Part shown: positions 1 through 64,000 of the stretch, piece by piece
Layout of the letters: every line of letters starts with the position of its first letter
How positions within the stretch are numbered: the first letter of the stretch is position 1
NCBI GenBank assembly: GCA_016933155.1
Contig: JAFGBM010000003.1
Coordinates: forward strand, 1-64,000
Source of the DNA: Demequinaceae bacterium
GTDB taxonomy: Bacteria; Actinomycetota; Actinomycetes; Actinomycetales; Demequinaceae
Length of the DNA stretch: 64,000 nucleotides
Direction: 5' to 3'
The notes under the pieces: model-generated
Database searches by the model: none
What the model saw: only the letters and a program-made list of their open reading frames with translations
What the model was told of the DNA's origin: nothing
Program-made: the position numbers and the translations under genes

Positions 1-1
1 G

Positions 2-55
2 CCCGCCCCGGTCGAGGAGCCCGCCCCGGTCGAGGAGCCCGCCCCGGTCGAGGAG
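2..55 (+). repeat. Three tandem 18-bp units coding PAPVEE
   Basis: The unit CCCGCCCCGGTCGAGGAG occurs three times head to tail with no mismatch (2-19, 20-37, 38-55), and the array may continue left of the window. It encodes a Pro/Ala/Val/Glu spacer ahead of the thioredoxin domain. Confidence 0.9.
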
Positions 56-448
56 CCGGCCCCTGCCCCCAAGATCTTCTCTCCGCCCAAACCCCGGCTG
101 AGGGCGTTCAACCCGACCATCCTCACCCACCCCATCGACGTCACGGATTCGAGCTTCGAAACCGAGGTCCTCCATTCCGATCTTCCCGTCGTCGTAGATT
201 TCTGGGCCTCCTGGTGCGCCCCCTGCCGGGCGATGTCCCCCCTCCTGGACGAATTGGCCCTGGACTACGCGGGCAAGGTCAAGGTCGTCAAGGTCAACGC
301 CGACGCCCACCCAACCCTCGCCGCCGACTACGCCGTCTCCAACCTTCCGACCATCGTCCTCATCCGCGATGGAGGGATCGTCACATCCGTCACCGGCTCT
401 CGGAACAAGGCCGCTCTCGAGAAACTCTTCAGCGACCTCGTCAAGTGA
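2..448 (+). CDS. Thioredoxin-domain protein, 5' end outside window
   Basis: The frame is open from the left edge to a TGA at 448, so the start lies outside the window. A C-terminal thioredoxin fold is clear: a VVVDFWASWCAPC stretch puts the redox pair Cys-Ala-Pro-Cys at 215-226, and the cis-proline segment NLPTIVLI follows near 340. The visible N-terminal part is not thioredoxin. It starts with three PAPVEE repeats and a Pro-rich linker, so this looks like a thioredoxin domain on a flexible or tethered arm. Family role: disulfide reduction or exchange. Location and partners cannot be read from the fragment. A start at the ATG at 233 would lose the active site and is wrong. Confidence 0.85.
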   Translation, partial: PAPVEEPAPVEEPAPVEEPAPAPKIFSPPKPRLRAFNPTILTHPIDVTDSSFETEVLHSDLPVVVDFWASWCAPCRAMSPLLDELALDYAGKVKVVKVNADAHPTLAADYAVSNLPTIVLIRDGGIVTSVTGSRNKAALEKLFSDLVK

Positions 449-501
449 CGCCCCTCGCGGCCTGATGCTCGTCTCCTCCCGGACGTGAGAGACTGTCGCG
501 C

Positions 502-1800
502 ATGAGCGACCAACCCGAGGGGACCCGACTCGACCCATGGCTCGATTCGTATGCGGCTCGTGCGCTCGGCATGAAGGCCTCCGAGATCCGTGCCCTCTTC
601 GCCGTGGCCAATCGGCCCGAGGTCGTCTCTCTCGCCGGTGGGATGCCCTTCATCGGCGGCCTTCCCCTCGAGGAGATCGGGGAACTCATCAAGAGGCTCA
701 TCATCGAGCGGGGTGAGGTCGCCCTCCAGTACGGATCGGGGCAGGGAGACCAAGGGCTCCGCGAGCAGATCCTCGACGTCATGCGCCTCGAGGGCGTCAC
801 GGCGCACCCGGATGACATCGTCGTCACCACGGGCTCCCAGCAGGCGCTCGACCTCGTCGCCAAGATCTTCCTGAACCCGGGCGATGTCGTGGTGGCAGAG
901 GCTCCGTCCTACGTCGGCGCCCTCGGAGTCTTCCGCGCGTACGAAGCGGACGTGGAACACGTCCCGATGGATGCGGATGGGATCATTCCCTCGGCCCTGG
1001 AGGAGGCCCTCGACCGACTCAAGGCGGAGGGTCGCCCCGTCAAGTTCCTCTACCTCGTTCCCAACTTCCACAATCCCGCCGGGGTGACGCTGTCGATGGA
1101 CCGTAGGCCCCAGATTGTCGAAATCGCCCGGCGTCGCGGGATCCTCGTCATCGAGGACAACCCCTATGGCCTTCTGGGCTTCGACTCCGAGCCCCTGCCT
1201 GCCATGCACTCGCTCAACCCCGAAGGGGTGATCTATCTCGGCTCATTCTCCAAGACCCTGGGGCCCGGGTTCCGCATCGGCTGGGCGGTCGCCCCCCATG
1301 CCGTCAAGGAGAAACTCGTCCTGGCGTCGGAGTCCGCCATCCTGTGCCCCTCCAACGCCTCTCAACTGGCCATCTCGACCTACCTCGACCACCACGACTG
1401 GCTCGGGCAGATCAAGAAGTTCCGCGAGCAGTACCGCGAGCGTCGTGACGCCATCATCTCCGGACTCGAGGAACACATTCCCGAGGCCTCCTGGAACGTT
1501 CCCGCAGGCGGCTTCTACACCTGGGTGAAGCTCCCCGAGGGCCTCGATTCGAAGTCGATGCTTCCGCGAGCCGTCACCGCCCGGGTGGCCTACGTACCCG
1601 GGACGGCGTTCTACTATCACGGGCAGGGGGCCGACCACATGCGGCTCTCCTTCTGCTACCCCACCCCGGAACGCATCCTGGAGGGAGTCCGTCGACTCGC
1701 GACCGTCATCGAGTCCGAGCTCGAACTCGTCGAGACCTTTGGGACGGCTACCCGCCCCGGACCCGATACCGTGTCCTTCCCTGCCCCGGACCTCGCCTAA
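502..1800 (+). CDS. PLP-dependent class I/II aminotransferase
   Basis: 432 residues, full length for fold-type I aminotransferases of the aromatic/2-aminoadipate type. Visible motifs are the cofactor-binding stretch TTGSQQALDL near residue 110, PNFHNPAG near 188, the Asp in VIEDNPY near 219, and the PLP lysine Lys251 in SFSKTLGPGFRIGW. It transfers an amino group between an amino acid and a 2-oxo acid; the substrate cannot be set from sequence. It lies between thioredoxin and the D-Ala-D-Ala ligase gene, a setting seen next to parB in other actinobacteria. The ATG start at 502 begins just before the family's N-terminal helix. Confidence 0.88.
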   Translation: MSDQPEGTRLDPWLDSYAARALGMKASEIRALFAVANRPEVVSLAGGMPFIGGLPLEEIGELIKRLIIERGEVALQYGSGQGDQGLREQILDVMRLEGVTAHPDDIVVTTGSQQALDLVAKIFLNPGDVVVAEAPSYVGALGVFRAYEADVEHVPMDADGIIPSALEEALDRLKAEGRPVKFLYLVPNFHNPAGVTLSMDRRPQIVEIARRRGILVIEDNPYGLLGFDSEPLPAMHSLNPEGVIYLGSFSKTLGPGFRIGWAVAPHAVKEKLVLASESAILCPSNASQLAISTYLDHHDWLGQIKKFREQYRERRDAIISGLEEHIPEASWNVPAGGFYTWVKLPEGLDSKSMLPRAVTARVAYVPGTAFYYHGQGADHMRLSFCYPTPERILEGVRRLATVIESELELVETFGTATRPGPDTVSFPAPDLA

Positions 1801-1819
1801 GACTATTCAAGGAGGAACC

Positions 1820-2746
1820 ATGGACGTGCTGATCCTGGCGGGTGGCCTTTCCCATGAGCGCGATGTCTCGATCCGTTCTGGGAGACGTGTCGCCGATGCC
1901 CTTCGTGGGGTCGGCGTCAAAGCCGACGTCCGCGACGTCGACTCCACCCTCGTCCCCTTTCTGCGCTCCCTTTCCGGGACGATCGTCTGGCCCATGCTGC
2001 ACGGAGCATCGGGCGAGGATGGCTCCCTCCAAGACATCCTGGAGATGTGCGGGGCGACCTACGTGGGCACCGATCCCCGTGCGGCCCGGGTCGCCTGGTC
2101 CAAGCCCGTCGCCAAGACGGTCGCCCACCAAGCCGGCATCGCCACCCCCGACTACGTCACCCTTCCGGCCAGCCTCTTCCGCGAGCTGGGCGCCGACAAC
2201 GTGCTCGATGCGATGGTCGACCGTCTCGGCCTTCCCCTCGTCGTCAAGCCAGCCCGGGGGGGCTCCGCCCTCGGGGTGACGACGGTGACCGCCCGGGAAG
2301 ACCTTCCGAGGGCGATGGTCGACTGCTTCGCCTATGACGAGGTCGCCCTCATCGAGAAGGCGATCTCCGGGGTCGAGGTCGCTGCGGCGGTCGTGGGGGA
2401 CGGGGATTCCGCCTACACGCTCCCCGCCGTCGAGATCGTGACGGACGGCAACTACGACTACGACGCCCGCTACAACGCCGGGCGGACCGAGTATTTCACT
2501 CCCGCGCGACTGGACTCCGACCAGGCCAAGGCCGTCTCCGAGACGGCCCTCCTCGCCCATCGGGTCTTGGCTCTTCGCCACTTGAGCCGCATCGACCTCA
2601 TCCTCGATTCGTCGGGGGTCCCCCAACTCATCGATGTCAACGTCGCCCCGGGGATGACGGAGACCTCGCTCTTCCCGCAGGCCATCGAGGCCTCCGGGCG
2701 CGACCTAGCCGACGTGTACAAGGAGATCGTCGGGCTGGCCCGCTAG
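1820..2746 (+). CDS. ddl: D-alanine--D-alanine ligase-like ATP-grasp enzyme
   Basis: 308 residues. The start is set by GGAGG just upstream of the ATG at 1820; the longer frame from 1739 overlaps the aminotransferase and has no such site. The N-terminal GGLSHERDVSIRSG matches the Ddl signature. An ATP-grasp core follows (LVVKPARGGSALGV), and the metal/product motif appears as RIDLIL then DVNVAPGMTETSLFPQ, with Asp where many Ddl have Glu. Family role: ATP-driven joining of two D-alanines for peptidoglycan. The gene is 19 bases behind the aminotransferase and converges on parB. An alternative is a related ATP-grasp ligase of other specificity. Confidence 0.82.
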   Translation: MDVLILAGGLSHERDVSIRSGRRVADALRGVGVKADVRDVDSTLVPFLRSLSGTIVWPMLHGASGEDGSLQDILEMCGATYVGTDPRAARVAWSKPVAKTVAHQAGIATPDYVTLPASLFRELGADNVLDAMVDRLGLPLVVKPARGGSALGVTTVTAREDLPRAMVDCFAYDEVALIEKAISGVEVAAAVVGDGDSAYTLPAVEIVTDGNYDYDARYNAGRTEYFTPARLDSDQAKAVSETALLAHRVLALRHLSRIDLILDSSGVPQLIDVNVAPGMTETSLFPQAIEASGRDLADVYKEIVGLAR

Positions 2747-2788
2747 GCCCAGTGAGCAGCTCCTCCGCCCACTCCGACAGGGATCGGC

Positions 2789-3769
2789 CTACTTCCCTCG
2801 GAGCACCCCGGGATCCTCGGGATGGAGGATCTCGACGATCCGGTTGAGGTCGTCGACGCTCGCGAACTCGATGACGATCTTGCCCTTCGCCTGTCCGATC
2901 TCGACCTTGACCCTCGTGTCCAGGTGATCGCCCAACCGCTCGGCCAACTCATCGAGCGCGGTGGTGCGTCCTCCCTTTCGGACTGCCTTTCTCGGCTTCT
3001 TCGAGGTCACCCCCAGGGTGACGGCCTCCTCTGTCGCCCGGACCGACAACCCCTCGGCCACGATCCTTTGGGCCAGGTGCTCCATCGCGGCCGTATCCTC
3101 GAGCCCCAGGAGGGCCCGGGCGTGGCCTGCGCTGAGCACCCCTGCGGCCACCCGCCTCTGGATGAGGGGCGGCAGTCTCAGCAGCCTGAGAGTGTTGGTG
3201 ATCTGGGGCCGGGACAGGGAGAGCCTGTCGGCCAGTTGCTCGTGGGTGATGCCGAAGTCGTCCAACAGCTGCTGGTAGGCCGCCGCCTCCTCCAAGGGAT
3301 TGAGTTCCGAGCGGTGGAGGTTCTCCACCAGGGCATCCCGCAACATGTCGGTATCGTCCGTATTGCGAATAATGGACGGAATTGCTTCGAGTCCCGCCGC
3401 CCGAGCCGCCCGAAGCCGCCTCTCCCCCATGATGAGCTCGTACCCGGGCCCCGCCGGATTGGGGCGGACGACGATCGGCTGGAGGATCCCGACCTCCTTC
3501 ACCGAACCGACGAGTTCGGTGAGGGCGTCTTCGGCGAACACCGTCCTGGGCTGACGGGGATTGGGGACGATCTCGTCCAGACCGAGGTGGGCGAAGGACG
3601 CCCCCGGGACCGGCAGCAGGTCCCTGTCTGCGCCGGGCCGCCGATGCTGACCGCCCCCGGTCGGCGCGAAGAAGACGTCGCTCGGCCTCTCGACCGTCTC
3701 ACTCGGCGGAGCCTCCGTCGGGATCAGCGCCCCGAGACCCCGCCCGAGACCCCGTCGCTGCGCGCTCAT
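2789..3769 (-). CDS. parB: Chromosome partitioning protein ParB
   Basis: 326 residues. The N-terminus has the typical [12 protein letters not shown] stretch. The ParB/Srx-type nuclease-like domain follows, with the [12 protein letters not shown] motif that in this family binds CTP. A central HTH domain ([22 protein letters not shown]) reads parS, and a C-terminal dimerisation segment ends the protein. ParB loads at parS, spreads as a clamp and works with ParA to segregate origins. The ATG overlaps the parA stop by four bases (ATGA), so the two are translationally coupled. Two parS sites lie about 1 and 1.75 kb upstream of it. Confidence 0.96.
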
Positions 3770-4701
3770 GAACCGGTCCTCCCCCGCTCGGCGATCTCCT
3801 TGGCGATCCCCAGATAGGCAACGGCCCCGGACGAATGGGCGTCATGGGTGATGACCGTCTGACCGTACGACGGCGCCTCGGAGACACGGATCGATCGGGG
3901 CACCGAGATGTCGATGGTCTCCTCGGGGAAATGAGAGCGGACCTCGTCGGCCACGTCCCGTGCCAGGTTCGTCCGCCCGTCGTACATCGTCAGCACGATC
4001 GTCGAGACGTGGATCCTCGGGTTGAGGTGCCTCTTCACCATGTCGATGGTCCGGATCAGTTGAGTCAATCCCTCGAGGGCGTAATACTCGCATTGGATGG
4101 GAATGAGGACCTCCCCGGCGACAACCATCGCGTTGAGGGTCAGGAGCCCCAGGCTCGGGGGGCAGTCGATGAAGATGTAGTGGAAGTCGTGTCCCTCATT
4201 GGCGAGGAACTCCGTCAACGCGTCCTGAAGCCTGAACTCCCGTCGCATGACGTTGACGAGTTCGATGTCGGCGCCGGCGAGGTCGATGGTCGCGGGGACG
4301 CAGAAGAGCGACGGGAGGTGGGGGCAGGGAACCATCACCTCTGCCATCCGCTTGCCGTCCAGCATCACCTCGTAGATCGACGGCGTTCCACTCGTGTGGG
4401 TGACCCCCAGGGCGGTCGAGGCGTTCCCCTGCGGATCGGAGTCGATGACGAGGACCCGGGCCCCCTTGGCGGCCAGTGCTGCGGCGACGTTGACGCTTGT
4501 CGTCGTCTTGCCGACCCCGCCCTTCTGATTGGCGACGGTGATGACCCGGGTCTCGGGGGGAAGGGGAAAGGTGGCCGCCTCAAGGCTCTTACGGGCCCGC
4601 TCCGTCTCCAACATCTCCCGGGCCAGGGGGCTGTCCTGGTCCACGTGGACCCCTGAGAACGCATCGCCCACATCCACGTTGGGTCGCACTTCTTCGCTCA
4701 C
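3766..4701 (-). CDS. parA: Chromosome partitioning ATPase ParA (Soj type)
   Basis: 311 residues from a GTG at 4701 preceded by GAGGAG with a 5-base spacer. An in-frame ATG at 4746 lacks a ribosome site and would add 15 residues. The deviant Walker [10 protein letters not shown] is at about residues 60-68, followed by the Walker A' [10 protein letters not shown] and Walker [14 protein letters not shown]. It is a MinD/ParA-family ATPase that forms a nucleoid gradient and moves ParB-bound origins. The extra ~50 residues before the ATPase core are hydrophilic, as in several actinobacterial ParA proteins. It shares an operon with parB, and a parS site sits 74 bases upstream. Confidence 0.96.
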
Positions 4702-4774
4702 CCCTGCTCCTCGATCGTGGACTCGCCTCACTCGCCCCGTGGTCATGGACTCGCGGCGCCCGTCCTATCGCCAA

Positions 4775-4790
4775 TGTTTCACGTGAAACG
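4775..4790. promoter_or_regulatory. parS site 1 (ParB binding)
   Basis: TGTTTCACGTGAAACG matches the parS consensus TGTTTCACGTGAAACA at 15 of 16 bases, and the inner 14 bases are a perfect palindrome. It lies in the rsmG-parA gap. Confidence 0.95.
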
Positions 4791-4846
4791 CCGCGCCCGC
4801 AATCGATGCGATCGCCTCGCACCTCTTGGGGCTACGACTCTAGCCG

Positions 4847-5506
4847 CTACCGCCCACCTCGGCCAACCACGCCTCGACGAAGTCGCACGATCGTCGTCGG
4901 CTCCACGCCCTCGATCGTCGGCGCATCGAGGATCTCCGCGGCGTATCCCCGCCTCCTCAACGCCTCCCCGGCCGAGTCCACTTCCTCCCCCGCACGCCGT
5001 CCCTTGAGTAGCAGGATCTCCCCGTCCGGCGCAACGAGGTGGTCGCACCGGGGAAGCAGCCTGTCGATCGGGGCGACGGCCCTGGCGAGGACTGCCTGGA
5101 CCGTCGTACCGTCCCTGACCTCCTCGGCCCTGATCCTCATGACCCTGACCCCGGTCAGGCCCAGGGTCGACGCGGCCTCGTCGAGCCAGATGGCGCGACG
5201 ACCCATGGACTCGATGAGGATGACCTCCCGTTCGGGCTCCATCGCAGCCACGACCAACCCGGGCAGACCCGCCCCGGATCCGACGTCGGCAACCGGCCCG
5301 TCGGGGAGGAAGGGCACTACGGAGGCGCAGTTGAGGATATGCCTGTCCCAGAGTCGTTCCACTTCGCGTGGGCCGATCAATCCGCGATCGACCCCGTACG
5401 TTCTGAGCAGGGCGACGTAGGCCGACACCGCCGGAAACCTGCGACCGAAGAAGGCCTCGACCCGGGGGTCCCCCTCAAGGGGATCGCCGGATTTCCCGGT
5501 CTGCAT
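4847..5506 (-). CDS. rsmG: 16S rRNA (guanine527-N7)-methyltransferase RsmG
   Basis: 219 residues. The ATG at 5506 has AAGGA six bases upstream; an upstream GTG at 5530 lies inside the parS palindrome and is less likely. The SAM-binding glycine loop VADVGSGAGLPGLV and the segment LARAVAPIDRLLP are typical of RsmG (GidB). It methylates G527 of 16S rRNA; in other bacteria its loss gives low-level streptomycin resistance. Position between jag and parA is the standard one. The unusual point is that parS sites flank it on both sides. Confidence 0.95.
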   Translation of the reverse strand: MQTGKSGDPLEGDPRVEAFFGRRFPAVSAYVALLRTYGVDRGLIGPREVERLWDRHILNCASVVPFLPDGPVADVGSGAGLPGLVVAAMEPEREVILIESMGRRAIWLDEAASTLGLTGVRVMRIRAEEVRDGTTVQAVLARAVAPIDRLLPRCDHLVAPDGEILLLKGRRAGEEVDSAGEALRRRGYAAEILDAPTIEGVEPTTIVRLRRGVVGRGGR

Positions 5507-5522
5507 GACAGTTCCTTGGGTA

Positions 5523-5538
5523 TGTTTCACGTGAAACG
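5523..5538. promoter_or_regulatory. parS site 2 (ParB binding)
   Basis: TGTTTCACGTGAAACG, identical to site 1 and 748 bases from it. It fills the gap between the jag stop codon and the rsmG ribosome site. Confidence 0.95.
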
Positions 5539-6027
5539 CTAGGCGGGTTTGATGACGACGAAGCGCTCCGGCTCCTCACCCTCCGACTCGCTCAGGAGCC
5601 CTCCCGCCAGGACGACGTCGTGCACGACCTTCCTCTCGAAGGCGTTCATGGGGGCGAGGGATATGGGTTGGCCGTCGGACTTCACCTTGGCGACCGCTTC
5701 CCGTCCGATCTCTTCGAGGCGGGCCTTTTGGCCCACCCGATAGTCCGCCACGTCCAGCATGAGCCGACTCATCTCCCCCGTCTCGGTCTGCACGGCGAGC
5801 CTGGTGAGGTCCTGAAGGGCCTCAAGGATCTCTCCGTCCCGGCCGACGAGCCTCTTCAGGTCGGTGCTCGGCCCGTCGGGAGAGACGATGGCCACCTTCG
5901 CCCGGCCCGCCTCGACGGAGATGTCGATATCCCCGTCCATGTCCAGGATGTCGAGGAACTCCTCGAGGAAGTCCGCGGCGACGTCCCCTTCGTGGTCGAG
6001 TCGGGTCTTGTCGGTTGTCTCATTCAT
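5539..6027 (-). CDS. khpB: Jag/KhpB-family KH-R3H RNA-binding protein
   Basis: 162 residues. The second ATG (6027) has AGGAG at a 7-base spacing; the first (6033) is only one base from it. An acidic N-terminus is followed by a KH-like domain with RLVGRDGEILEALQDLTRL (the GxxG-type loop is GRDG). An R3H-type C-terminal part with SLAPMNAFERKVVHDVV then ends the protein. There is no Jag-N domain. In other bacteria KhpB pairs with KhpA on RNA and influences cell elongation. The gene is 17 bases downstream of yidC, the usual place for jag. Confidence 0.9.
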   Translation of the reverse strand: MNETTDKTRLDHEGDVAADFLEEFLDILDMDGDIDISVEAGRAKVAIVSPDGPSTDLKRLVGRDGEILEALQDLTRLAVQTETGEMSRLMLDVADYRVGQKARLEEIGREAVAKVKSDGQPISLAPMNAFERKVVHDVVLAGGLLSESEGEEPERFVVIKPA

Positions 6028-6044
6028 CGTCATGCTCCTGTCGC

Positions 6045-6986
6045 CTACCGCTTCCGACGCTTCTTGCGTTTCGGTTGCTGCCTCTGTCCGGGACGTTCCT
6101 CGAGGAACGCGTCAGTTTCGGGTTCGATCCCGCCCTCTATGTGGTGTCGGGAGGCCTTGTGCGCCTGCCGCTCCTTGAATCGGCGCTCCGCCTCCGACCC
6201 GGGGGTCGGATTCCGCCGGATGACCCAGTACTGCTGGCCCATGGTCCAGAGGTTGCTCGTCGTCCAGTAGATCAGCACCCCGATGGGGAAGAGCGGGCCG
6301 GAGATCACGAACACGAAGGGCATCGCGTACATCATGATCTTCATCGTCTGAGCCTGGGGGCCCTCCAGGGCCGCCTTCGGCATGTTCTTCCTGGTGATCT
6401 GTCGCTGGGTGAGGAAGGTCGTCGTCACCATCGCCACGATGAGGATGACGGCCACCGTCCGGACGGACCCATCGCTCGAGGAGTTGAACGACTCCGAGAT
6501 CTGGGCCCCGAAGAGTTTGGCGTTGTAGGCGTCCTCGGACAACTCGGGCGTGATCGGCCCGAATCCGGTGAAGACCCCATCCGCATTCGGCCCGAGCTTG
6601 TACCTCAGCACCCGGAAGAGTGCGAAGAAGATGGGGGCCTGCAGGATGACGGGCAGGCACGAGGCGAAGGGGTTCGTCTTGTGCTTCTGGTAGAGGGCCA
6701 TCGTCTCGCGGCTCATCGCCTCGCGTGAGGCCTGGTCCTTCTTGCCCTTGTACTTCTGCTGGATCTTCTTGAGGTCCGGAGCGATGACTTGCTGGGCTCT
6801 GGTCGCCTTGATCTGACGAACGAAGAGGGGGATGAGCAGAATCCTCAGGACGATGACCAGGCCGACGATCGAGAACGCCCAGGTCAGCCCCGCGGTCGGG
6901 GACATCCCCACGAATTCGAGCATCTTCTCGAAGCCCACTAGGACAGCCGAGACGGCCGCCTCAAGCCATGTGAACAGTGTCCCCAC
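6045..6986 (-). CDS. yidC: Membrane protein insertase YidC/Oxa1
   Basis: 313 residues, the short form without the large periplasmic domain of proteobacteria. Hydrophobic segments lie near residues 5-25, 33-55, 108-125, 175-195 and 215-240. The conserved Arg of the hydrophilic groove is in the segment VLRILLIPLFVRQIKATR, and the NPFASCLPVILQAPIFFALFRVL block is a family signature. The tail is strongly basic (RQQPKRKKRRKR), which in the family contacts the ribosome. It inserts proteins in the membrane with or without SecYEG. The start is GTG. Confidence 0.95.
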   Translation of the reverse strand: MGTLFTWLEAAVSAVLVGFEKMLEFVGMSPTAGLTWAFSIVGLVIVLRILLIPLFVRQIKATRAQQVIAPDLKKIQQKYKGKKDQASREAMSRETMALYQKHKTNPFASCLPVILQAPIFFALFRVLRYKLGPNADGVFTGFGPITPELSEDAYNAKLFGAQISESFNSSSDGSVRTVAVILIVAMVTTTFLTQRQITRKNMPKAALEGPQAQTMKIMMYAMPFVFVISGPLFPIGVLIYWTTSNLWTMGQQYWVIRRNPTPGSEAERRFKERQAHKASRHHIEGGIEPETDAFLEERPGQRQQPKRKKRRKR

Positions 6987-7001
6987 GCGTGTTCCCCAAT
7001 C

Positions 7002-7331
7002 TCATTCGGTGGTCGTCGCGACCACTTCGCCATGCCGACTGCCGCCGGTCTCCTTCTTCCGCCTGAACAGCGGTTCGCCTGTCCCGGGGACGTCATCGAT
7101 TCCTCCGGCGCTCCACGGGTTGCACCTGAGAATACGCCACCCTGCGAGGGCCGAGCCCCGAATGAGCCCGTACCGCTCCACCGCGGTGTATCCGTAGTGC
7201 GAACACGACGGATAGTACCGGCATCTGGGGCCGAGCAGGGGTGAGATCGTCCGCTGGTAGACCCAGATCAAGGCCAGACCCAGGAATCGGGGGGCTCGGA
7301 AGACCCCTTTCACCAGTCCATACCCGGTCAT
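7002..7331 (-). CDS. yidD: Membrane protein insertion efficiency factor YidD
   Basis: 109 residues. The UPF0161 signature is plain: [35 protein letters not shown], with the three conserved cysteines including CNPW ([14 protein letters not shown]). It is a small membrane-associated protein that assists YidC-dependent insertion. It overlaps the rnpA stop by four bases (ATGA) and sits 15 bases before yidC. Confidence 0.94.
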
Positions 7332-7669
7332 GGGGTCCCCTTCCGGAGGGCGGCCGATGTCGCCGCTCGGACATCCTCAACTAACACCGAGTATGGGGCC
7401 GAGGCCGCACCGGGAAGAGCCCGCACGAGGACTCCCGTTCCCTCCGGCGCCTCCGACAGCACCTGGACGAGGATCGCCCTCAGCCGGCGCTTGACGATGT
7501 TCCTGACGACGGCGCCTCCGACTGCCTTGGAAACGGCGAGGGCCGCGAGCCTTCGGGATCCCTCGATCCGGGCAACCTTGACGACAACCGTTCCCCGTCC
7601 GCTAGACGTGCCGCGTCTCATGGCGGCCCAGTCCGGCGCCGCTCTCAGCCTCGAAGAGGAGGGAAGCAC
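7328..7669 (-). CDS. rnpA: Ribonuclease P protein component
   Basis: 113 residues. It starts at a GTG directly abutting the rpmH stop codon. The N-terminus MLPSSSRLR and the RNA-binding motif [13 protein letters not shown] (the RNR box) identify RnpA. It is the protein cofactor of the tRNA 5'-processing ribozyme. It is co-transcribed with rpmH. Confidence 0.93.
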
Positions 7670-7807
7670 CTACGCCGAAAGGTTCTCGCGACCCTTGCGT
7701 CGGCGGGCGGCGAGGATCGCTCGTCCCGCACGAGTCCGCATGCGAAGCCTGAAGCCATGCACCTTTGCGCGGCGCCGATTGTTCGGCTGGAATGTTCGCT
7801 TGGTCAC
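7670..7807 (-). CDS. rpmH: 50S ribosomal protein L34
   Basis: 45 residues reading [20 protein letters not shown] through to the tail KGRENLSA. It matches L34 over its full length: very basic, with the [16 protein letters not shown] core. It starts at a GTG at 7807 with GGAG seven bases upstream and ends one base before the rnpA start. It is the first gene of the leftward origin operon rpmH-rnpA-yidD-yidC-jag-rsmG-parA-parB. Confidence 0.97.
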
Positions 7808-7848
7808 GGGAGGGCTCCACGGGTCGGGGTGGTCGAATCGGCGCGACA

Positions 7849-7877
7849 ACGCTACGTGATCGACGGAAGCCCGTCAA
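7849..7877 (-). promoter_or_regulatory. Probable rpmH promoter
   Basis: On the minus strand TTGACG (7877-7872), a 17-base spacer and TAGCGT (7854-7849) fit a sigma-70-type promoter. Transcription would begin near 7842, about 35 bases before the rpmH GTG. Inferred from spacing only. Confidence 0.55.
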
Positions 7878-8009
7878 ATCCTTCCAACCACGTTGGCGAG
7901 AAGGCCCGAACGTACTAGGCTCCACCCACAGGCCCGTGGCGGAAGGCCTCGACACGCCGATAGATTGGTAACGAATGAGTGACGGGCACTCTACCGCTGT
8001 TGAGAAACC

Positions 8010-8018
8010 TGTGGACAA
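8010..8018 (-). promoter_or_regulatory. DnaA box upstream of dnaA
   Basis: The minus strand reads TTGTCCACA, the DnaA box form preferred in high-GC actinobacteria. It sits 20 bases before the chosen dnaA start and suggests autoregulation. Confidence 0.65.
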
Positions 8019-8037
8019 CAATGGAAGGCTGGGAACC

Positions 8038-9426
8038 ATGACGAGCAGCCCGACCGAGGAATCGGCCGATCTCGTGTGGTCCAGGACTCTGGAATCCCTT
8101 CGCTCCACCCACACCCTGACCCCTCAGAACCAATCGTTTCTCCGCCTCGTCAAACCCCTCGCCGTCCTGGAGGACAACGTCTTCCTCGCGGTCGCCGAGG
8201 AGTTCACCAAGAACCACCTCGAAAGCCAGCTCAGGGATCCCATCACCGTCGCGCTTCGCTCCGTCCTCGAGCGGGAGGTCCGCTTCGCCGTCACCGTCGA
8301 CGCGAGCGTCGTTCCACCCGAGGTGATCGAAGAAGACTCCGACCCTGAACCGGTCAAGCCGGGGAGGAAGCGCGCCAAACCGACCGCCTCGGAAGATCCC
8401 CACCTCAATCCGCGGTACACGTTCGACACGTTCGTCATCGGAGCCAGTAACAGGTTCGCCCACGCCGCCGCCCTTGCAGTCGCCGAGGCCCCGGGCAAGA
8501 CCTACAACCCGCTGTTCATTTATGGGGCCTCTGGTTTGGGAAAGACCCACCTTCTTCACGCGATCGGCCACTACACGCTCCATCTCCGTCCGCAGCTTCG
8601 AGTCCGCTACGTGAATTCGGAGGAGTTCACCAACGACTTCATCAACGCCATCCGGGATGACCGGAAATCGGCGTTCAAGAGGCACTACCGAGAGGTAGAC
8701 ATCCTCTTGATCGACGACATCCAATTCCTCCAGGGCAAGGAGCAAACCCTCGAGGAGTTCTTCCATACCTTCAATGCCCTTCACAACGCCGGCAAACACG
8801 TGGTCATCACCTCGGACGTCTCTCCCCGTCACCTCGCAGGGATCGAGGAGCGCATGCGCACACGTTTCGAGTGGGGACTGATGACGGACGTCCAGGCCCC
8901 CGATTTGGAAACCCGGATCGCCATCCTCAGGAAGAAAGCCTCCGGCAATGCCATTCAAGCTCCCGACGACGTCCTGGGATACATCGCTTCGAACATCACC
9001 ACCAACATCCGCGAACTGGAGGGTGCACTCATCCGGGTCACCGCTTTCGGTGCTTTGAACAAACAGCCCGTCGACCTCAGCCTCGCTCAAGTCGTTTTGA
9101 AAGACCTCATCAGCGACGATGACTCCGAGATCACGGCCTCAACCATCATCGGGAAAACTGCCGAGTACTTCGGAATCACCATGGACGAACTCACGGGAAC
9201 CTCTCGCTCCCGGGTCTATGTCACCGCTCGGCAAGTCGCCATGTACCTCTGTAGGCAACTGACCGACCTGTCCCTACCCAAAATCGGTGAACACTTCGGC
9301 GGCAAAGACCACACCACCGTCATGTATGCGGTCAAAAAGGTCGAAGATCAAATCGCCCAACGACGGCAGATGTACAACCAGGTCACCGAAATTCACGCTC
9401 GGATCAAACAACAGTCCAAGTCGTAA
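8038..9426 (+). CDS. dnaA: Chromosomal replication initiator DnaA
   Basis: 462 residues from the ATG at 8038, which has GGAAGG upstream. An in-frame ATG at 7975 adds 21 residues but lacks a ribosome site and would put a DnaA box inside the gene. Domain I begins at [10 protein letters not shown], and domain II is short and acidic. The AAA+ domain has Walker [10 protein letters not shown] (about 162-170) and Walker B LLIDDIQF. The C-terminal domain IV carries the DnaA signature, with [14 protein letters not shown] reading DnaA boxes. It opens oriC and recruits the helicase. Low-GC stretches are absent, as expected for a core gene. Confidence 0.97.
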
Positions 9427-9839
9427 GTTCCGGCTCTGATACCCCAGTAGGTATACAGACCCTCTCTATCTGGCTCGACGTAGGTGGCCATCGAATTACA
9501 CACCTGTGAATAACCCTGTGAATTGCCGTGGACGAAGGGGGTCAATTTGGGGATGTCCTGTGGGTAACTCCTGCGATTTCTTGTCATTGTCGTCCTCCCC
9601 CGCCTGTTGTCCCCGTCTTCCCCAACCCTTTCCCCAGGTCTATTGCCGTCACCTCACGCGGATACCAGGGGTTTCGCCCTCCATCCCCAGAATCGTCACG
9701 CCTACTACGGCTATTGCTTCATCATTCTTCTCATCACACACAGCCTTCATAGCGTTTCCCTCGTTCAATTCGTTCGCCCTGATGCCGGTCTGCCACGATA
9801 CGGTTGGCGTAGTCTTTCCGTGAAGCGAAGGAGTCCATC
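9427..9839. other. oriC: Probable replication origin oriC (dnaA-dnaN gap)
   Basis: 413 bases without a gene. DnaA-box-like 9-mers are TGTGAATAA (9505-9513, one mismatch to TGTGGATAA), TGTGAATTG (9517-9525), CGTGGACGA (9527-9535, weak) and TGTGGGTAA (9559-9567, one mismatch). A TTGTCCCCG follows near 9615. The right half, around 9700-9760, is visibly poorer in GC and could be the unwinding element. Location between dnaA and dnaN, and the change of gene direction at rpmH/dnaA, support this as oriC. Confidence 0.75.
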
Positions 9840-10967
9840 ATGAGATTCACCGTCGACCGTGACGTTCTGGACGATGCCGTCACGTGGACATCCCGAGCCG
9901 TGCCCCATCGGCCGCCGACTCCCGTATTGGCGGGTGTGAAGATCGAGGCAGAGAGATCGGGAACGGTTAGGCTGGCGAGTTTCGACTATGAAGTGTCGGC
10001 AAGGGGGGAGATAGCGGCAGACGTCGTGGCGGAGGGAACGGCCCTGGTGTCGGGGAGGCTCCTGAAGGAGATCGCCAACGCCCTGCCGAGCAAACCCGTC
10101 GACTTCAGCCTGGAGGGCACCAAGGTCGTCGTCGTTTGTGGAGCTAGTAGATTCACACTCTCGACGATGCCCGTCGACCAGTTCCCCAACCTTCCCGATT
10201 TCCCGGCATTGTCGGGGACGGTTGACGGAGCTTCTTTTCTCCAGGCCGTGACCCAGGTCAGTTCAGCAGCATCGAAGGACGAGACCCTTCCGATTCTCAC
10301 CGGGATAAGGATGGAGATTGAAGGGCCGACCATTTCTCTGTTGGCGACGGACCGGTATCGTCTTGCCCTGCGGGAGCTCACGTGGAAGCCGAACTCCATA
10401 GACGTTTCTGCGGTGGCCCTTGTCCGGTCGAAGATGTTGGTAGAGTCCGCTCGATCCTTGGGATCCGGTGAGGTCCAGGTTGCCCTGTCGACCGAATCTG
10501 ACGTCAATCTTGTGGGGTTCGCGTCGAATGGTTTGATCACGACGTCCCTTCTCATGGACGGTGAGTATCCCCCCGTCAGAAGGCTCTTCCCTGACGAGTC
10601 GCCCATTACGGCCATCGTCAAAACCAGCGACCTTATCGATGCAACCAGACGCGTTTCCCTGGTTGCCGAAAGGAACAGTTCAGTTCGACTTGCCTTCTCC
10701 AGCGGTGAAGTAGTCCTCGATGCCGGGCAGACAGAAGACGCCCAGGCATTGGAGGCTCTCGAGGCGACCGTTGAGGGCGGGGACATCACGGTGGCCTTCA
10801 ACCCCCACTATCTGCTTGACGGGCTGAGTGCCATGATGACCGATTACGTTCGACTGGGATTCACCCAAGAGACCAAGCCGGTGGAATTCGTCGGTGTGGA
10901 CAAACCCGGGGGTGCGGTGTCGTCGCAGTTTCGGTATCTCCTTGTGCCGATTCGGATATCGTCGTAA
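9840..10967 (+). CDS. dnaN: DNA polymerase III beta subunit (sliding clamp)
   Basis: 375 residues, the family's usual length, with three clamp repeats. N-terminal MRFTVDRDVLDDAVTW, central PNLPDFP and LPILTGIRMEIE, and the C-terminal end FRYLLVPIRIS are typical. It forms the ring dimer that tethers Pol III and other DNA enzymes to DNA. AAGGAG lies six bases before the ATG. It is followed after three bases by recF. Confidence 0.97.
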   Translation: MRFTVDRDVLDDAVTWTSRAVPHRPPTPVLAGVKIEAERSGTVRLASFDYEVSARGEIAADVVAEGTALVSGRLLKEIANALPSKPVDFSLEGTKVVVVCGASRFTLSTMPVDQFPNLPDFPALSGTVDGASFLQAVTQVSSAASKDETLPILTGIRMEIEGPTISLLATDRYRLALRELTWKPNSIDVSAVALVRSKMLVESARSLGSGEVQVALSTESDVNLVGFASNGLITTSLLMDGEYPPVRRLFPDESPITAIVKTSDLIDATRRVSLVAERNSSVRLAFSSGEVVLDAGQTEDAQALEALEATVEGGDITVAFNPHYLLDGLSAMMTDYVRLGFTQETKPVEFVGVDKPGGAVSSQFRYLLVPIRISS

Positions 10968-10970
10968 GGC

Positions 10971-12107
10971 ATGCGCCTCAGTCGGATCCAGCTCACCGAC
11001 TTCCGCTCGTATTCGGACCTTCGGATCGACCTGCCCCCCGGAATGACAACGCTGCTTGGCGCGAACGGTGCGGGAAAGACGAACATCGTGGAGGCGATCC
11101 GCTATCTTGGGACGCTCTCCAGCCATCGGGTTTCGACCGACGCCTCCCTCGTTCGGGCGGGTGAGTCGAGGGGTTCCGTCATGGGAATCGTGGAGAAGGC
11201 CGGGCGTTCCCTCGCCATCGAAATCACCATTGTCATAGGCGGATCCAATTCGGCGAGACTCAACCGGGCACCTGTCCGTCCACGGGAGATTGCGGGAATC
11301 CTTCGTACGGTGGTGTTCTCGCCGGAGGACATAGATTTGGTCAAAGGGGAACCGGGGGGAAGGCGGCGATTCCTCGATGACCTGTGCGTTACCCTCAGTC
11401 CGGTTCTTGCGGGAGACCTGGCCGATTACGAGAGGGTCGTCCGGCAGAGAGGAGCTCTGCTGAAGGCCCTCAGGGGCAAGGGGTCGGAAACCTCGGCCCT
11501 GGAGATCTGGGACGAGAAACTCGCGACCCTCGGAGCTCGGATTCTGCGGGCGCGGATCGAGGCCATACGAGCCCTGGTCCCCTATGTGTCGGCCGCGTAC
11601 GCCGATATCGACCACACGGGTACCGCCTGCTCCCTGAGATACGGGAGCTCCGTCGAAGTCGAAGCGGCTTTCGATTCCGGACAGGCCCGGGGAATCGAGG
11701 AGGCCCTTCTGGAGGCGCTGGCACGGGAGGGGCCCCGAGAGAGGGAGCGGGGGGTTTGTCTCGTGGGGCCCCATCGGGACGATGTCGTCTTGTCGATCGG
11801 GGACCTTCCGGCTAGGGGGTACGCGAGCCATGGGGAATCGTGGTCGGCCGCCCTCGCGCTCCGTCTGGGAACCTATAGCCTGCTGACCGCGACCGGCGGC
11901 CCCGACTCCGGAAAGGATGGGGAGCCCGTCCTGATTCTGGACGACGTCTTCGCCGAACTAGACGGCCACCGCCGCGCAGCCCTAGCGGAGCGGGCGAGCA
12001 CAGCCCAGCAGGTTGTGGTGACGGCGGCGGTGAAGGCCGACGTGCCGGCCGCCCTCGGAGGATCCGTTTTCATGGTTGACGGGGGGAAGGTGACGATCGA
12101 TGGTTGA
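10971..12107 (+). CDS. recF: DNA replication and repair protein RecF
   Basis: 378 residues. The N-terminus RIQLTDFRSYSDLRIDLPPG is typical of RecF, followed by Walker A GANGAGKTN. Late in the protein come LVGPHRDDV and the Walker B LILDDVFAELD with the signature region between. It is an SMC-like ATPase that loads RecA at gaps with RecO and RecR. It lies three bases behind dnaN and overlaps the next gene by eight bases, so it is part of one transcription unit. Confidence 0.96.
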   Translation: MRLSRIQLTDFRSYSDLRIDLPPGMTTLLGANGAGKTNIVEAIRYLGTLSSHRVSTDASLVRAGESRGSVMGIVEKAGRSLAIEITIVIGGSNSARLNRAPVRPREIAGILRTVVFSPEDIDLVKGEPGGRRRFLDDLCVTLSPVLAGDLADYERVVRQRGALLKALRGKGSETSALEIWDEKLATLGARILRARIEAIRALVPYVSAAYADIDHTGTACSLRYGSSVEVEAAFDSGQARGIEEALLEALAREGPRERERGVCLVGPHRDDVVLSIGDLPARGYASHGESWSAALALRLGTYSLLTATGGPDSGKDGEPVLILDDVFAELDGHRRAALAERASTAQQVVVTAAVKADVPAALGGSVFMVDGGKVTIDG

Positions 12108-12621
12108 GCGAGGTGACAAGAAACCGGCGGAGCAGGCAAAGGAGGCGATGGAAAGGGCCCGGGCAGGGGCCCGCCTCAGGGGGTCGGGCCGGAAATCCGC
12201 GGACGCTACGGCACGGGAGCAGGCGGCGAGACGACAAGGGGCCGATCCGACCCCATACGGACGGGGGAGGGAGCCCGCGACCGTCGGGGCGGAGATCTCC
12301 AAGGTGGTCGAGAGAATGGGCTGGGCGGAACAGATCGAGATGGCGTCGGTTGGGGCCAGATGGGAGGAGATCGTCGGGGAAGAGATTGCCCGGCACTGCG
12401 AGGTGGTGGCCTTCGACGGAGGAGTCCTGACTGTCAAGGCGTCATCAACGGCCTGGGCCGAGCAACTTCTCGTCGTATCCGGCCATATCCGGCAACGGGT
12501 CAACGAGGAAATCGGCCGTCCGGTGGTGTCCTCCATCAAGATCGACAAGCCCTCGACGAGGTCGTGGGCCAAGGGACAACGGACCGTCAAAGGACGCGGT
12601 CCCAGGGATACGTACGGATAA
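12100..12621 (+). CDS. DUF721 / DciA-like protein
   Basis: 173 residues. The first ~65 residues are charged and probably disordered. From about residue 68 a DUF721 domain follows, with VVERMGWAEQIEMASVGARWEEIVG, then the KH-like part GGVLTVKASSTAWAEQLLV and the block IRQRVNEEIG. The family contains DciA, which helps load the replicative helicase in bacteria without DnaC. It lies between recF and gyrB as in most actinobacteria and starts eight bases before the recF stop. Confidence 0.85.
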   Translation: MVERGDKKPAEQAKEAMERARAGARLRGSGRKSADATAREQAARRQGADPTPYGRGREPATVGAEISKVVERMGWAEQIEMASVGARWEEIVGEEIARHCEVVAFDGGVLTVKASSTAWAEQLLVVSGHIRQRVNEEIGRPVVSSIKIDKPSTRSWAKGQRTVKGRGPRDTYG

Positions 12622-12694
12622 CGGAGGGCAATTCGGGGGGCGGGCGTGCTGAAAGGCCTGTGAGTAAGGCCAGAGGGGGTCCTGAGCCGACTAG

Positions 12695-17252
<4,558 letters not shown>

Positions 17253-17322
17253 CCATTTGCCGACGAGCAGTTACGCTTGGCGGAGACCGTGCGCGGAAGC
17301 GGACGATGAGCAAGGAGAACGG

Positions 17323-18171
17323 ATGAACGCGGAGCACGCCGTGGCCCCAGGGGTCCCAGGTCCATACGCCCACCCGGGGGTCGGGGCACCCATTCAGGGG
17401 TCCATAGGCCAGGCCGGGCCTGCCGAAGCCGTTCGACCTCAGATGCCTTCGGTTTCTCAACCGGGGGTGTACGGCATGAACCAGCCGGGCGCCGCTGCGC
17501 CCCAGCATCCCGGCCATCAGGGAACAGTGCCCACCGCGCAGCACCCCCAGTCGGCGCAGCACCCCCAGTCGGCGCAGCACCCCCAGGCGGGGCAAGCCGC
17601 GCACGCCGTTCCACCTCAGGTTCCAGGGCCATCGGGATCCGCCCCGGTTCGTTCGCCCTTGAGGACGGGAAGCGAAGCCGTCGGTTCGGGTGAACCGGAG
17701 GAGGAGAAGGGTGGGGTGCTCGGAGGGATCCTGCGAGCCGTCAAGCGGGACAAGCATGAGTCGGGGGAGGGTCCCGAGAGCAGTTCACAACTTAAGAAGA
17801 AGGGCGTTGGACCTCGTCGGGTGCGGGCGATGCTCACAACGGTCGACCCTTGGTCAATCATGAAGTTGGCGTTCCTCCTCTCCATAGCGATTGGCATCGT
17901 GTCCGTGGTGGCGGTCGCAATCGTGTGGAACGTCCTCAATGCGATGGGGGTCTTCACCGCGATCAACGAGCAGATCACGACGATCCTCGGACCGGAGTCG
18001 AAGACGACCTTCCTGCAATTCACGGACCGGAACAAGATCATGTCTGTGACGATCCTTCTGGCGGTCGTCAATTCCATCCTGATGACCGGTTTGGCGACGA
18101 TCGGCGCATTCTTGTACAACCTCGTGGTCAAGCTTGTCGGGGGGGTCTACATCACGCTGACCGACGAGTAG
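17323..18171 (+). CDS. DUF3566 membrane protein
   Basis: 282 residues. AAGGAG five bases before the ATG at 17323 sets the start; the frame is open from 17257 but without a site. The first ~170 residues are Pro/Gln/Gly-rich and contain AQHPQS repeats. After a basic stretch (KKKGVGPRRVRAML) comes the DUF3566 domain with two membrane helices, near residues 185-208 and 240-268. The family is found just after gyrA in most actinobacteria; its function is unknown. An N-terminal cytoplasmic disordered arm is likely. Confidence 0.85.
   Translation: MNAEHAVAPGVPGPYAHPGVGAPIQGSIGQAGPAEAVRPQMPSVSQPGVYGMNQPGAAAPQHPGHQGTVPTAQHPQSAQHPQSAQHPQAGQAAHAVPPQVPGPSGSAPVRSPLRTGSEAVGSGEPEEEKGGVLGGILRAVKRDKHESGEGPESSSQLKKKGVGPRRVRAMLTTVDPWSIMKLAFLLSIAIGIVSVVAVAIVWNVLNAMGVFTAINEQITTILGPESKTTFLQFTDRNKIMSVTILLAVVNSILMTGLATIGAFLYNLVVKLVGGVYITLTDE
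17536..17589 (+). repeat. Three tandem 18-bp units coding AQHPQS/A
   Basis: The unit GCGCAGCACCCCCAGTCG is repeated at 17536-17553 and 17554-17571. A third copy at 17572-17589 changes only its last codon (GCG). It lies in the disordered arm of the DUF3566 protein. Confidence 0.9.
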
Positions 18172-18180
18172 CCTTGCAGT

Positions 18181-18210
18181 TTGATGGGTTGTGCGAACGT
18201 ACGGTATTCT
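18181..18210 (+). promoter_or_regulatory. Probable promoter of tRNA-Ile
   Basis: TTGATG (18181-18186), an 18-base spacer and TATTCT (18205-18210) lie 26 bases before the tRNA 5' end. Predicted from hexamer match and position. Confidence 0.5.
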
Positions 18211-18235
18211 CAAACGCCGCGAGGTCACTCGTACC

Positions 18236-18309
18236 GGGCCCGTAGCTCAGGCGGTTAGAGCGCTTCGCTGATAACGAAGAGGTCGGAGGTTCAAGTCCTC
18301 CCGGGCCCA
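18236..18309 (+). tRNA. tRNA-Ile (GAT)
   Basis: The cloverleaf is complete. The acceptor GGGCCCG pairs with CGGGCCC, and the D-stem is GCTC/GAGC. The anticodon stem CTTCG/CGAAG encloses loop CTGATAA with anticodon GAT. The T-arm is GGAGG-TTCAAGT-CCTCC and the discriminator is A. The 3' CCA is not encoded. Confidence 0.96.
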
Positions 18310-18324
18310 CAGGGGGTGATATCG

Positions 18325-18441
18325 ATGAAAAAGATCATCATTCTGATCCTCGGCGCGGCCATCGGGGCGCTCCTGTATCAGTGGTTGGTGCAATCCAAGG
18401 GTCAGACGTTTCCGGGAGAATCCGAAGACGTTTCGCTCTAG
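18325..18441 (+). CDS. 38-residue membrane peptide between tRNA genes (DLW-39-like position)
   Basis: A 38-codon frame starts at an ATG preceded by AGGGGGTGAT and encodes MKKIIILILGAAIGALLYQW followed by a polar tail ending ESEDVSL. It is one hydrophobic helix after two lysines. Its stop codon ends one base before tRNA-Ala begins. Many actinobacteria carry a similar small protein (DLW-39 family) in this tRNA-Ile/tRNA-Ala gap, also starting MKK and with an acidic tail. This copy lacks an Asp-Leu-Trp motif. Position and layout support homology; function is unknown. Confidence 0.7.
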   Translation: MKKIIILILGAAIGALLYQWLVQSKGQTFPGESEDVSL

Positions 18442-18514
18442 GGGGCCTTGGCGCAAGTGGTAGCGCACCTGCTTTGCAAGCAGGGGGTTAGGGGTTCGAG
18501 TCCCCTAGGCTCCA
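18442..18514 (+). tRNA. tRNA-Ala (TGC)
   Basis: The acceptor GGGGCCT pairs with AGGCTCC (one G-U pair). The anticodon stem CCTGC/GCAGG encloses loop TTTGCAA with anticodon TGC. The T-arm is AGGGG-TTCGAGT-CCCCT and the discriminator is A. CCA is not encoded. Confidence 0.96.
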
Positions 18515-19269
18515 CTCGGCTTGGCCTTCGGCGTCCTGGATCCTGAAGCCTTGGATGCCGACGCCTTGGACGCTGAGGCTCGGGGTTTCCCGACGACGGG
18601 CTTCCGCGGGATCGGTTTCTTGGCCGGTTTGGCCCGAGGGCGAGGATCGGGTTCATCTGAGTCACTGCCCCAGACATCATCCACATCATCCAGGGTACGG
18701 ATGACCTCCGATGTCGCTCGGGTGCGGGCGAGTTTGATCTTGTCGGTGACGAGTTCGGCCGTTGGGCCCGCTGCATCCGCAACGGTCCCGACCGCGGCAC
18801 CCATCGTGTGAGCCGTGACCCGCGCCGCCTGACGGATCACCTGGTCCGCCTTGTCCAGCGTTTCGTTGATGGCGGACTTGATCGCTTTGGTTGACGAGGG
18901 ATGGAGAAGTTCCCACTCGGAGTCATCCAGAGGTGCGGAATCGGGGTCATCGTCACGTCGGGCCCAGGCCGCGATCCCCGCTCCGATCGCGATACCGGCG
19001 ATCAGGGCGATCGCCCCGCCTCCCCGCGGACGATTCCGATCCTTCTTGCCCTGGGCGCTGGCCTCGCTCACGAACGGCAGGATCGAACCCAAAATGGCGG
19101 CCTGGACGGCGTCGGCCAACTCCTCGTCGCCGGGGACGCGATCCTTTCCAGACGAGTGGGACTCCCGGAGGGCCATCCTGGCCGCCTCCGCCGCCGTCCG
19201 GGCATCGGCGAGAACTCGCTCGGTCTTCTTCTGGGCCCGCCTGCGTTCAGCCCGTCTGCGTCCAAACAT
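18505..19269 (-). CDS. Hypothetical membrane protein with Lys/Ala/Ser-rich tail
   Basis: 254 residues from an ATG at 19269 with GGGAGG five bases upstream; the open frame extends to 19317. The N-terminus is very basic and helical (FGRRRAERRRAQKKTERVL). One glycine-rich membrane helix (GGAIALIAGIAIGAGIAAW) lies near residues 84-102. A predicted amphipathic stretch follows, and the last ~50 residues are a Lys/Pro/Ala/Ser tail of the histone-H1 type. I do not recognise a named family. The final codons and stop lie antisense to the 3' end of tRNA-Ala. Confidence 0.75.
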   Translation of the reverse strand: MFGRRRAERRRAQKKTERVLADARTAAEAARMALRESHSSGKDRVPGDEELADAVQAAILGSILPFVSEASAQGKKDRNRPRGGGAIALIAGIAIGAGIAAWARRDDDPDSAPLDDSEWELLHPSSTKAIKSAINETLDKADQVIRQAARVTAHTMGAAVGTVADAAGPTAELVTDKIKLARTRATSEVIRTLDDVDDVWGSDSDEPDPRPRAKPAKKPIPRKPVVGKPRASASKASASKASGSRTPKAKPSGA

Positions 19270-19348
19270 CGCACCCTCCCAGCCGCGGGCCGCTCCCGCA
19301 CCCCTCCATCGTGCCATCTAGCGGGACTGAGCCCAAGCCCATGACAGA

Positions 19349-19894
19349 ATGGCGAGCATGAAGGCAACGATAGAGACAACAGCGGGAACCATCCAGATCG
19401 AGTTGTTCGACAACCACACCCCCACGACGGTGGCGAATTTCGTAGGCCTCGCGACGGGGGAGAAGGAATGGCGGAATCCGATGACGAGGGAGGCGAGCAG
19501 CGAGCCGTTCTACGACGGGCTTGTCTTCCATCGGGTCATCCAGGGATTCATGATCCAGGGGGGGTGCCCACTGGGGAGCGGGACAGGTGGCCCCGGATAC
19601 ACCTTCGACGATGAGATCCATCCCGAACTCACGTTCAGCGAGCCCTACCTCCTGGCCATGGCCAATTCCGGCAAGAGGCCGAATTCGGTGACGGGGAAGC
19701 TCTCGGGCACCAACGGGTCCCAGTTCTTCATCACCGTTGCCCCGACCCCGCACCTGACGGGGGCGCATACCATCTTCGGTCGAGTGATCGATGACGAGTC
19801 CAAGCGGGTGGTCGATGCGATCGCCACGGTTCCGACCGATAGGCAGGATCGACCGCTGGAAGACGTCATGATCACAGGCGTGACGGTTTCCTGA
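19349..19894 (+). CDS. ppiA: Peptidyl-prolyl cis-trans isomerase, cyclophilin type
   Basis: 181 residues (ATG at 19349, or nine bases later at 19358). Cyclophilin motifs are in order: [33 protein letters not shown] with the catalytic Arg in FHRV, then [24 protein letters not shown]. It speeds proline isomerisation during protein folding. There is no signal peptide, so it is cytoplasmic. The position about 1 kb from tRNA-Ala and before the rhomboid gene is conserved in actinobacteria. Confidence 0.94.
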
Positions 19895-19907
19895 TCGAGA
19901 CCTCGCC

Positions 19908-20678
19908 GTGATGGACCGACCAGATACGGGCATGGAACCGACGTGCCCCCGGCACCCCGGGGTCGTCTCGTACGTGCGGTGTCAGCGATGCGGACGACCG
20001 GCCTGCCCGGACTGTCAGCGGACCGCAGCCGTCGGCATCCACTGCGTCGATTGCGTGAAAGCCTCCCGGCAAAAGCAGAGGCCCGTCCGGTCGGGCCTGG
20101 GCCTGCCCGTCGCTCAAGGAAAGCCGATCGTCACCTACACCTTGATCGGTTTGAATCTTGCGGTCTACTTCTTGGGCCCCGCCCTGTGGGGGGAGTACTG
20201 GACGGGACGGCTGAGCCTCGTGCCTGCATTGGGCCTGGACTATGAGCCCTGGAGGTTGGTGACCTCCGGTTTTGTGCATTTCGGCTTCGCCCACCTTCTT
20301 CTCAACATGTTCGCGCTCTTTCAGTTCGGGACGGTCGTCGAGACCCTCCTCGGACGGTTGAGGTTCGGCCTGGTGTATGGGCTGTCGTTGCTGGGAGGGG
20401 GCCTGACTGTTCTGGCGCTCGGGCAGCCGTACTCCCAGCATGGTGGTGCTTCAGGGGCCATCTTCGGAGTGCTGGCCGCCTTCGTAGTCCTGAGCATCGC
20501 CCTCAAGCGCCCGGCTTACGACATCATGGTCCTCGGGGGGCTATGGTTGGCGCTGGGCTTCGTCATCGAGGGGGTCTCGTGGGAGGGACACCTCGGTGGT
20601 GCGGTCGTCGGGGCCGTGAGCGCTCTCGTCATCGTTCGATTGGGGCAGCGTTCCCGGGCCCGAGGCCGACGCCGATAA
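19908..20678 (+). CDS. Rhomboid-family intramembrane serine protease with N-terminal zinc-binding domain
   Basis: 256 residues; starts are GTG 19908 or ATG 19911. Residues ~10-50 hold a B-box-like zinc module (CPRHPGVVSYVRCQRCGRP, then CPDC and HCVDC). Six or so membrane helices follow. The rhomboid catalytic serine is Ser182 in GGASGAIFG, and the histidine is about His228 in EGHLGG. Family members cut single-pass membrane proteins within the bilayer. The substrate is unknown. It sits 13 bases after ppiA. Confidence 0.9.
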   Translation: MMDRPDTGMEPTCPRHPGVVSYVRCQRCGRPACPDCQRTAAVGIHCVDCVKASRQKQRPVRSGLGLPVAQGKPIVTYTLIGLNLAVYFLGPALWGEYWTGRLSLVPALGLDYEPWRLVTSGFVHFGFAHLLLNMFALFQFGTVVETLLGRLRFGLVYGLSLLGGGLTVLALGQPYSQHGGASGAIFGVLAAFVVLSIALKRPAYDIMVLGGLWLALGFVIEGVSWEGHLGGAVVGAVSALVIVRLGQRSRARGRRR

Positions 20679-20692
20679 TCACATCGGTGTAG

Positions 20693-20724
20693 TTATCCCC
20701 GACTGTGGATAACTGTGTGGATAT
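20693..20724. promoter_or_regulatory. Cluster of three DnaA boxes outside oriC
   Basis: TTATCCCCG (20693-20701), TGTGGATAA (20704-20712, a perfect consensus box on the minus strand) and TGTGGATAT (20716-20724, one mismatch) lie within 32 bases. They occupy the gap between the convergent rhomboid and crgA genes, about 11 kb right of dnaN. Confidence 0.6.
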
Positions 20725-20736
20725 TCGATCCGGGGA

Positions 20737-20979
20737 CTACTTCCATCGCGTCGTCATGAGGAACCCCACGGTGATGAAGCCGAACCCCACAAGGAGATTC
20801 CCATTGTCGATGGGAAGCGGATACACCGCCTGAGAGATGTAGTACACGAGGATCCAGACCATGCCGATGACGTAGAACGCCGTCATGGTGGGGGTGAACC
20901 AGGCGGGATTCTTCTTCTCTTTTCCGGCCTTTCGGGGCGGCTTGTAGACCGCCTTGTCGCGCTTCTTGGATACCGCCAC
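20737..20979 (-). CDS. crgA: Cell division protein CrgA
   Basis: 80 residues, GTG start with AGGAGG six bases upstream. Two membrane helices (about 32-50 and 60-76) follow a basic cytoplasmic N-terminus. The family signature NPAWFTPTMTAFYVIGMVWILVYYIS and the end GFLMTTRWK are clear. CrgA interacts with FtsZ, FtsQ and PBPs in actinobacteria and controls septation and pole growth. Divergent from the sortase gene. Confidence 0.95.
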   Translation of the reverse strand: MAVSKKRDKAVYKPPRKAGKEKKNPAWFTPTMTAFYVIGMVWILVYYISQAVYPLPIDNGNLLVGFGFITVGFLMTTRWK

Positions 20980-21084
20980 GATTGTCCTCCTAGGAGTGGG
21001 ATTCAGGACTTCACCGAACCTAGCGTACTGATCGGCTCAAGCGATACGAGCCGACCCGGCCGCATCGTTTATCCTGTGGAAACC

Positions 21085-21951
21085 ATGGAAAAGAGCACCG
21101 AGCCGGAAGAGCACGACCTGGGGTCTCGCCTCAGGGGATCCGTCGCGTCGGTCTTCGGGGCGGTCGGAGAGGGACTCCTGACCCTCGGAATCCTGGTGAC
21201 GCTCTTCCTGGTGTGGGAGGTGTGGTGGACCGATGTCGTGGGAAGTCGACATCAACAGGACATCGTGAACGCGCTCGATTGGGCGGTACCGGCCGTCCCT
21301 GCCTGCGAACTCGCCGGCGTGTGCCCCTCGTCGACGGAGGATGCAGACCCGGGACCGGTGTACCCCGCCATCCAGGAGGACGACAGGGAACGGGAGGCCC
21401 CACCCCCGTCCGAGACTGTTCCCGGTGCCGCCGAGACCTTTGCCACCCTCTATGTTCCCCGCTGGGGCGCGGACTACATCCGTCCAATCAGCGAAGGGGT
21501 CGGGCGTCGAAGCGTGTTGGACAAGTTGGGAATCGGACACTATCCGAACACCACGCTTCCGGGCGGATGGGGGAATTTCGCAGTGGCCGGACACCGGACG
21601 ACCTTCGGAAAGCCCTTCGAACGCATCGAAGAATTGCAAATAGGGGACACGATCGTCGTTCGAACGGAATCGGCCTGGTACGTCTACCGCATCACAGAGA
21701 CCCATATCGTCCGCCCCTCCTTCGACGCAGCCATCGCCCCCGTTCCGGGGGAGAAGTTCGTAGAGCCGAACGGTCGATACATCACCCTGACCACCTGTCA
21801 TCCCAAGTATTCCGCGAGCCAGCGGTACGTGGTCTATGGAGTCCTCGACTATTGGGCCTATGCCTGGGCCGGGTATCCGCCCGAAATCCTGTCGGGCGAG
21901 GAGGACGCGGCCGATGCCATGGCAGTGGCCGAGAGGGGAGGGACGCCCTGA
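21085..21951 (+). CDS. srtE: Class E sortase
   Basis: 288 residues from the ATG at 21085 (GTG at 21076 possible). There is no ribosome site, and a TATCCT hexamer ends nine bases before the ATG, so a leaderless mRNA is likely. A signal-anchor helix spans about residues 28-45, followed by an acidic/Pro linker. The catalytic His is in VAGHRTTFGKPF. The catalytic cysteine is Cys238 in TLTTCHPKYSASQR, which also holds the Arg. Family role: transpeptidase joining LAXTG proteins to the cell wall. Its stop overlaps the next start (TGATG). A matching LASTG protein is encoded at 55.6-62.6 kb. Confidence 0.92.
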   Translation: MEKSTEPEEHDLGSRLRGSVASVFGAVGEGLLTLGILVTLFLVWEVWWTDVVGSRHQQDIVNALDWAVPAVPACELAGVCPSSTEDADPGPVYPAIQEDDREREAPPPSETVPGAAETFATLYVPRWGADYIRPISEGVGRRSVLDKLGIGHYPNTTLPGGWGNFAVAGHRTTFGKPFERIEELQIGDTIVVRTESAWYVYRITETHIVRPSFDAAIAPVPGEKFVEPNGRYITLTTCHPKYSASQRYVVYGVLDYWAYAWAGYPPEILSGEEDAADAMAVAERGGTP

Positions 21952-22109
21952 TGTACGGATGGATCTGGCGTCATCTTCCCGGAGCTTTCTGGGTGAAAGT
22001 GCTGTTTGCGTCCGGCCTGGTCATGGCCGCTATCGCGATCCTGTTCCTCTGGGTGTTTCCATGGCTGGCCCCGTTGCTTCCCTTCCAGCAGCAGACCGTG
22101 GGAGGGTAG
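21951..22109 (+). CDS. Small membrane protein next to sortase
   Basis: 52 residues starting MYGWIWRHLPGAFWVKVLFA, with one long hydrophobic segment and a short polar tail. It begins in the sortase stop codon (TGATG), so translation is coupled. A similar tiny protein separates the sortase and glutamine-amidotransferase genes in streptomycetes. Function unknown. Confidence 0.75.
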   Translation: MYGWIWRHLPGAFWVKVLFASGLVMAAIAILFLWVFPWLAPLLPFQQQTVGG

Positions 22110-22113
22110 GCAG

Positions 22114-22740
22114 ATGGCCCGCATCCTCGTCATCGACAACTATGACTCCTTCGTGTACACCATCGTCGGGTACCTGCGTCAGATGGGGGCGGACACCACC
22201 GTCGTCAGGAACGATGTCCAGGCGACGATCGGGGAGGTCGACGGGTACGACGGCGTCTTGGTCTCCCCCGGACCCGGGAAGCCATCGGACGCGGGGGTCT
22301 CAGCCGAGGTTGTCCTCCGCTGTTCCGAAACGGGGACCCCCATGCTGGGAGTATGCCTGGGACACCAGGTCCTCGGCGAAGTCTTCGGGGCGGTCGTGTC
22401 CCATGCGCCCGAACTCATGCACGGAAAGACCTCCGAGGTCTTCCACGAGGGAGCGGATATCCTGGCAGGTCTTCCGAGCCCCTTCACCGCGACGAGGTAT
22501 CACTCCCTCGCGGTCGAGTCGGACACCGTTCCCGACGTTCTCGAGGTGACGGCGAACACGCATTCGGGAATCGTCATGGCCTTAAGCCACAGGTCCCTGC
22601 CCCTTCATGGGGTGCAGTTTCACCCGGAATCCGTCCTCACCGAGGGGGGTCATCGCCTGCTCGCCAACTGGCTCGCGGTGTGTGGGATGGGCAATCCCGA
22701 AGGCCGATCCCAGGGGCTCTCTCCGCTCGTCCGCGACTAG
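22114..22740 (+). CDS. Class I glutamine amidotransferase, TrpG/PabA type
   Basis: 208 residues. GGAGG eight bases before the ATG at 22114 sets the start; the open frame reaches back to 22006 through the small membrane gene. It starts ILVIDNYDSFVYTIVGYL. The nucleophile Cys is in GVCLGHQVLGE, and the His-Glu pair is in HPESVLTEGGHRLL. It supplies ammonia from glutamine to an anthranilate or aminodeoxychorismate synthase. Neither large subunit is in the window, so trpG and pabA cannot be told apart. It shares its CTAG stop with the convergent oxidoreductase gene. Confidence 0.9.
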   Translation: MARILVIDNYDSFVYTIVGYLRQMGADTTVVRNDVQATIGEVDGYDGVLVSPGPGKPSDAGVSAEVVLRCSETGTPMLGVCLGHQVLGEVFGAVVSHAPELMHGKTSEVFHEGADILAGLPSPFTATRYHSLAVESDTVPDVLEVTANTHSGIVMALSHRSLPLHGVQFHPESVLTEGGHRLLANWLAVCGMGNPEGRSQGLSPLVRD

Positions 22741-24371
22741 TCGTCGTCGAGGGAATTCTCCCGGGTCGTTGTCCTCAGAAGATGGCCGACGGCGTCCCGG
22801 CGTCTCGTCTCACGGAGGAATCCCGGCTCGATCGGGGCGTCAAGCGGCTCGTTATCGGTCCGGCCCAGGAGCAATTTCGCGGTCGCCAGCGCCGAATCAA
22901 AGGCTCCCGGGATGCCCGGGTGGGGGAACAACGAGGACCCGGGATAGAAGAGGTTCCGCACCCGCCGCGAGGCTCCGCGAGGACAAGGCCGGGTCAAGCC
23001 GTGAAAGGTGGGAGCGATCCCGAATCCGGAACCCCTCCAGGTCGAGTACTTCTCAGCGAAATCCGCAGGGGTGAGCACCTCCCCGGCCTGGGAGCGTCCT
23101 TCGAGGTCGGGAATGCCGGCCATGGCCCCCACCTGGCGGAGAAGCCGTGAGACCTGGCTGAGAAGAGCCTGTCGGCTTTCGCCTGCAGCCCCGAGGGAGG
23201 GATCGGCGGGCAAGGGCACGATGAGCACGATGGACTCCTTGCCCTTGGGGGCCAGGGCGGGGTCCGTCGCCGTCGGCCGGCCGACGTAGACGAAACCGGA
23301 AGACAAGGGATCGTCGATCGGGGTCGGGTCGAGGCCTGTCAGCGCCCGGCCCCCATTTCGGGGAAAGAAGAGATTGTGGTGGGCAAGTTGAGGAAGTCGC
23401 TTCTTGACGCCGAAAACAGCCACGAGCATCGATGGAGAGGCCTGAAGACGATCCCAGGAACCTGGAGGACGTGAGCGGAACCCGTCCGTCAAAAGGGCCG
23501 TCTCCGTGTGGTGGGGGTCGACGCATGACACCACCAGGTCGGCCGCGATCACCTCTCCCGTTCTCAGGACGACACCGCTGGCGAGTCGTGTCTCGGGATC
23601 GACGAGAATACGGGCGACATCGCTGTTGGTTCGGAGCCGGGCGCCTTCCTCGCGGGCGACCTTCTCCAGGGCCGCAATGACGGACCCGAATCCGCCACGG
23701 GGATAGCGGATCGCTCCGCACAGGTGATGAACGTACGCGGAAGAATGGGCGACCGGGGTCGTCTCGGGCGTGCCGGTGAGAGCGAGCGCCGGGAATTCCA
23801 GGATCTGCCGGATGTGGGGGTGGTGGACCGTCGCCGTGATCTCTCGGCCGAGACTTCTCATCATGATTCCCGCACACCAGACGAGATGGCGGACGACAGC
23901 AAGACGAAGGAACGACGACGGGCCCAGATAGGGGGCCCCACCTAGACGTTTGAGAATCACTTGGTGGCGTTGAGCGGCCATCAGGACGAGTCGGCGTGAG
24001 GCTTCGCCGTCCCCGGGACTCACCTCCTCGAAACGGCCCCAGATGGCCGGGGTATCGACATCGAGATCGAGCGCCTGGGCAGGGCTATCCGGGGCCTCTT
24101 CGTAGAAGGTTCGGAAGCGCACCTCCGGTTCCAGGAGATCGAGATAGTCATCGAGCCTTCTACCGACGAGGGAGAAGAAGTCTGCATAGGATTCGGGACA
24201 CAGGAACCAGGGTGACGGATCGACAACGTGGCTTCGCAGGTTGAGGGGGGCCGATCGGCCGCCGAAGTGGGGGTGACGCTCGCATAGGGTTACCTCGAGT
24301 CCCCCACGGGCCAGAAGCACGGTCGTCGAGAGGCCGACGGGGCCTCCTCCGATGACGACCGCTCGGGTCAT
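22737..24371 (-). CDS. CrtI/phytoene desaturase-like FAD oxidoreductase
   Basis: 544 residues. The N-terminal dinucleotide fold is VVIGGGPVGLSTTVLLARGGLEVTLCERHPHFGGRS, where the GGRS end is typical of the phytoene-desaturase/amine-oxidase group. The middle has PRGGFGSVIAALEKVAREEGA, and the C-terminal FAD motif is LFYPGSSLFPHPGIPGAFDSALATAKLL. Family members desaturate or isomerise carotenoids and related isoprenoids. No other carotenoid gene is in the window, so the substrate is unknown. Its ATG overlaps the pknB stop by four bases, which puts it in the kinase operon. Confidence 0.85.
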   Translation of the reverse strand: MTRAVVIGGGPVGLSTTVLLARGGLEVTLCERHPHFGGRSAPLNLRSHVVDPSPWFLCPESYADFFSLVGRRLDDYLDLLEPEVRFRTFYEEAPDSPAQALDLDVDTPAIWGRFEEVSPGDGEASRRLVLMAAQRHQVILKRLGGAPYLGPSSFLRLAVVRHLVWCAGIMMRSLGREITATVHHPHIRQILEFPALALTGTPETTPVAHSSAYVHHLCGAIRYPRGGFGSVIAALEKVAREEGARLRTNSDVARILVDPETRLASGVVLRTGEVIAADLVVSCVDPHHTETALLTDGFRSRPPGSWDRLQASPSMLVAVFGVKKRLPQLAHHNLFFPRNGGRALTGLDPTPIDDPLSSGFVYVGRPTATDPALAPKGKESIVLIVPLPADPSLGAAGESRQALLSQVSRLLRQVGAMAGIPDLEGRSQAGEVLTPADFAEKYSTWRGSGFGIAPTFHGLTRPCPRGASRRVRNLFYPGSSLFPHPGIPGAFDSALATAKLLLGRTDNEPLDAPIEPGFLRETRRRDAVGHLLRTTTRENSLDDD

Positions 24372-26365
24372 GCGCTCCCGCTCGGCGCGGGGCTTGGCGG
24401 AGGTTCCGGTCCCAAGGAGATCGTGAGGGTGACGGTCGTTCCCTCCGCGACGGAGGTCCCGGCCGAGGGGCTGGTCGAGATGACCAAGCCAGCGGCGACC
24501 GTCGTCGAGTACACCGATGTGGTTTTCGTCTGAAGCAGAGCCTGCCTGACTTGGGCGACCGCAGACGCCTCGGGATCGCCCACGACGTCAGGGACGATCA
24601 CCATGTTGACGGGGATGGCGACCTGGAGGATCACCCCGGTTCCGAAATCGACCAGGCCGGCGATGGGACTCTGTCCGATGATCGTGTCGGGGGTGGCCGT
24701 GCCGTTCTGGACCTCTTCGATCTCGTAGGGCAGACGGATGCTTTCGAGGAAGGTGATCGCCTGCTCCTGCGTTCGACCCTTGAGATCTTGAAGCATGACC
24801 TTTCCGCTGGAGACCTTGATGGTGATTTCGGCACCCTCCTCGACGGCCAGGCCCTTGCCCGGATCCGTCCCCGTGACGAATCCCGCCGGAATGTCCAGGT
24901 CGCCGTTGACCTCAGTCGTTCCAGCGACGACGAGGCCGGCATTCTCGATGGCCGCCTGGGCCTCCTCGAGGCTGAGTCCTCGGACATCGGGAACCGAGAG
25001 TTGGTTCTCATCCACCGAGACGTAGATGGTGACGGTCGATCCCGCTTCGACAAGGGTCCCCTCGGCAGGGGAGCTCCGGATGACCAGTCCCCATTCGACA
25101 TCGGGATTGACCTCACCCTCGACCGAGCCGACAAGGCCGAATTGATCGAGAAGTTCCAGCGCCTCTCCCTGCGTCATGTTCCGAACGTCCGGAACCGACA
25201 CATTGGCCGTCCCGTCCCCACCCTTCGGTCCGGCAAAGGTGAAAAGGGCCATGACGGCGGCGACCGCAGCCGTGACTGTGGCGATGAGAAGGAAAAGGTG
25301 CCCAATGCGCCGGCCGCGATCGTTGACTTCGACGTACTCATCGAGAGGGTTGCCGCCGGTCGGTGTGCCCGCACCTCCCGCACCTCCCGTACCTCCGGCG
25401 AGCTTGGCCGCACCGGGATTCGCACTGGTCGCGGCGAGGACGGCGGATGCCCCCGCTCCTGTGCTGGCAGAGCCGACGGGGTACTGGCCTGTCGTGGGTG
25501 ACAGGGGACGGCCGGCCATGAAGGCATTGAGATCGCCGAGGAACTCATGCGCCGACGAGTACCTCTGGCCTCGATCCTTGGTCAGGGCTCGGCGGACGAT
25601 GAGGTCCAGGGCGGGAGGGACGTCGGGGGCGAAGTCCGAGGGGCTGGGGGCGGCCTCCCGGACGTGTTGATAGGCGACAGAAACGGGGGAGTCACCGACG
25701 AAGGGGGGCCGTCCACAGAGAAGTTCGAAGAGGACACAGCCTGCGGAGTACAGATCCGAACGGGCATCAACGTTCTCTCCCCGGGCCTGCTCCGGGGATA
25801 GGTACTGCGCCGTGCCGACGACCGCCTGCGCCTGCGTCATCGTCTGCCCCACATCGGCGAGGGCACGAGCGATACCGAAGTCCATGACCTTGACTGCACC
25901 AGTGGGGGTCAGCATGATGTTCGCGGGCTTGATGTCTCGGTGGACGAGCCCTGCAGCATGGGCGTATTCAAGACCGGTCAGGACGCCGGAGAGAATCTCG
26001 ACGGCCTCGTCGATCGGGGCGGCCGCGCCCTCCTTGAGGATGTCCCGAACCGTATGCCCTTCGACGTACTCCATGACGATGAAGGGAACGACCTGGCGTT
26101 CCCCCGTCGGCAGGGCGACGCTTTCCTCCCCGGTGTCGTACACCGCCACGATGGCGGGATGGTTGAGTCCGGCAGCCGCTTGTGCCTCACGGCGGAACCT
26201 GGTCTGGAACGAAGGATCACGGGCGAGGTCGGGTCGAAGGATCTTGATCGCGACGGTGCGCCCGAGCCGTGTGTCGTACCCGATGTGGACCTCGGCCATT
26301 CCGCCCCGGCCGATGAGCTCACCCACCTGGTATCGATTGGCCAGCAACCTGTTTGACTCAGTCAT
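24368..26365 (-). CDS. pknB: Ser/Thr protein kinase PknB with PASTA repeats
   Basis: 665 residues from the ATG at 26365 (an ATG at 26407 has no ribosome site). The kinase domain spans about residues 10-275: GRGGMAEV glycine loop, VAIKIL lysine, HRDIKPANIM, DFGIARA and YLSPEQARG. A Gly/Thr-rich linker and a membrane helix near residue 350-375 follow. Four extracellular PASTA domains come after, beginning at SVPDVRNMT, SVPDVRGLS, LQDLKGRT and VPDVVGDP. PASTA domains bind muropeptides or lipid II. The kinase controls cell-wall growth and division. The tail is Pro/Ser-rich. Confidence 0.95.
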   Translation of the reverse strand: MTESNRLLANRYQVGELIGRGGMAEVHIGYDTRLGRTVAIKILRPDLARDPSFQTRFRREAQAAAGLNHPAIVAVYDTGEESVALPTGERQVVPFIVMEYVEGHTVRDILKEGAAAPIDEAVEILSGVLTGLEYAHAAGLVHRDIKPANIMLTPTGAVKVMDFGIARALADVGQTMTQAQAVVGTAQYLSPEQARGENVDARSDLYSAGCVLFELLCGRPPFVGDSPVSVAYQHVREAAPSPSDFAPDVPPALDLIVRRALTKDRGQRYSSAHEFLGDLNAFMAGRPLSPTTGQYPVGSASTGAGASAVLAATSANPGAAKLAGGTGGAGGAGTPTGGNPLDEYVEVNDRGRRIGHLFLLIATVTAAVAAVMALFTFAGPKGGDGTANVSVPDVRNMTQGEALELLDQFGLVGSVEGEVNPDVEWGLVIRSSPAEGTLVEAGSTVTIYVSVDENQLSVPDVRGLSLEEAQAAIENAGLVVAGTTEVNGDLDIPAGFVTGTDPGKGLAVEEGAEITIKVSSGKVMLQDLKGRTQEQAITFLESIRLPYEIEEVQNGTATPDTIIGQSPIAGLVDFGTGVILQVAIPVNMVIVPDVVGDPEASAVAQVRQALLQTKTTSVYSTTVAAGLVISTSPSAGTSVAEGTTVTLTISLGPEPPPSPAPSGSA

Positions 26366-26418
26366 CCCGTCCCTGTCGTCTCGGCGTACCGTGCCCCATT
26401 CTCGCATCCATTCAACGA

Positions 26419-27378
26419 CTAGCCGCGCCTTTTGGCATCTGGCCGTGGCCGGTGGTCCTTCGGGGGGATCGTAGGAGGCATGGCGCGCCCGGGAGCACCG
26501 CCCTTGTGCCGAGGGGCAATCGATTGGGGAGGAGGTCTCTCCCGCAAGCGGCGCTCCGTCACCGATGGGAGGCGGAGATTCCCGAGAAGAGCCGCGAGTC
26601 GTTCGGCTGAGACGGGCCGGTGCTTGGGGTTTTTGTCCAAGAGATCCATGACGAGGGCCGCCAACCCCGGGGTGATGGAATCCGGCAGCGGCGGAACGGG
26701 ATTGTTGACTTGGGCGATGGCAATCTCGACGGGAGTGCCCGCCGTGAAGGGGCGCCTACCGACCAGGGCTTCGAAGGCGATGATCCCCAAGGCGTAGATG
26801 TCGGATTGCGGAGTCGCCGGCTTGCCGAGGGCGAGTTCGGGGGCTAGATACTGCGCCGTCCCCATGACCATTCCCGTCTGTGTCAGCGTCGTCTGGTCGC
26901 GCGCCCTGGAGACTCCGAAGTCTGTGATCTTGACCAGATCGTCCGGTTGAAGCAGGAGGTTTCCGGGCTTGACGTCGCGATGGATGATCCCGGCCTCGTG
27001 AGCGGCCTGGAGGCCGCGGCAGGTTTGAGTCAGGATATTGACGAGCCGACGCTCGTCGAGGAACACCTCTCGATCGAGGATCGCCGCCAAGGACTCTCCC
27101 TCGACCAACTCCATGACCATGTAGGCGTTGCCCTCGAATGATCCGTAGTCGAGGACTTGGCAGATGTTGCGATGGGCCAGGATGGCCGCATTCCTGGCTT
27201 CGATCTCGAATCGCTTGAGGAAGACGACGTTGTCGCCTGCGTCCTCCTTGAGGACCTTGACGGCGACCTCGAGATCCAGTTCTTCGTCGTGACCGTGCCA
27301 TACCTGCCCCATCCCCCCGATCGCGATGATCGAGATCAGGCGGTACCTTCCGTCGAGAACAGAACCGATGGCAATCAT
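26419..27378 (-). CDS. pknA: Ser/Thr protein kinase, PknA type without membrane helix
   Basis: 319 residues. The kinase domain fills residues ~10-265: IIAIGGMGQVW (the Ala-x-Gly-Gly form also seen in PknA), VAVKVLK, HRDVKPGNLLL, ITDFGVSRA, activation loop TLTQTGMVMGTAQYLAPE. The rest is a basic Pro/Arg-rich tail, with no hydrophobic segment. Mycobacterial PknA is longer and membrane-anchored. With PknB it phosphorylates division and wall-synthesis proteins. It starts four bases inside the end of pbpA (ATGA). Confidence 0.92.
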   Translation of the reverse strand: MIAIGSVLDGRYRLISIIAIGGMGQVWHGHDEELDLEVAVKVLKEDAGDNVVFLKRFEIEARNAAILAHRNICQVLDYGSFEGNAYMVMELVEGESLAAILDREVFLDERRLVNILTQTCRGLQAAHEAGIIHRDVKPGNLLLQPDDLVKITDFGVSRARDQTTLTQTGMVMGTAQYLAPELALGKPATPQSDIYALGIIAFEALVGRRPFTAGTPVEIAIAQVNNPVPPLPDSITPGLAALVMDLLDKNPKHRPVSAERLAALLGNLRLPSVTERRLRERPPPQSIAPRHKGGAPGRAMPPTIPPKDHRPRPDAKRRG

Positions 27379-28856
27379 CCGAGCCCCTGATTCACTCGTT
27401 CTTCCTCGAGACGAAGCGCCTCGATGATGACCTCTCGGGCGATGGGCGCCGAGAGGCGCCCACCGGTGGCTTCATCGCCCAGGTCGCCGCCTCTTTCGAC
27501 AAGGACGACGACGACGACGACCGGATCCTCGGCGGGAGCGAATCCCAGGAACCAGGCATGGGGTGCGGAACCGTCGCCCGTCTCGGCCGTTCCCGTCTTT
27601 CCCGCGACGGCGACCCCGGAAATCTGTGCCGCCGTTCCCGTACCGCTTTCGACGACCTCCACCATCATGTCCCGAAGGTATCCGGAGTCCTCCACATACA
27701 GAGGAATCGCCAGGATGGAGGGCTGGGCCGTGCTGAGGACCCGGAGGGATGAGTCCCTGACCCGGGTAACGAGGTAGGGACGCATGAGCACGCCGTCATT
27801 GGCGATCGCCGACCCAATCATGGCCATCTGCAGGGGCGTCGCCCGGACATCGAATTGGCCGATGGCCGACATTGCTCCTTCGGGCTCGTTGGGCTCGTCG
27901 GGAAGCCTGGAGGGGGTGACGGGCAACGGGATGGAGAGTTCCTCGCCCCACCCGAAGTCCTGGGCCTTGTCGGCGATCGGTTGCCAGCCGAGGGACAGGG
28001 CCAGGTCGGCGAAGGGGGTGTTGCACGATTTCTTCAAGGCTTGGGCGAGTGTCGTCGAGTCGGTGACATCGCAGGCGTACCCCCCATAGTTCTCAATCGT
28101 CAGATCCGTCAGGGGAAGGTCGAGTTCGGCGGGCGCGAACACGATACTGTCCGGGGTGAGGCCAGCCTCAAGCGCAGCCGAGACGGTCACGAGCTTGAAA
28201 AGGGAACCAGGGGGATAGGTGTCGCCGGCGATGACACGGTTGATCAGCGGCTGACCCGGATCCGATTCCAAGGCCTCGTAGGCGTCGACGACGGCCGAGG
28301 TGGTGTGGTCGGCGAGCACCGAGGGGTCGTAGCTCGGCCTGGACACCATCGCCAGGATCTCACCGGTGCGGGGATCGAGGGCGATCACGGCTCCGGATTG
28401 GTCACCCAGGGCCTCGAAGGCCACCCGTTGAAGAGACGAACGCAGGGTCAATTCGATCGAGGCACCCTGCTGGTCTTGTCCGGAGAGGAGGTCTCCCAAA
28501 CGGGACCAGAAGAGGGAGTCGGACGACCCGTTGAGGAGGGAGTTCTCCGCCTGCTCGATCCCCGTCCGGCCATAGACGACGGAGTAGAAGCCCGTGACCG
28601 GGGCGTAGAGGGGACCGTCCACGTAGGTGCGTTGGTATGAGAAGTAGTCGTTGACGGGAACGGAATACACGATCGCCTCACCGTCGACGATGATGGGTCC
28701 CCGGAAAGTCCCGAATTCACGGTAGAGGGTCCGGCGATTCCTGGAGTCGGAGTTCAAGGAGTCGGCCTGGATGAATTGGATCCAGGTGGCGGCGAACATG
28801 AGGACAAGAAACATGACGAAGGCGAGCGTGGCAAGCCGACGGATGGAGGCGTTCAT
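27375..28856 (-). CDS. pbpA: Penicillin-binding protein PbpA (transpeptidase)
   Basis: 493 residues from the ATG at 28856, which overlaps the rodA stop (ATGA); the open frame runs back to 29126 inside rodA. One N-terminal membrane anchor covers residues ~8-28. The transpeptidase active site is SLFK in YPPGSLFKLV near residue 216. SCN is in KKSCNTPFAD, and KTG is in AGKTGTAETGD near 418. It cross-links peptidoglycan with the SEDS protein RodA encoded next to it. Part of the pknB-pknA-pbpA-rodA-pstP-fhaB-fhaA operon. Confidence 0.95.
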   Translation of the reverse strand: MNASIRRLATLAFVMFLVLMFAATWIQFIQADSLNSDSRNRRTLYREFGTFRGPIIVDGEAIVYSVPVNDYFSYQRTYVDGPLYAPVTGFYSVVYGRTGIEQAENSLLNGSSDSLFWSRLGDLLSGQDQQGASIELTLRSSLQRVAFEALGDQSGAVIALDPRTGEILAMVSRPSYDPSVLADHTTSAVVDAYEALESDPGQPLINRVIAGDTYPPGSLFKLVTVSAALEAGLTPDSIVFAPAELDLPLTDLTIENYGGYACDVTDSTTLAQALKKSCNTPFADLALSLGWQPIADKAQDFGWGEELSIPLPVTPSRLPDEPNEPEGAMSAIGQFDVRATPLQMAMIGSAIANDGVLMRPYLVTRVRDSSLRVLSTAQPSILAIPLYVEDSGYLRDMMVEVVESGTGTAAQISGVAVAGKTGTAETGDGSAPHAWFLGFAPAEDPVVVVVVLVERGGDLGDEATGGRLSAPIAREVIIEALRLEEERVNQGLG

Positions 28857-30202
28857 CGATCGAAAACCTCCACGCGTCTGGCCCCATCGGAGATCCGTAT
28901 GAGGAGGGCGATGATCACCCAGTTGGACAGGAGGGACGAGCCGCCATAGGCCAGGAATGGCGTGGTTAGCCCAGTCAACGGGATGACGCGGGTTACCCCG
29001 CCCACGACGACGAAGACCTGGAGTGCCATCGAAAATCCGAGCCCGGCCGCGAGCAGTTTCCCGAATCCATCCCTCAAGCCGAGGGAGGTCCGAAGCGCTC
29101 GCTGAACGAGAATGACATATAGACACAGGATCGCCGACAGCCCGACGAGCCCCAACTCCTCCCCGAGTGAGGAGACGATGAAGTCGGACTCGGCGAAGGG
29201 AACCTGAGAGGGCATGCCTTCCCCCAACCCCGTACCGAAAAGGCCGCCGCTCGCGAGGCCGAACAAGCCCCGGACGAGTTGTTCCGAGCCTCCCGGGCTT
29301 CGCGCATACACCTCGGGATCGAGGGCGTGGAGCCAGATGTCATATCGATCCGCGACATGAGAGAACACCATCCCGGCCACGATCGCTCCCGCGACGAAGA
29401 GCCCACATCCCAGCAGGACCCAACTCAGCCGTGCCGTCGCGACATACACCATCGCGAGAAACAGCCCGAAGAAGAGCAGCGAGGTGCCCAGGTCACGCTG
29501 GTAGACCAGAACGGCGAGGGAGGCGATCCAGGCGAGGAGAAGGGGTCCGAGGTCGCGGGCCCTCGGGAAGCGCAGACCGAGGACCCGGGGACCCGCGAGG
29601 GCGAGTGAATGGCGGTTCGCCACCAGGTAGCCGGCGAAGAAGACGGCGAGGGCGATCTTCGCGAGTTCGGCTGGCTGAAGAGAAAGCCCGGCCACGTCGA
29701 TCCAGAGGTGGGCACCCCGGCGTTCGACGCCGAGACCGGGGACGAGGGGAAGGAGGAGCAGGCCGAGGCCGACCGCCATTGCTGTATAGGTGAATCGGCG
29801 CATCAGGCGGTGATCCCGAAGTAAGGCGACGATGGCGATGGCCACAGACATGGAGATGACGGTCCAGGCCAACTGGCGTGGGGCAAAGGACGTGGGGCTC
29901 GCCGTGTCTGCGTGCGCAAGGTCAAGTCGATAGATCATCGCGAGCCCGAGACCGTTGAGGGCGAGGGTGACGGGCAGGATGACCGGGTCGGCCGCCGAGG
30001 CCCATCGGCGAAGCGCCAAGTGTGCCCCCGTGGCCGCCACAACGGTGCCGAGGCCCAGCACATACACATTCGGGGGAAGTCCACCCGTAGCGCCGACTCC
30101 GACGAGCATGTAGGCCGAGACGACGAGGACGACGGCCACCACGAGAAGGACCGCCTCCGTCCGGCGACTGCTGCGTATCCGCAGGTCGGCGACGATTGCC
30201 AC
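28853..30202 (-). CDS. rodA: SEDS-family peptidoglycan polymerase RodA/FtsW
   Basis: 449 residues with about 12 membrane helices. SEDS features are visible: QPAELAKIALAVFFAGYL, QRDLGTSLLFFGLF and PFAESDFIVSSLGEELGLVG, then the late GGVTRVIPLTGLTTPFLAYGGSSLLSNW. It polymerises glycan strands with a class B PBP, here PbpA. The GTG start overlaps the pstP stop by one base (TAGTG). Confidence 0.95.
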   Translation of the reverse strand: MAIVADLRIRSSRRTEAVLLVVAVVLVVSAYMLVGVGATGGLPPNVYVLGLGTVVAATGAHLALRRWASAADPVILPVTLALNGLGLAMIYRLDLAHADTASPTSFAPRQLAWTVISMSVAIAIVALLRDHRLMRRFTYTAMAVGLGLLLLPLVPGLGVERRGAHLWIDVAGLSLQPAELAKIALAVFFAGYLVANRHSLALAGPRVLGLRFPRARDLGPLLLAWIASLAVLVYQRDLGTSLLFFGLFLAMVYVATARLSWVLLGCGLFVAGAIVAGMVFSHVADRYDIWLHALDPEVYARSPGGSEQLVRGLFGLASGGLFGTGLGEGMPSQVPFAESDFIVSSLGEELGLVGLSAILCLYVILVQRALRTSLGLRDGFGKLLAAGLGFSMALQVFVVVGGVTRVIPLTGLTTPFLAYGGSSLLSNWVIIALLIRISDGARRVEVFDR

Positions 30203-31416
30203 TAGTCGGAGCTCCTGAGGTCGTCGACGATCTCCCAGGCCTCCTCCAGGGAAGAACTCCGAATGGTCTCGCGGACGCTGTCCCGTTCGTATGGTTCGAG
30301 ATCGTCGAGGGTGAGTCCGGTCTCATCGGTGACGAGGGAAGAGAAGTGGAAGGGGCCCAGGCTCTGGGGGATTCCTCGGAAGATGGCGATCGCGCCGTCC
30401 TGTTCGCCGACATAATACTGGCTCTGAGTCCAGGTGTAGGCGAAGAAGGTTCCGAGAAAAACGATGGCGGAGGCCCCGATGGGAAGCGCCCAGGGTCGGG
30501 CCCGAAACCATCGCGTAGCACGGGGCCGGGGCTTGTCGTCCTCCTCGGGGGGCTCCGTCAGGTCGGCGGCCTTGGCCGCAGGGGTCTTGGCGGCGCGGGC
30601 CCGGGCGGGTGGTGAAGTCTTGCCCATGCTGGACGCGGCGCCGACGATCTGGGCGGCAGTGGAGGGTGTCCCCGACTTGGGGGCCTTGTCGACATCGACG
30701 ACATCCGCGACGATGCACGTGACATTGTCGGGGGCTCCCCCGGCGAGGGCGAGGGCCACGAGTTGATCGGCGCACTCATCAACGTCGGACACGTCCCCCA
30801 GGGTCTTGGAGAGGGTCGGACGGCTGACGATCGAACTCAATCCATCCGTGCACAGGAGCCAGCGATCACCCGCTCGGATCTCCCTGGCGGAGATGTCGAC
30901 GGGGATGTCGGCATCGATGTCTCCGAGGACACGGAGGAGCATCGATCGCTTGGGATGGTTCTCCGCATCGGCCGCACTGAGGCGGCCCGTGTCCACGAGG
31001 TGTTGGACGAAGGAGTGGTCGGTCGTGACCTGGTCGAGGGTACCGTCACGGAGAAGGTAGGCACGGGAGTCGCCGATGTGGGCCATGGCGACGGTGTTTC
31101 CGGATCGGAGGAGGGCCGTCACCGTCGTGCCGAGGCCGCTGAGTTCGGGATCGTTGTGAGCCCGGGAAACGATCTCGGTGTGGGCGTTCGCGATCGAGCC
31201 TTTGAGGGCTTCGAGGGCATCGTCCTGCCCGATCGCTTCATCGTCCAAGCTGGCCAGCGTTCCGACGGCGATAGAGGAGGCGATGTCTCCTCCAGCGGCG
31301 CCGCCCATTCCGTCGGCGACGACGAGGAGGTGAGGACCCGCGTAGGCGGAGTCCTGATTGGTGCTACGGAGCAGGCCGACATCGGAACGCGCCGCGAAAT
31401 CGAAGCCGAGAAACAC
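30202..31416 (-). CDS. pstP: PP2C-type Ser/Thr phosphatase PstP
   Basis: 404 residues. The phosphatase domain holds the metal-binding motifs RSTNQDSAY, VADGMGGAAGGD, GDSRAYLLRDG, CTDGLSS and PDNVTCIVAD in the usual order (to about residue 240). An Ala/Lys/Pro linker, one membrane helix near residues 310-330 and an extracellular part of about 75 residues follow. It reverses PknA/PknB phosphorylation. It starts at a GTG right after the fhaB stop (TAGGTG). Confidence 0.94.
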   Translation of the reverse strand: MFLGFDFAARSDVGLLRSTNQDSAYAGPHLLVVADGMGGAAGGDIASSIAVGTLASLDDEAIGQDDALEALKGSIANAHTEIVSRAHNDPELSGLGTTVTALLRSGNTVAMAHIGDSRAYLLRDGTLDQVTTDHSFVQHLVDTGRLSAADAENHPKRSMLLRVLGDIDADIPVDISAREIRAGDRWLLCTDGLSSIVSRPTLSKTLGDVSDVDECADQLVALALAGGAPDNVTCIVADVVDVDKAPKSGTPSTAAQIVGAASSMGKTSPPARARAAKTPAAKAADLTEPPEEDDKPRPRATRWFRARPWALPIGASAIVFLGTFFAYTWTQSQYYVGEQDGAIAIFRGIPQSLGPFHFSSLVTDETGLTLDDLEPYERDSVRETIRSSSLEEAWEIVDDLRSSD

Positions 31417-31932
31417 CTATTCCCTCACCTCCAATTCTGTCGCACCGAGACGGATCCGGATCCCGGGTTTGGCCTCGATCGGGTCGTAGAGCCGGGCATC
31501 GTCGATGAAGGTGCCGTTGGTCGAGCCTAAGTCTTCGATCCACCAGGTATCCCCTTCACGATAGACCCGTGCGTGTCGGGCGGAGCAGTAGTCGTCGTCG
31601 ATCACGAGGGTTGAGGTTGGCGCTCGACCGATCGAAATGGGTGATTCCCCGAGTGGAATCGCCGTTCCTTCGAGGGGGCCTTCGGTGACCGCGAGGTGAA
31701 GCTGGCGGGGAGCGGCCGCCGAGGCCTTGGCTCCCTTGATTCCCGTGCTCAGCCGAGAGGGCGCGACCGCCGTCCCCTTCCTTTCATGATTACCCGGGGC
31801 GAGCCCCCGACCCCGTCGGGTCACTCGTGTGCCGTAGATATCGGCTCGGAGCACGGCAATCGCCATGAGGACGAGGGACCACAGAAGGATCAGGAATCCG
31901 AGTCTGACGAGGGCAAGCGACAGTTGGCTCAT
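31417..31932 (-). CDS. fhaB: FHA-domain protein FhaB (membrane-anchored)
   Basis: 171 residues. An N-terminal helix (LVRLGFLILLWSLVLMAIAVL) is followed by a basic linker. A C-terminal FHA domain begins near residue 98: ISIGRAPTSTLVIDDDYCSARHARV, then DLGSTNGTFIDD. FHA domains bind phosphothreonine. In mycobacteria the homologue (FipA/FhaB) is a PknB target linked to division. One base separates it from fhaA. Confidence 0.93.
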   Translation of the reverse strand: MSQLSLALVRLGFLILLWSLVLMAIAVLRADIYGTRVTRRGRGLAPGNHERKGTAVAPSRLSTGIKGAKASAAAPRQLHLAVTEGPLEGTAIPLGESPISIGRAPTSTLVIDDDYCSARHARVYREGDTWWIEDLGSTNGTFIDDARLYDPIEAKPGIRIRLGATELEVRE

Positions 31933-31933
31933 G

Positions 31934-32641
31934 TCAGGAATCGCCCTCGGCGGGAAGCCCGTCCCAGTACATGATGGTCGTTCGGCCGATGGTGATGGCG
32001 TTTCCGTCGAGGAGGGTGACCTCCTTGACCCGTTGGTCTTCGACGAATGTTCCGTTCGTCGACCCGAGATCGGTGAGGATGGTCCCGTATTCGGTCACCT
32101 CGAGTTTGATGTGCTGACGGCTGATCCCCGTGTCCGGGACGATGATGTCGGCCTCACTCCCCCTCCCGATGATCATGACCTCCCCTGTCAGGTGGTACCT
32201 CTGACCGCCGATGTCGATGAGGGGATGGCGGGAGCCTTGAGTCGTGGGGATGGCGGGGGCGGCGGGGCCGCGGCTGGATCGTGACGAGACGATGAAGCGC
32301 CCCGTCGAAAGGGACTCATCGATGAAGAAGCGGACCAAGACGGCTCCTACGAAGGAATACCTCTGAAAAGTGGCATGGTCGCGCAGGGCATCCTCGAACT
32401 CTTGACGCAGAGCCTCCTCGCCCCACGCGACGACGGAGGCGTGATCGGACGGGCTGAGGCGGATGTCGTACTCGTTGGGGATGACGGTCCGGTTGAGGTC
32501 GACGTTGGCGGCGCGGGAGTCCGCTTCCTTGCGAAGGGCGGCGGCCAACTCGACGGGCTTCACGCTCGACCGGAAGGTCTTAGAGAATGCGGTAGACATG
32601 ACGTTCTCCACCCCTCGTTCGAACCGATCAAGCAAGCCCAT
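31934..32641 (-). CDS. fhaA: FhaA: DUF3662 plus FHA domain
   Basis: 235 residues. The N-terminal DUF3662 domain starts MGLLDRFERGVENVMSTAFS and contains VKPVELAAALRKEAD. After a short linker the FHA domain reads MIIGRGSEADIIVPDTGISRQHIKL and DLGSTNGTFVED. In mycobacteria FhaA binds the phosphorylated pseudokinase domain of MviN and restrains lipid II export. The linker is much shorter than in mycobacteria. It is the first gene of the leftward kinase/wall operon. Confidence 0.94.
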   Translation of the reverse strand: MGLLDRFERGVENVMSTAFSKTFRSSVKPVELAAALRKEADSRAANVDLNRTVIPNEYDIRLSPSDHASVVAWGEEALRQEFEDALRDHATFQRYSFVGAVLVRFFIDESLSTGRFIVSSRSSRGPAAPAIPTTQGSRHPLIDIGGQRYHLTGEVMIIGRGSEADIIVPDTGISRQHIKLEVTEYGTILTDLGSTNGTFVEDQRVKEVTLLDGNAITIGRTTIMYWDGLPAEGDS

Positions 32642-32688
32642 ATACGAATCGTATCGGGCGGGCCTTCCGTGTTAGAGTCGTGCGGCAC

Positions 32689-32775
32689 GCGCGAGTGGCG
32701 GAATTGGCAGACGCGCACGGTTCAGATCCGTGTACCCGCAAGGGTGTGGGGGTTCAACTCCCCCCTCGCGCACCA
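32689..32775 (+). tRNA. tRNA-Leu (CAG), CCA encoded
   Basis: The acceptor GCGCGAG pairs with CTCGCGC. The anticodon stem CACGG/CCGTG encloses loop TTCAGAT with anticodon CAG. A class II variable arm (TACCCGCAAGGGT region) and T-arm GGGGG-TTCAACT-CCCCC follow. The discriminator is A and the gene-encoded CCA ends at 32775. Confidence 0.96.
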
Positions 32776-32797
32776 TCTCTTTCCCCCATAACGACAC

Positions 32798-33385
32798 CTA
32801 TTCCCAGCGGCTGTGTTTGAGGCCGGGAACGGGCCCATCGTCCCTGCGCCGGAGGTAGTCGCTGGCAAGGTCCTCCCAGCGATCCGTCTCGTTGCCATGG
32901 ATGCGGGCGAGGGTCGCGACCGTGAGGGTGACGAACCCGACGGACAGGCATATCCACCGGAAGACATCGATCTGGAACTCATGCCCCGGGGCGAAACCAT
33001 TGCACACTCCATCCGTGCACGAAAGGGTGCCCGCGAGAAGGACCCACCATGCACAAAACGCGACAAAGACGAGCAGCAACCACCAGCGCACCCGTTCAAG
33101 TCTGTATTGAAGGCGTCGTCGTGTCGCCAGTATCTCGGTACCGGCGGTGGAGGCGAAGAAGCGACGGTTGGCGGCATCCGCAGTTGCGAGGCGTCGCGAT
33201 CCCATGATCAGTGAAAGACCGCCTGCCCCGAGGAGGACGAGGGCGATAATGGCGCCGCTAGGCGGGTGGACCCTTCCCAACTCCTGATAGGTCAAGACGA
33301 AGAACGCCAATCCGATCCCCAGCGTCCAACCCCCGACCACCCGGGCGACCTGAGGCGGGGTGGAATCCATGTAGCCGTTCCCCAT
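32798..33385 (-). CDS. Hypothetical four-helix membrane protein
   Basis: 195 residues with hydrophobic segments near 18-34, 43-60, 98-118 and 140-160. A short loop between helices three and four has two cysteines (SCTDGVC). The end is polar and charged. I do not recognise the family. It converges on tRNA-Leu and is divergent from the glycosyltransferase gene. Confidence 0.7.
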   Translation of the reverse strand: MGNGYMDSTPPQVARVVGGWTLGIGLAFFVLTYQELGRVHPPSGAIIALVLLGAGGLSLIMGSRRLATADAANRRFFASTAGTEILATRRRLQYRLERVRWWLLLVFVAFCAWWVLLAGTLSCTDGVCNGFAPGHEFQIDVFRWICLSVGFVTLTVATLARIHGNETDRWEDLASDYLRRRDDGPVPGLKHSRWE

Positions 33386-33423
33386 GGCCCTACTGTATTC
33401 GCGCGGGACTACGCTTTCACCTT

Positions 33424-34299
33424 ATGGCGATGTCTTCCGGGCCCCCGACTGCCGTCGATGTCGTGGTGGTGACCTATAACCCCGGTGGAACCCTTGACCG
33501 TTTCCTCGATTCGGTCGCCACGGCGGGTGAAGGGATGTCGGTGACGGTGGTCGACTCGGCCTCGGCGGAGAAGACCGCCGAGGAGACCGCATCTCGTAGG
33601 AAGGTGGGTTTCCTGGCGATGCCCTCCAACCGTGGGTACGGGGCGGCCGCCAACGCCGGGGCGGCCCTGGGTTCGGCCCCCTGGATCGCGGTCTGCAACG
33701 CCGACATCGAGTTCTCGCCGGGGGCGCTCTCAGTCCTAGTCGAGGCCGGGGAGGGCAGTGGGGACATCGGGGCCGTCGGGCCCCTCATCCGTAACCTGGA
33801 TGGAACGCTGTATCCCTCCGCGAGGCCCCTGCCCTCGCTGGGGACGGGTATGGGCCACGCGGTTTTCGGACGGGTATGGCCCCGTAACCCGTGGACCCGG
33901 AAATACCGGGCAGGCCTAGATCCCGAAGATGGTCGGATGGATGCGGGATGGCTGTCGGGTTCCTGCCTGCTCGTCAGGAGGGAGGCTTTCGAGAAGGTTG
34001 GGGGATTCGACGAGGGGTTCTTCATGTTCATGGAGGATGTCGACCTCGGGAGGAGGCTCGGGATCACGGGTTACCGAAACCGATGGGTACCGGAGTCGGT
34101 TATCACCCACATCGGCGGGCATACCTGGAAATCCGATCCTGCCCCCATGATTCGCGCCCACCACGCCTCCGTCCGGCGCTACCTCTCGATCGTCTATCCA
34201 GGGGCATGGCGTGCCCCCTTGAGGGGCCTCCTCAAACTCGGCCTTGGTGTCCGCCAACGGATAGAGGTGGCGGCCGCCCGTCGGGCTAGGGCAGACTAG
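33424..34299 (+). CDS. GT2 glycosyltransferase, WbbL-like rhamnosyltransferase
   Basis: 291 residues. GT-A fold features: [11 protein letters not shown] at the N-terminus, [12 protein letters not shown] (DxD-like), and the acceptor-side motif [20 protein letters not shown]. The same set is seen in WbbL rhamnosyltransferases. The gene directly precedes rmlA and the other dTDP-rhamnose genes, so dTDP-L-rhamnose is the likely donor. In mycobacteria WbbL adds rhamnose to the GlcNAc-decaprenyl linker of the wall; the acceptor here is not known. Confidence 0.82.
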
Positions 34300-34303
34300 C
34301 CGC

Positions 34304-35170
34304 GTGCGAGGCATCATTCTGGCCGGCGGGTCCGGCACCCGGCTCCATCCGATCACCCTTGGCGTGAGCAAGCAGTTGGTCCCGGTGTACGACAAGCCGA
34401 TGGTCTACTATCCCCTCTCGACCCTCATCCTCTCCGGGATCAGGGACGTGCTGGTGATCACGACGCCCCATGAGTCCGAAGCGTTTCAGCGGCTGCTCGG
34501 AGATGGCACTCAGTACGGGATCTCCATCGCCTATGCGGTTCAACCCGAACCCAGAGGGCTTGCCCAGGCGTTCACCGTCGGGGCGGACTTCATCGGGGCA
34601 GAATCGGCGGCGCTCATCTTGGGGGACAACATCTTCTATGGGCCGGGACTCGGACGGACCCTCGATCGATTCGCAGCCATCGACGGGGCGGTTGTTTTCG
34701 CCTACCGGGTCGCCGATCCGACCTCGTATGGGGTGGTCGAGTTCGACGAATCCGGGAAGGCAATCTCCCTCGAGGAGAAGCCAGCGAAGCCCCGATCGGA
34801 TTACGCGGTCCCGGGACTGTACTTCTATGACAACGATGTCGTCGAGATCGCCAGGAACCTTCGTCCCTCCGCCAGGGGCGAGTACGAGATCACAGATATC
34901 AATCGTCACTACCTGGCGGAAGGTCGGCTCCGGGTCGAGGTCCTTCCCAGGGGAACGGCCTGGCTCGACACGGGCACCTTCGATTCGCTCATCGACGCCG
35001 CCCAGTTCGTCCAAACGGTCGAGCATCGGCAGGGCATGAGCATCGGATCACCGGAGGAGGTCGCCTGGCGCAGGGGATTCCTGAGCGACGATGACCTCAG
35101 GATTCGGGCCGAGGGGCTCTCCAAGTCCGGTTACGGCGCCTACCTGCTTCGCCTGCTCGACCAGGCCTAG
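34304..35170 (+). CDS. rmlA: Glucose-1-phosphate thymidylyltransferase RmlA
   Basis: 288 residues, GTG start four bases after the glycosyltransferase stop. The nucleotide-binding [36 protein letters not shown] and later LGDNIFYG and [19 protein letters not shown] are textbook RmlA. It makes dTDP-glucose from dTTP and glucose-1-phosphate, step one of dTDP-L-rhamnose synthesis. It ends in a CTAG shared with the convergent rmlD. Confidence 0.96.
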
Positions 35171-36036
35171 GAGGAGGCCTTCTTGAGGATGCTGGGGGCG
35201 GCAGTGTGCCACCTCTCGAGCCATGGGCCGATAGGGGCGATTCCGATCCTTTCGAGTGAGGCATGGGAGAGGACGGAATAGGAGGGTCGGGCTGCGGGGC
35301 GGGGAAAAGCGGAGGAATCGCACGGGATGACGATGTCCCCCAGTCCCGCCCAAGCGGTGATTTCCCGAGCGAATCCGTACCACGACGTCTGGCCCGATGC
35401 CGTCCCGTGGTAGACCCCCGAGGGAGCGTCTGCCTCGATCAGGCGCAGGATGAGGTCGGCGAGATCCGCGGCCCACGTCGGCTGTCCAACCTGATCGTCG
35501 ACGACTTCGACCGACCCCCGATCCTGAGCCACCCGGGCGATGGTCTTGGGGAAGCAGGCGCCATGAGCCCCATAGAGCCACGAGGTACGGACGATCAACA
35601 CGTCGGCCCCCGAGTCGAGGACGGCCACTTCGCCGGCCGCCTTGGTCCGACCGTAAGCGTTGACGGGATGGTGGGGGGAGTCCTCGGCGTACGGTTCGGT
35701 TGCGTCTCCGAAGAAGACGTAGTCCGTCGAAATGTGGACCAGGCGGGCCCCCGTTGCGGCACACTCCCTGGCCAGGACACCAGCACCGTCACCGTTGACG
35801 ACCAAGGCCTCCGCTTCCCTCTCCTCGGCCGCGTCGACTGCGGTGAAGGCCGCGCAGTTGACCACCACCCGGGCACCAGCCAGTCCCTCCTTCACCGCGA
35901 GGGGATCGGTGATGTCCAGCGTGTCCTGGTCGGAAACGGCGACGACCGCTCCCCGTTTCCTCAGCATCGCGATGAGATCGGTTCCGAGCATGCCGTAGCC
36001 GCCCGTGACATGCCAGACTGAATCCTCGATTCGCAC
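35167..36036 (-). CDS. rmlD: dTDP-4-dehydrorhamnose reductase RmlD
   Basis: 289 residues from a GTG at 36036, chosen because the Rossmann strand begins right after it ([14 protein letters not shown]); the open frame extends to 36186 but that part runs through the rmlC promoter and start. The catalytic YxxxK is present in [11 protein letters not shown], and [11 protein letters not shown] holds the Ser/Thr. It performs the last step, NAD(P)H reduction to dTDP-L-rhamnose. It is on the opposite strand to rmlA, rmlC and rmlB and is divergent from rmlC with a 58-base gap. Confidence 0.93.
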
Positions 36037-36094
36037 ACCAGAAGCGTAGCCGCTTGAGGCGGCGGGTAGGCTGGAGCGGACCGGAGGAGGCGGC

Positions 36095-37695
<1,601 letters not shown>

Positions 37696-37719
37696 ACGGT
37701 CCGGCCCGACCCGCGAAGG

Positions 37720-38943
37720 CTAGTTGCCGCCCGCAATCCTTTCGATGAGGTCGAGCTGATTGAGGGCTTGGGCCCGGACCTCGGGAAGTCGGGCCTGGAT
37801 CTGCTTCCTGATCGCCGCCTTCTCCCTATCGAGTCGGGCAAGGGAGGTGCGGAATGCCTCGAGGTCGACATCGTCGCTTGCGACGGCCCAGTCCGCCAAT
37901 TCGAACATGTCCAGGACCTCGCGGTACTTGTGGCTCCACCCGATGACGAAAGTGGGAACCCCCATGGACAGGGACGACACCATGGCGTGGAACCTAGACG
38001 CGACGAACAGATCGCATTGACCGATGAGGTGTCTCAGGACCTGCGAGCTCAACTCCTTGTCGGGGAAAAGCACCTTGTCCGGGCAGGTCACCCGAGCGTA
38101 GATATCCCGGCACACGGGCAGATCATTGTTGTGAAGCTTGCCTGACTTCGTTCGAGCGCTGTGGGGGATGAGAAGAACGGGACGTCCCATGGACTCGGTG
38201 ATGAAGTCGATCTGGGCCACGACATCGGACACGTAGTCCCTTCCGCCGGAATCAACCGACCCGCGCAACACCTGGGACGGAGAGATCCCCACGACGTCCT
38301 TGCCCGAGAAGAATCTGAGGTCGACGGCCGCCTTCGCGGCCTCGACGTCGGGCTTCCTGACCTCAAGAGTGAAAGCGAGGTCCGCCCCTGCCACGACATT
38401 CTTCAAACCCAGGCCGAGCAGGTGGTCGTGGGTGACCGCGCCGCGGGAGACGATGGCCGCCATACGGGGAAGAAGGCGCTTGGCCCAGAAGCGGTTGACT
38501 CGATTCTTGAACGGTCCGAGAGCTTGAGCGCACTTGACGACGGGAGTCTTGACGAAGACGGCCGGCAGAAGTGAGGCGATGTTGTAGATGAGGTACTTGC
38601 CACGGCCGTCGACGAAGGTGATTCCGCCCTGGTCGATAAGGACATCGGCCTCGGCGATCGCCGCGACCTCAGGGGTCGTGCGACGGATGAGGGGACGGAG
38701 GAACGGAAGTATCTTCCAGCACAATGCCCCCCCGTTGATTCCGATCCCCAGCCGAAGCGGAGAGGCGTCGAGCACCCGGACGTGGGGGTAGGGGTTCAGG
38801 GCGGCGTCGGAGCCCGGATACATGCTCAGGTGAGTGATCTCGATCCCGGGAACGCGTTCGGTTAGGTGGACAACGGCACTCTCCAGCATGGCGGCCGCGC
38901 CCTTGTTGCCGGACAAGGACGAACCGATGATCGCCACCTTCAT
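37720..38943 (-). CDS. Polysaccharide pyruvyl transferase family protein
   Basis: 407 residues. A GT-B-like fold of the CsaB/WcaK family is recognisable from IGSSLSGNKGAAAMLESAV at the N-terminus, DQGGITFVD, and the C-terminal FVASRFHAMVSSLSMGVPTFVIGWSHKYREV. Family members move pyruvate from PEP to sugars of envelope polymers, making ketals. It is the last gene of a leftward operon and overlaps the flippase-like gene by four bases (ATGA). Confidence 0.88.
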   Translation of the reverse strand: MKVAIIGSSLSGNKGAAAMLESAVVHLTERVPGIEITHLSMYPGSDAALNPYPHVRVLDASPLRLGIGINGGALCWKILPFLRPLIRRTTPEVAAIAEADVLIDQGGITFVDGRGKYLIYNIASLLPAVFVKTPVVKCAQALGPFKNRVNRFWAKRLLPRMAAIVSRGAVTHDHLLGLGLKNVVAGADLAFTLEVRKPDVEAAKAAVDLRFFSGKDVVGISPSQVLRGSVDSGGRDYVSDVVAQIDFITESMGRPVLLIPHSARTKSGKLHNNDLPVCRDIYARVTCPDKVLFPDKELSSQVLRHLIGQCDLFVASRFHAMVSSLSMGVPTFVIGWSHKYREVLDMFELADWAVASDDVDLEAFRTSLARLDREKAAIRKQIQARLPEVRAQALNQLDLIERIAGGN

Positions 38944-39890
38944 CTCAACGGTTCCTTCGTTCGGGTGCCGAACCGGAGCCCGGCATAGATGATCGCGATG
39001 ACCGCATCGCCAACGGTACTGAGGATACGGGCTGCAAGGGATACTACGATGGCCTGTTCGAGGGGCACGTACTGGACCGCGAAGAAGACGAACACCGATT
39101 CACGCACGCCGAGTCCGCTCGGAACGAAGAAGGCAAGGATTCCGAGGGCACCGGCTAGGGCATACGCAGCCGAAAGAGGCACCCAAGACCCGGGCCCGGC
39201 ATCGGACAGGGCAGAAGCGATCAGGCAGATGCCCACGCCATTGAGCACTCGGGGAACGAGGAATCCGACCTGGAAGGCCAACGACTCTCCGAAGGAGAGG
39301 AAATGCTTATCTGGGACGGTCCTCCCCAGGGTTCGTTTCGCGATGGCGTTGACGGCCAGGCTGAAGATCCGGCGGTGGGTGACGACCAGCACGGGAACGA
39401 GGACGGCGAGCCCCACCCAGACCGTCGACGACAGGCTCAGACCCTCCCCTCCGAGCGCCCGCCAGGCAAGGAGGAGGGGCACCATCGGGACGACGGAGAC
39501 GATGAGCAGGAAGGCATTCTCGTATACAACGGACAGGACGAGAAGCAGCCGCGATGTGCCTCGCCCTTTGGCCCACAGCAGTTTGTTGACGACGAGACCG
39601 ACATGGCCGGGAATGTACTTGAGGAGCCAGGAGGCGAACTGGACCCGGATGGCTTCCAGGAAAGGGACGCCTCGCCCCTCAAGCCTCGTCATGATCCGGC
39701 CCCAGAGGGAACCGGACACGGCGACGGCTGCGACGAAGAGGGCTACGGTTCCCGCCGTCCACCAGCCGACCGAAAGGTCGATCTCGCGGATCTCCGCCCA
39801 GTTGTCCCGGAGGGCCCTCCAGAAGAAGAGCGCCACGATGGCGACGACAGCGGCGCCCGCGGCACCCCGCAGGAGGCGTTTAGATTTCAA
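38940..39890 (-). CDS. Flippase-like membrane protein (UPF0104 / LPG synthase transmembrane family)
   Basis: 316 residues from a TTG at 39890 that overlaps the nitroreductase end by 11 bases; the open frame to 39995 is unlikely to be used. About eight membrane helices. Family signs are FLEAIRVQFASWLLKYIPGHVGLVVNKLLWAKG and FFVPSGLGVRESVFVFFA. Members transport or modify lipids, or serve polysaccharide export. No ribosome site is obvious, so the exact start is uncertain. Confidence 0.8.
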   Translation of the reverse strand: MKSKRLLRGAAGAAVVAIVALFFWRALRDNWAEIREIDLSVGWWTAGTVALFVAAVAVSGSLWGRIMTRLEGRGVPFLEAIRVQFASWLLKYIPGHVGLVVNKLLWAKGRGTSRLLLVLSVVYENAFLLIVSVVPMVPLLLAWRALGGEGLSLSSTVWVGLAVLVPVLVVTHRRIFSLAVNAIAKRTLGRTVPDKHFLSFGESLAFQVGFLVPRVLNGVGICLIASALSDAGPGSWVPLSAAYALAGALGILAFFVPSGLGVRESVFVFFAVQYVPLEQAIVVSLAARILSTVGDAVIAIIYAGLRFGTRTKEPLR

Positions 39891-40965
39891 GGGCGTTGTA
39901 GCGGCGGAGGGTGTCGAGGTCCTTCTTCCTCGAACTTCCGACGGCTCCCTTCGGGTCCGCGTATCCGACGGCGAGCAGCATGATGACCCTCTCATAAGGC
40001 TTCAGGTGAAGAGTCTTGGCCATCTTGGCCTCGAGGGGCTCGAAGTCTGGCCAGTTGATCGGCGAGGCACTCAGGCCGAGTGTCTCCAGGGCGAAGATGA
40101 AGGACATGGCGGCAAGCGACGCATCGATGTAGGGAATGTGACGATCGCGCGGGGAGAAGTAACTGCTGAGATCGCCCTTGATCACGATGACCGTAGGAAT
40201 CTGATGGGAGTAGCCAGAGGCCCCGAAGGGAATCCCTGCGACCTTCGCGACCATCTCAGGGTCGTCGAACACAAGAAACTCGTAGGGAAGACGGTTGCAG
40301 GCCGAGGGCGACTGCCGAGCGACGACCATGGCCTTGTCGATCAGATCCCGGGAGACGGGCTTGTCCAGGAACCATCGGACTGAGCGACGGTTGAGGGCAA
40401 GGTGGAGCATCTGATCGTAGGTGATGTCGGTCTTCTCGAGCTTCGAGACCGGCTTCGGGTAGAGGTCCCCCGGGGATGACGGGACGGGCAGGGCGGCGTA
40501 GTCGGCGCGGGCCTTGGCGATGACGGAATCGATGGTGGAAGTGACGGAGAAGAACCGGGCGAGGACATCGTGAGCCCACTGGATCTCGCCGAGGTCGATA
40601 CCGACCATCGAGTCGGGGCGGGACAGGGCACGGGAATAGAACTCGACGGTTTCACCGATGTAGTCCCGGGCGAAGGCGTCCCGAGCGGGCTGCATCAGCA
40701 GCCCCTTCTCGAGGCGGTGAATGTTCCTACGCAGCTCGACGTGGGAAGGGCGGGGCTTCCCGAGGTTTCTGTAGTACGCCCGGCGACCGGACAGGACGGC
40801 GTACTGTTCCCGGTTGTGGGTGAACCAGCCGAGCCAACTGTAGACCGTGGCGGTCACGCGATTGGATCCTCCGAAGGCCAGCATGACCCGGGTGACGCCG
40901 TTGTAGATCCGTCGGATGAATCTGATCGCGAGGAGGCGTTTGGCGAGGCGCTTGAGTCTCTTCAT
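39880..40965 (-). CDS. Nitroreductase-family protein in polysaccharide cluster
   Basis: 361 residues. The first ~190 are an N-terminal extension with a basic, partly hydrophobic start and the segment RRNIHRLEKGLLMQPARD. The nitroreductase domain follows: LNRRSVRWFLDKPV, RQSPSACNRLPYEFLVFDD, GFSxSP-like LETLGLSASPINW and GYADP. It should bind FMN. Long nitroreductases of this kind occur beside polysaccharide pyruvyl transferases in envelope clusters; the reaction is unknown. It overlaps the upstream glycosyltransferase by four bases. Confidence 0.85.
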   Translation of the reverse strand: MKRLKRLAKRLLAIRFIRRIYNGVTRVMLAFGGSNRVTATVYSWLGWFTHNREQYAVLSGRRAYYRNLGKPRPSHVELRRNIHRLEKGLLMQPARDAFARDYIGETVEFYSRALSRPDSMVGIDLGEIQWAHDVLARFFSVTSTIDSVIAKARADYAALPVPSSPGDLYPKPVSKLEKTDITYDQMLHLALNRRSVRWFLDKPVSRDLIDKAMVVARQSPSACNRLPYEFLVFDDPEMVAKVAGIPFGASGYSHQIPTVIVIKGDLSSYFSPRDRHIPYIDASLAAMSFIFALETLGLSASPINWPDFEPLEAKMAKTLHLKPYERVIMLLAVGYADPKGAVGSSRKKDLDTLRRYNALEI

Positions 40966-41969
40966 CGATTCTGCTTCTTTCCCTTGCGGAAGGCTGTCCC
41001 TTCGCCGCAGGTGTCGGCTGCGGGAGAGGCGGGACCGTACTGGAGTTCCTTTATCCGTTCCAGGTGGTCCTCGTGGAGGATGCGATTCGTCTTGAGGAGG
41101 TCAGAAAGGATCCCGAGAGCGAGGGCAAGAAGCGCGGCGACGATCATCGCGCCCCCGAAGACGAGAGACTGGAGGTGGTTACCCTCGTCGCCGATGAGTC
41201 GGAGGAGGACGAATCGTAGGAAGGGGGCGATCCCCAGGGCCCCAAAGAGCGCGGTGAGCCAAGCGAATACGGTCCAGGGACGGTACATGATGTAGGACCG
41301 CAGGATCGCCTGACCGGACTTGAACATATGCTCGAAGACGTTCTTGAACAGACGGGACTCGCGGGTCTTCGGATTCGTCTCGATGGGAACCGAGGCAATG
41401 GCGATCCGTTTGTTGCCGGCCTGGATGATCGTCTCCATGCAATACGAGAAGGTTGTGACGATGTTGAGGCGGTAGAGGGCGTATCTCGAGTAGGCCCGGA
41501 ATCCCGAGGCGGCATCGGGGAGACGGGTACCAGCCGCCCGATTGACCACCCTGGATCCCAAACGCTGCATCCGCTTCTTGAAGAACGAGAAGTGTCGGAT
41601 GGTGTGGGTTTGGCGGTCGCCGATGACGATATCGGCCTTCCCCTTGAGGATTGGCTGCACCAGGTCAGTGATCCGGTCCTGGGGATACTGGTTGTCGCCG
41701 TCCGTGTTGACGACGATGTCCGCCCCCTGGGCAAGGGCGTACTCGACACCGTCGCGAAACGATCGCGCGAGCCCCATGGTCCGCGTATGCCGCACGATGT
41801 GCCTGACCCCGTGCTCGCGGGCCACTTCGACCGTGCGATCAGTCGATCCATCGTCGATGATCAAGACGTCGATGCGGTCGATTCCGGGGATTGCCTGAGG
41901 AATGGAATCGAGCACGAGGGGAAGGGTCTTCTCCTCGTTGAGGCACGGAACCTGGATGAAGAGATTCAC
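40962..41969 (-). CDS. GT2 glycosyltransferase with two C-terminal helices (DPM/DPG synthase-like)
   Basis: 335 residues from a GTG at 41969 with AAGGA six bases upstream. The GT-A domain has VPCLNEEKTLPLVLDSI, IIDDGSTDRT and VNTDGDNQYPQDRI (DxD). Two membrane helices near 240-260 and 275-300 follow, then a polar tail. The type moves a sugar to polyprenyl phosphate. The first product may feed the downstream envelope enzymes; donor and polymer are unknown. Confidence 0.88.
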   Translation of the reverse strand: MNLFIQVPCLNEEKTLPLVLDSIPQAIPGIDRIDVLIIDDGSTDRTVEVAREHGVRHIVRHTRTMGLARSFRDGVEYALAQGADIVVNTDGDNQYPQDRITDLVQPILKGKADIVIGDRQTHTIRHFSFFKKRMQRLGSRVVNRAAGTRLPDAASGFRAYSRYALYRLNIVTTFSYCMETIIQAGNKRIAIASVPIETNPKTRESRLFKNVFEHMFKSGQAILRSYIMYRPWTVFAWLTALFGALGIAPFLRFVLLRLIGDEGNHLQSLVFGGAMIVAALLALALGILSDLLKTNRILHEDHLERIKELQYGPASPAADTCGEGTAFRKGKKQNR

Positions 41970-41988
41970 AGGGATTCCTTCCGGGGCA

Positions 41989-42441
41989 TCAGATCTTGGC
42001 GAACCGTGAAATCGACCATCGGCCGATGGCGGCACCGATTCCGACGGCGGGGGCGACGACCGAGCCAAGTCCGGCCACCCCTCCGAGTCGACCCAGGTAC
42101 TCGCCGACGGAGAACCCGACGAATAGGCCCAGGCCGGCAAAGGCGAGAACGTGCATGCTCTGGTTGGGGACATTGCGCAGGGCGAATCCCAGGCCCCAGC
42201 CGAGGATGGGACCCAGGAGCAGGAAAAGGAGGATGGCCATCCCGAGAACGAGGATGGCGGCCTGGGCAATCGTCCGAGAGGTGACGGCTTCTGGGGCGTT
42301 TTCTCCGGGGATGAGGGTCAGGTCGATGATTCCTCCGGTGACTGCACCCCCGATGAAGGAACCGAGAAGGACCGTCCACGGGGAGAATCGAATCGACCAG
42401 GTCGGACGGAGTCTTCCGGTCTTGGGGTCATATTCGCTCAT
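41989..42441 (-). CDS. Hypothetical glycine-rich membrane protein
   Basis: 150 residues with four hydrophobic segments: near 22-42, 62-88, 95-113 and 122-140. All are rich in Gly and Ala (LLGSFIGGAVTGG, GLGSVVAPAVGIGAAIG). A charged N-terminus MSEYDPKTGRLRPTW precedes them. It leads the leftward polysaccharide operon, 19 bases before the glycosyltransferase. Family not recognised. Confidence 0.72.
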   Translation of the reverse strand: MSEYDPKTGRLRPTWSIRFSPWTVLLGSFIGGAVTGGIIDLTLIPGENAPEAVTSRTIAQAAILVLGMAILLFLLLGPILGWGLGFALRNVPNQSMHVLAFAGLGLFVGFSVGEYLGRLGGVAGLGSVVAPAVGIGAAIGRWSISRFAKI

Positions 42442-42618
42442 GGGAGAAGACTACGGGGAGGGGGGGGTTTGGATCGAACGGTCCGGGGAGAGGCCGGGCG
42501 AGGAAGTCCGACATCATGGCGAAGGCTGTTGCGGTCGCGGGAGGCCGACAATCATGATTTTCAAGTTCGATGCGGGGCAACCATGCCGCGCGGCCCCCAT
42601 TTGCGACACAATGGGGCG

Positions 42619-45555
42619 GTGACTTCGTTTCTCAGGCGACACCTCGGTCCGGGGACTGCGGATGTTCGTCGGATGCTCGACGCTGTTGGGCGCGACTCGA
42701 TCGGGGGTCTGATCGAAGAGGCCATCCCCTCCGCCATCCTCGAGGATGTCCCCCTGGACATCCCAGCCGCCACAACCGAGCATGAGGTTCTCGACCGGTT
42801 GAGCAAGTTCGCCGCGAAGAATCATGCCCAGGTGCAGATGATCGGCCAGGGATACTCGAACTCCATCACTCCGCAGGTCCTGAGGCGGAACATCCTGGAA
42901 AACCCGGCCTGGTACACGGCCTATACCCCGTACCAGCCGGAGATTTCCCAGGGACGGTTGGAGGCCCTTTTGGTTTTCCAGACCATGGTCTCCGACCTCA
43001 CCGGGCTTCCCATCGCCGGGGCGTCGCTTTTGGACGAGGCCACGGCCGTCACCGAGGCCGTCCTCTTGATGAAGCGTGCCCTCAAGGATGACTCGCGGCG
43101 ACTCGTCGTCCTCGACGCCGAATGCCTTCCCCAGACCATTGATGTCGTGTCCGCACAAGCCGAGGTCGTCGGGCTCGACATCAGGGTCGACGTCCTCGGG
43201 GAGGATTGGGCGGCCCCCAAGGGGCTGGTAGGGGTTGTCATCCAGCAACCCGGGGTTTCGGGGGTGGTGCGGCCGGTTGAGGGGGTGGTCAAGGCCGCCC
43301 ATGCTGTGGGAGGCCTGGCGGCGGTTGCGTCGGATCCGCTTGCCCTCTGTGTCGTCCTCCCCCCCGGGGAGATTGGGGCGGATATTGCAGTGGGGTCGAC
43401 CCAGCGATTCGGAGTACCCCTCTTCTTCGGGGGACCGCACGCCGCGTACATCGCAGTGCGCGAGGGCCTCGAGCGGTGCCTTCCCGGAAGACTGGTCGGA
43501 GTGTCCGTCGATGCCAAGGGGCGGAGGGCGTATCGACTCGCCCTTCAGACGCGGGAGCAGCACATCCGACGAGAGAAGGCCACCTCCAATATCTGTACCT
43601 CCCAGGCGCTTCTGGCGATCATGACGGCCATGTACGCCGTCCATCACGGCCCGGAGGGCCTGAGGGATATTGCGGCCCACGTCCATGCGAGCGCGGTATC
43701 CCTGGCGGATGCGCTCCGGGACGTCGGGGTGACGATCGAGCACGAGGCTTTCTTCGATACCGTCATGGCCGTCGTTCCCGGCGGGGCCGAGTCCGTTGTC
43801 GCACGAGCCGCGGCGGTGGGGATCAACGTCAGGAGGGTCGGGGATGATCGGGTTGCGATGGCATGCGATGAGGTCACGACGCCGGAGATCATCAGCAGGC
43901 TTGTCGGCGCGGTGACGGCGACCGATCCCCGCCCGATCGCCCCCAGCCCCGGTGTGGCCATCCCGAGGGAGCTTCGACGGAAATCCGGATACCTAACCCA
44001 TTCGACGTTCCACCGATACCATTCCGAGACCGAACTCATGCGATACCTTCGTCGCCTCGCAGATCGGGACCTCGCCCTCGATCGGACCATGATTCCGCTG
44101 GGCTCGTGCACCATGAAGTTGAATGCCGCCGTGGAGATGGCCCCCATCACCTGGCCGGGATTCGCCACCATTCATCCGTTCGCCCCGAGCGACCAGACCG
44201 CAGGCTATCGCGAGATGATCAGCCAACTCGAACGGTGGCTGGCGGCCATCACCGGATACGCGGCGGTGTCCGTGCAGCCGAACGCGGGATCGCGCGGGGA
44301 GTACGCGGGGCTGCTCGCGATCCGCGCCTATCACCTGTCGCGTGGCGAGAAACGGAACGTTTGCCTCATCCCGGCATCGGCGCATGGGACGAACGCCGCC
44401 TCGGCCACCCTGGCGGGGATGAAGACCGTCATCATCGGAACGGCGTCGAATGGGGCGATCGACGTCGATGACCTCAAGGCGAAACTCCAAGCCAACAAGG
44501 GCAAGGTCGCAGCAATCATGGTGACCTATCCCTCCACGCATGGTGTCTACGAGGAAGAGATCTCGGAAGTGTGCGCACTCGTCCACGAGGCGGGGGGCCA
44601 GGTCTACATCGATGGCGCCAACCTCAACGCCCTCGTCGGTCTGGTCAAGCCGGGTCACTTCGGCGGTGATGTGTCCCACATCAATCTCCACAAGACGTTC
44701 GCCATTCCTCATGGAGGGGGAGGTCCGGGGGTGGGTCCCGTCGCCGTCGCCGAACACCTCATTCCCTTCCTTCCCGGCCTTCGGCAGACGATCCAACGTC
44801 CGGAGGAATTGGCGCGGGCCGGAGCTCCCGTGAGTGCGGCGCCCTTCGGATCGGCCGGCATTCTCCCGATTTCGTGGGCCTACATCTCCCTGCTCGGATC
44901 GGAAGGGTTGCGACGGGCGACCGAGTTGGCGGTGCTCGCAGCCAACTACCTCGCCGTGCGTCTGGACGAGCACTTCCCGGTGCTGTACAAGGGCCCCAAT
45001 GGACTGGTCGCCCACGAATGCGTCTTCGACCTCAGGCCGTTGACCGAGGCAACGGGGGTGACGGCCGAGGATGTCGCGAAGAGGCTCATCGATTTCGGCT
45101 TCCATGCACCGACGGTGTCGTTCCCCGTTCCGGGAACCCTCATGGTCGAGCCGACGGAGAGCGAAAGCCTCCACGAACTCGATCGATTCGTCGAGGCGAT
45201 GATCGCCATCAGGGGAGAGATCGCGGCCATCGAGCGAGGGGAGGGCGCGGTGGAGGATTCTCCACTTCGCCATGCTCCCCACACTGCCGCAGTCGTGGCA
45301 TCCGATACCTGGGACAGGAAGTACTCTCGCGACCAGGCCGCCTTCCCGGTGCCGAGGCTGAAGATCACCAAGTATTGGCCGCCCGTCGGCCGTGTAGACG
45401 AATCCTTCGGCGACCGGCACCTGGTCTGTGTTTGCCCCGATCTCGAAGAGGTCGACGGGATCATGGATGACTACGACGAGGCCGACTACCTCGATGACGA
45501 TGCCATCGAGGATGAGGGCGACCGATCGAGTTTCTCCGACCGGGTCAGCGACTAG
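42619..45555 (+). CDS. gcvP: Glycine dehydrogenase (decarboxylating), GcvP
   Basis: 978 residues, the usual length of the single-chain P protein with both halves. It starts at a GTG (TSFLRRHLGPG is the family N-terminus); the frame is open to 42151 but that part is antisense to the membrane gene. The PLP lysine is Lys692 in HINLHKTFAIPHGGGGPGVG. It decarboxylates glycine and passes the aminomethyl group to GcvH lipoamide. gcvT follows after two bases. Confidence 0.95.
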   Translation: MTSFLRRHLGPGTADVRRMLDAVGRDSIGGLIEEAIPSAILEDVPLDIPAATTEHEVLDRLSKFAAKNHAQVQMIGQGYSNSITPQVLRRNILENPAWYTAYTPYQPEISQGRLEALLVFQTMVSDLTGLPIAGASLLDEATAVTEAVLLMKRALKDDSRRLVVLDAECLPQTIDVVSAQAEVVGLDIRVDVLGEDWAAPKGLVGVVIQQPGVSGVVRPVEGVVKAAHAVGGLAAVASDPLALCVVLPPGEIGADIAVGSTQRFGVPLFFGGPHAAYIAVREGLERCLPGRLVGVSVDAKGRRAYRLALQTREQHIRREKATSNICTSQALLAIMTAMYAVHHGPEGLRDIAAHVHASAVSLADALRDVGVTIEHEAFFDTVMAVVPGGAESVVARAAAVGINVRRVGDDRVAMACDEVTTPEIISRLVGAVTATDPRPIAPSPGVAIPRELRRKSGYLTHSTFHRYHSETELMRYLRRLADRDLALDRTMIPLGSCTMKLNAAVEMAPITWPGFATIHPFAPSDQTAGYREMISQLERWLAAITGYAAVSVQPNAGSRGEYAGLLAIRAYHLSRGEKRNVCLIPASAHGTNAASATLAGMKTVIIGTASNGAIDVDDLKAKLQANKGKVAAIMVTYPSTHGVYEEEISEVCALVHEAGGQVYIDGANLNALVGLVKPGHFGGDVSHINLHKTFAIPHGGGGPGVGPVAVAEHLIPFLPGLRQTIQRPEELARAGAPVSAAPFGSAGILPISWAYISLLGSEGLRRATELAVLAANYLAVRLDEHFPVLYKGPNGLVAHECVFDLRPLTEATGVTAEDVAKRLIDFGFHAPTVSFPVPGTLMVEPTESESLHELDRFVEAMIAIRGEIAAIERGEGAVEDSPLRHAPHTAAVVASDTWDRKYSRDQAAFPVPRLKITKYWPPVGRVDESFGDRHLVCVCPDLEEVDGIMDDYDEADYLDDDAIEDEGDRSSFSDRVSD

Positions 45556-45557
45556 GC

Positions 45558-46715
45558 GTGACCCGGCACTCCCCCCTGGAGGATAGGCACTCCGCCCTCG
45601 GCGCCTCATTGATCGAGTTCGCGGGCTGGCTCATGCCGGTCCGATACTCGTCCGATCTGGCGGAGCACGTGGCCGTCCGGACGGGGGCGGGTCTCTTCGA
45701 CCTCAGCCACATGGGCGAGATCGTGGTGACCGGTCCCGGGGCGGCCGATGCCCTTGACTTCGCCCTCGTGGGACGAGCCGGCATAATCGAGGCCGGTCGG
45801 GCGAAGTACACGATGATTTGTGCCGAGGACGGCGGGGTCATCGATGACCTTGTCGCCTACCGGCTCGGAGCCGACAGGTTCATGATTGTGGCGAACGCCA
45901 GCAATGCCGACGTCGTTGTTGGAGAGATCCGTCAGCGGTGCCAAGGCTTCGAGTGTGAGGTCCTGGATGAGAGCGCTCGGACCGCCCTTGTCGCCGTCCA
46001 AGGGCCCCTCGCGCTCAAGATCGTGGAGGCAATGGTCGATCCGGGCGACGTGTCCCTGGTATCGAGCCTCCGGTATTACGCGAGCGCGACCGCCTCCGTC
46101 GACGGGAAGAGCCTCCTCATCGCCCGGACGGGATACACGGGTGAGGATGGCTTCGAGTTCTTCTGCCCGATCGATCGGGCTGGCCATCTCTGGGATCTCG
46201 CCCTGGAGAAAGGCGCCCCGATGGGCATCGCCGTATGCGGGCTCGCGGCGCGGGACACCCTCCGGCTTGAGGCCGGGATGCCCCTCTATGGCCACGAGTT
46301 GTCCTTGGAACGGACGCCGTTTGAAGCCGGGCTCGGCCGAGTCGTGCGCCTCGGAAGCCCGGAGAAACCGAGGGCCGAATTCGTCGGACAGGCGGCGCTC
46401 GGGGAGGCCGCGGCCCGGAGAAGCGCCTGGAACGAGGATCCCGAATCGGCCCCGGAAGACGCCCGCGTGCTCATCGGGCTCGAGGGGGAGGGCCGACGGT
46501 CGGCCCGTGAGGGGTATGCCGTCTTTGCAACGGAAGGGGCCGTCGGTCAGGTGACCTCGGGGGCGCCTTCGCCGACTTTGGGCCACCCGATCGCCATGGC
46601 CTACGTCCACCCCAAGTACAGCGCGGTTGGGACGCACCTCAAGGTCGACATCCGCGGACGACACGAAGAGATGGTCGTATCCGCGCTACCGTTCTATCAG
46701 AGACCGAACTACTAG
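45558..46715 (+). CDS. gcvT: Aminomethyltransferase GcvT
   Basis: 385 residues, GTG start. The N-terminal FAGWLMPVRYSSDLAEHVAVRTGAGLFDLSHMGEI and central ARTGYTGEDGFEFF with LEAGMPLYGHEL are GcvT signatures. It transfers the methylene group from GcvH to tetrahydrofolate and releases ammonia. The folate product, 5,10-methylene-THF, is the substrate of MetF encoded 4 kb downstream. Confidence 0.95.
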   Translation: MTRHSPLEDRHSALGASLIEFAGWLMPVRYSSDLAEHVAVRTGAGLFDLSHMGEIVVTGPGAADALDFALVGRAGIIEAGRAKYTMICAEDGGVIDDLVAYRLGADRFMIVANASNADVVVGEIRQRCQGFECEVLDESARTALVAVQGPLALKIVEAMVDPGDVSLVSSLRYYASATASVDGKSLLIARTGYTGEDGFEFFCPIDRAGHLWDLALEKGAPMGIAVCGLAARDTLRLEAGMPLYGHELSLERTPFEAGLGRVVRLGSPEKPRAEFVGQAALGEAAARRSAWNEDPESAPEDARVLIGLEGEGRRSAREGYAVFATEGAVGQVTSGAPSPTLGHPIAMAYVHPKYSAVGTHLKVDIRGRHEEMVVSALPFYQRPNY

Positions 46716-46745
46716 CGTGGGTGCCCAGGAAGGAGGGTGACTGAT

Positions 46746-47129
46746 ATGGCGAACATTCCCGATGAGTTGCGCTACACGGATGAGCACGAGTGGGTGTCCG
46801 GCGACGTCAGCGCGGGGGCCGTCGTCACGATAGGGATCACGGAGTACGCTACGGCCGCCCTGGGAGACATTGTGTATGTCGAGGCTCCCGCGGTGGGTGA
46901 CACCGTCAAGGCCGGGGAGGTCTGCGGTGAACTTGAATCGACGAAGGCGGTATCGGAGTTGTACTCTCCCGTGACGGGAGTAGTCACCGAGGTGAATCAA
47001 GCCGTCCTCGATGCACCCGAGATCTTGAACAGGGATGCCTATGGGGACGGATGGCTCCTCAAGATCAAGGCTTCAGCGGCCAATACCAAGCTCCTGAACG
47101 CTGAGCAGTACGCCGCAATCGTCGACTAG
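46746..47129 (+). CDS. gcvH: Glycine cleavage system H protein
   Basis: 127 residues from the ATG at 46746, with AAGGAGG nine bases upstream (a GTG at 46737 is too close to it). The lipoyl lysine is Lys67 in ELESTKAVSELYSP. DEHEWV near the start and GDGWLLKIK near the end are typical. It carries the aminomethyl group between GcvP and GcvT. It ends the three-gene gcv operon; the L protein is not here. Confidence 0.96.
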   Translation: MANIPDELRYTDEHEWVSGDVSAGAVVTIGITEYATAALGDIVYVEAPAVGDTVKAGEVCGELESTKAVSELYSPVTGVVTEVNQAVLDAPEILNRDAYGDGWLLKIKASAANTKLLNAEQYAAIVD

Positions 47130-47258
47130 GAACAGCCCTCACCCTTCGGAAGGATTGGGGGTACCCACAGCGGCGACTTTGCGCGTTCGACGGAGGGATT
47201 CCAACGGACTTCCGCGCGTTTGCGTGTGAAGTGGGAGTGATGAGGTAAGTTCGAACAT

Positions 47259-48599
47259 ATGTTCAGCTTCGCGGATCTGTTTGCTGGCATCGGGGGGTTT
47301 CATGCTGCCCTCAGCGCTCTCGGGGGAAAAGGAGTGTTCGCCTCGGAAATTGATTCTGAGGCTCAGGCAGTCTACGAACGCAACTGGCACATGAAGGTGG
47401 ACGGGGACATCATCCCCTTGACTGAGGGTCGGATGGCGGTGCCTAGTCACGATGTTCTTACTGCGGGTTTCCCCTGTCAGCCATTCTCCAAGTCTGGTTT
47501 TCAACGAGGAATGAGTGAGACACGTGGCACGCTCTTCTGGAATATCTGCCGGGTGCTTGAGGAGCGGAAGCCCGGAGTAGTGCTTCTTGAAAACGTGCGC
47601 AATCTTGCGGGTCCCAGACATACCGAGACCTGGGCCACCATCGTTGGCTCTCTTCGTGATCTTGGATACAAGGTGTCGAGTGTCCCAACTGTTTTTTCCC
47701 CACACCTTCTGCCTCCCACGATGGGCGGGCGACCGCAAATCAGAGATCGAGTATTCATCACGGCGACCCGGGTGGGCAGGAAGCGAGCATTGGCGGAAGT
47801 TGAGGATGAGGCCCTGGTTCCCTATCGACCGATTGAGGGTTGGGATCCATCGCTATGGAATCTCGCCTCAGATCTTCCGCTTGAGCAGGACGAATCGGTG
47901 ACTGGACCCTACGCGCTTTCCGATACCGAACGACTCTGGATTGAGGTGTGGGAGGACTTCATTCAGTCGGTTAGACCGCGGATCCCTGGGGGCAAACTTC
48001 CGGGATTCCCGATTTGGGCGGACAGTTTTCTCGACGTTCCCGAGATTGATGAGACGACTCCGGCCTGGAAGGCAGATTTTCTCCAGAAGAACAGTGAGTT
48101 CTATCTTGAGCATCGATGGGTGATTAACCAGTGGCTTCATCGCCATGATTGGCTTTCAGCGTTTCCTCCATCGCGACGGAAACTTGAGTGGCAGGCTCAG
48201 GAAACACCTGGGTTGTGGGACGCAGTCATTCACTTCCGTCCTTCAGGAATCCGAGCGAAGAAGCCGACTTACGTTCCCGCCCTTGTTGCCATCACTCAAA
48301 CGAGTGTTGTGGGTGCCCTGGGCCGACGCATCACCCCGCGAGAAGCCGCTCGATTGCAGGGTCTCCCTGACTGGTTTGACTTCGGATCACAACAGGACTC
48401 TTCCACCTACAGACAACTCGGGAACGGAGTCAACGTCGGAGCGGCGTACTTCATCATGCGTCAGCATGTGCTTGAGAACCTCGAAGACGTTGAGGTCGTC
48501 AGTTCGGGTTTGGTTGAGGCAGTGAGTCGATCATCTGCGAACCCTGACGCGGCACTACAACTTGTGCCTCTCTCGGTGCAACTTGAGCGCAGCGCTTGA
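47259..48599 (+). CDS. DNA (cytosine-5)-methyltransferase
   Basis: 446 residues. Motif I is FADLFAGIGGF, the catalytic Cys73 is in GFPCQPFSKSGF, motif VI is LLENVRNL, and motif VIII is PQIRDRVF. The C-terminal motifs IX/X are ITPREAARLQGLP and QLGNGVNVGAAYF. The 190-330 stretch is the target-recognition region. It makes 5-methylcytosine in a specific site. Base composition is lower than the neighbours: one 60-base row (47641-47700) hand-counts 29 GC against 44 in a gcvT row. This suggests transfer. Its 3' end overlaps the convergent HNH gene by 45 bases. Confidence 0.93.
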   Translation: MFSFADLFAGIGGFHAALSALGGKGVFASEIDSEAQAVYERNWHMKVDGDIIPLTEGRMAVPSHDVLTAGFPCQPFSKSGFQRGMSETRGTLFWNICRVLEERKPGVVLLENVRNLAGPRHTETWATIVGSLRDLGYKVSSVPTVFSPHLLPPTMGGRPQIRDRVFITATRVGRKRALAEVEDEALVPYRPIEGWDPSLWNLASDLPLEQDESVTGPYALSDTERLWIEVWEDFIQSVRPRIPGGKLPGFPIWADSFLDVPEIDETTPAWKADFLQKNSEFYLEHRWVINQWLHRHDWLSAFPPSRRKLEWQAQETPGLWDAVIHFRPSGIRAKKPTYVPALVAITQTSVVGALGRRITPREAARLQGLPDWFDFGSQQDSSTYRQLGNGVNVGAAYFIMRQHVLENLEDVEVVSSGLVEAVSRSSANPDAALQLVPLSVQLERSA

Positions 48600-49364
48600 T
48601 GGCCAGTTGGACGATTGATCGGGACGACGAATTTCCTTTCCAGCCAAAGACGCGTAGGCGGTACCGAGTAGAACTGGTGATAGGACCACTGAATACGTCT
48701 CAGCATCGATACCGAGTAGGCCGCCATCGAACAGCCGGTGAACATCGGCGCGAAGGAGCAGGGCATTGTCGACTCGATCAGTATCCGGTCCCCGATACGG
48801 TTCGATGTGTGCTACCTCGAGCCCTTTCAGCACATCCGCGTCAGTGATACAACACCGGTATGAGTAGGCTCGACGCACCGAATTACGGAATTCGGAGGCC
48901 CCCGGTCGGGAGGTGATCTCCGCAAGCCGATGCTCGCGTTCGGTGGTTATCCTCGTTGGGTCGAATGACTCGCTTGCTGCGAGTTGAGTCTCAAGATCAA
49001 CCTCGACGGGAACATGCCAGATTGTGCTTGGTGGGACACCGTTGACCAACAGCAGATCAAGAATCTTCCCAAGCCCTCGGTTGGTTACGGTGCCCCCGCC
49101 TCCAGAGGCAGTCCCCTCAGAAGTGTCCCCATGCCCCGGTTCACTTGGGTTTGCCTTCTCGTACCGTCCCCCGAGAGCCGTAATGACGGCCTCAATCTTT
49201 CGGTACTTGTCCTTGAACGCGCCAGCAACCCCTTCCCCGAGGACTGCCCGTGCGACAGCGTCAATGAAATCGTTGTGAACGCTTGATCCCACTCCCTTGG
49301 GAAAATGCGGTAGACCGAGGACAGCACAGATTGCATTCATCAGGTGGTCGCGTTCGGGTGTCAC
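48555..49364 (-). CDS. HNH endonuclease, probable restriction partner of the methyltransferase
   Basis: 269 residues, GTG start. The C-terminal third is an HNH domain of the HNH_2 type: YSYRCCITDADV, EVAHIEPYRG, then NALLLRADVHRLFDGGLLGID, giving the His-Asn-His set. The first ~165 residues, with a Gly/Ser/Thr-rich hinge near 75-95, do not match a family I know and may read the DNA site. Pairing with a C5 methyltransferase and lower GC point to a type II restriction enzyme. Its gene starts four bases after the tag stop, so it may be translated in a tag operon. Confidence 0.8.
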   Translation of the reverse strand: MTPERDHLMNAICAVLGLPHFPKGVGSSVHNDFIDAVARAVLGEGVAGAFKDKYRKIEAVITALGGRYEKANPSEPGHGDTSEGTASGGGGTVTNRGLGKILDLLLVNGVPPSTIWHVPVEVDLETQLAASESFDPTRITTEREHRLAEITSRPGASEFRNSVRRAYSYRCCITDADVLKGLEVAHIEPYRGPDTDRVDNALLLRADVHRLFDGGLLGIDAETYSVVLSPVLLGTAYASLAGKEIRRPDQSSNWPSSAALKLHRERHKL

Positions 49365-49368
49365 CTTG

Positions 49369-49956
49369 TCAGGTTAGTCTCGCTCGACCTGTGCGGCGGG
49401 TTGAACACGACTCCAAGTGGCAGTCGACGAGCCCGCAAGCCTGCATGAGGGCGTACATCGTGACCGGGCCGACAAAAACAAACCCCTTGGCCTTGAGGGC
49501 CTTCGCGAGAGCCCGGGACTCTTCGGTCTGGATGGGCACATCGGCCCAGGAAAGAAGTCGGCCTGGGCGAGGCTCGGCTGGAGCGTGGGACCAGACGAGG
49601 TCCGTAAGAGACTCCCCGGCGTTCCACAGGGCAACGAGCGCCTGGGCATTCGTGATGGTCGCCTCGATCTTCCTGCGATTCCGGACGACTCCCGGGTCCG
49701 CAAGGAGGCATTCGATGTCGGCCTCGTCGAAATCCGCGATCCGCCTGGCATCCCAGTCGGCAAACACGCGGCGAAAGCCCTCGCGCTTCCGCAACACGAT
49801 GGCCCAGGACAGCCCGGACTGGAAGCCCTCCAGCACGATCCGTTCGAACAGTTCAGTATCGTCCCGGATGGGGCGGCCCCACTCCTCGTCGTGATAGCGC
49901 TCCATGAGGGGGTCTCCCGTGCCGAAGCATCGGAACACGCGCGAGTTTGTCGTCAT
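49369..49956 (-). CDS. tag: DNA-3-methyladenine glycosylase I (Tag)
   Basis: 195 residues from the ATG at 49956 (frame open to 50043). Tag signatures are VFRCFGTGDPLMERYHDEEWGRP, FERIVLEGFQSGLSWAIVLRKRE and the zinc-type end ACGLVDCHLESC. It removes 3-methyladenine from alkylated DNA. It has the GC-rich composition of the host and is divergent from metF. Directly downstream lies the HNH nuclease gene. Confidence 0.94.
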   Translation of the reverse strand: MTTNSRVFRCFGTGDPLMERYHDEEWGRPIRDDTELFERIVLEGFQSGLSWAIVLRKREGFRRVFADWDARRIADFDEADIECLLADPGVVRNRRKIEATITNAQALVALWNAGESLTDLVWSHAPAEPRPGRLLSWADVPIQTEESRALAKALKAKGFVFVGPVTMYALMQACGLVDCHLESCSTRRTGRARLT

Positions 49957-50087
49957 GGCTTCAAGTCTGGCGCACAGATGCGACGCTGGATGAAGTAACG
50001 GCTCAGAGGGGATGCCGCGCAAACGGAGACATCCTTGGGGCATCGGTTGGAGAGAAGGCCCAGGGCCGGATAGCCTTGGCTCCCGAG

Positions 50088-50993
50088 ATGATCATTCGAG
50101 AACGAATCGCCGCGCCCAGCCCGACGCTGTCCTTCGAGTTCTTTCCCCCGCGCACCCTCGAAGGCCGGAAAGCGCTTGACGCAACCATTGCAGAGCTCGC
50201 CACGACGGAGCCCGACTTCGTTTCCGTGACCTATGGGGCATCGGGCTCGACCAGGGATTCGAGCCGCGAGGTGGTGCGGGGCATCGCCCAAGGCTATGCC
50301 TTTCCCCCCCTGGCGCATCTGACCTGCGTATCCGCCTCGCGAACGGAATTGACGGAGATCATCGAGGAGTTCCTGGCCGAAGGGGTCCGGGGCTTCCTCG
50401 CCCTTCGCGGGGACCCTCCCCAGGGAGAGCCAGACTGGAGGCCTCATCCCGATGGACTGATCTATGCCTCTCAACTGGTTGCCTTCATTCGGGAGGTGGC
50501 GAGGGTCTATGGCCTCGGTCCGGACGAGATCAGCATCGGTGTGGCCGCTTTTCCTGGGATCCATGCCGATGAGAGGTGGCGTGTCCAGGGACTCGAGGTG
50601 CTCCAGGCCAAGCAGGACGCCGGAGCCGACTTCGCGATCACCCAGGTGTTCTTCGATGCCCACCAGTATCTCGATCTCGTCGTGGATGCCCAGGCAGCAG
50701 GGATCACCCTACCCATCCTTCCGGGGATCATCCCCGTCCTCGATTCGACCAAAGCGTCGCGACTGGAACAGATGACGGGGGTCGTCGTCCCCCCCTCGCT
50801 TCTCGCCGAACTCGCTGCCGCACCCAACGACGACGCGGCTCGATCGGTCGGAGTTGCACACGCGGCGGCCCTGGCCCGGGCAGTGCTCGAAGCGGGGGCC
50901 CCGGGCATACACGTCTATACGTTCAATCAACACCGGGCTGCACTGGAACTGGTCGACGCGCTCGATCTGGGGAGGACGGGCCGGAGGAGCTAG
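50088..50993 (+). CDS. metF: Methylenetetrahydrofolate reductase
   Basis: 301 residues, beginning MIIRERIAAPSPTLSFEFFPPRT. The start at 50088 precedes the first strand of the TIM barrel; the open frame back to 49947 overlaps tag. FAD-barrel motifs are VSVTYGASGSTR, ALRGDPP and FAITQVFFDA. It reduces 5,10-methylene-THF to 5-methyl-THF, the methyl donor for MetE. It shares its CTAG stop with the osmC-like gene. Confidence 0.93.
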   Translation: MIIRERIAAPSPTLSFEFFPPRTLEGRKALDATIAELATTEPDFVSVTYGASGSTRDSSREVVRGIAQGYAFPPLAHLTCVSASRTELTEIIEEFLAEGVRGFLALRGDPPQGEPDWRPHPDGLIYASQLVAFIREVARVYGLGPDEISIGVAAFPGIHADERWRVQGLEVLQAKQDAGADFAITQVFFDAHQYLDLVVDAQAAGITLPILPGIIPVLDSTKASRLEQMTGVVVPPSLLAELAAAPNDDAARSVGVAHAAALARAVLEAGAPGIHVYTFNQHRAALELVDALDLGRTGRRS

Positions 50994-51412
50994 GTCTCGA
51001 GGAGCGTCACCTTGGTGCCCGACTCGATCGTTCGGGTGACCGTGCACGTCCTATCGTGAGAGGTCTTGAGGGCGGAGGCGATCCTGGCCCTGGCCTTGTC
51101 CCCGTCTTCCCCCTCCGGAAAGACGAGGCTGAAGGAGACTCGGATGTCCTGGAGGCTGTTGCCCGTCTCATCCTTGACATAGTCGGCCTCCGCTGTGGCC
51201 TGGAATCGAAGGGGCTCGGCCCGTCGGGCGGTCATGTAGTCCAAGTCGATGCCAGAGCAGCCCGCGATAGCCGTGAGAAACAGCTCGACCGGGGAGAAGG
51301 TCTCGTCCGTCGATGATCCGAATCGAAGACTGGCGCCCTTGCCGTTGGTGGCCACATAGGAGCCCAGGGATTCACGGGTGAACGTCATCCGGCGTGATGA
51401 GGTCTCTGTCAT
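50990..51412 (-). CDS. OsmC/YhfA-family protein
   Basis: 140 residues from the ATG at 51412. The OsmC fold is visible from FSPVELFLTAIAGCSGIDLDYM, with the first conserved Cys, and SHDRTCTVTRTI with the second. OsmC proteins reduce organic peroxides; the YhfA branch is less defined. It lies between metF and metE on the opposite strand, divergent from metE. Confidence 0.87.
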   Translation of the reverse strand: MTETSSRRMTFTRESLGSYVATNGKGASLRFGSSTDETFSPVELFLTAIAGCSGIDLDYMTARRAEPLRFQATAEADYVKDETGNSLQDIRVSFSLVFPEGEDGDKARARIASALKTSHDRTCTVTRTIESGTKVTLLET

Positions 51413-51543
51413 GGGTCCAGTCTCGCATGGCCGCATTGGCCTCGCGTCGAGCCACCGGGTAGACTCCAAGGCGCCTCGTCGTCGTTGACCCGGTCCACTG
51501 CGCCTCGGCGGACGACCGGCCATCCCAGAATCCAGAGGGACCC

Positions 51544-53865
51544 ATGACTCAGCATTCGAACGCCCATCAGGTGGCGGCCTTCCCAGGGGGCACGATCCTG
51601 GGCTATCCCCGCATCGGGAGAAACCGCGAACTCAAAAAGGCCCTCGAATCCTTCTGGAAGGGGAAGACGACGCAGGAGGAACTCGAAGACATCGCCCGCG
51701 GATTGCGGCTGACGACCCTCGAGAGACTCGCCGCCCTGGGACTGGGACGCGAAGACTCCTCCATACCCTCCTGCTTCTCCTTCTACGACCACGTCCTGGA
51801 CACGGCCGTCACCGTCGGCGCCATCCCGGAAAGGTTCACCGATCTTGTGGGAGTCGACGGCGGGATCGACCTGGAGGGGTACAGCACGATCGCTCGGGGC
51901 GTAGGCGACAAGGCCCCCCTGGAGATGACCAAGTGGTTCGACTCCAACTACCACTACCTCGTTCCGGAGATCGGGCCGACAGCCCCCTTCGCCCTGTCCT
52001 CAACCCGCTGGGTGGATGAATTCGTCGAGGCAAAATCTGCGGGCTTCCTCACCCGCCCGGTCGTCGTCGGCCCCGTGACTTTCCTGCTTCTGGCGAAATC
52101 GACCGAGGAGGCGCCCCCGGCCTTCCGCCCCCTGGACAGGCTCGCGGACCTTCTCCCCGTATATGTCCAACTCCTGGCCGCCTTCAAGGACGCCGGGGCA
52201 GAGTGGCTCCAGATCGACGAGCCCGCCCTCGTGGCCGACTCGGACATCCCGCGCGAGAAGGTGCTCGAAGCCGCTCGCCGGGCCTATGAGTTCTTGGGCC
52301 AGGCACCCGACCGACCCGCGATCTTCGTCGCCGCGCCCTACGGATCCCTCGACGACGCCCTGCCCGTCCTCGCGGCCGCCCCCGTCGAGGCGATCGGCCT
52401 CGACCTCGTGAGGGGCACGGTGCCGCTGGGCGCGGACCTCACCGGGAAGACCGCGGTGGTCGGTGTGGTCGACGGGCACAGCGTCTGGCGGACGGACCTC
52501 GAGGCGGCCCTCGAGAAGTTGACGAGGTGTGAGAGCCTCGGTGGGACCGTCACGGCCTCCAGTTCGACATCGCTCCTCCACGTGCCTCACAGCCTGACGG
52601 GCGAGGAACATCTCGGTGATGTCCTGCCCTGGCTCGCCTTCGCGGACGAGAAGGTCGGGGAAACCGTGGCCCTTGCGAAGGCTCGGGCAGGAGGCATCGC
52701 AGCGATCACCGACGAGATCTCCGAGACCCGGGCGGCCCTCGCGGCGAGGGCGTCCCACCCGGGTACTCGCGTCGCCGCGATCAGGGAAGCCGTCACGGCA
52801 ATCTCGGCCTCCGATTACACACGACACGAGTTCAAGATCCGTCGGGAGGCGCAGGCCGCGCGGCTCGACCTGCCGGAACTGACGACGACGACCATCGGGT
52901 CATTCCCACAGACGGAGGAGATCCGCAAGACCAGGGCCGCATGGAACAAGGGCGAGGTCGACGACGAGGCCTACGAGGCCGCGATGAGATCCGAGATCGC
53001 CGCCGTGGTCAAGCTCCAAGAGGAACTTGGGCTGGACGTCCTCGTCCACGGGGAGGTCGAGCGGAACGACATGGTGCAGTACTTCGCCGAACTCCTCGAC
53101 GGTTTTGTGGTGACGAAGAACGGCTGGGTCCAGTCGTACGGTTCCCGCTGCACCCGACCGCCCATTCTGTGGGGGGACGTGTCGCGGCCAGCACCCATGA
53201 CGGTCAAGTGGTCGGTGTACGCCCAGTCGTTGACGGAGAAGCCGGTCAAGGGAATGTTGACGGGCCCCGTGACCATCCTCGCTTGGTCGTTCGTCAGGGA
53301 TGACCAGCCGTTGGGCGAGACGGCGAAGCAGGTCGCTTTGGCTCTTCGACAGGAGATCGCCGACCTTGAGGCGTCGGGGATCGCCATCATCCAGGTCGAC
53401 GAGCCGGCACTACGAGAACTCCTCCCCCTTCGCAAGGCCGGCCAATCGGCCTATCTTGAGTGGTCGGTCGGGTCGTACCGGCTGGCGACCTCGGGTGCAC
53501 GGGATGAGACGCAGGTCCATACCCATCTGTGTTACTCGGAGTTCGGCGAGATCATCGAGGCGATCGATGGACTGGCCGCAGACGTGACCTCGATCGAGGC
53601 GGCACGCTCTCGGATGGAGGTGCTTCCGGCCGTCAAGGCGCACGGATTCGAGAGGGGGATCGGTCCCGGGGTGTGGGACATCCATTCCCCACGGGTGCCC
53701 TCGACCCAGGAGATCGCCGACCTTCTCATGGAGGCGCGAGCCTTCATTCCGGGGCCGCTCCTGTGGGTCAATCCCGATTGCGGCCTCAAGACCCGCGCCT
53801 ACCCGGAGACATTGGCCTCGCTCAAGAACATGATTGCCGCCACCAAGGTGGTCCGGGGGCGGTAG
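51544..53865 (+). CDS. metE: Cobalamin-independent methionine synthase MetE
   Basis: 773 residues, full length. N-terminal barrel: GYPRIGRNRELKKALESFWKG. In the C-terminal barrel TTTIGSFPQTEEIRK, the zinc ligands are in HTHLCYSEF (His, Cys), ARSRMEVL (Glu nearby) and NPDCGLKTR (Cys). It transfers the methyl of 5-methyl-THF-polyglutamate to homocysteine. I saw no cobalamin riboswitch in the 130 bases before it. A strong hairpin follows the stop. Confidence 0.96.
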   Translation: MTQHSNAHQVAAFPGGTILGYPRIGRNRELKKALESFWKGKTTQEELEDIARGLRLTTLERLAALGLGREDSSIPSCFSFYDHVLDTAVTVGAIPERFTDLVGVDGGIDLEGYSTIARGVGDKAPLEMTKWFDSNYHYLVPEIGPTAPFALSSTRWVDEFVEAKSAGFLTRPVVVGPVTFLLLAKSTEEAPPAFRPLDRLADLLPVYVQLLAAFKDAGAEWLQIDEPALVADSDIPREKVLEAARRAYEFLGQAPDRPAIFVAAPYGSLDDALPVLAAAPVEAIGLDLVRGTVPLGADLTGKTAVVGVVDGHSVWRTDLEAALEKLTRCESLGGTVTASSSTSLLHVPHSLTGEEHLGDVLPWLAFADEKVGETVALAKARAGGIAAITDEISETRAALAARASHPGTRVAAIREAVTAISASDYTRHEFKIRREAQAARLDLPELTTTTIGSFPQTEEIRKTRAAWNKGEVDDEAYEAAMRSEIAAVVKLQEELGLDVLVHGEVERNDMVQYFAELLDGFVVTKNGWVQSYGSRCTRPPILWGDVSRPAPMTVKWSVYAQSLTEKPVKGMLTGPVTILAWSFVRDDQPLGETAKQVALALRQEIADLEASGIAIIQVDEPALRELLPLRKAGQSAYLEWSVGSYRLATSGARDETQVHTHLCYSEFGEIIEAIDGLAADVTSIEAARSRMEVLPAVKAHGFERGIGPGVWDIHSPRVPSTQEIADLLMEARAFIPGPLLWVNPDCGLKTRAYPETLASLKNMIAATKVVRGR

Positions 53866-53898
53866 GGCATGGCTACCCGAGCGCCGGGTGCCAGTGCC
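53866..53898 (+). terminator. Hairpin terminator after metE
   Basis: Starting right after the metE stop, a 5' arm (53866-53879) GGCATGGCTACCCG pairs with a 3' arm (53885-53898) CGGGTGCCAGTGCC. The stem has one bulge and one mismatch around a 5-base loop. There is no T run, as in many actinobacterial terminators. Confidence 0.65.
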
Positions 53899-53967
53899 TG
53901 TCATCGAGAACATCTCCGCATCCAGCCCGGCAAGGTTTAGGCGTCAGTTGGGGATCCTCGCCATTCG

Positions 53968-54393
53968 TCAGGATCCCTCAAGGGGCGGAAGCAGGGTTCG
54001 CCCATCGGCGGTGATGGGCCAATCGGGGTTGTGGGCGATCTCGATCAGGTTGTTCCAGGGATCCGTGACGTACCCCGAATAGCCACCCCAGCTGACCGTG
54101 ACGGGATCCTTCACCAGAGTTGCCCCGGCGGATACTGCTTGGGCGACGGCGGTATCGACTTCCTCGGGAGAAGGCAGATTGATGGCGACGCAGGCGGGAC
54201 CGGGTCGGGGCTGTCCGGTCGCCTCTTCTTCCCATCCGGACGGGGTCATCAGGCCGAGAACGAACCCGTTCCCCTGGTAGAACACCAAAGAGTCGTGCCG
54301 GGTATGAGGTTTCCATCCGAAGGCGTCACCGTAGAAGGTGATGGCTCCGGGGAGGTCGTCGACAATGAGGCTGATCAGACTGAGTCGCTGCAT
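53968..54393 (-). CDS. VOC-family protein (glyoxalase/bleomycin resistance fold)
   Basis: 141 residues from the ATG at 54393 (frame open to 54528 without support). The VOC pattern is MQRLSLISLIVDDLPGAITFYGDAFGWK at the start, with GWGGYSGYVTDPWNNLIEIAHNP at the end giving a metal-type Glu. Substrate unknown. Alternatives include a dioxygenase-like or antibiotic-binding member. Confidence 0.85.
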   Translation of the reverse strand: MQRLSLISLIVDDLPGAITFYGDAFGWKPHTRHDSLVFYQGNGFVLGLMTPSGWEEEATGQPRPGPACVAINLPSPEEVDTAVAQAVSAGATLVKDPVTVSWGGYSGYVTDPWNNLIEIAHNPDWPITADGRTLLPPLEGS

Positions 54394-54458
54394 GTTCTTG
54401 ATTGTTCCAGGAATGACAGACACGGCAACAGGGGGGGATTGAGGCCGGCGCCCCACGG

Positions 54459-54486
54459 GAGGCACTGAGGGGGGAGGGGGTGCCTC
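54459..54486. terminator. Possible hairpin between aldo/keto reductase and VOC genes
   Basis: GAGGCAC (54459-54465) and GTGCCTC (54480-54486) are a perfect 7-base inverted repeat with a G-rich 14-base loop. It lies downstream of the leftward aldo/keto reductase gene. No T run. Confidence 0.35.
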
Positions 54487-54537
54487 ACCGCGGGACGCCG
54501 GTTGTGCTGCGCCACAAGGGCGCGGCATCGTGGCAGT

Positions 54538-55554
54538 TTATACCACGGGCTCCAGAGGGCCATCACCTGCCTTCAGGTCCATCAGGGCCGTGCGAACAGT
54601 GGCGAGTTCCTGGTCCGATAGTGCAAGGGTTGCCGCCGGAATCCACCCGTCGACCTGGTCGGGGCTTCTCGCCCCAACGATGGCGCCTGTGACCCCGGGG
54701 AAGGTGAGGGTCCAGGCGACGGCGACCGCCCCCACGGTCGTGTCATGAGCCACGGCGATGGGTCGAAGGCGCTCGACGAGGGCAAGGTTGCGTTCGAGTG
54801 TCTCGCCTTGGAAAGCATCCGAACGGCTGCGCCAGTCGTCGTCGGCGAGAGCAGCCGCCTTCTCCTTCGTGTAGGAGCCGGTGAGGATGCCGGAAGCCAT
54901 GGGGGAGTACACGATGGATCCCGTGCCGTGCTCCGCACACCACGGAAGGACATCGGCGGCGGCTCCGCGCCTGAGCATGTTGAAGGGGGGTTGGAGGGAA
55001 TTGACGTGCCGGATCGCTTCGCAGGCGTCAAGGGCGGGTACGCCGTGATTCGAAAGGCCGATGGCGCGGACCTTTCCCGTGTCGATGAGGTTGGCGAAGA
55101 CCGGCCAGTAGTCCTCGACCGTCGTTTCGTCCTCACCCGGCCAGTGCATTTGGTACAGATCGATTCGCTCGACCTCAAGGCGCCGGAGCGACTGATCGAC
55201 CTCCCACCGGATGGAGGCCGGATCGCCGACGCGCCTGGCGGGGACCATCGGGTTGTCGTCGTCCCAGCGGAGGCCCGCCTTGGTGAAGATGTAGGGGCGA
55301 TCGGCCTCGGGAAGGGCCTTCATGGCCTGAGCCGTGATCTCCTCGGCGTGTCCAAGCCCGTAGACGGGGGCCGTGTCTATCCAGTTCACTCCGAGCTCGA
55401 CGCTTCGAAGGATCGCCCGAATGGAGGCATCATCGTCCTGGGCTCCCCATCCGAAGGCCCACCCGCTCCCTCCGATGGCGAAGGCGCCGAATCCGACGCG
55501 GGTGATGGACATGTCCGTGCCGCCGAAGGGCACGACAGGAAGGGTTTCGCTCAT
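54538..55554 (-). CDS. Aldo/keto reductase
   Basis: 338 residues from the ATG at 55554. AKR motifs: NWIDTAPVYGLGHAEE (Asp and Tyr of the tetrad), FTKAG with Lys, YQMHWPG with His, and the NADPH-site block LTFPGVTGAIVGARSPDQV. It reduces an aldehyde or ketone with NADPH; the substrate is not known. It stands alone, with short non-coding stretches either side. Confidence 0.9.
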   Translation of the reverse strand: MSETLPVVPFGGTDMSITRVGFGAFAIGGSGWAFGWGAQDDDASIRAILRSVELGVNWIDTAPVYGLGHAEEITAQAMKALPEADRPYIFTKAGLRWDDDNPMVPARRVGDPASIRWEVDQSLRRLEVERIDLYQMHWPGEDETTVEDYWPVFANLIDTGKVRAIGLSNHGVPALDACEAIRHVNSLQPPFNMLRRGAAADVLPWCAEHGTGSIVYSPMASGILTGSYTKEKAAALADDDWRSRSDAFQGETLERNLALVERLRPIAVAHDTTVGAVAVAWTLTFPGVTGAIVGARSPDQVDGWIPAATLALSDQELATVRTALMDLKAGDGPLEPVV

Positions 55555-55647
55555 ACCCGCCAGCGTACGTCGAAACGTTTCGACCCGCAAAGCGCAGGAG
55601 AGGCACGACACACCGCGAGGCATCGGGAGCGTCGATTGAGGATGGGA

Positions 55648-58600
55648 CTAGTCGGCCTCGCGACGGCGGGAGGCCCCCATGAACATGACTCCGAGGGCCA
55701 CGAGGGCGAGGGCTATTCCAATCCTCCACCCCAGGGCGACAAGGCCCGTCGAGGCGAGTTCGAACCGGATCTGGATCGTCGCGTCGTCGATCGCGGAGAA
55801 CGTTCCTGCCACGAGGTTGGCCGGATCGGTCCACTCGACCGTGGCGACGTTCTGCAGGGAGCCGGACGAGGCAGACGGGTGGACCGTGGCGGTGAGGTGG
55901 ATGTTCGGCGTGGTCCGTCCCCTGGCGAGGGCCCCGTCGAGGATGCATTCCAGGGTGCCGCCGTAACCCTCGACGTCGGTCCCCGTGAGCGTGCAACTCA
56001 GCCAGTCCGGAACCGTCGGATCGGCAGACGCATCGATCACGATCGAATCGACGCGGAGGCGGGGAGGAATCGGGTCCGTCAGGGTGACGTCGTCCGTCGA
56101 GCCGTAGGACATGCTCTGGACGTTGATGGTATAGGCCATCGCCGAACCCGGTTCCACGATAAGCGGTACGGCGTTTTTGTTGACGATGAGGTTGGGAGCG
56201 GTCGTGGAGTCGTCCGTGTTGTTGGCGGGGTCGGGGTCGGGTGTGGTCGAGGTCACGGTAGCCGTGTTGAGGTCGGCATTCGTCCAGGTCGGGCTGGCCT
56301 GAACCTCCAACTCGAACCACGTCGATCCGCCCACGGGAAGGGTCCCCCCGTTGGAATCGAGTGAGCAATCGACCTGCGTGGGATCCGCGATGTTCACCAC
56401 GCAGGTCCAGGTGTCAGCGGGAGCCATGTCGACAAGGCCGACATAGGTGAGATCGGCGGGAAGCTGGTCCAAGACGGTTACGTCGAGGGCGTCCGAAGGG
56501 CCGTTGTTGACGATGTCGACCCGGAACGTCCCTGTACCGGCGGCGGGGATGTCGAGGGACGTGGTCGTCTTGACGAGCGCAAGATCGGCATTGGTGCCGA
56601 CGGGGTCGGAGGTCGTGTCGGTGTTGTTACCGGGGTCGGGATCCGGGGTCGGATGAACGACTGTGGCGGTGTTGTCAATGGTGCTCGTGACGTCAGACAG
56701 GATGGTCGCCTCGACGGTCAGGGTGGGAAGCGACGCCCCGACCAGGAGGGTCGCCGTCGACCAGGTGCAGACGAGGTCGCCGGCCAAGGTTACGGGGTTG
56801 CACGCCCAGCCGACACCGCTCGTGCTGATCGAAGCCCAATCGAGGGTTGCAGGGAGAGTGTCGGTCACGGTGAAGGAGGTTGCGGCGACGGAGGGGCCGT
56901 TGTTGGTGATGTCGATGTCCCAGGTGATCGTGTCGCCGGCAAGGAAGGGCGCACCGATGGACGTCTTCACGAGTTCGACATCGGCGACGATGACGGTCGA
57001 AGCCGGGTCGTCGTCGGTGTTGTTCGTGAGGTCGAGGTCGAGGGTCTCGTTGCTGACGGTTACGGAGTTGTCGAAGTTGGATCCGACAACGAGGTCCGCC
57101 GGCAGGGTCACGTTGACGGTGATGATCGGGAGGGCCCCGCCGTTCGCCAAGGGCCCAGCGTGGGTGAAGGTCACCTGACCCGGCACCGACGTATCGTCGC
57201 TCCAGCCCACACCGGTGAAGCCTGTATACGTCGCGTCGGCCGGGAGCGTATCGACGACGACGAAGGGGCCGACCGCTTCATCGGGGCCGTCGTTCGTCAC
57301 CGTGACGGTCCACGAGAATGCCGAGCCTGCTGTCGGGTCCCCCACGTGGGCCTTGTCGATGACGACGTCGGCCCGGTTGATCGCAACCGATGCGCTCGTC
57401 GAGTCGGTGTAGGGGCCGCCCGAGTTCCCGGACGAGCCCGAGGAGTCGTCGACCGTGACGGTCACATCGTTCGTGTGGGGGAAGAAGGACCCGGTGTTCG
57501 CGACCGTCCACGTGGCCCCCGCGTCGGGGCGGGCCGTATAGACGATCGTCAGGGACTCAGTCGGGTCGAGGTCCGGGAAAGCGGACCACGTCAGGTCCTG
57601 CCCCGCGATCGCTGGATCGGCCGCCGGCGCGCCGTCGACGGTCGTGGAGCCCGCGTCGTATACCCAGTTGGCCGGTAGGGTGTCGACGACCTCGACGTTC
57701 TGCGCGAGGCTGTTCCCGTCGTTCGTCACGACGATGGTGAACGTGTGCCGGACTCCCACGTACGCCAAACCCGCCGCAGGGGTCTTCGTGATCGTCGGAT
57801 CGGGGAAGTCGGGGGTGACGACGGCGTCGGCCGTCGGACCCGTGTAGGTCCGGAGTTCATCGTCATCGAAGCCGGGGGTGGAGAGCGGGTGGGAGGTGAA
57901 GCCCGTGACCTCGGCGACGTTTGTCAGGGCGGAGCCGTCGAGCGTCGTGGACGGCGCGAGGACCGCTTCGTACGTGAAGGTATGCGCATTCGGGGCCCCG
58001 GTCGCGAGGCTCGCAAGGCTCCACGAGATGGTTCCTCCGCCCGTGATGGGGTCTTCTCCTGAGAGGGTTCCCCCGCTGGCGATGACGGTCGCCTCGTCCA
58101 CAACGACACCGATGGGGACGACATCCTCGAAGGTCACGGCGTAGGCGGTGGAGGTGCCCGCATTCGTCGCCGTGACCGCGTAGGTGAAGGTCTCACCCGG
58201 GGCGACGGTGTCGGTATCGAGGCCGTTGACGAGCTTGGCAATGGTGACATCGGGCTCGACGACGGTGACGGTCGCGTCATCGGGCAGGGTCGCCGCATCG
58301 GGGGTGTAGGAGGCGTCGGCCGGAGGCCCGACGATGTCGTTCGTGGTGTTCCAGCGGAGGATCGCCGTGTCGACGATCGTCGCCGCGTCGACGTTCGCGG
58401 GGACGTCGAGGACGGTTCCCGTGTAGGTGATGGTGATGGTCCGGGTGTCCGCGTTGGAGAAGATGTCGCCGAGCCACCAGCCGATGTTCGTCCCGCTCGG
58501 AGTCAGGGCCGCGCCCCCGCCGGGCAGGTCGCCGAGGCAGCTTCCGCCACCGCCGTAGGAGCACGTCATGTTGACCCCCGAGACCGCGAGTCCGGCGGGC

Positions 58601-61600
58601 ACATCGTCGATCATCGCGGCGTCGTAGAAGTTGACATCCGCGGGCAGGGTGGTGGAGATCGAGTACGAACGCTCCTGGCCGATCGTCGCCGTCGGGGCGT
58701 CGACATCCTTCACGAGCGGTGCTCCGAGGACGGTGACGGACTCGGTTCCCGTGGTGGTCTGGACCGCTCGGTCGGTGAGTGGGTCGTCGAGGCTGTAGCC
58801 CGTGAGCCTCGCGGTGTTGGTGTAGGTCGCAAGACCAGCCGACGCCGGTGAGACCGTCGCCGTGTACGTCAGGGTTTCGTAGTTGGCAGACCCGGAGAGG
58901 AGGGTTCCGACGTCCCAGACGATTCTGGTCCCCGAACAGCTGACGTCCGGAACGATCGCGGCGCTGCCCTGGGATGGCACCCCGAGGGCGACCCCCGTGA
59001 GTTCGACGGGCACGCAGTCGACGACGACGGTGTCGTAGAGGGTCGGTCGGATGTTCGTGTTGACGTTTCGGGCGGTGAGGGTGTATGTGACCGTCTGACC
59101 CGCGGTGACACTGTCGTCGTTGACGAGCTTGACGATGGTGGGGTTAGGCGTGATGACGTAGATCCCGCTGGTGGCGGTGATGTTCGGCTGGGTCGAACTT
59201 GCGAAGGTCGCGGTGTCGTTGCGACGAATGGTCGTGCTGTGACCCCAGGTAGCGGCGCCCCGGACATGGACGTAGAGATGGACGGAGAAGACTTGGTCGG
59301 TGTCCGTCGCGTTCGTGTAGAGCGCGGGAAACGTCAACTCCCCGTCGGAGGTGTCGATGGAGAAGGTGTCGGCGCCGACGAGGAAAGCCCCGTTCGCCCC
59401 AGGCGCGGTCGAGCCGCCGGGGTAGTCGACCGTGATGAAAGCGGACTCGACGATCCAGTTGGCTGGTGTGGTGAGGGCGTCGGAGAGGACGCCGTTCTGA
59501 ACGGACGAGTGAGCCGGAATCGTCACGGAATAGGTGAAGTGGATGATCTCGCCCTTGACCGCCTGGAGTGCCGTGTTATTGGTATCGAGGGGCGACGTCA
59601 CACTCTTGGCGATCGTTGCGGAAGGCAGGTAGACGTTCGAGTCGTCGCGCGTATAGGTACCCAAGGTGTTCCACAGCAGGGCAAGGGATGTGTCGAATGA
59701 ATCCGTCGGATAGTACGTCTGGGCGTTCGGGTCGACCGAGGTGTTGATCGCGCCGGTGTAACTGATGATGGAGGCCGTATTGTCGTGGCTCGTCGCGACG
59801 GAGGTTCCGACGGGGATCGTGACGTCATAGGTCAGGGTGCGTTGGGCCTCCAGAGACGCCCCGACATAGGGGACGTCGATCCCGGTCCAGATGACGACGG
59901 AGCGGGTGTTGAGGGTCGGGTCCATCCCCGCCGGGTAGCCGGGATCGCCGGGATCGTAGGCGGTTCCGCCGTCGCTTATCGCGGAGACATCGGCCGTCGT
60001 GATACCCGCGGGAAGAACATCCCACACGACGGCGTTATCGGCCTCGTACGGCATCGTGTGGAGGTCGACCCGATAGGTGACGACCTCGCCCTCCCGCACC
60101 ATGATGCCGTCGCGATTGGATGCAAAGACCGTGCCGTCCGGATCGTCCTCGGACAGGGCTGTTCTGGTCGAGGACACACCCGCGCCATTGTCCTCGACCT
60201 CGAGAACGCCCTTGATGAGTTCGAGTTCGGGCTGGATCTCGATCTCGGCCTGGTCACGCAGGAAGTACAGAACGCCCTCGACGTTCTGCTGGCGGTACTT
60301 CATGAGGTTCTCGGGCTTGTCGAGGATAGGCCCGCTCGAGGGTGCATCGACGGTGGCCCACAGGTCGATGACGAGGGTCTGGCCGCGGGTGACGTAGAGG
60401 TCGGGGTTGACGAGGTCCCCGAGGTGTCCGAGCCTCCATTCGAGCCGACCGTCGGCGGCGTGGGTCGCGTCTTCCTGGATCTCCCCCGGCGGCACGGTGC
60501 TGAGTCCCGCGTTGATCTCGTGTCCGGCATAACTGAGTCCACGGGGCAGGAAGTCCGTGACGACGGGGTTGCGGACATCGATGGACAACGGAAAGTTCAC
60601 GGTCAACTGGAAGCACACGGTGTCGCCGAGGCGGAACCCGAGTTCGGGTCCGGCGACGAACGTCCCGTTCGTGCATGGGTTGGTCCCGGGGGGGAGGCCG
60701 ACATCGACCTCGTCCCGCGGCATGACGAGTTTGCTGATGGTTGTGAGGTCGGAGCCGATACCGGCACCCGAATCGTCCCAGACGAACCAATCGTCGGGGA
60801 ACCAACTGAGGAGATCGGGGATCGCATAATCCGTGGCGTCGAACTCGACGGTGTTCCCAAATCCGTCACCCGAGGTCGTCGGCCCGTAGACGCTTGGGGC
60901 GAGTTCGTATGTGTCGCGGTTGAGCGCATCGAAGACGATGTCGTGGGTCTCGTTCGGTCCCAGGATGAAGTCGTCGGGATTGGGGTAGGCAACCGAGGTC
61001 GGGCGGAACACGATGACGAACGTGCCGTCGCCGTAGGCGTCGACGGAGATCATGTCGGCGCCCGTCACGGTTCCGACGACGAGACACTCGGCGGGCACGG
61101 TGATGCCATCGTGCTCGGTCAGGATCGTGCCTGCCGGCATGAGAGGGCAGAGTCCATTGGGAAGGGTGTCGGTGAGGACGATGTCCTCTGAATTCATGTA
61201 CTCGCTCTGACTCAGGCGAAGGTTGAAGCCCGTCAGTTGTCCGACCTCGAATGGGTCGCCGCCCGTCACGGACTTGACCACCGCGAGATCCATCGCATAG
61301 ATGGTGTAGTCGGCGCGGTCCGGCGTCGCCCGATCGGCTCCCGTGCGGACGATGCCCTGGTAGTCGCCGATGACGTTCGCGATGTTCGTCCAGGTGTCGC
61401 CGTCGACGTGGGTGGCGATGTCGCCGTGCCGGGTCGAGGGCCCGTTGTTGTTGTCGAGGTTGGCGGTTTGGCCGAGGGAGGCGGCGCTCGGGGCACCCCC
61501 GACCCCATCCCACGTGACGGTGTTCTCGTACAGGGGGACTGCGGCTGCGTAGCGGACCAATCGGGTCTCCCCGGCCGCGAGCGTCCCGAGGTCCCACGTC

Positions 61601-62643
61601 ACCTGGGTGTACACCTCTCCGACCATCACTCCGTAGGCGGTGGCGAGCGCGGCGTCGGCGACCACCGTGTCGACGCTCAACGGAATCGGGCAATTCACCG
61701 GGATGAGAGGGGTCGCAGTGAGGCGCGGGGCACCGTTGTATTCGTTGACCAGGGCATCGCCGAGGTCACGATCAACGGTCGAGTTGTCGCTCAGGCCGCA
61801 GCCGAGGTACTCCAGGCCGGCGGGGATGTGGTCGACGAGGATGACGTCGTCAGTTGGGCCCTCGGTCGTGTTCCGAATGGTGATGGTGTAGACCGTGGTC
61901 TGATCGTGGACGCCTCGGGGGAGTTCGGACTCCGGGTGGGGCTCGGACTTGGTCATGTCGAGGGCGATCATGTCCGTCGTCGCCGTACTCGGGCCCTCCT
62001 CCGTGGTCTCGCTCTCGGCGATCGGGCCCCCAACCCCCGTCGATCCGTTGAAAACCGGCAGGTACGTCGGGTCGCCGCTCAGGGCCGCGTAGGCATCCAC
62101 ATCGAAGGTGGAGCCGACGGGGAAGACGTCGATGTCGGAGGTCTCGACCGTGCCCGTCGCGTCGGGGGGGATGGGCTGGGTCGGGAAGACGGTGACAGAG
62201 ACACCGTAGGTCCCGCCTGCGGGGAGGTCCGAGACGTCCTCCCACACCCACCGCTTCATGCCGGCGGGAAGGGGCGTTGGTGGGGGGGTGAGCGCGTCGT
62301 AGACGACGGGGTCCCCCAGGCTCGAGGAGTCGAATTCGATCCCCTCGGGGACGTCGAGGATGAGGGCGAGGTTGAATCCGTCGGTCGCTCCAGTGTTCGA
62401 TGCGGTGATCGTGTAGGTCGTCGTATCCCCGGCGATGACCTCGCCGCCCCCGCCGATGGAGACCGTCATCGTCGGGGGGACAGCCGAAGCAGAAGGGGCC
62501 GTCGCGACGACGGCCAACGGGCTCAGGACGAGAAGGGCGAGAAGGATTCGAGAGCATGCTCGGGCGATGGAGAAATGAGGGTCAGCACCCAATCGTGGCT
62601 GACCCTCTTGCCGGCGAATCCTCGCCAGGCCGGAGGCCCTCAT
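55648..62643 (-). CDS. Giant secreted DUF11-repeat surface protein with LASTG sorting signal
   Basis: 2331 residues. A long N-region leads to a signal-peptide core (SRILLALLVLSPLAVVATAPSASA), with cleavage likely after SASA. About 14 DUF11-like modules follow, each with a TYTITxxNTG-type strand and a DTLPAGL-type turn. Those after residue ~1350 are the most regular. The protein is rich in Thr, Asp and Val and poor in Lys. The end reads LASTG (2296-2300), a 24-residue hydrophobic helix and RRREAD, a complete sortase signal of the LAXTG form. Predicted: a wall-anchored fibre or adhesin. The function is inferred only. Confidence 0.85.
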   Translation of the reverse strand: MRASGLARIRRQEGQPRLGADPHFSIARACSRILLALLVLSPLAVVATAPSASAVPPTMTVSIGGGGEVIAGDTTTYTITASNTGATDGFNLALILDVPEGIEFDSSSLGDPVVYDALTPPPTPLPAGMKRWVWEDVSDLPAGGTYGVSVTVFPTQPIPPDATGTVETSDIDVFPVGSTFDVDAYAALSGDPTYLPVFNGSTGVGGPIAESETTEEGPSTATTDMIALDMTKSEPHPESELPRGVHDQTTVYTITIRNTTEGPTDDVILVDHIPAGLEYLGCGLSDNSTVDRDLGDALVNEYNGAPRLTATPLIPVNCPIPLSVDTVVADAALATAYGVMVGEVYTQVTWDLGTLAAGETRLVRYAAAVPLYENTVTWDGVGGAPSAASLGQTANLDNNNGPSTRHGDIATHVDGDTWTNIANVIGDYQGIVRTGADRATPDRADYTIYAMDLAVVKSVTGGDPFEVGQLTGFNLRLSQSEYMNSEDIVLTDTLPNGLCPLMPAGTILTEHDGITVPAECLVVGTVTGADMISVDAYGDGTFVIVFRPTSVAYPNPDDFILGPNETHDIVFDALNRDTYELAPSVYGPTTSGDGFGNTVEFDATDYAIPDLLSWFPDDWFVWDDSGAGIGSDLTTISKLVMPRDEVDVGLPPGTNPCTNGTFVAGPELGFRLGDTVCFQLTVNFPLSIDVRNPVVTDFLPRGLSYAGHEINAGLSTVPPGEIQEDATHAADGRLEWRLGHLGDLVNPDLYVTRGQTLVIDLWATVDAPSSGPILDKPENLMKYRQQNVEGVLYFLRDQAEIEIQPELELIKGVLEVEDNGAGVSSTRTALSEDDPDGTVFASNRDGIMVREGEVVTYRVDLHTMPYEADNAVVWDVLPAGITTADVSAISDGGTAYDPGDPGYPAGMDPTLNTRSVVIWTGIDVPYVGASLEAQRTLTYDVTIPVGTSVATSHDNTASIISYTGAINTSVDPNAQTYYPTDSFDTSLALLWNTLGTYTRDDSNVYLPSATIAKSVTSPLDTNNTALQAVKGEIIHFTYSVTIPAHSSVQNGVLSDALTTPANWIVESAFITVDYPGGSTAPGANGAFLVGADTFSIDTSDGELTFPALYTNATDTDQVFSVHLYVHVRGAATWGHSTTIRRNDTATFASSTQPNITATSGIYVITPNPTIVKLVNDDSVTAGQTVTYTLTARNVNTNIRPTLYDTVVVDCVPVELTGVALGVPSQGSAAIVPDVSCSGTRIVWDVGTLLSGSANYETLTYTATVSPASAGLATYTNTARLTGYSLDDPLTDRAVQTTTGTESVTVLGAPLVKDVDAPTATIGQERSYSISTTLPADVNFYDAAMIDDVPAGLAVSGVNMTCSYGGGGSCLGDLPGGGAALTPSGTNIGWWLGDIFSNADTRTITITYTGTVLDVPANVDAATIVDTAILRWNTTNDIVGPPADASYTPDAATLPDDATVTVVEPDVTIAKLVNGLDTDTVAPGETFTYAVTATNAGTSTAYAVTFEDVVPIGVVVDEATVIASGGTLSGEDPITGGGTISWSLASLATGAPNAHTFTYEAVLAPSTTLDGSALTNVAEVTGFTSHPLSTPGFDDDELRTYTGPTADAVVTPDFPDPTITKTPAAGLAYVGVRHTFTIVVTNDGNSLAQNVEVVDTLPANWVYDAGSTTVDGAPAADPAIAGQDLTWSAFPDLDPTESLTIVYTARPDAGATWTVANTGSFFPHTNDVTVTVDDSSGSSGNSGGPYTDSTSASVAINRADVVIDKAHVGDPTAGSAFSWTVTVTNDGPDEAVGPFVVVDTLPADATYTGFTGVGWSDDTSVPGQVTFTHAGPLANGGALPIITVNVTLPADLVVGSNFDNSVTVSNETLDLDLTNNTDDDPASTVIVADVELVKTSIGAPFLAGDTITWDIDITNNGPSVAATSFTVTDTLPATLDWASISTSGVGWACNPVTLAGDLVCTWSTATLLVGASLPTLTVEATILSDVTSTIDNTATVVHPTPDPDPGNNTDTTSDPVGTNADLALVKTTTSLDIPAAGTGTFRVDIVNNGPSDALDVTVLDQLPADLTYVGLVDMAPADTWTCVVNIADPTQVDCSLDSNGGTLPVGGSTWFELEVQASPTWTNADLNTATVTSTTPDPDPANNTDDSTTAPNLIVNKNAVPLIVEPGSAMAYTINVQSMSYGSTDDVTLTDPIPPRLRVDSIVIDASADPTVPDWLSCTLTGTDVEGYGGTLECILDGALARGRTTPNIHLTATVHPSASSGSLQNVATVEWTDPANLVAGTFSAIDDATIQIRFELASTGLVALGWRIGIALALVALGVMFMGASRRREAD

Positions 62644-62648
62644 GGTGC

Positions 62649-62664
62649 CTAAGCGTAACCTTAG
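62649..62664. promoter_or_regulatory. Inverted repeat before the surface-protein start
   Basis: CTAAG (62649-62653), six bases, CTTAG (62660-62664) form a perfect 5-base inverted repeat. It starts five bases upstream of the ATG, in the gap after the antiporter. It may be an operator. On the minus strand TAAGGTTA also matches half of an iron-box consensus, but the other half does not. Confidence 0.3.
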
Positions 62665-62671
62665 TCAGCGG

Positions 62672-63856
62672 CTAGGCCAAGCGGCTGCGTTTGGGATCGG
62701 TGAGGCGCATGAGGAGGGGCCCTGCGACCGCCAGGATCAAGACGTAAGCGGCTGCCAAGGGGCCGAGTTGGGACTCGACACCGGCCGTCACCCCCAGGCT
62801 CGCAATGATGATGGAGAACTCGCCTCTCGGGACGAGGGTGTAGGCCGTCCGTCGCTGGGCCTTCTTTCCCAGGCCCGCCCTGGCTGCGGCGAAGCGTCCC
62901 GTCGCCATCTTGGTGCCGACCCCGATCACGGCCAACGCGAGCGCGGGAATCAGGACGGCGGGAAGCGTCGAAGGCTCAACCTGCATGCCGAAGAAGACGA
63001 AGAAAAAGCCCCCGAAAACGTCCCGAAACGGGGGCAGAAGCATTCGCACATCGTCCGCCACCCTGCCGGACAGGGTCAACCCGAGGAGGAAGGCTCCGAC
63101 GGCTGCGGAAACCTGGACGGCGTCGGCGATGCCGGCAACGAGGAAGGTGATTCCGAGGATCGTCAGGATCAGAAGTTCATTGGAGTGGCTGTGGATCGCA
63201 CGCGAGACCCGGTCCCCGAGTCGGAAAGCGACAGCGAAGGCGAGGGTGACGGCGCCCAAGGCAATCGCGATGGCGAGGGCGCCTTGGGTGAAGCTGGCCC
63301 CAATCACCAACACGGCGACGATGGGGAGGAATACCGCCATGACGATGTCCTCCATGACGAGCAGGCTCAGGATGATCGGGGTCTCGCGGTTGGCGATCCG
63401 TCCCAGGTCATGAATCAGACGGGCGATGATTCCGGAGGACGAGATATAGGTGACCCCCGCGAGGAGGATCGAAGCCGTCCAGTTCCAGCCCAGGATCAGC
63501 CCGGCGGCGAAGCCGGGAAGACCGTTGAGGAGGCCATCAACGAGGCCCGCGAGCCAGGTCGACCGCATTCCATCCCGGAGGTCCTGTGGCGAGTACTCGA
63601 GGCCGAGGAGGAGCAGAAGGATGACGATGCCGATCTCCGCCCCGACGGAGAGGAACTCGTCTCCAGCGTCCACGGGGAAGGGCCCCCCCCGGCCGAGGAA
63701 GAGGCCTCCAATGAGGTAAAGGGGGACCGAGGGGATCCCCATCCGGGCGGCCAAACGACCGAGCATCGCCAGGACGAGGAGGACGACCCCCAGCCCGATG
63801 AGGATGTCCCCGACGTTGACCGCGGCCGAGCCGACCGCGTCGGACGCCTCCCTCAT
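62672..63856 (-). CDS. Cation:proton antiporter, CPA2/KhtU type
   Basis: 394 residues with about 12 membrane helices. Core motifs: YLIGGLFLGRGGPF, LLLLGLEYSPQDLRDG, VTYISSSGIIARLIHDLG and VAGIADAVQVSAAVGAFLLGLTLSG. Unlike KefC it has no C-terminal nucleotide domain. That domain is in the partner gene, whose stop overlaps this start by four bases (ATGA). Likely K+ (or Na+) efflux in exchange for protons; the ion is inferred. Confidence 0.9.
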   Translation of the reverse strand: MREASDAVGSAAVNVGDILIGLGVVLLVLAMLGRLAARMGIPSVPLYLIGGLFLGRGGPFPVDAGDEFLSVGAEIGIVILLLLLGLEYSPQDLRDGMRSTWLAGLVDGLLNGLPGFAAGLILGWNWTASILLAGVTYISSSGIIARLIHDLGRIANRETPIILSLLVMEDIVMAVFLPIVAVLVIGASFTQGALAIAIALGAVTLAFAVAFRLGDRVSRAIHSHSNELLILTILGITFLVAGIADAVQVSAAVGAFLLGLTLSGRVADDVRMLLPPFRDVFGGFFFVFFGMQVEPSTLPAVLIPALALAVIGVGTKMATGRFAAARAGLGKKAQRRTAYTLVPRGEFSIIIASLGVTAGVESQLGPLAAAYVLILAVAGPLLMRLTDPKRSRLA

Positions 63857-64000
63857 GCCCCGGTCAGGATCGCCGCGGCGGCCTTGACGGAATCGGCATC
63901 CCCCATGACAAGGACGACGTCACCTGCCATGAACTCGAAATTCGGCCCTGGCCCCGGTACGGCGTGTTCTCCTCTGATGACGGCCACAACGGAAGCCGAG
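63853..64000 (-). CDS. Antiporter regulatory subunit, RCK_C/TrkA-C domain, cut by window edge
   Basis: The visible C-terminal 48 residues read SVVAVIRGEHAVPGPGPNFE and continue MAGDVVLVMGDADSVKAAAAI before a TGA at 63855. This is a TrkA-C domain of the KhtT type (VVAVIR, then a GDVVLVMG strand). In KhtTU this subunit gates the antiporter by nucleotide binding. The N-terminal part lies beyond 64000. Confidence 0.85.
   Translation of the reverse strand, partial: SASVVAVIRGEHAVPGPGPNFEFMAGDVVLVMGDADSVKAAAAILTGA

Follow-up and report, generated by a model that had tools for sequence, protein, structure and literature searches.

Genes and features of the locus

The window, namely the whole stretch of 64,000 nucleotides of Demequinaceae DNA that was analysed, carries a class E sortase gene and the gene of a giant surface protein ending in a candidate sorting signal, with the following features:

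20737–20979, minus strand: crgA, 80 aa, next to the sortase gene; best CrgA model matched over residues 1–80 with 79.2 bits, under its curated cut-off of 109
21085–21951, plus strand: class E sortase (SrtE), 288 aa; NF033747, 232.1 bits against a cut-off of 160; His170, Cys238, Arg247 and Tyr153
22114–22740, plus strand: pabA/trpG-type glutamine amidotransferase (PF00117), the next same-strand gene after the sortase
24368–26407, minus strand: pknB, PASTA-domain Ser/Thr kinase (NF033483, 614.6 bits)
55648–62643, minus strand: giant surface protein, 2331 aa, with an N-terminal signal peptide, eight DUF11 stretches and isopeptide-type domains (TIGR04226)
55744–55758, minus strand: LASTG sorting pentapeptide, residues 2296–2300, with predicted cleavage between T and G
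55648–55743, minus strand: remainder of the sorting signal, made up of the hydrophobic helix, the basic SRRREAD tail and the stop codon; match E 3.0e-13 to a tail profile that includes this LASTG tail itself

The initial annotation had recognised one class E sortase in the window, and this assignment was upheld by the score above the NF033747 cut-off and by the alignment of the catalytic residues. Against the models of other classes, the same sortase reached 62.8 to 69.4 bits for class D and 49.9 bits for class C. His170, Cys238 and Arg247 align with His251, Cys320 and Arg329, the catalytic residues of Streptomyces coelicolor SrtE1 (5CUW), and Tyr153 aligns with Tyr229 of the same protein, the β3/β4 tyrosine for which a hydrogen bond to the alanine of LAxTG has been proposed (PMC5148588). 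The corresponding GHY tyrosine was kept in all 30 related class E loci inspected. An alternative in-frame start of srtE is possible upstream, at 21076. In the whole assembly (1,885,200 bases in 15 contigs, 99.83% complete), the sortase family model PF04203 gave one match at E 0.01 or better, which was that of the window.

When gene order was read at loci around gyrA, the succession crgA (minus), srtE (plus) and pabA (plus) was found in 21 other Actinomycetota genomes, with pknB (minus) next where the locus extends, and therefore the sortase gene lies in its usual place. In three Curtobacterium loci (L327, L338 and L343) and one of Actinotalea lenta (L301), all with the usual crgA/pabA order, no srtE was detected between this pair of genes; in the three Curtobacterium loci crgA and pabA lie almost side by side, which resembles clean gene loss. 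As for pabA, the open reading frame listing begins at TTG 22006, and the homologous part is obtained from the ATG at 22114. Between pabA and pknB, at 22737–24371 on the minus strand, lies a gene of the CrtI (phytoene desaturase) family, whose start overlaps the pknB stop by 4 bases and which was not found in any other locus around gyrA examined. The nearest named relatives by GyrA were a Demequinaceae MAG and Demequina species, at 73–79% identity, which makes membership of Demequinaceae probable.

The DUF11 model (PF01345) matched the 2331-residue protein with 317.6 bits in eight separate stretches, and three stretches of the protein matched the isopeptide-forming domain model TIGR04226. When the eight DUF11 domains were aligned, the Lys and Asp of the isopeptide triad were invariant and the Asn was present in seven. 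The AlphaFold model of one of these domains (mean pLDDT 86.5) had the solved CLIPPER domain 9IFR as its best structural match (E 5.9e-7). Tandem DUF11 domains carrying the Lys-Asp-Asn triad, as expected of a CLIPPER/DUF11 fibrillar stalk, are thus present, and both DUF11 and DUF7507 are described as stalk domains of fibrillar adhesins (PMC12617251). Pfam recognised no known adhesive domain in this protein. The flanking genes encode an aldo/keto reductase and a Na/H exchanger. A sortase-assembled pilus was considered and rejected, because the single sortase of the genome leaves it without a class C enzyme and the neighbours of the LASTG gene are unrelated.

Translation of the minus-strand frame confirmed both the position and the order of LASTG, hydrophobic helix and RRREAD reported in the initial annotation, the tail reading LASTGLVALGWRIGIALALVALGVMFMGASRRREAD*. 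The protein therefore combines a signal peptide, called by eye from MRASG...ASA, with a C-terminal pentapeptide, a hydrophobic helix and a basic tail, and LASTG is its sole L[AP]xTG in 2331 residues. When the last 50 residues were shuffled, LAxTG arose with a frequency of 0.44%, and the complete signal, with motif, hydrophobic stretch and basic pair in this order, with one of 0.019%. The Pfam model Gram_pos_anchor (PF00746) did not report the LASTG tail at E 10 or better; it is a recognition aid that does not strictly define sortase substrates, and it is weak for such tails, since that of a second giant protein, ending LAGTG, also fell under its cut-off (15.6 bits against 20).

Sorting signals in the genome and in its relatives

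A codon search for all LAxTG and LPxTG patterns returned 74 + 22 + 64 + 22 = 182 sites in the genome, which were read in frame. The full signal (motif, helix and basic tail) was found at two of them, namely LASTG in the window and LAGTGDDVAAQALVAAVLVAAGLLLIFLSRRRREEQA, containing LAGTG, on contig C11. A tail profile recovered the same two tails with E values of 1.5e-14 and 3.0e-13, which are not independent evidence for them since the profile was built from seven tails including both; the next matches were partial, at E 0.3 or worse. Motifs of the LxxSG type and other variants were covered by this profile alone. Other open frames combining an L[AP]xTG close to the C-terminus with a tail of fair hydrophobicity were discarded: L033 reads as a multi-pass transporter, L030 as a permease-like protein, and L103 and the short frames are without the ordered signal.

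The LAGTG frame (L116:7229–10033) comprises 934 residues, mostly DUF7507 repeats, and runs off the end of contig C11. At the end of contig C4, a 1021-residue frame from GTG (L195:4152–7214) shows a signal peptide-like N-terminus and the same repeats. Near-identical repeats have probably split one DUF7507/DUF11 gene into these two frames, the join itself being inferred. The search of the genome for other sortases and LAxTG proteins suggested in the initial annotation accordingly returned no second sortase and one further tagged protein, and a different sortase beside other LAxTG genes, which had been named there as evidence against the pairing, was looked for and not found. The DUF11 fibre remains a likely substrate, as had been claimed, but not the sole candidate, given the second giant protein ending LAGTG.

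Orthologues of the DUF11 protein were searched in 47 genomes of the family with its C-terminal 401 residues as query. Matches were obtained in six other genomes, with the tail visible in five: LAASG in a genome of the same genus, and LATTG, LALTG, LSMTG and LAVTG in four of the same family. The position of the pentapeptide was kept in all six proteins compared (these five and that of the window), its letters varying within L[AS]x[TS]G; the sixth match, in genome G030, was weaker and is excluded from this count. The same-genus LAASG departs from T at P1. That orthologue is found in genome G001 (contig C66, locus L227), where nine tail matches were obtained at E 0.5 or better, against four in the studied genome.

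Of 149 related genomes, 136 gave a class E model match at E 1e-5 or better, a few of these matches falling below the family cut-off. Strong tails, defined by a tail profile E below 5e-4, were present in 70 of the 136 genomes with a class E match and in none of the 13 without (Fisher P 1.9e-4), the sortase status of the 13 being set by the class E model only, including the classes that it cross-detects. The tail model was built partly from sequences that it then finds in this family; outside the family, tails were found in 36 of 90 genomes with a class E match and in 0 of 12 without (P 0.007). Over the whole set, P was 0.04, 0.0007 and 0.025 at tail cut-offs of 1e-5, 1e-3 and 0.01, respectively. 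All these P values depend on the cut-off and are uncorrected for phylogeny, and they overstate the evidence because the genomes are related to one another.

The initial annotation had stated that class E sortases prefer LAXTG rather than LPXTG, which proved too strict. An automatic count over 31 tails from the best matches gave 14 LAxTG, six LSxTG, five LPxTG and one LAxSG, with five lacking a counted motif within the stretch examined, some of which visibly hold xPxTG-like or LPxTG sequences. Moreover, the class E sortases of A. missouriensis and B. bifidum are thought to use LPVTG (PMC13251363) and [L/I/V][S/A/P]XTG (PMC8603203), respectively. Class E enzymes in the relatives probably also use LSxTG and LPxTG. 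Motif class alone was therefore rejected as proof of pairing, since LSxTG and LPxTG tails also occur in these relatives; LAxTG fits a class E enzyme without by itself excluding other sortases. Support for the pairing comes more from the lack of a second sortase than from motif class.

Probable pairing of the sortase with the giant protein

The proposal that the class E sortase of the crgA-pknB block serves the giant fibre agrees with its being the sole sortase, with the class E Tyr153 and with the signal kept in the orthologues. Anchoring of the LASTG fibre by this sole sortase is well supported by these sequence features and is the most likely explanation. Very probably, the DUF11 protein is a wall-anchored fibrillar stalk, attached at LASTG by the class E SrtE, with the LAGTG protein treated likewise. 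According to this model, the 2331-residue protein would be exported by Sec, and its DUF11 (CLIPPER-type) domains would fold as Ig-like beads arranged in a row, with internal isopeptide bonds between Lys and Asn as a probable source of stiffness. The hydrophobic helix and the RRR tail would hold the C-terminus in the membrane, where the class E enzyme of the crgA-pabA-pknB block would cleave LAST|G and join the threonine to a peptidoglycan precursor, leading to the presumed wall attachment. The same enzyme would most likely anchor the second giant protein. What the sequence shows directly is an ordered and conserved motif, a sole sortase, and the catalytic residues and tyrosine of that enzyme; cleavage, wall attachment, isopeptide bonds and a role in adhesion are inferred.

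It could be argued that the C-terminal helix simply anchors the protein in the membrane, acting as a stop-transfer sequence, and that LASTG is incidental and never processed by a sortase, given that LAxTG alone appears by chance at the shuffle frequency of 0.44% and that the pentapeptide varies among orthologues (LAASG, LSMTG). However, motif, helix and basic tail follow one another in order, all six members keep the motif position, the second giant protein has the same arrangement, and strong tails track class E presence across the relatives, which makes such an anchor improbable. Less probable still is processing of the LASTG protein by another sortase (class C of pilus type, class D or class F) that the assembly fails to show. 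Although the genome lies in 15 contigs, whose ends interrupt at least one gene, its near-complete sequence holds the single PF04203 match, and the aldo/keto reductase and Na/H exchanger genes form no pilus cluster, so this case is very unlikely. Processing by a rhombosortase, for which the rhomboid gene at 20058–20678 would be the candidate, has a negligible probability and was rejected: its weak TIGR03902 match of 49.3 bits lies under the cut-off of 84, and the tail bears no GlyGly-CTERM signature, LASTG being of the sortase type.

With anchoring by the class E enzyme as the preferred reading, there is about an even chance that the whole output of the sole sortase consists of two giant stalk proteins of the isopeptide type, which would amount to a minimal system of one enzyme and two fibres in a small-genome lineage. 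If so, this would be an unusually simple setting in which to ask what a class E housekeeping sortase is retained for. Such a pairing is commonplace in this bacterial group and opens no new mechanism; the small addition is that the substrates of the enzyme here seem to number just two, both giant stalk proteins. A giant surface protein nevertheless gains its likely anchoring enzyme, and further evidence is provided for the use of LA, LS and probably LP signals by class E enzymes in Actinomycetales. Furthermore, comparing all sortases with all sorting signals genome-wide can link enzyme and substrate when their genes are far apart.

Relation to known systems

The separation of the sortase from its likely substrate, pointed out in the initial annotation, does amount to 33.8 kb between the sortase gene and the LASTG motif, but it is not notable, being expected because housekeeping sortases of class E are already known to lack clustering with their substrates (PMC8603203). 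BF1_0427, the housekeeping class E enzyme of Bifidobacterium bifidum, is likewise unclustered, and its [L/I/V][S/A/P]XTG signals are comparable to the LA/LS/LP spread in the relatives of the studied genome; B. bifidum also has pilus class C sortases, whereas the studied genome has none (PMC8603203). The SrtE1/SrtE2 system of S. coelicolor is alike in the class E catalytic residues, the β3/β4-loop tyrosine and the LAxTG signals of its substrates (PMC5148588). These substrates are chaplins rather than giant DUF11/DUF7507 stalks, and S. coelicolor has two class E and five class F sortases, in contrast to the one sortase found here (PMC5148588).

The fibrillar adhesins with CLIPPER (DUF11) and CLIPPER_2 (DUF7507) domains differ from the window protein, which has no terminal adhesive domain recognised by Pfam, but they share with it the signal peptide, the tandem stalk, the conserved Lys/Asp and the C-terminal sorting signal (PMC12617251). 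In the survey of isopeptide-stalk proteins, LA.TG was already among the sorting motifs searched (PMC12617251).
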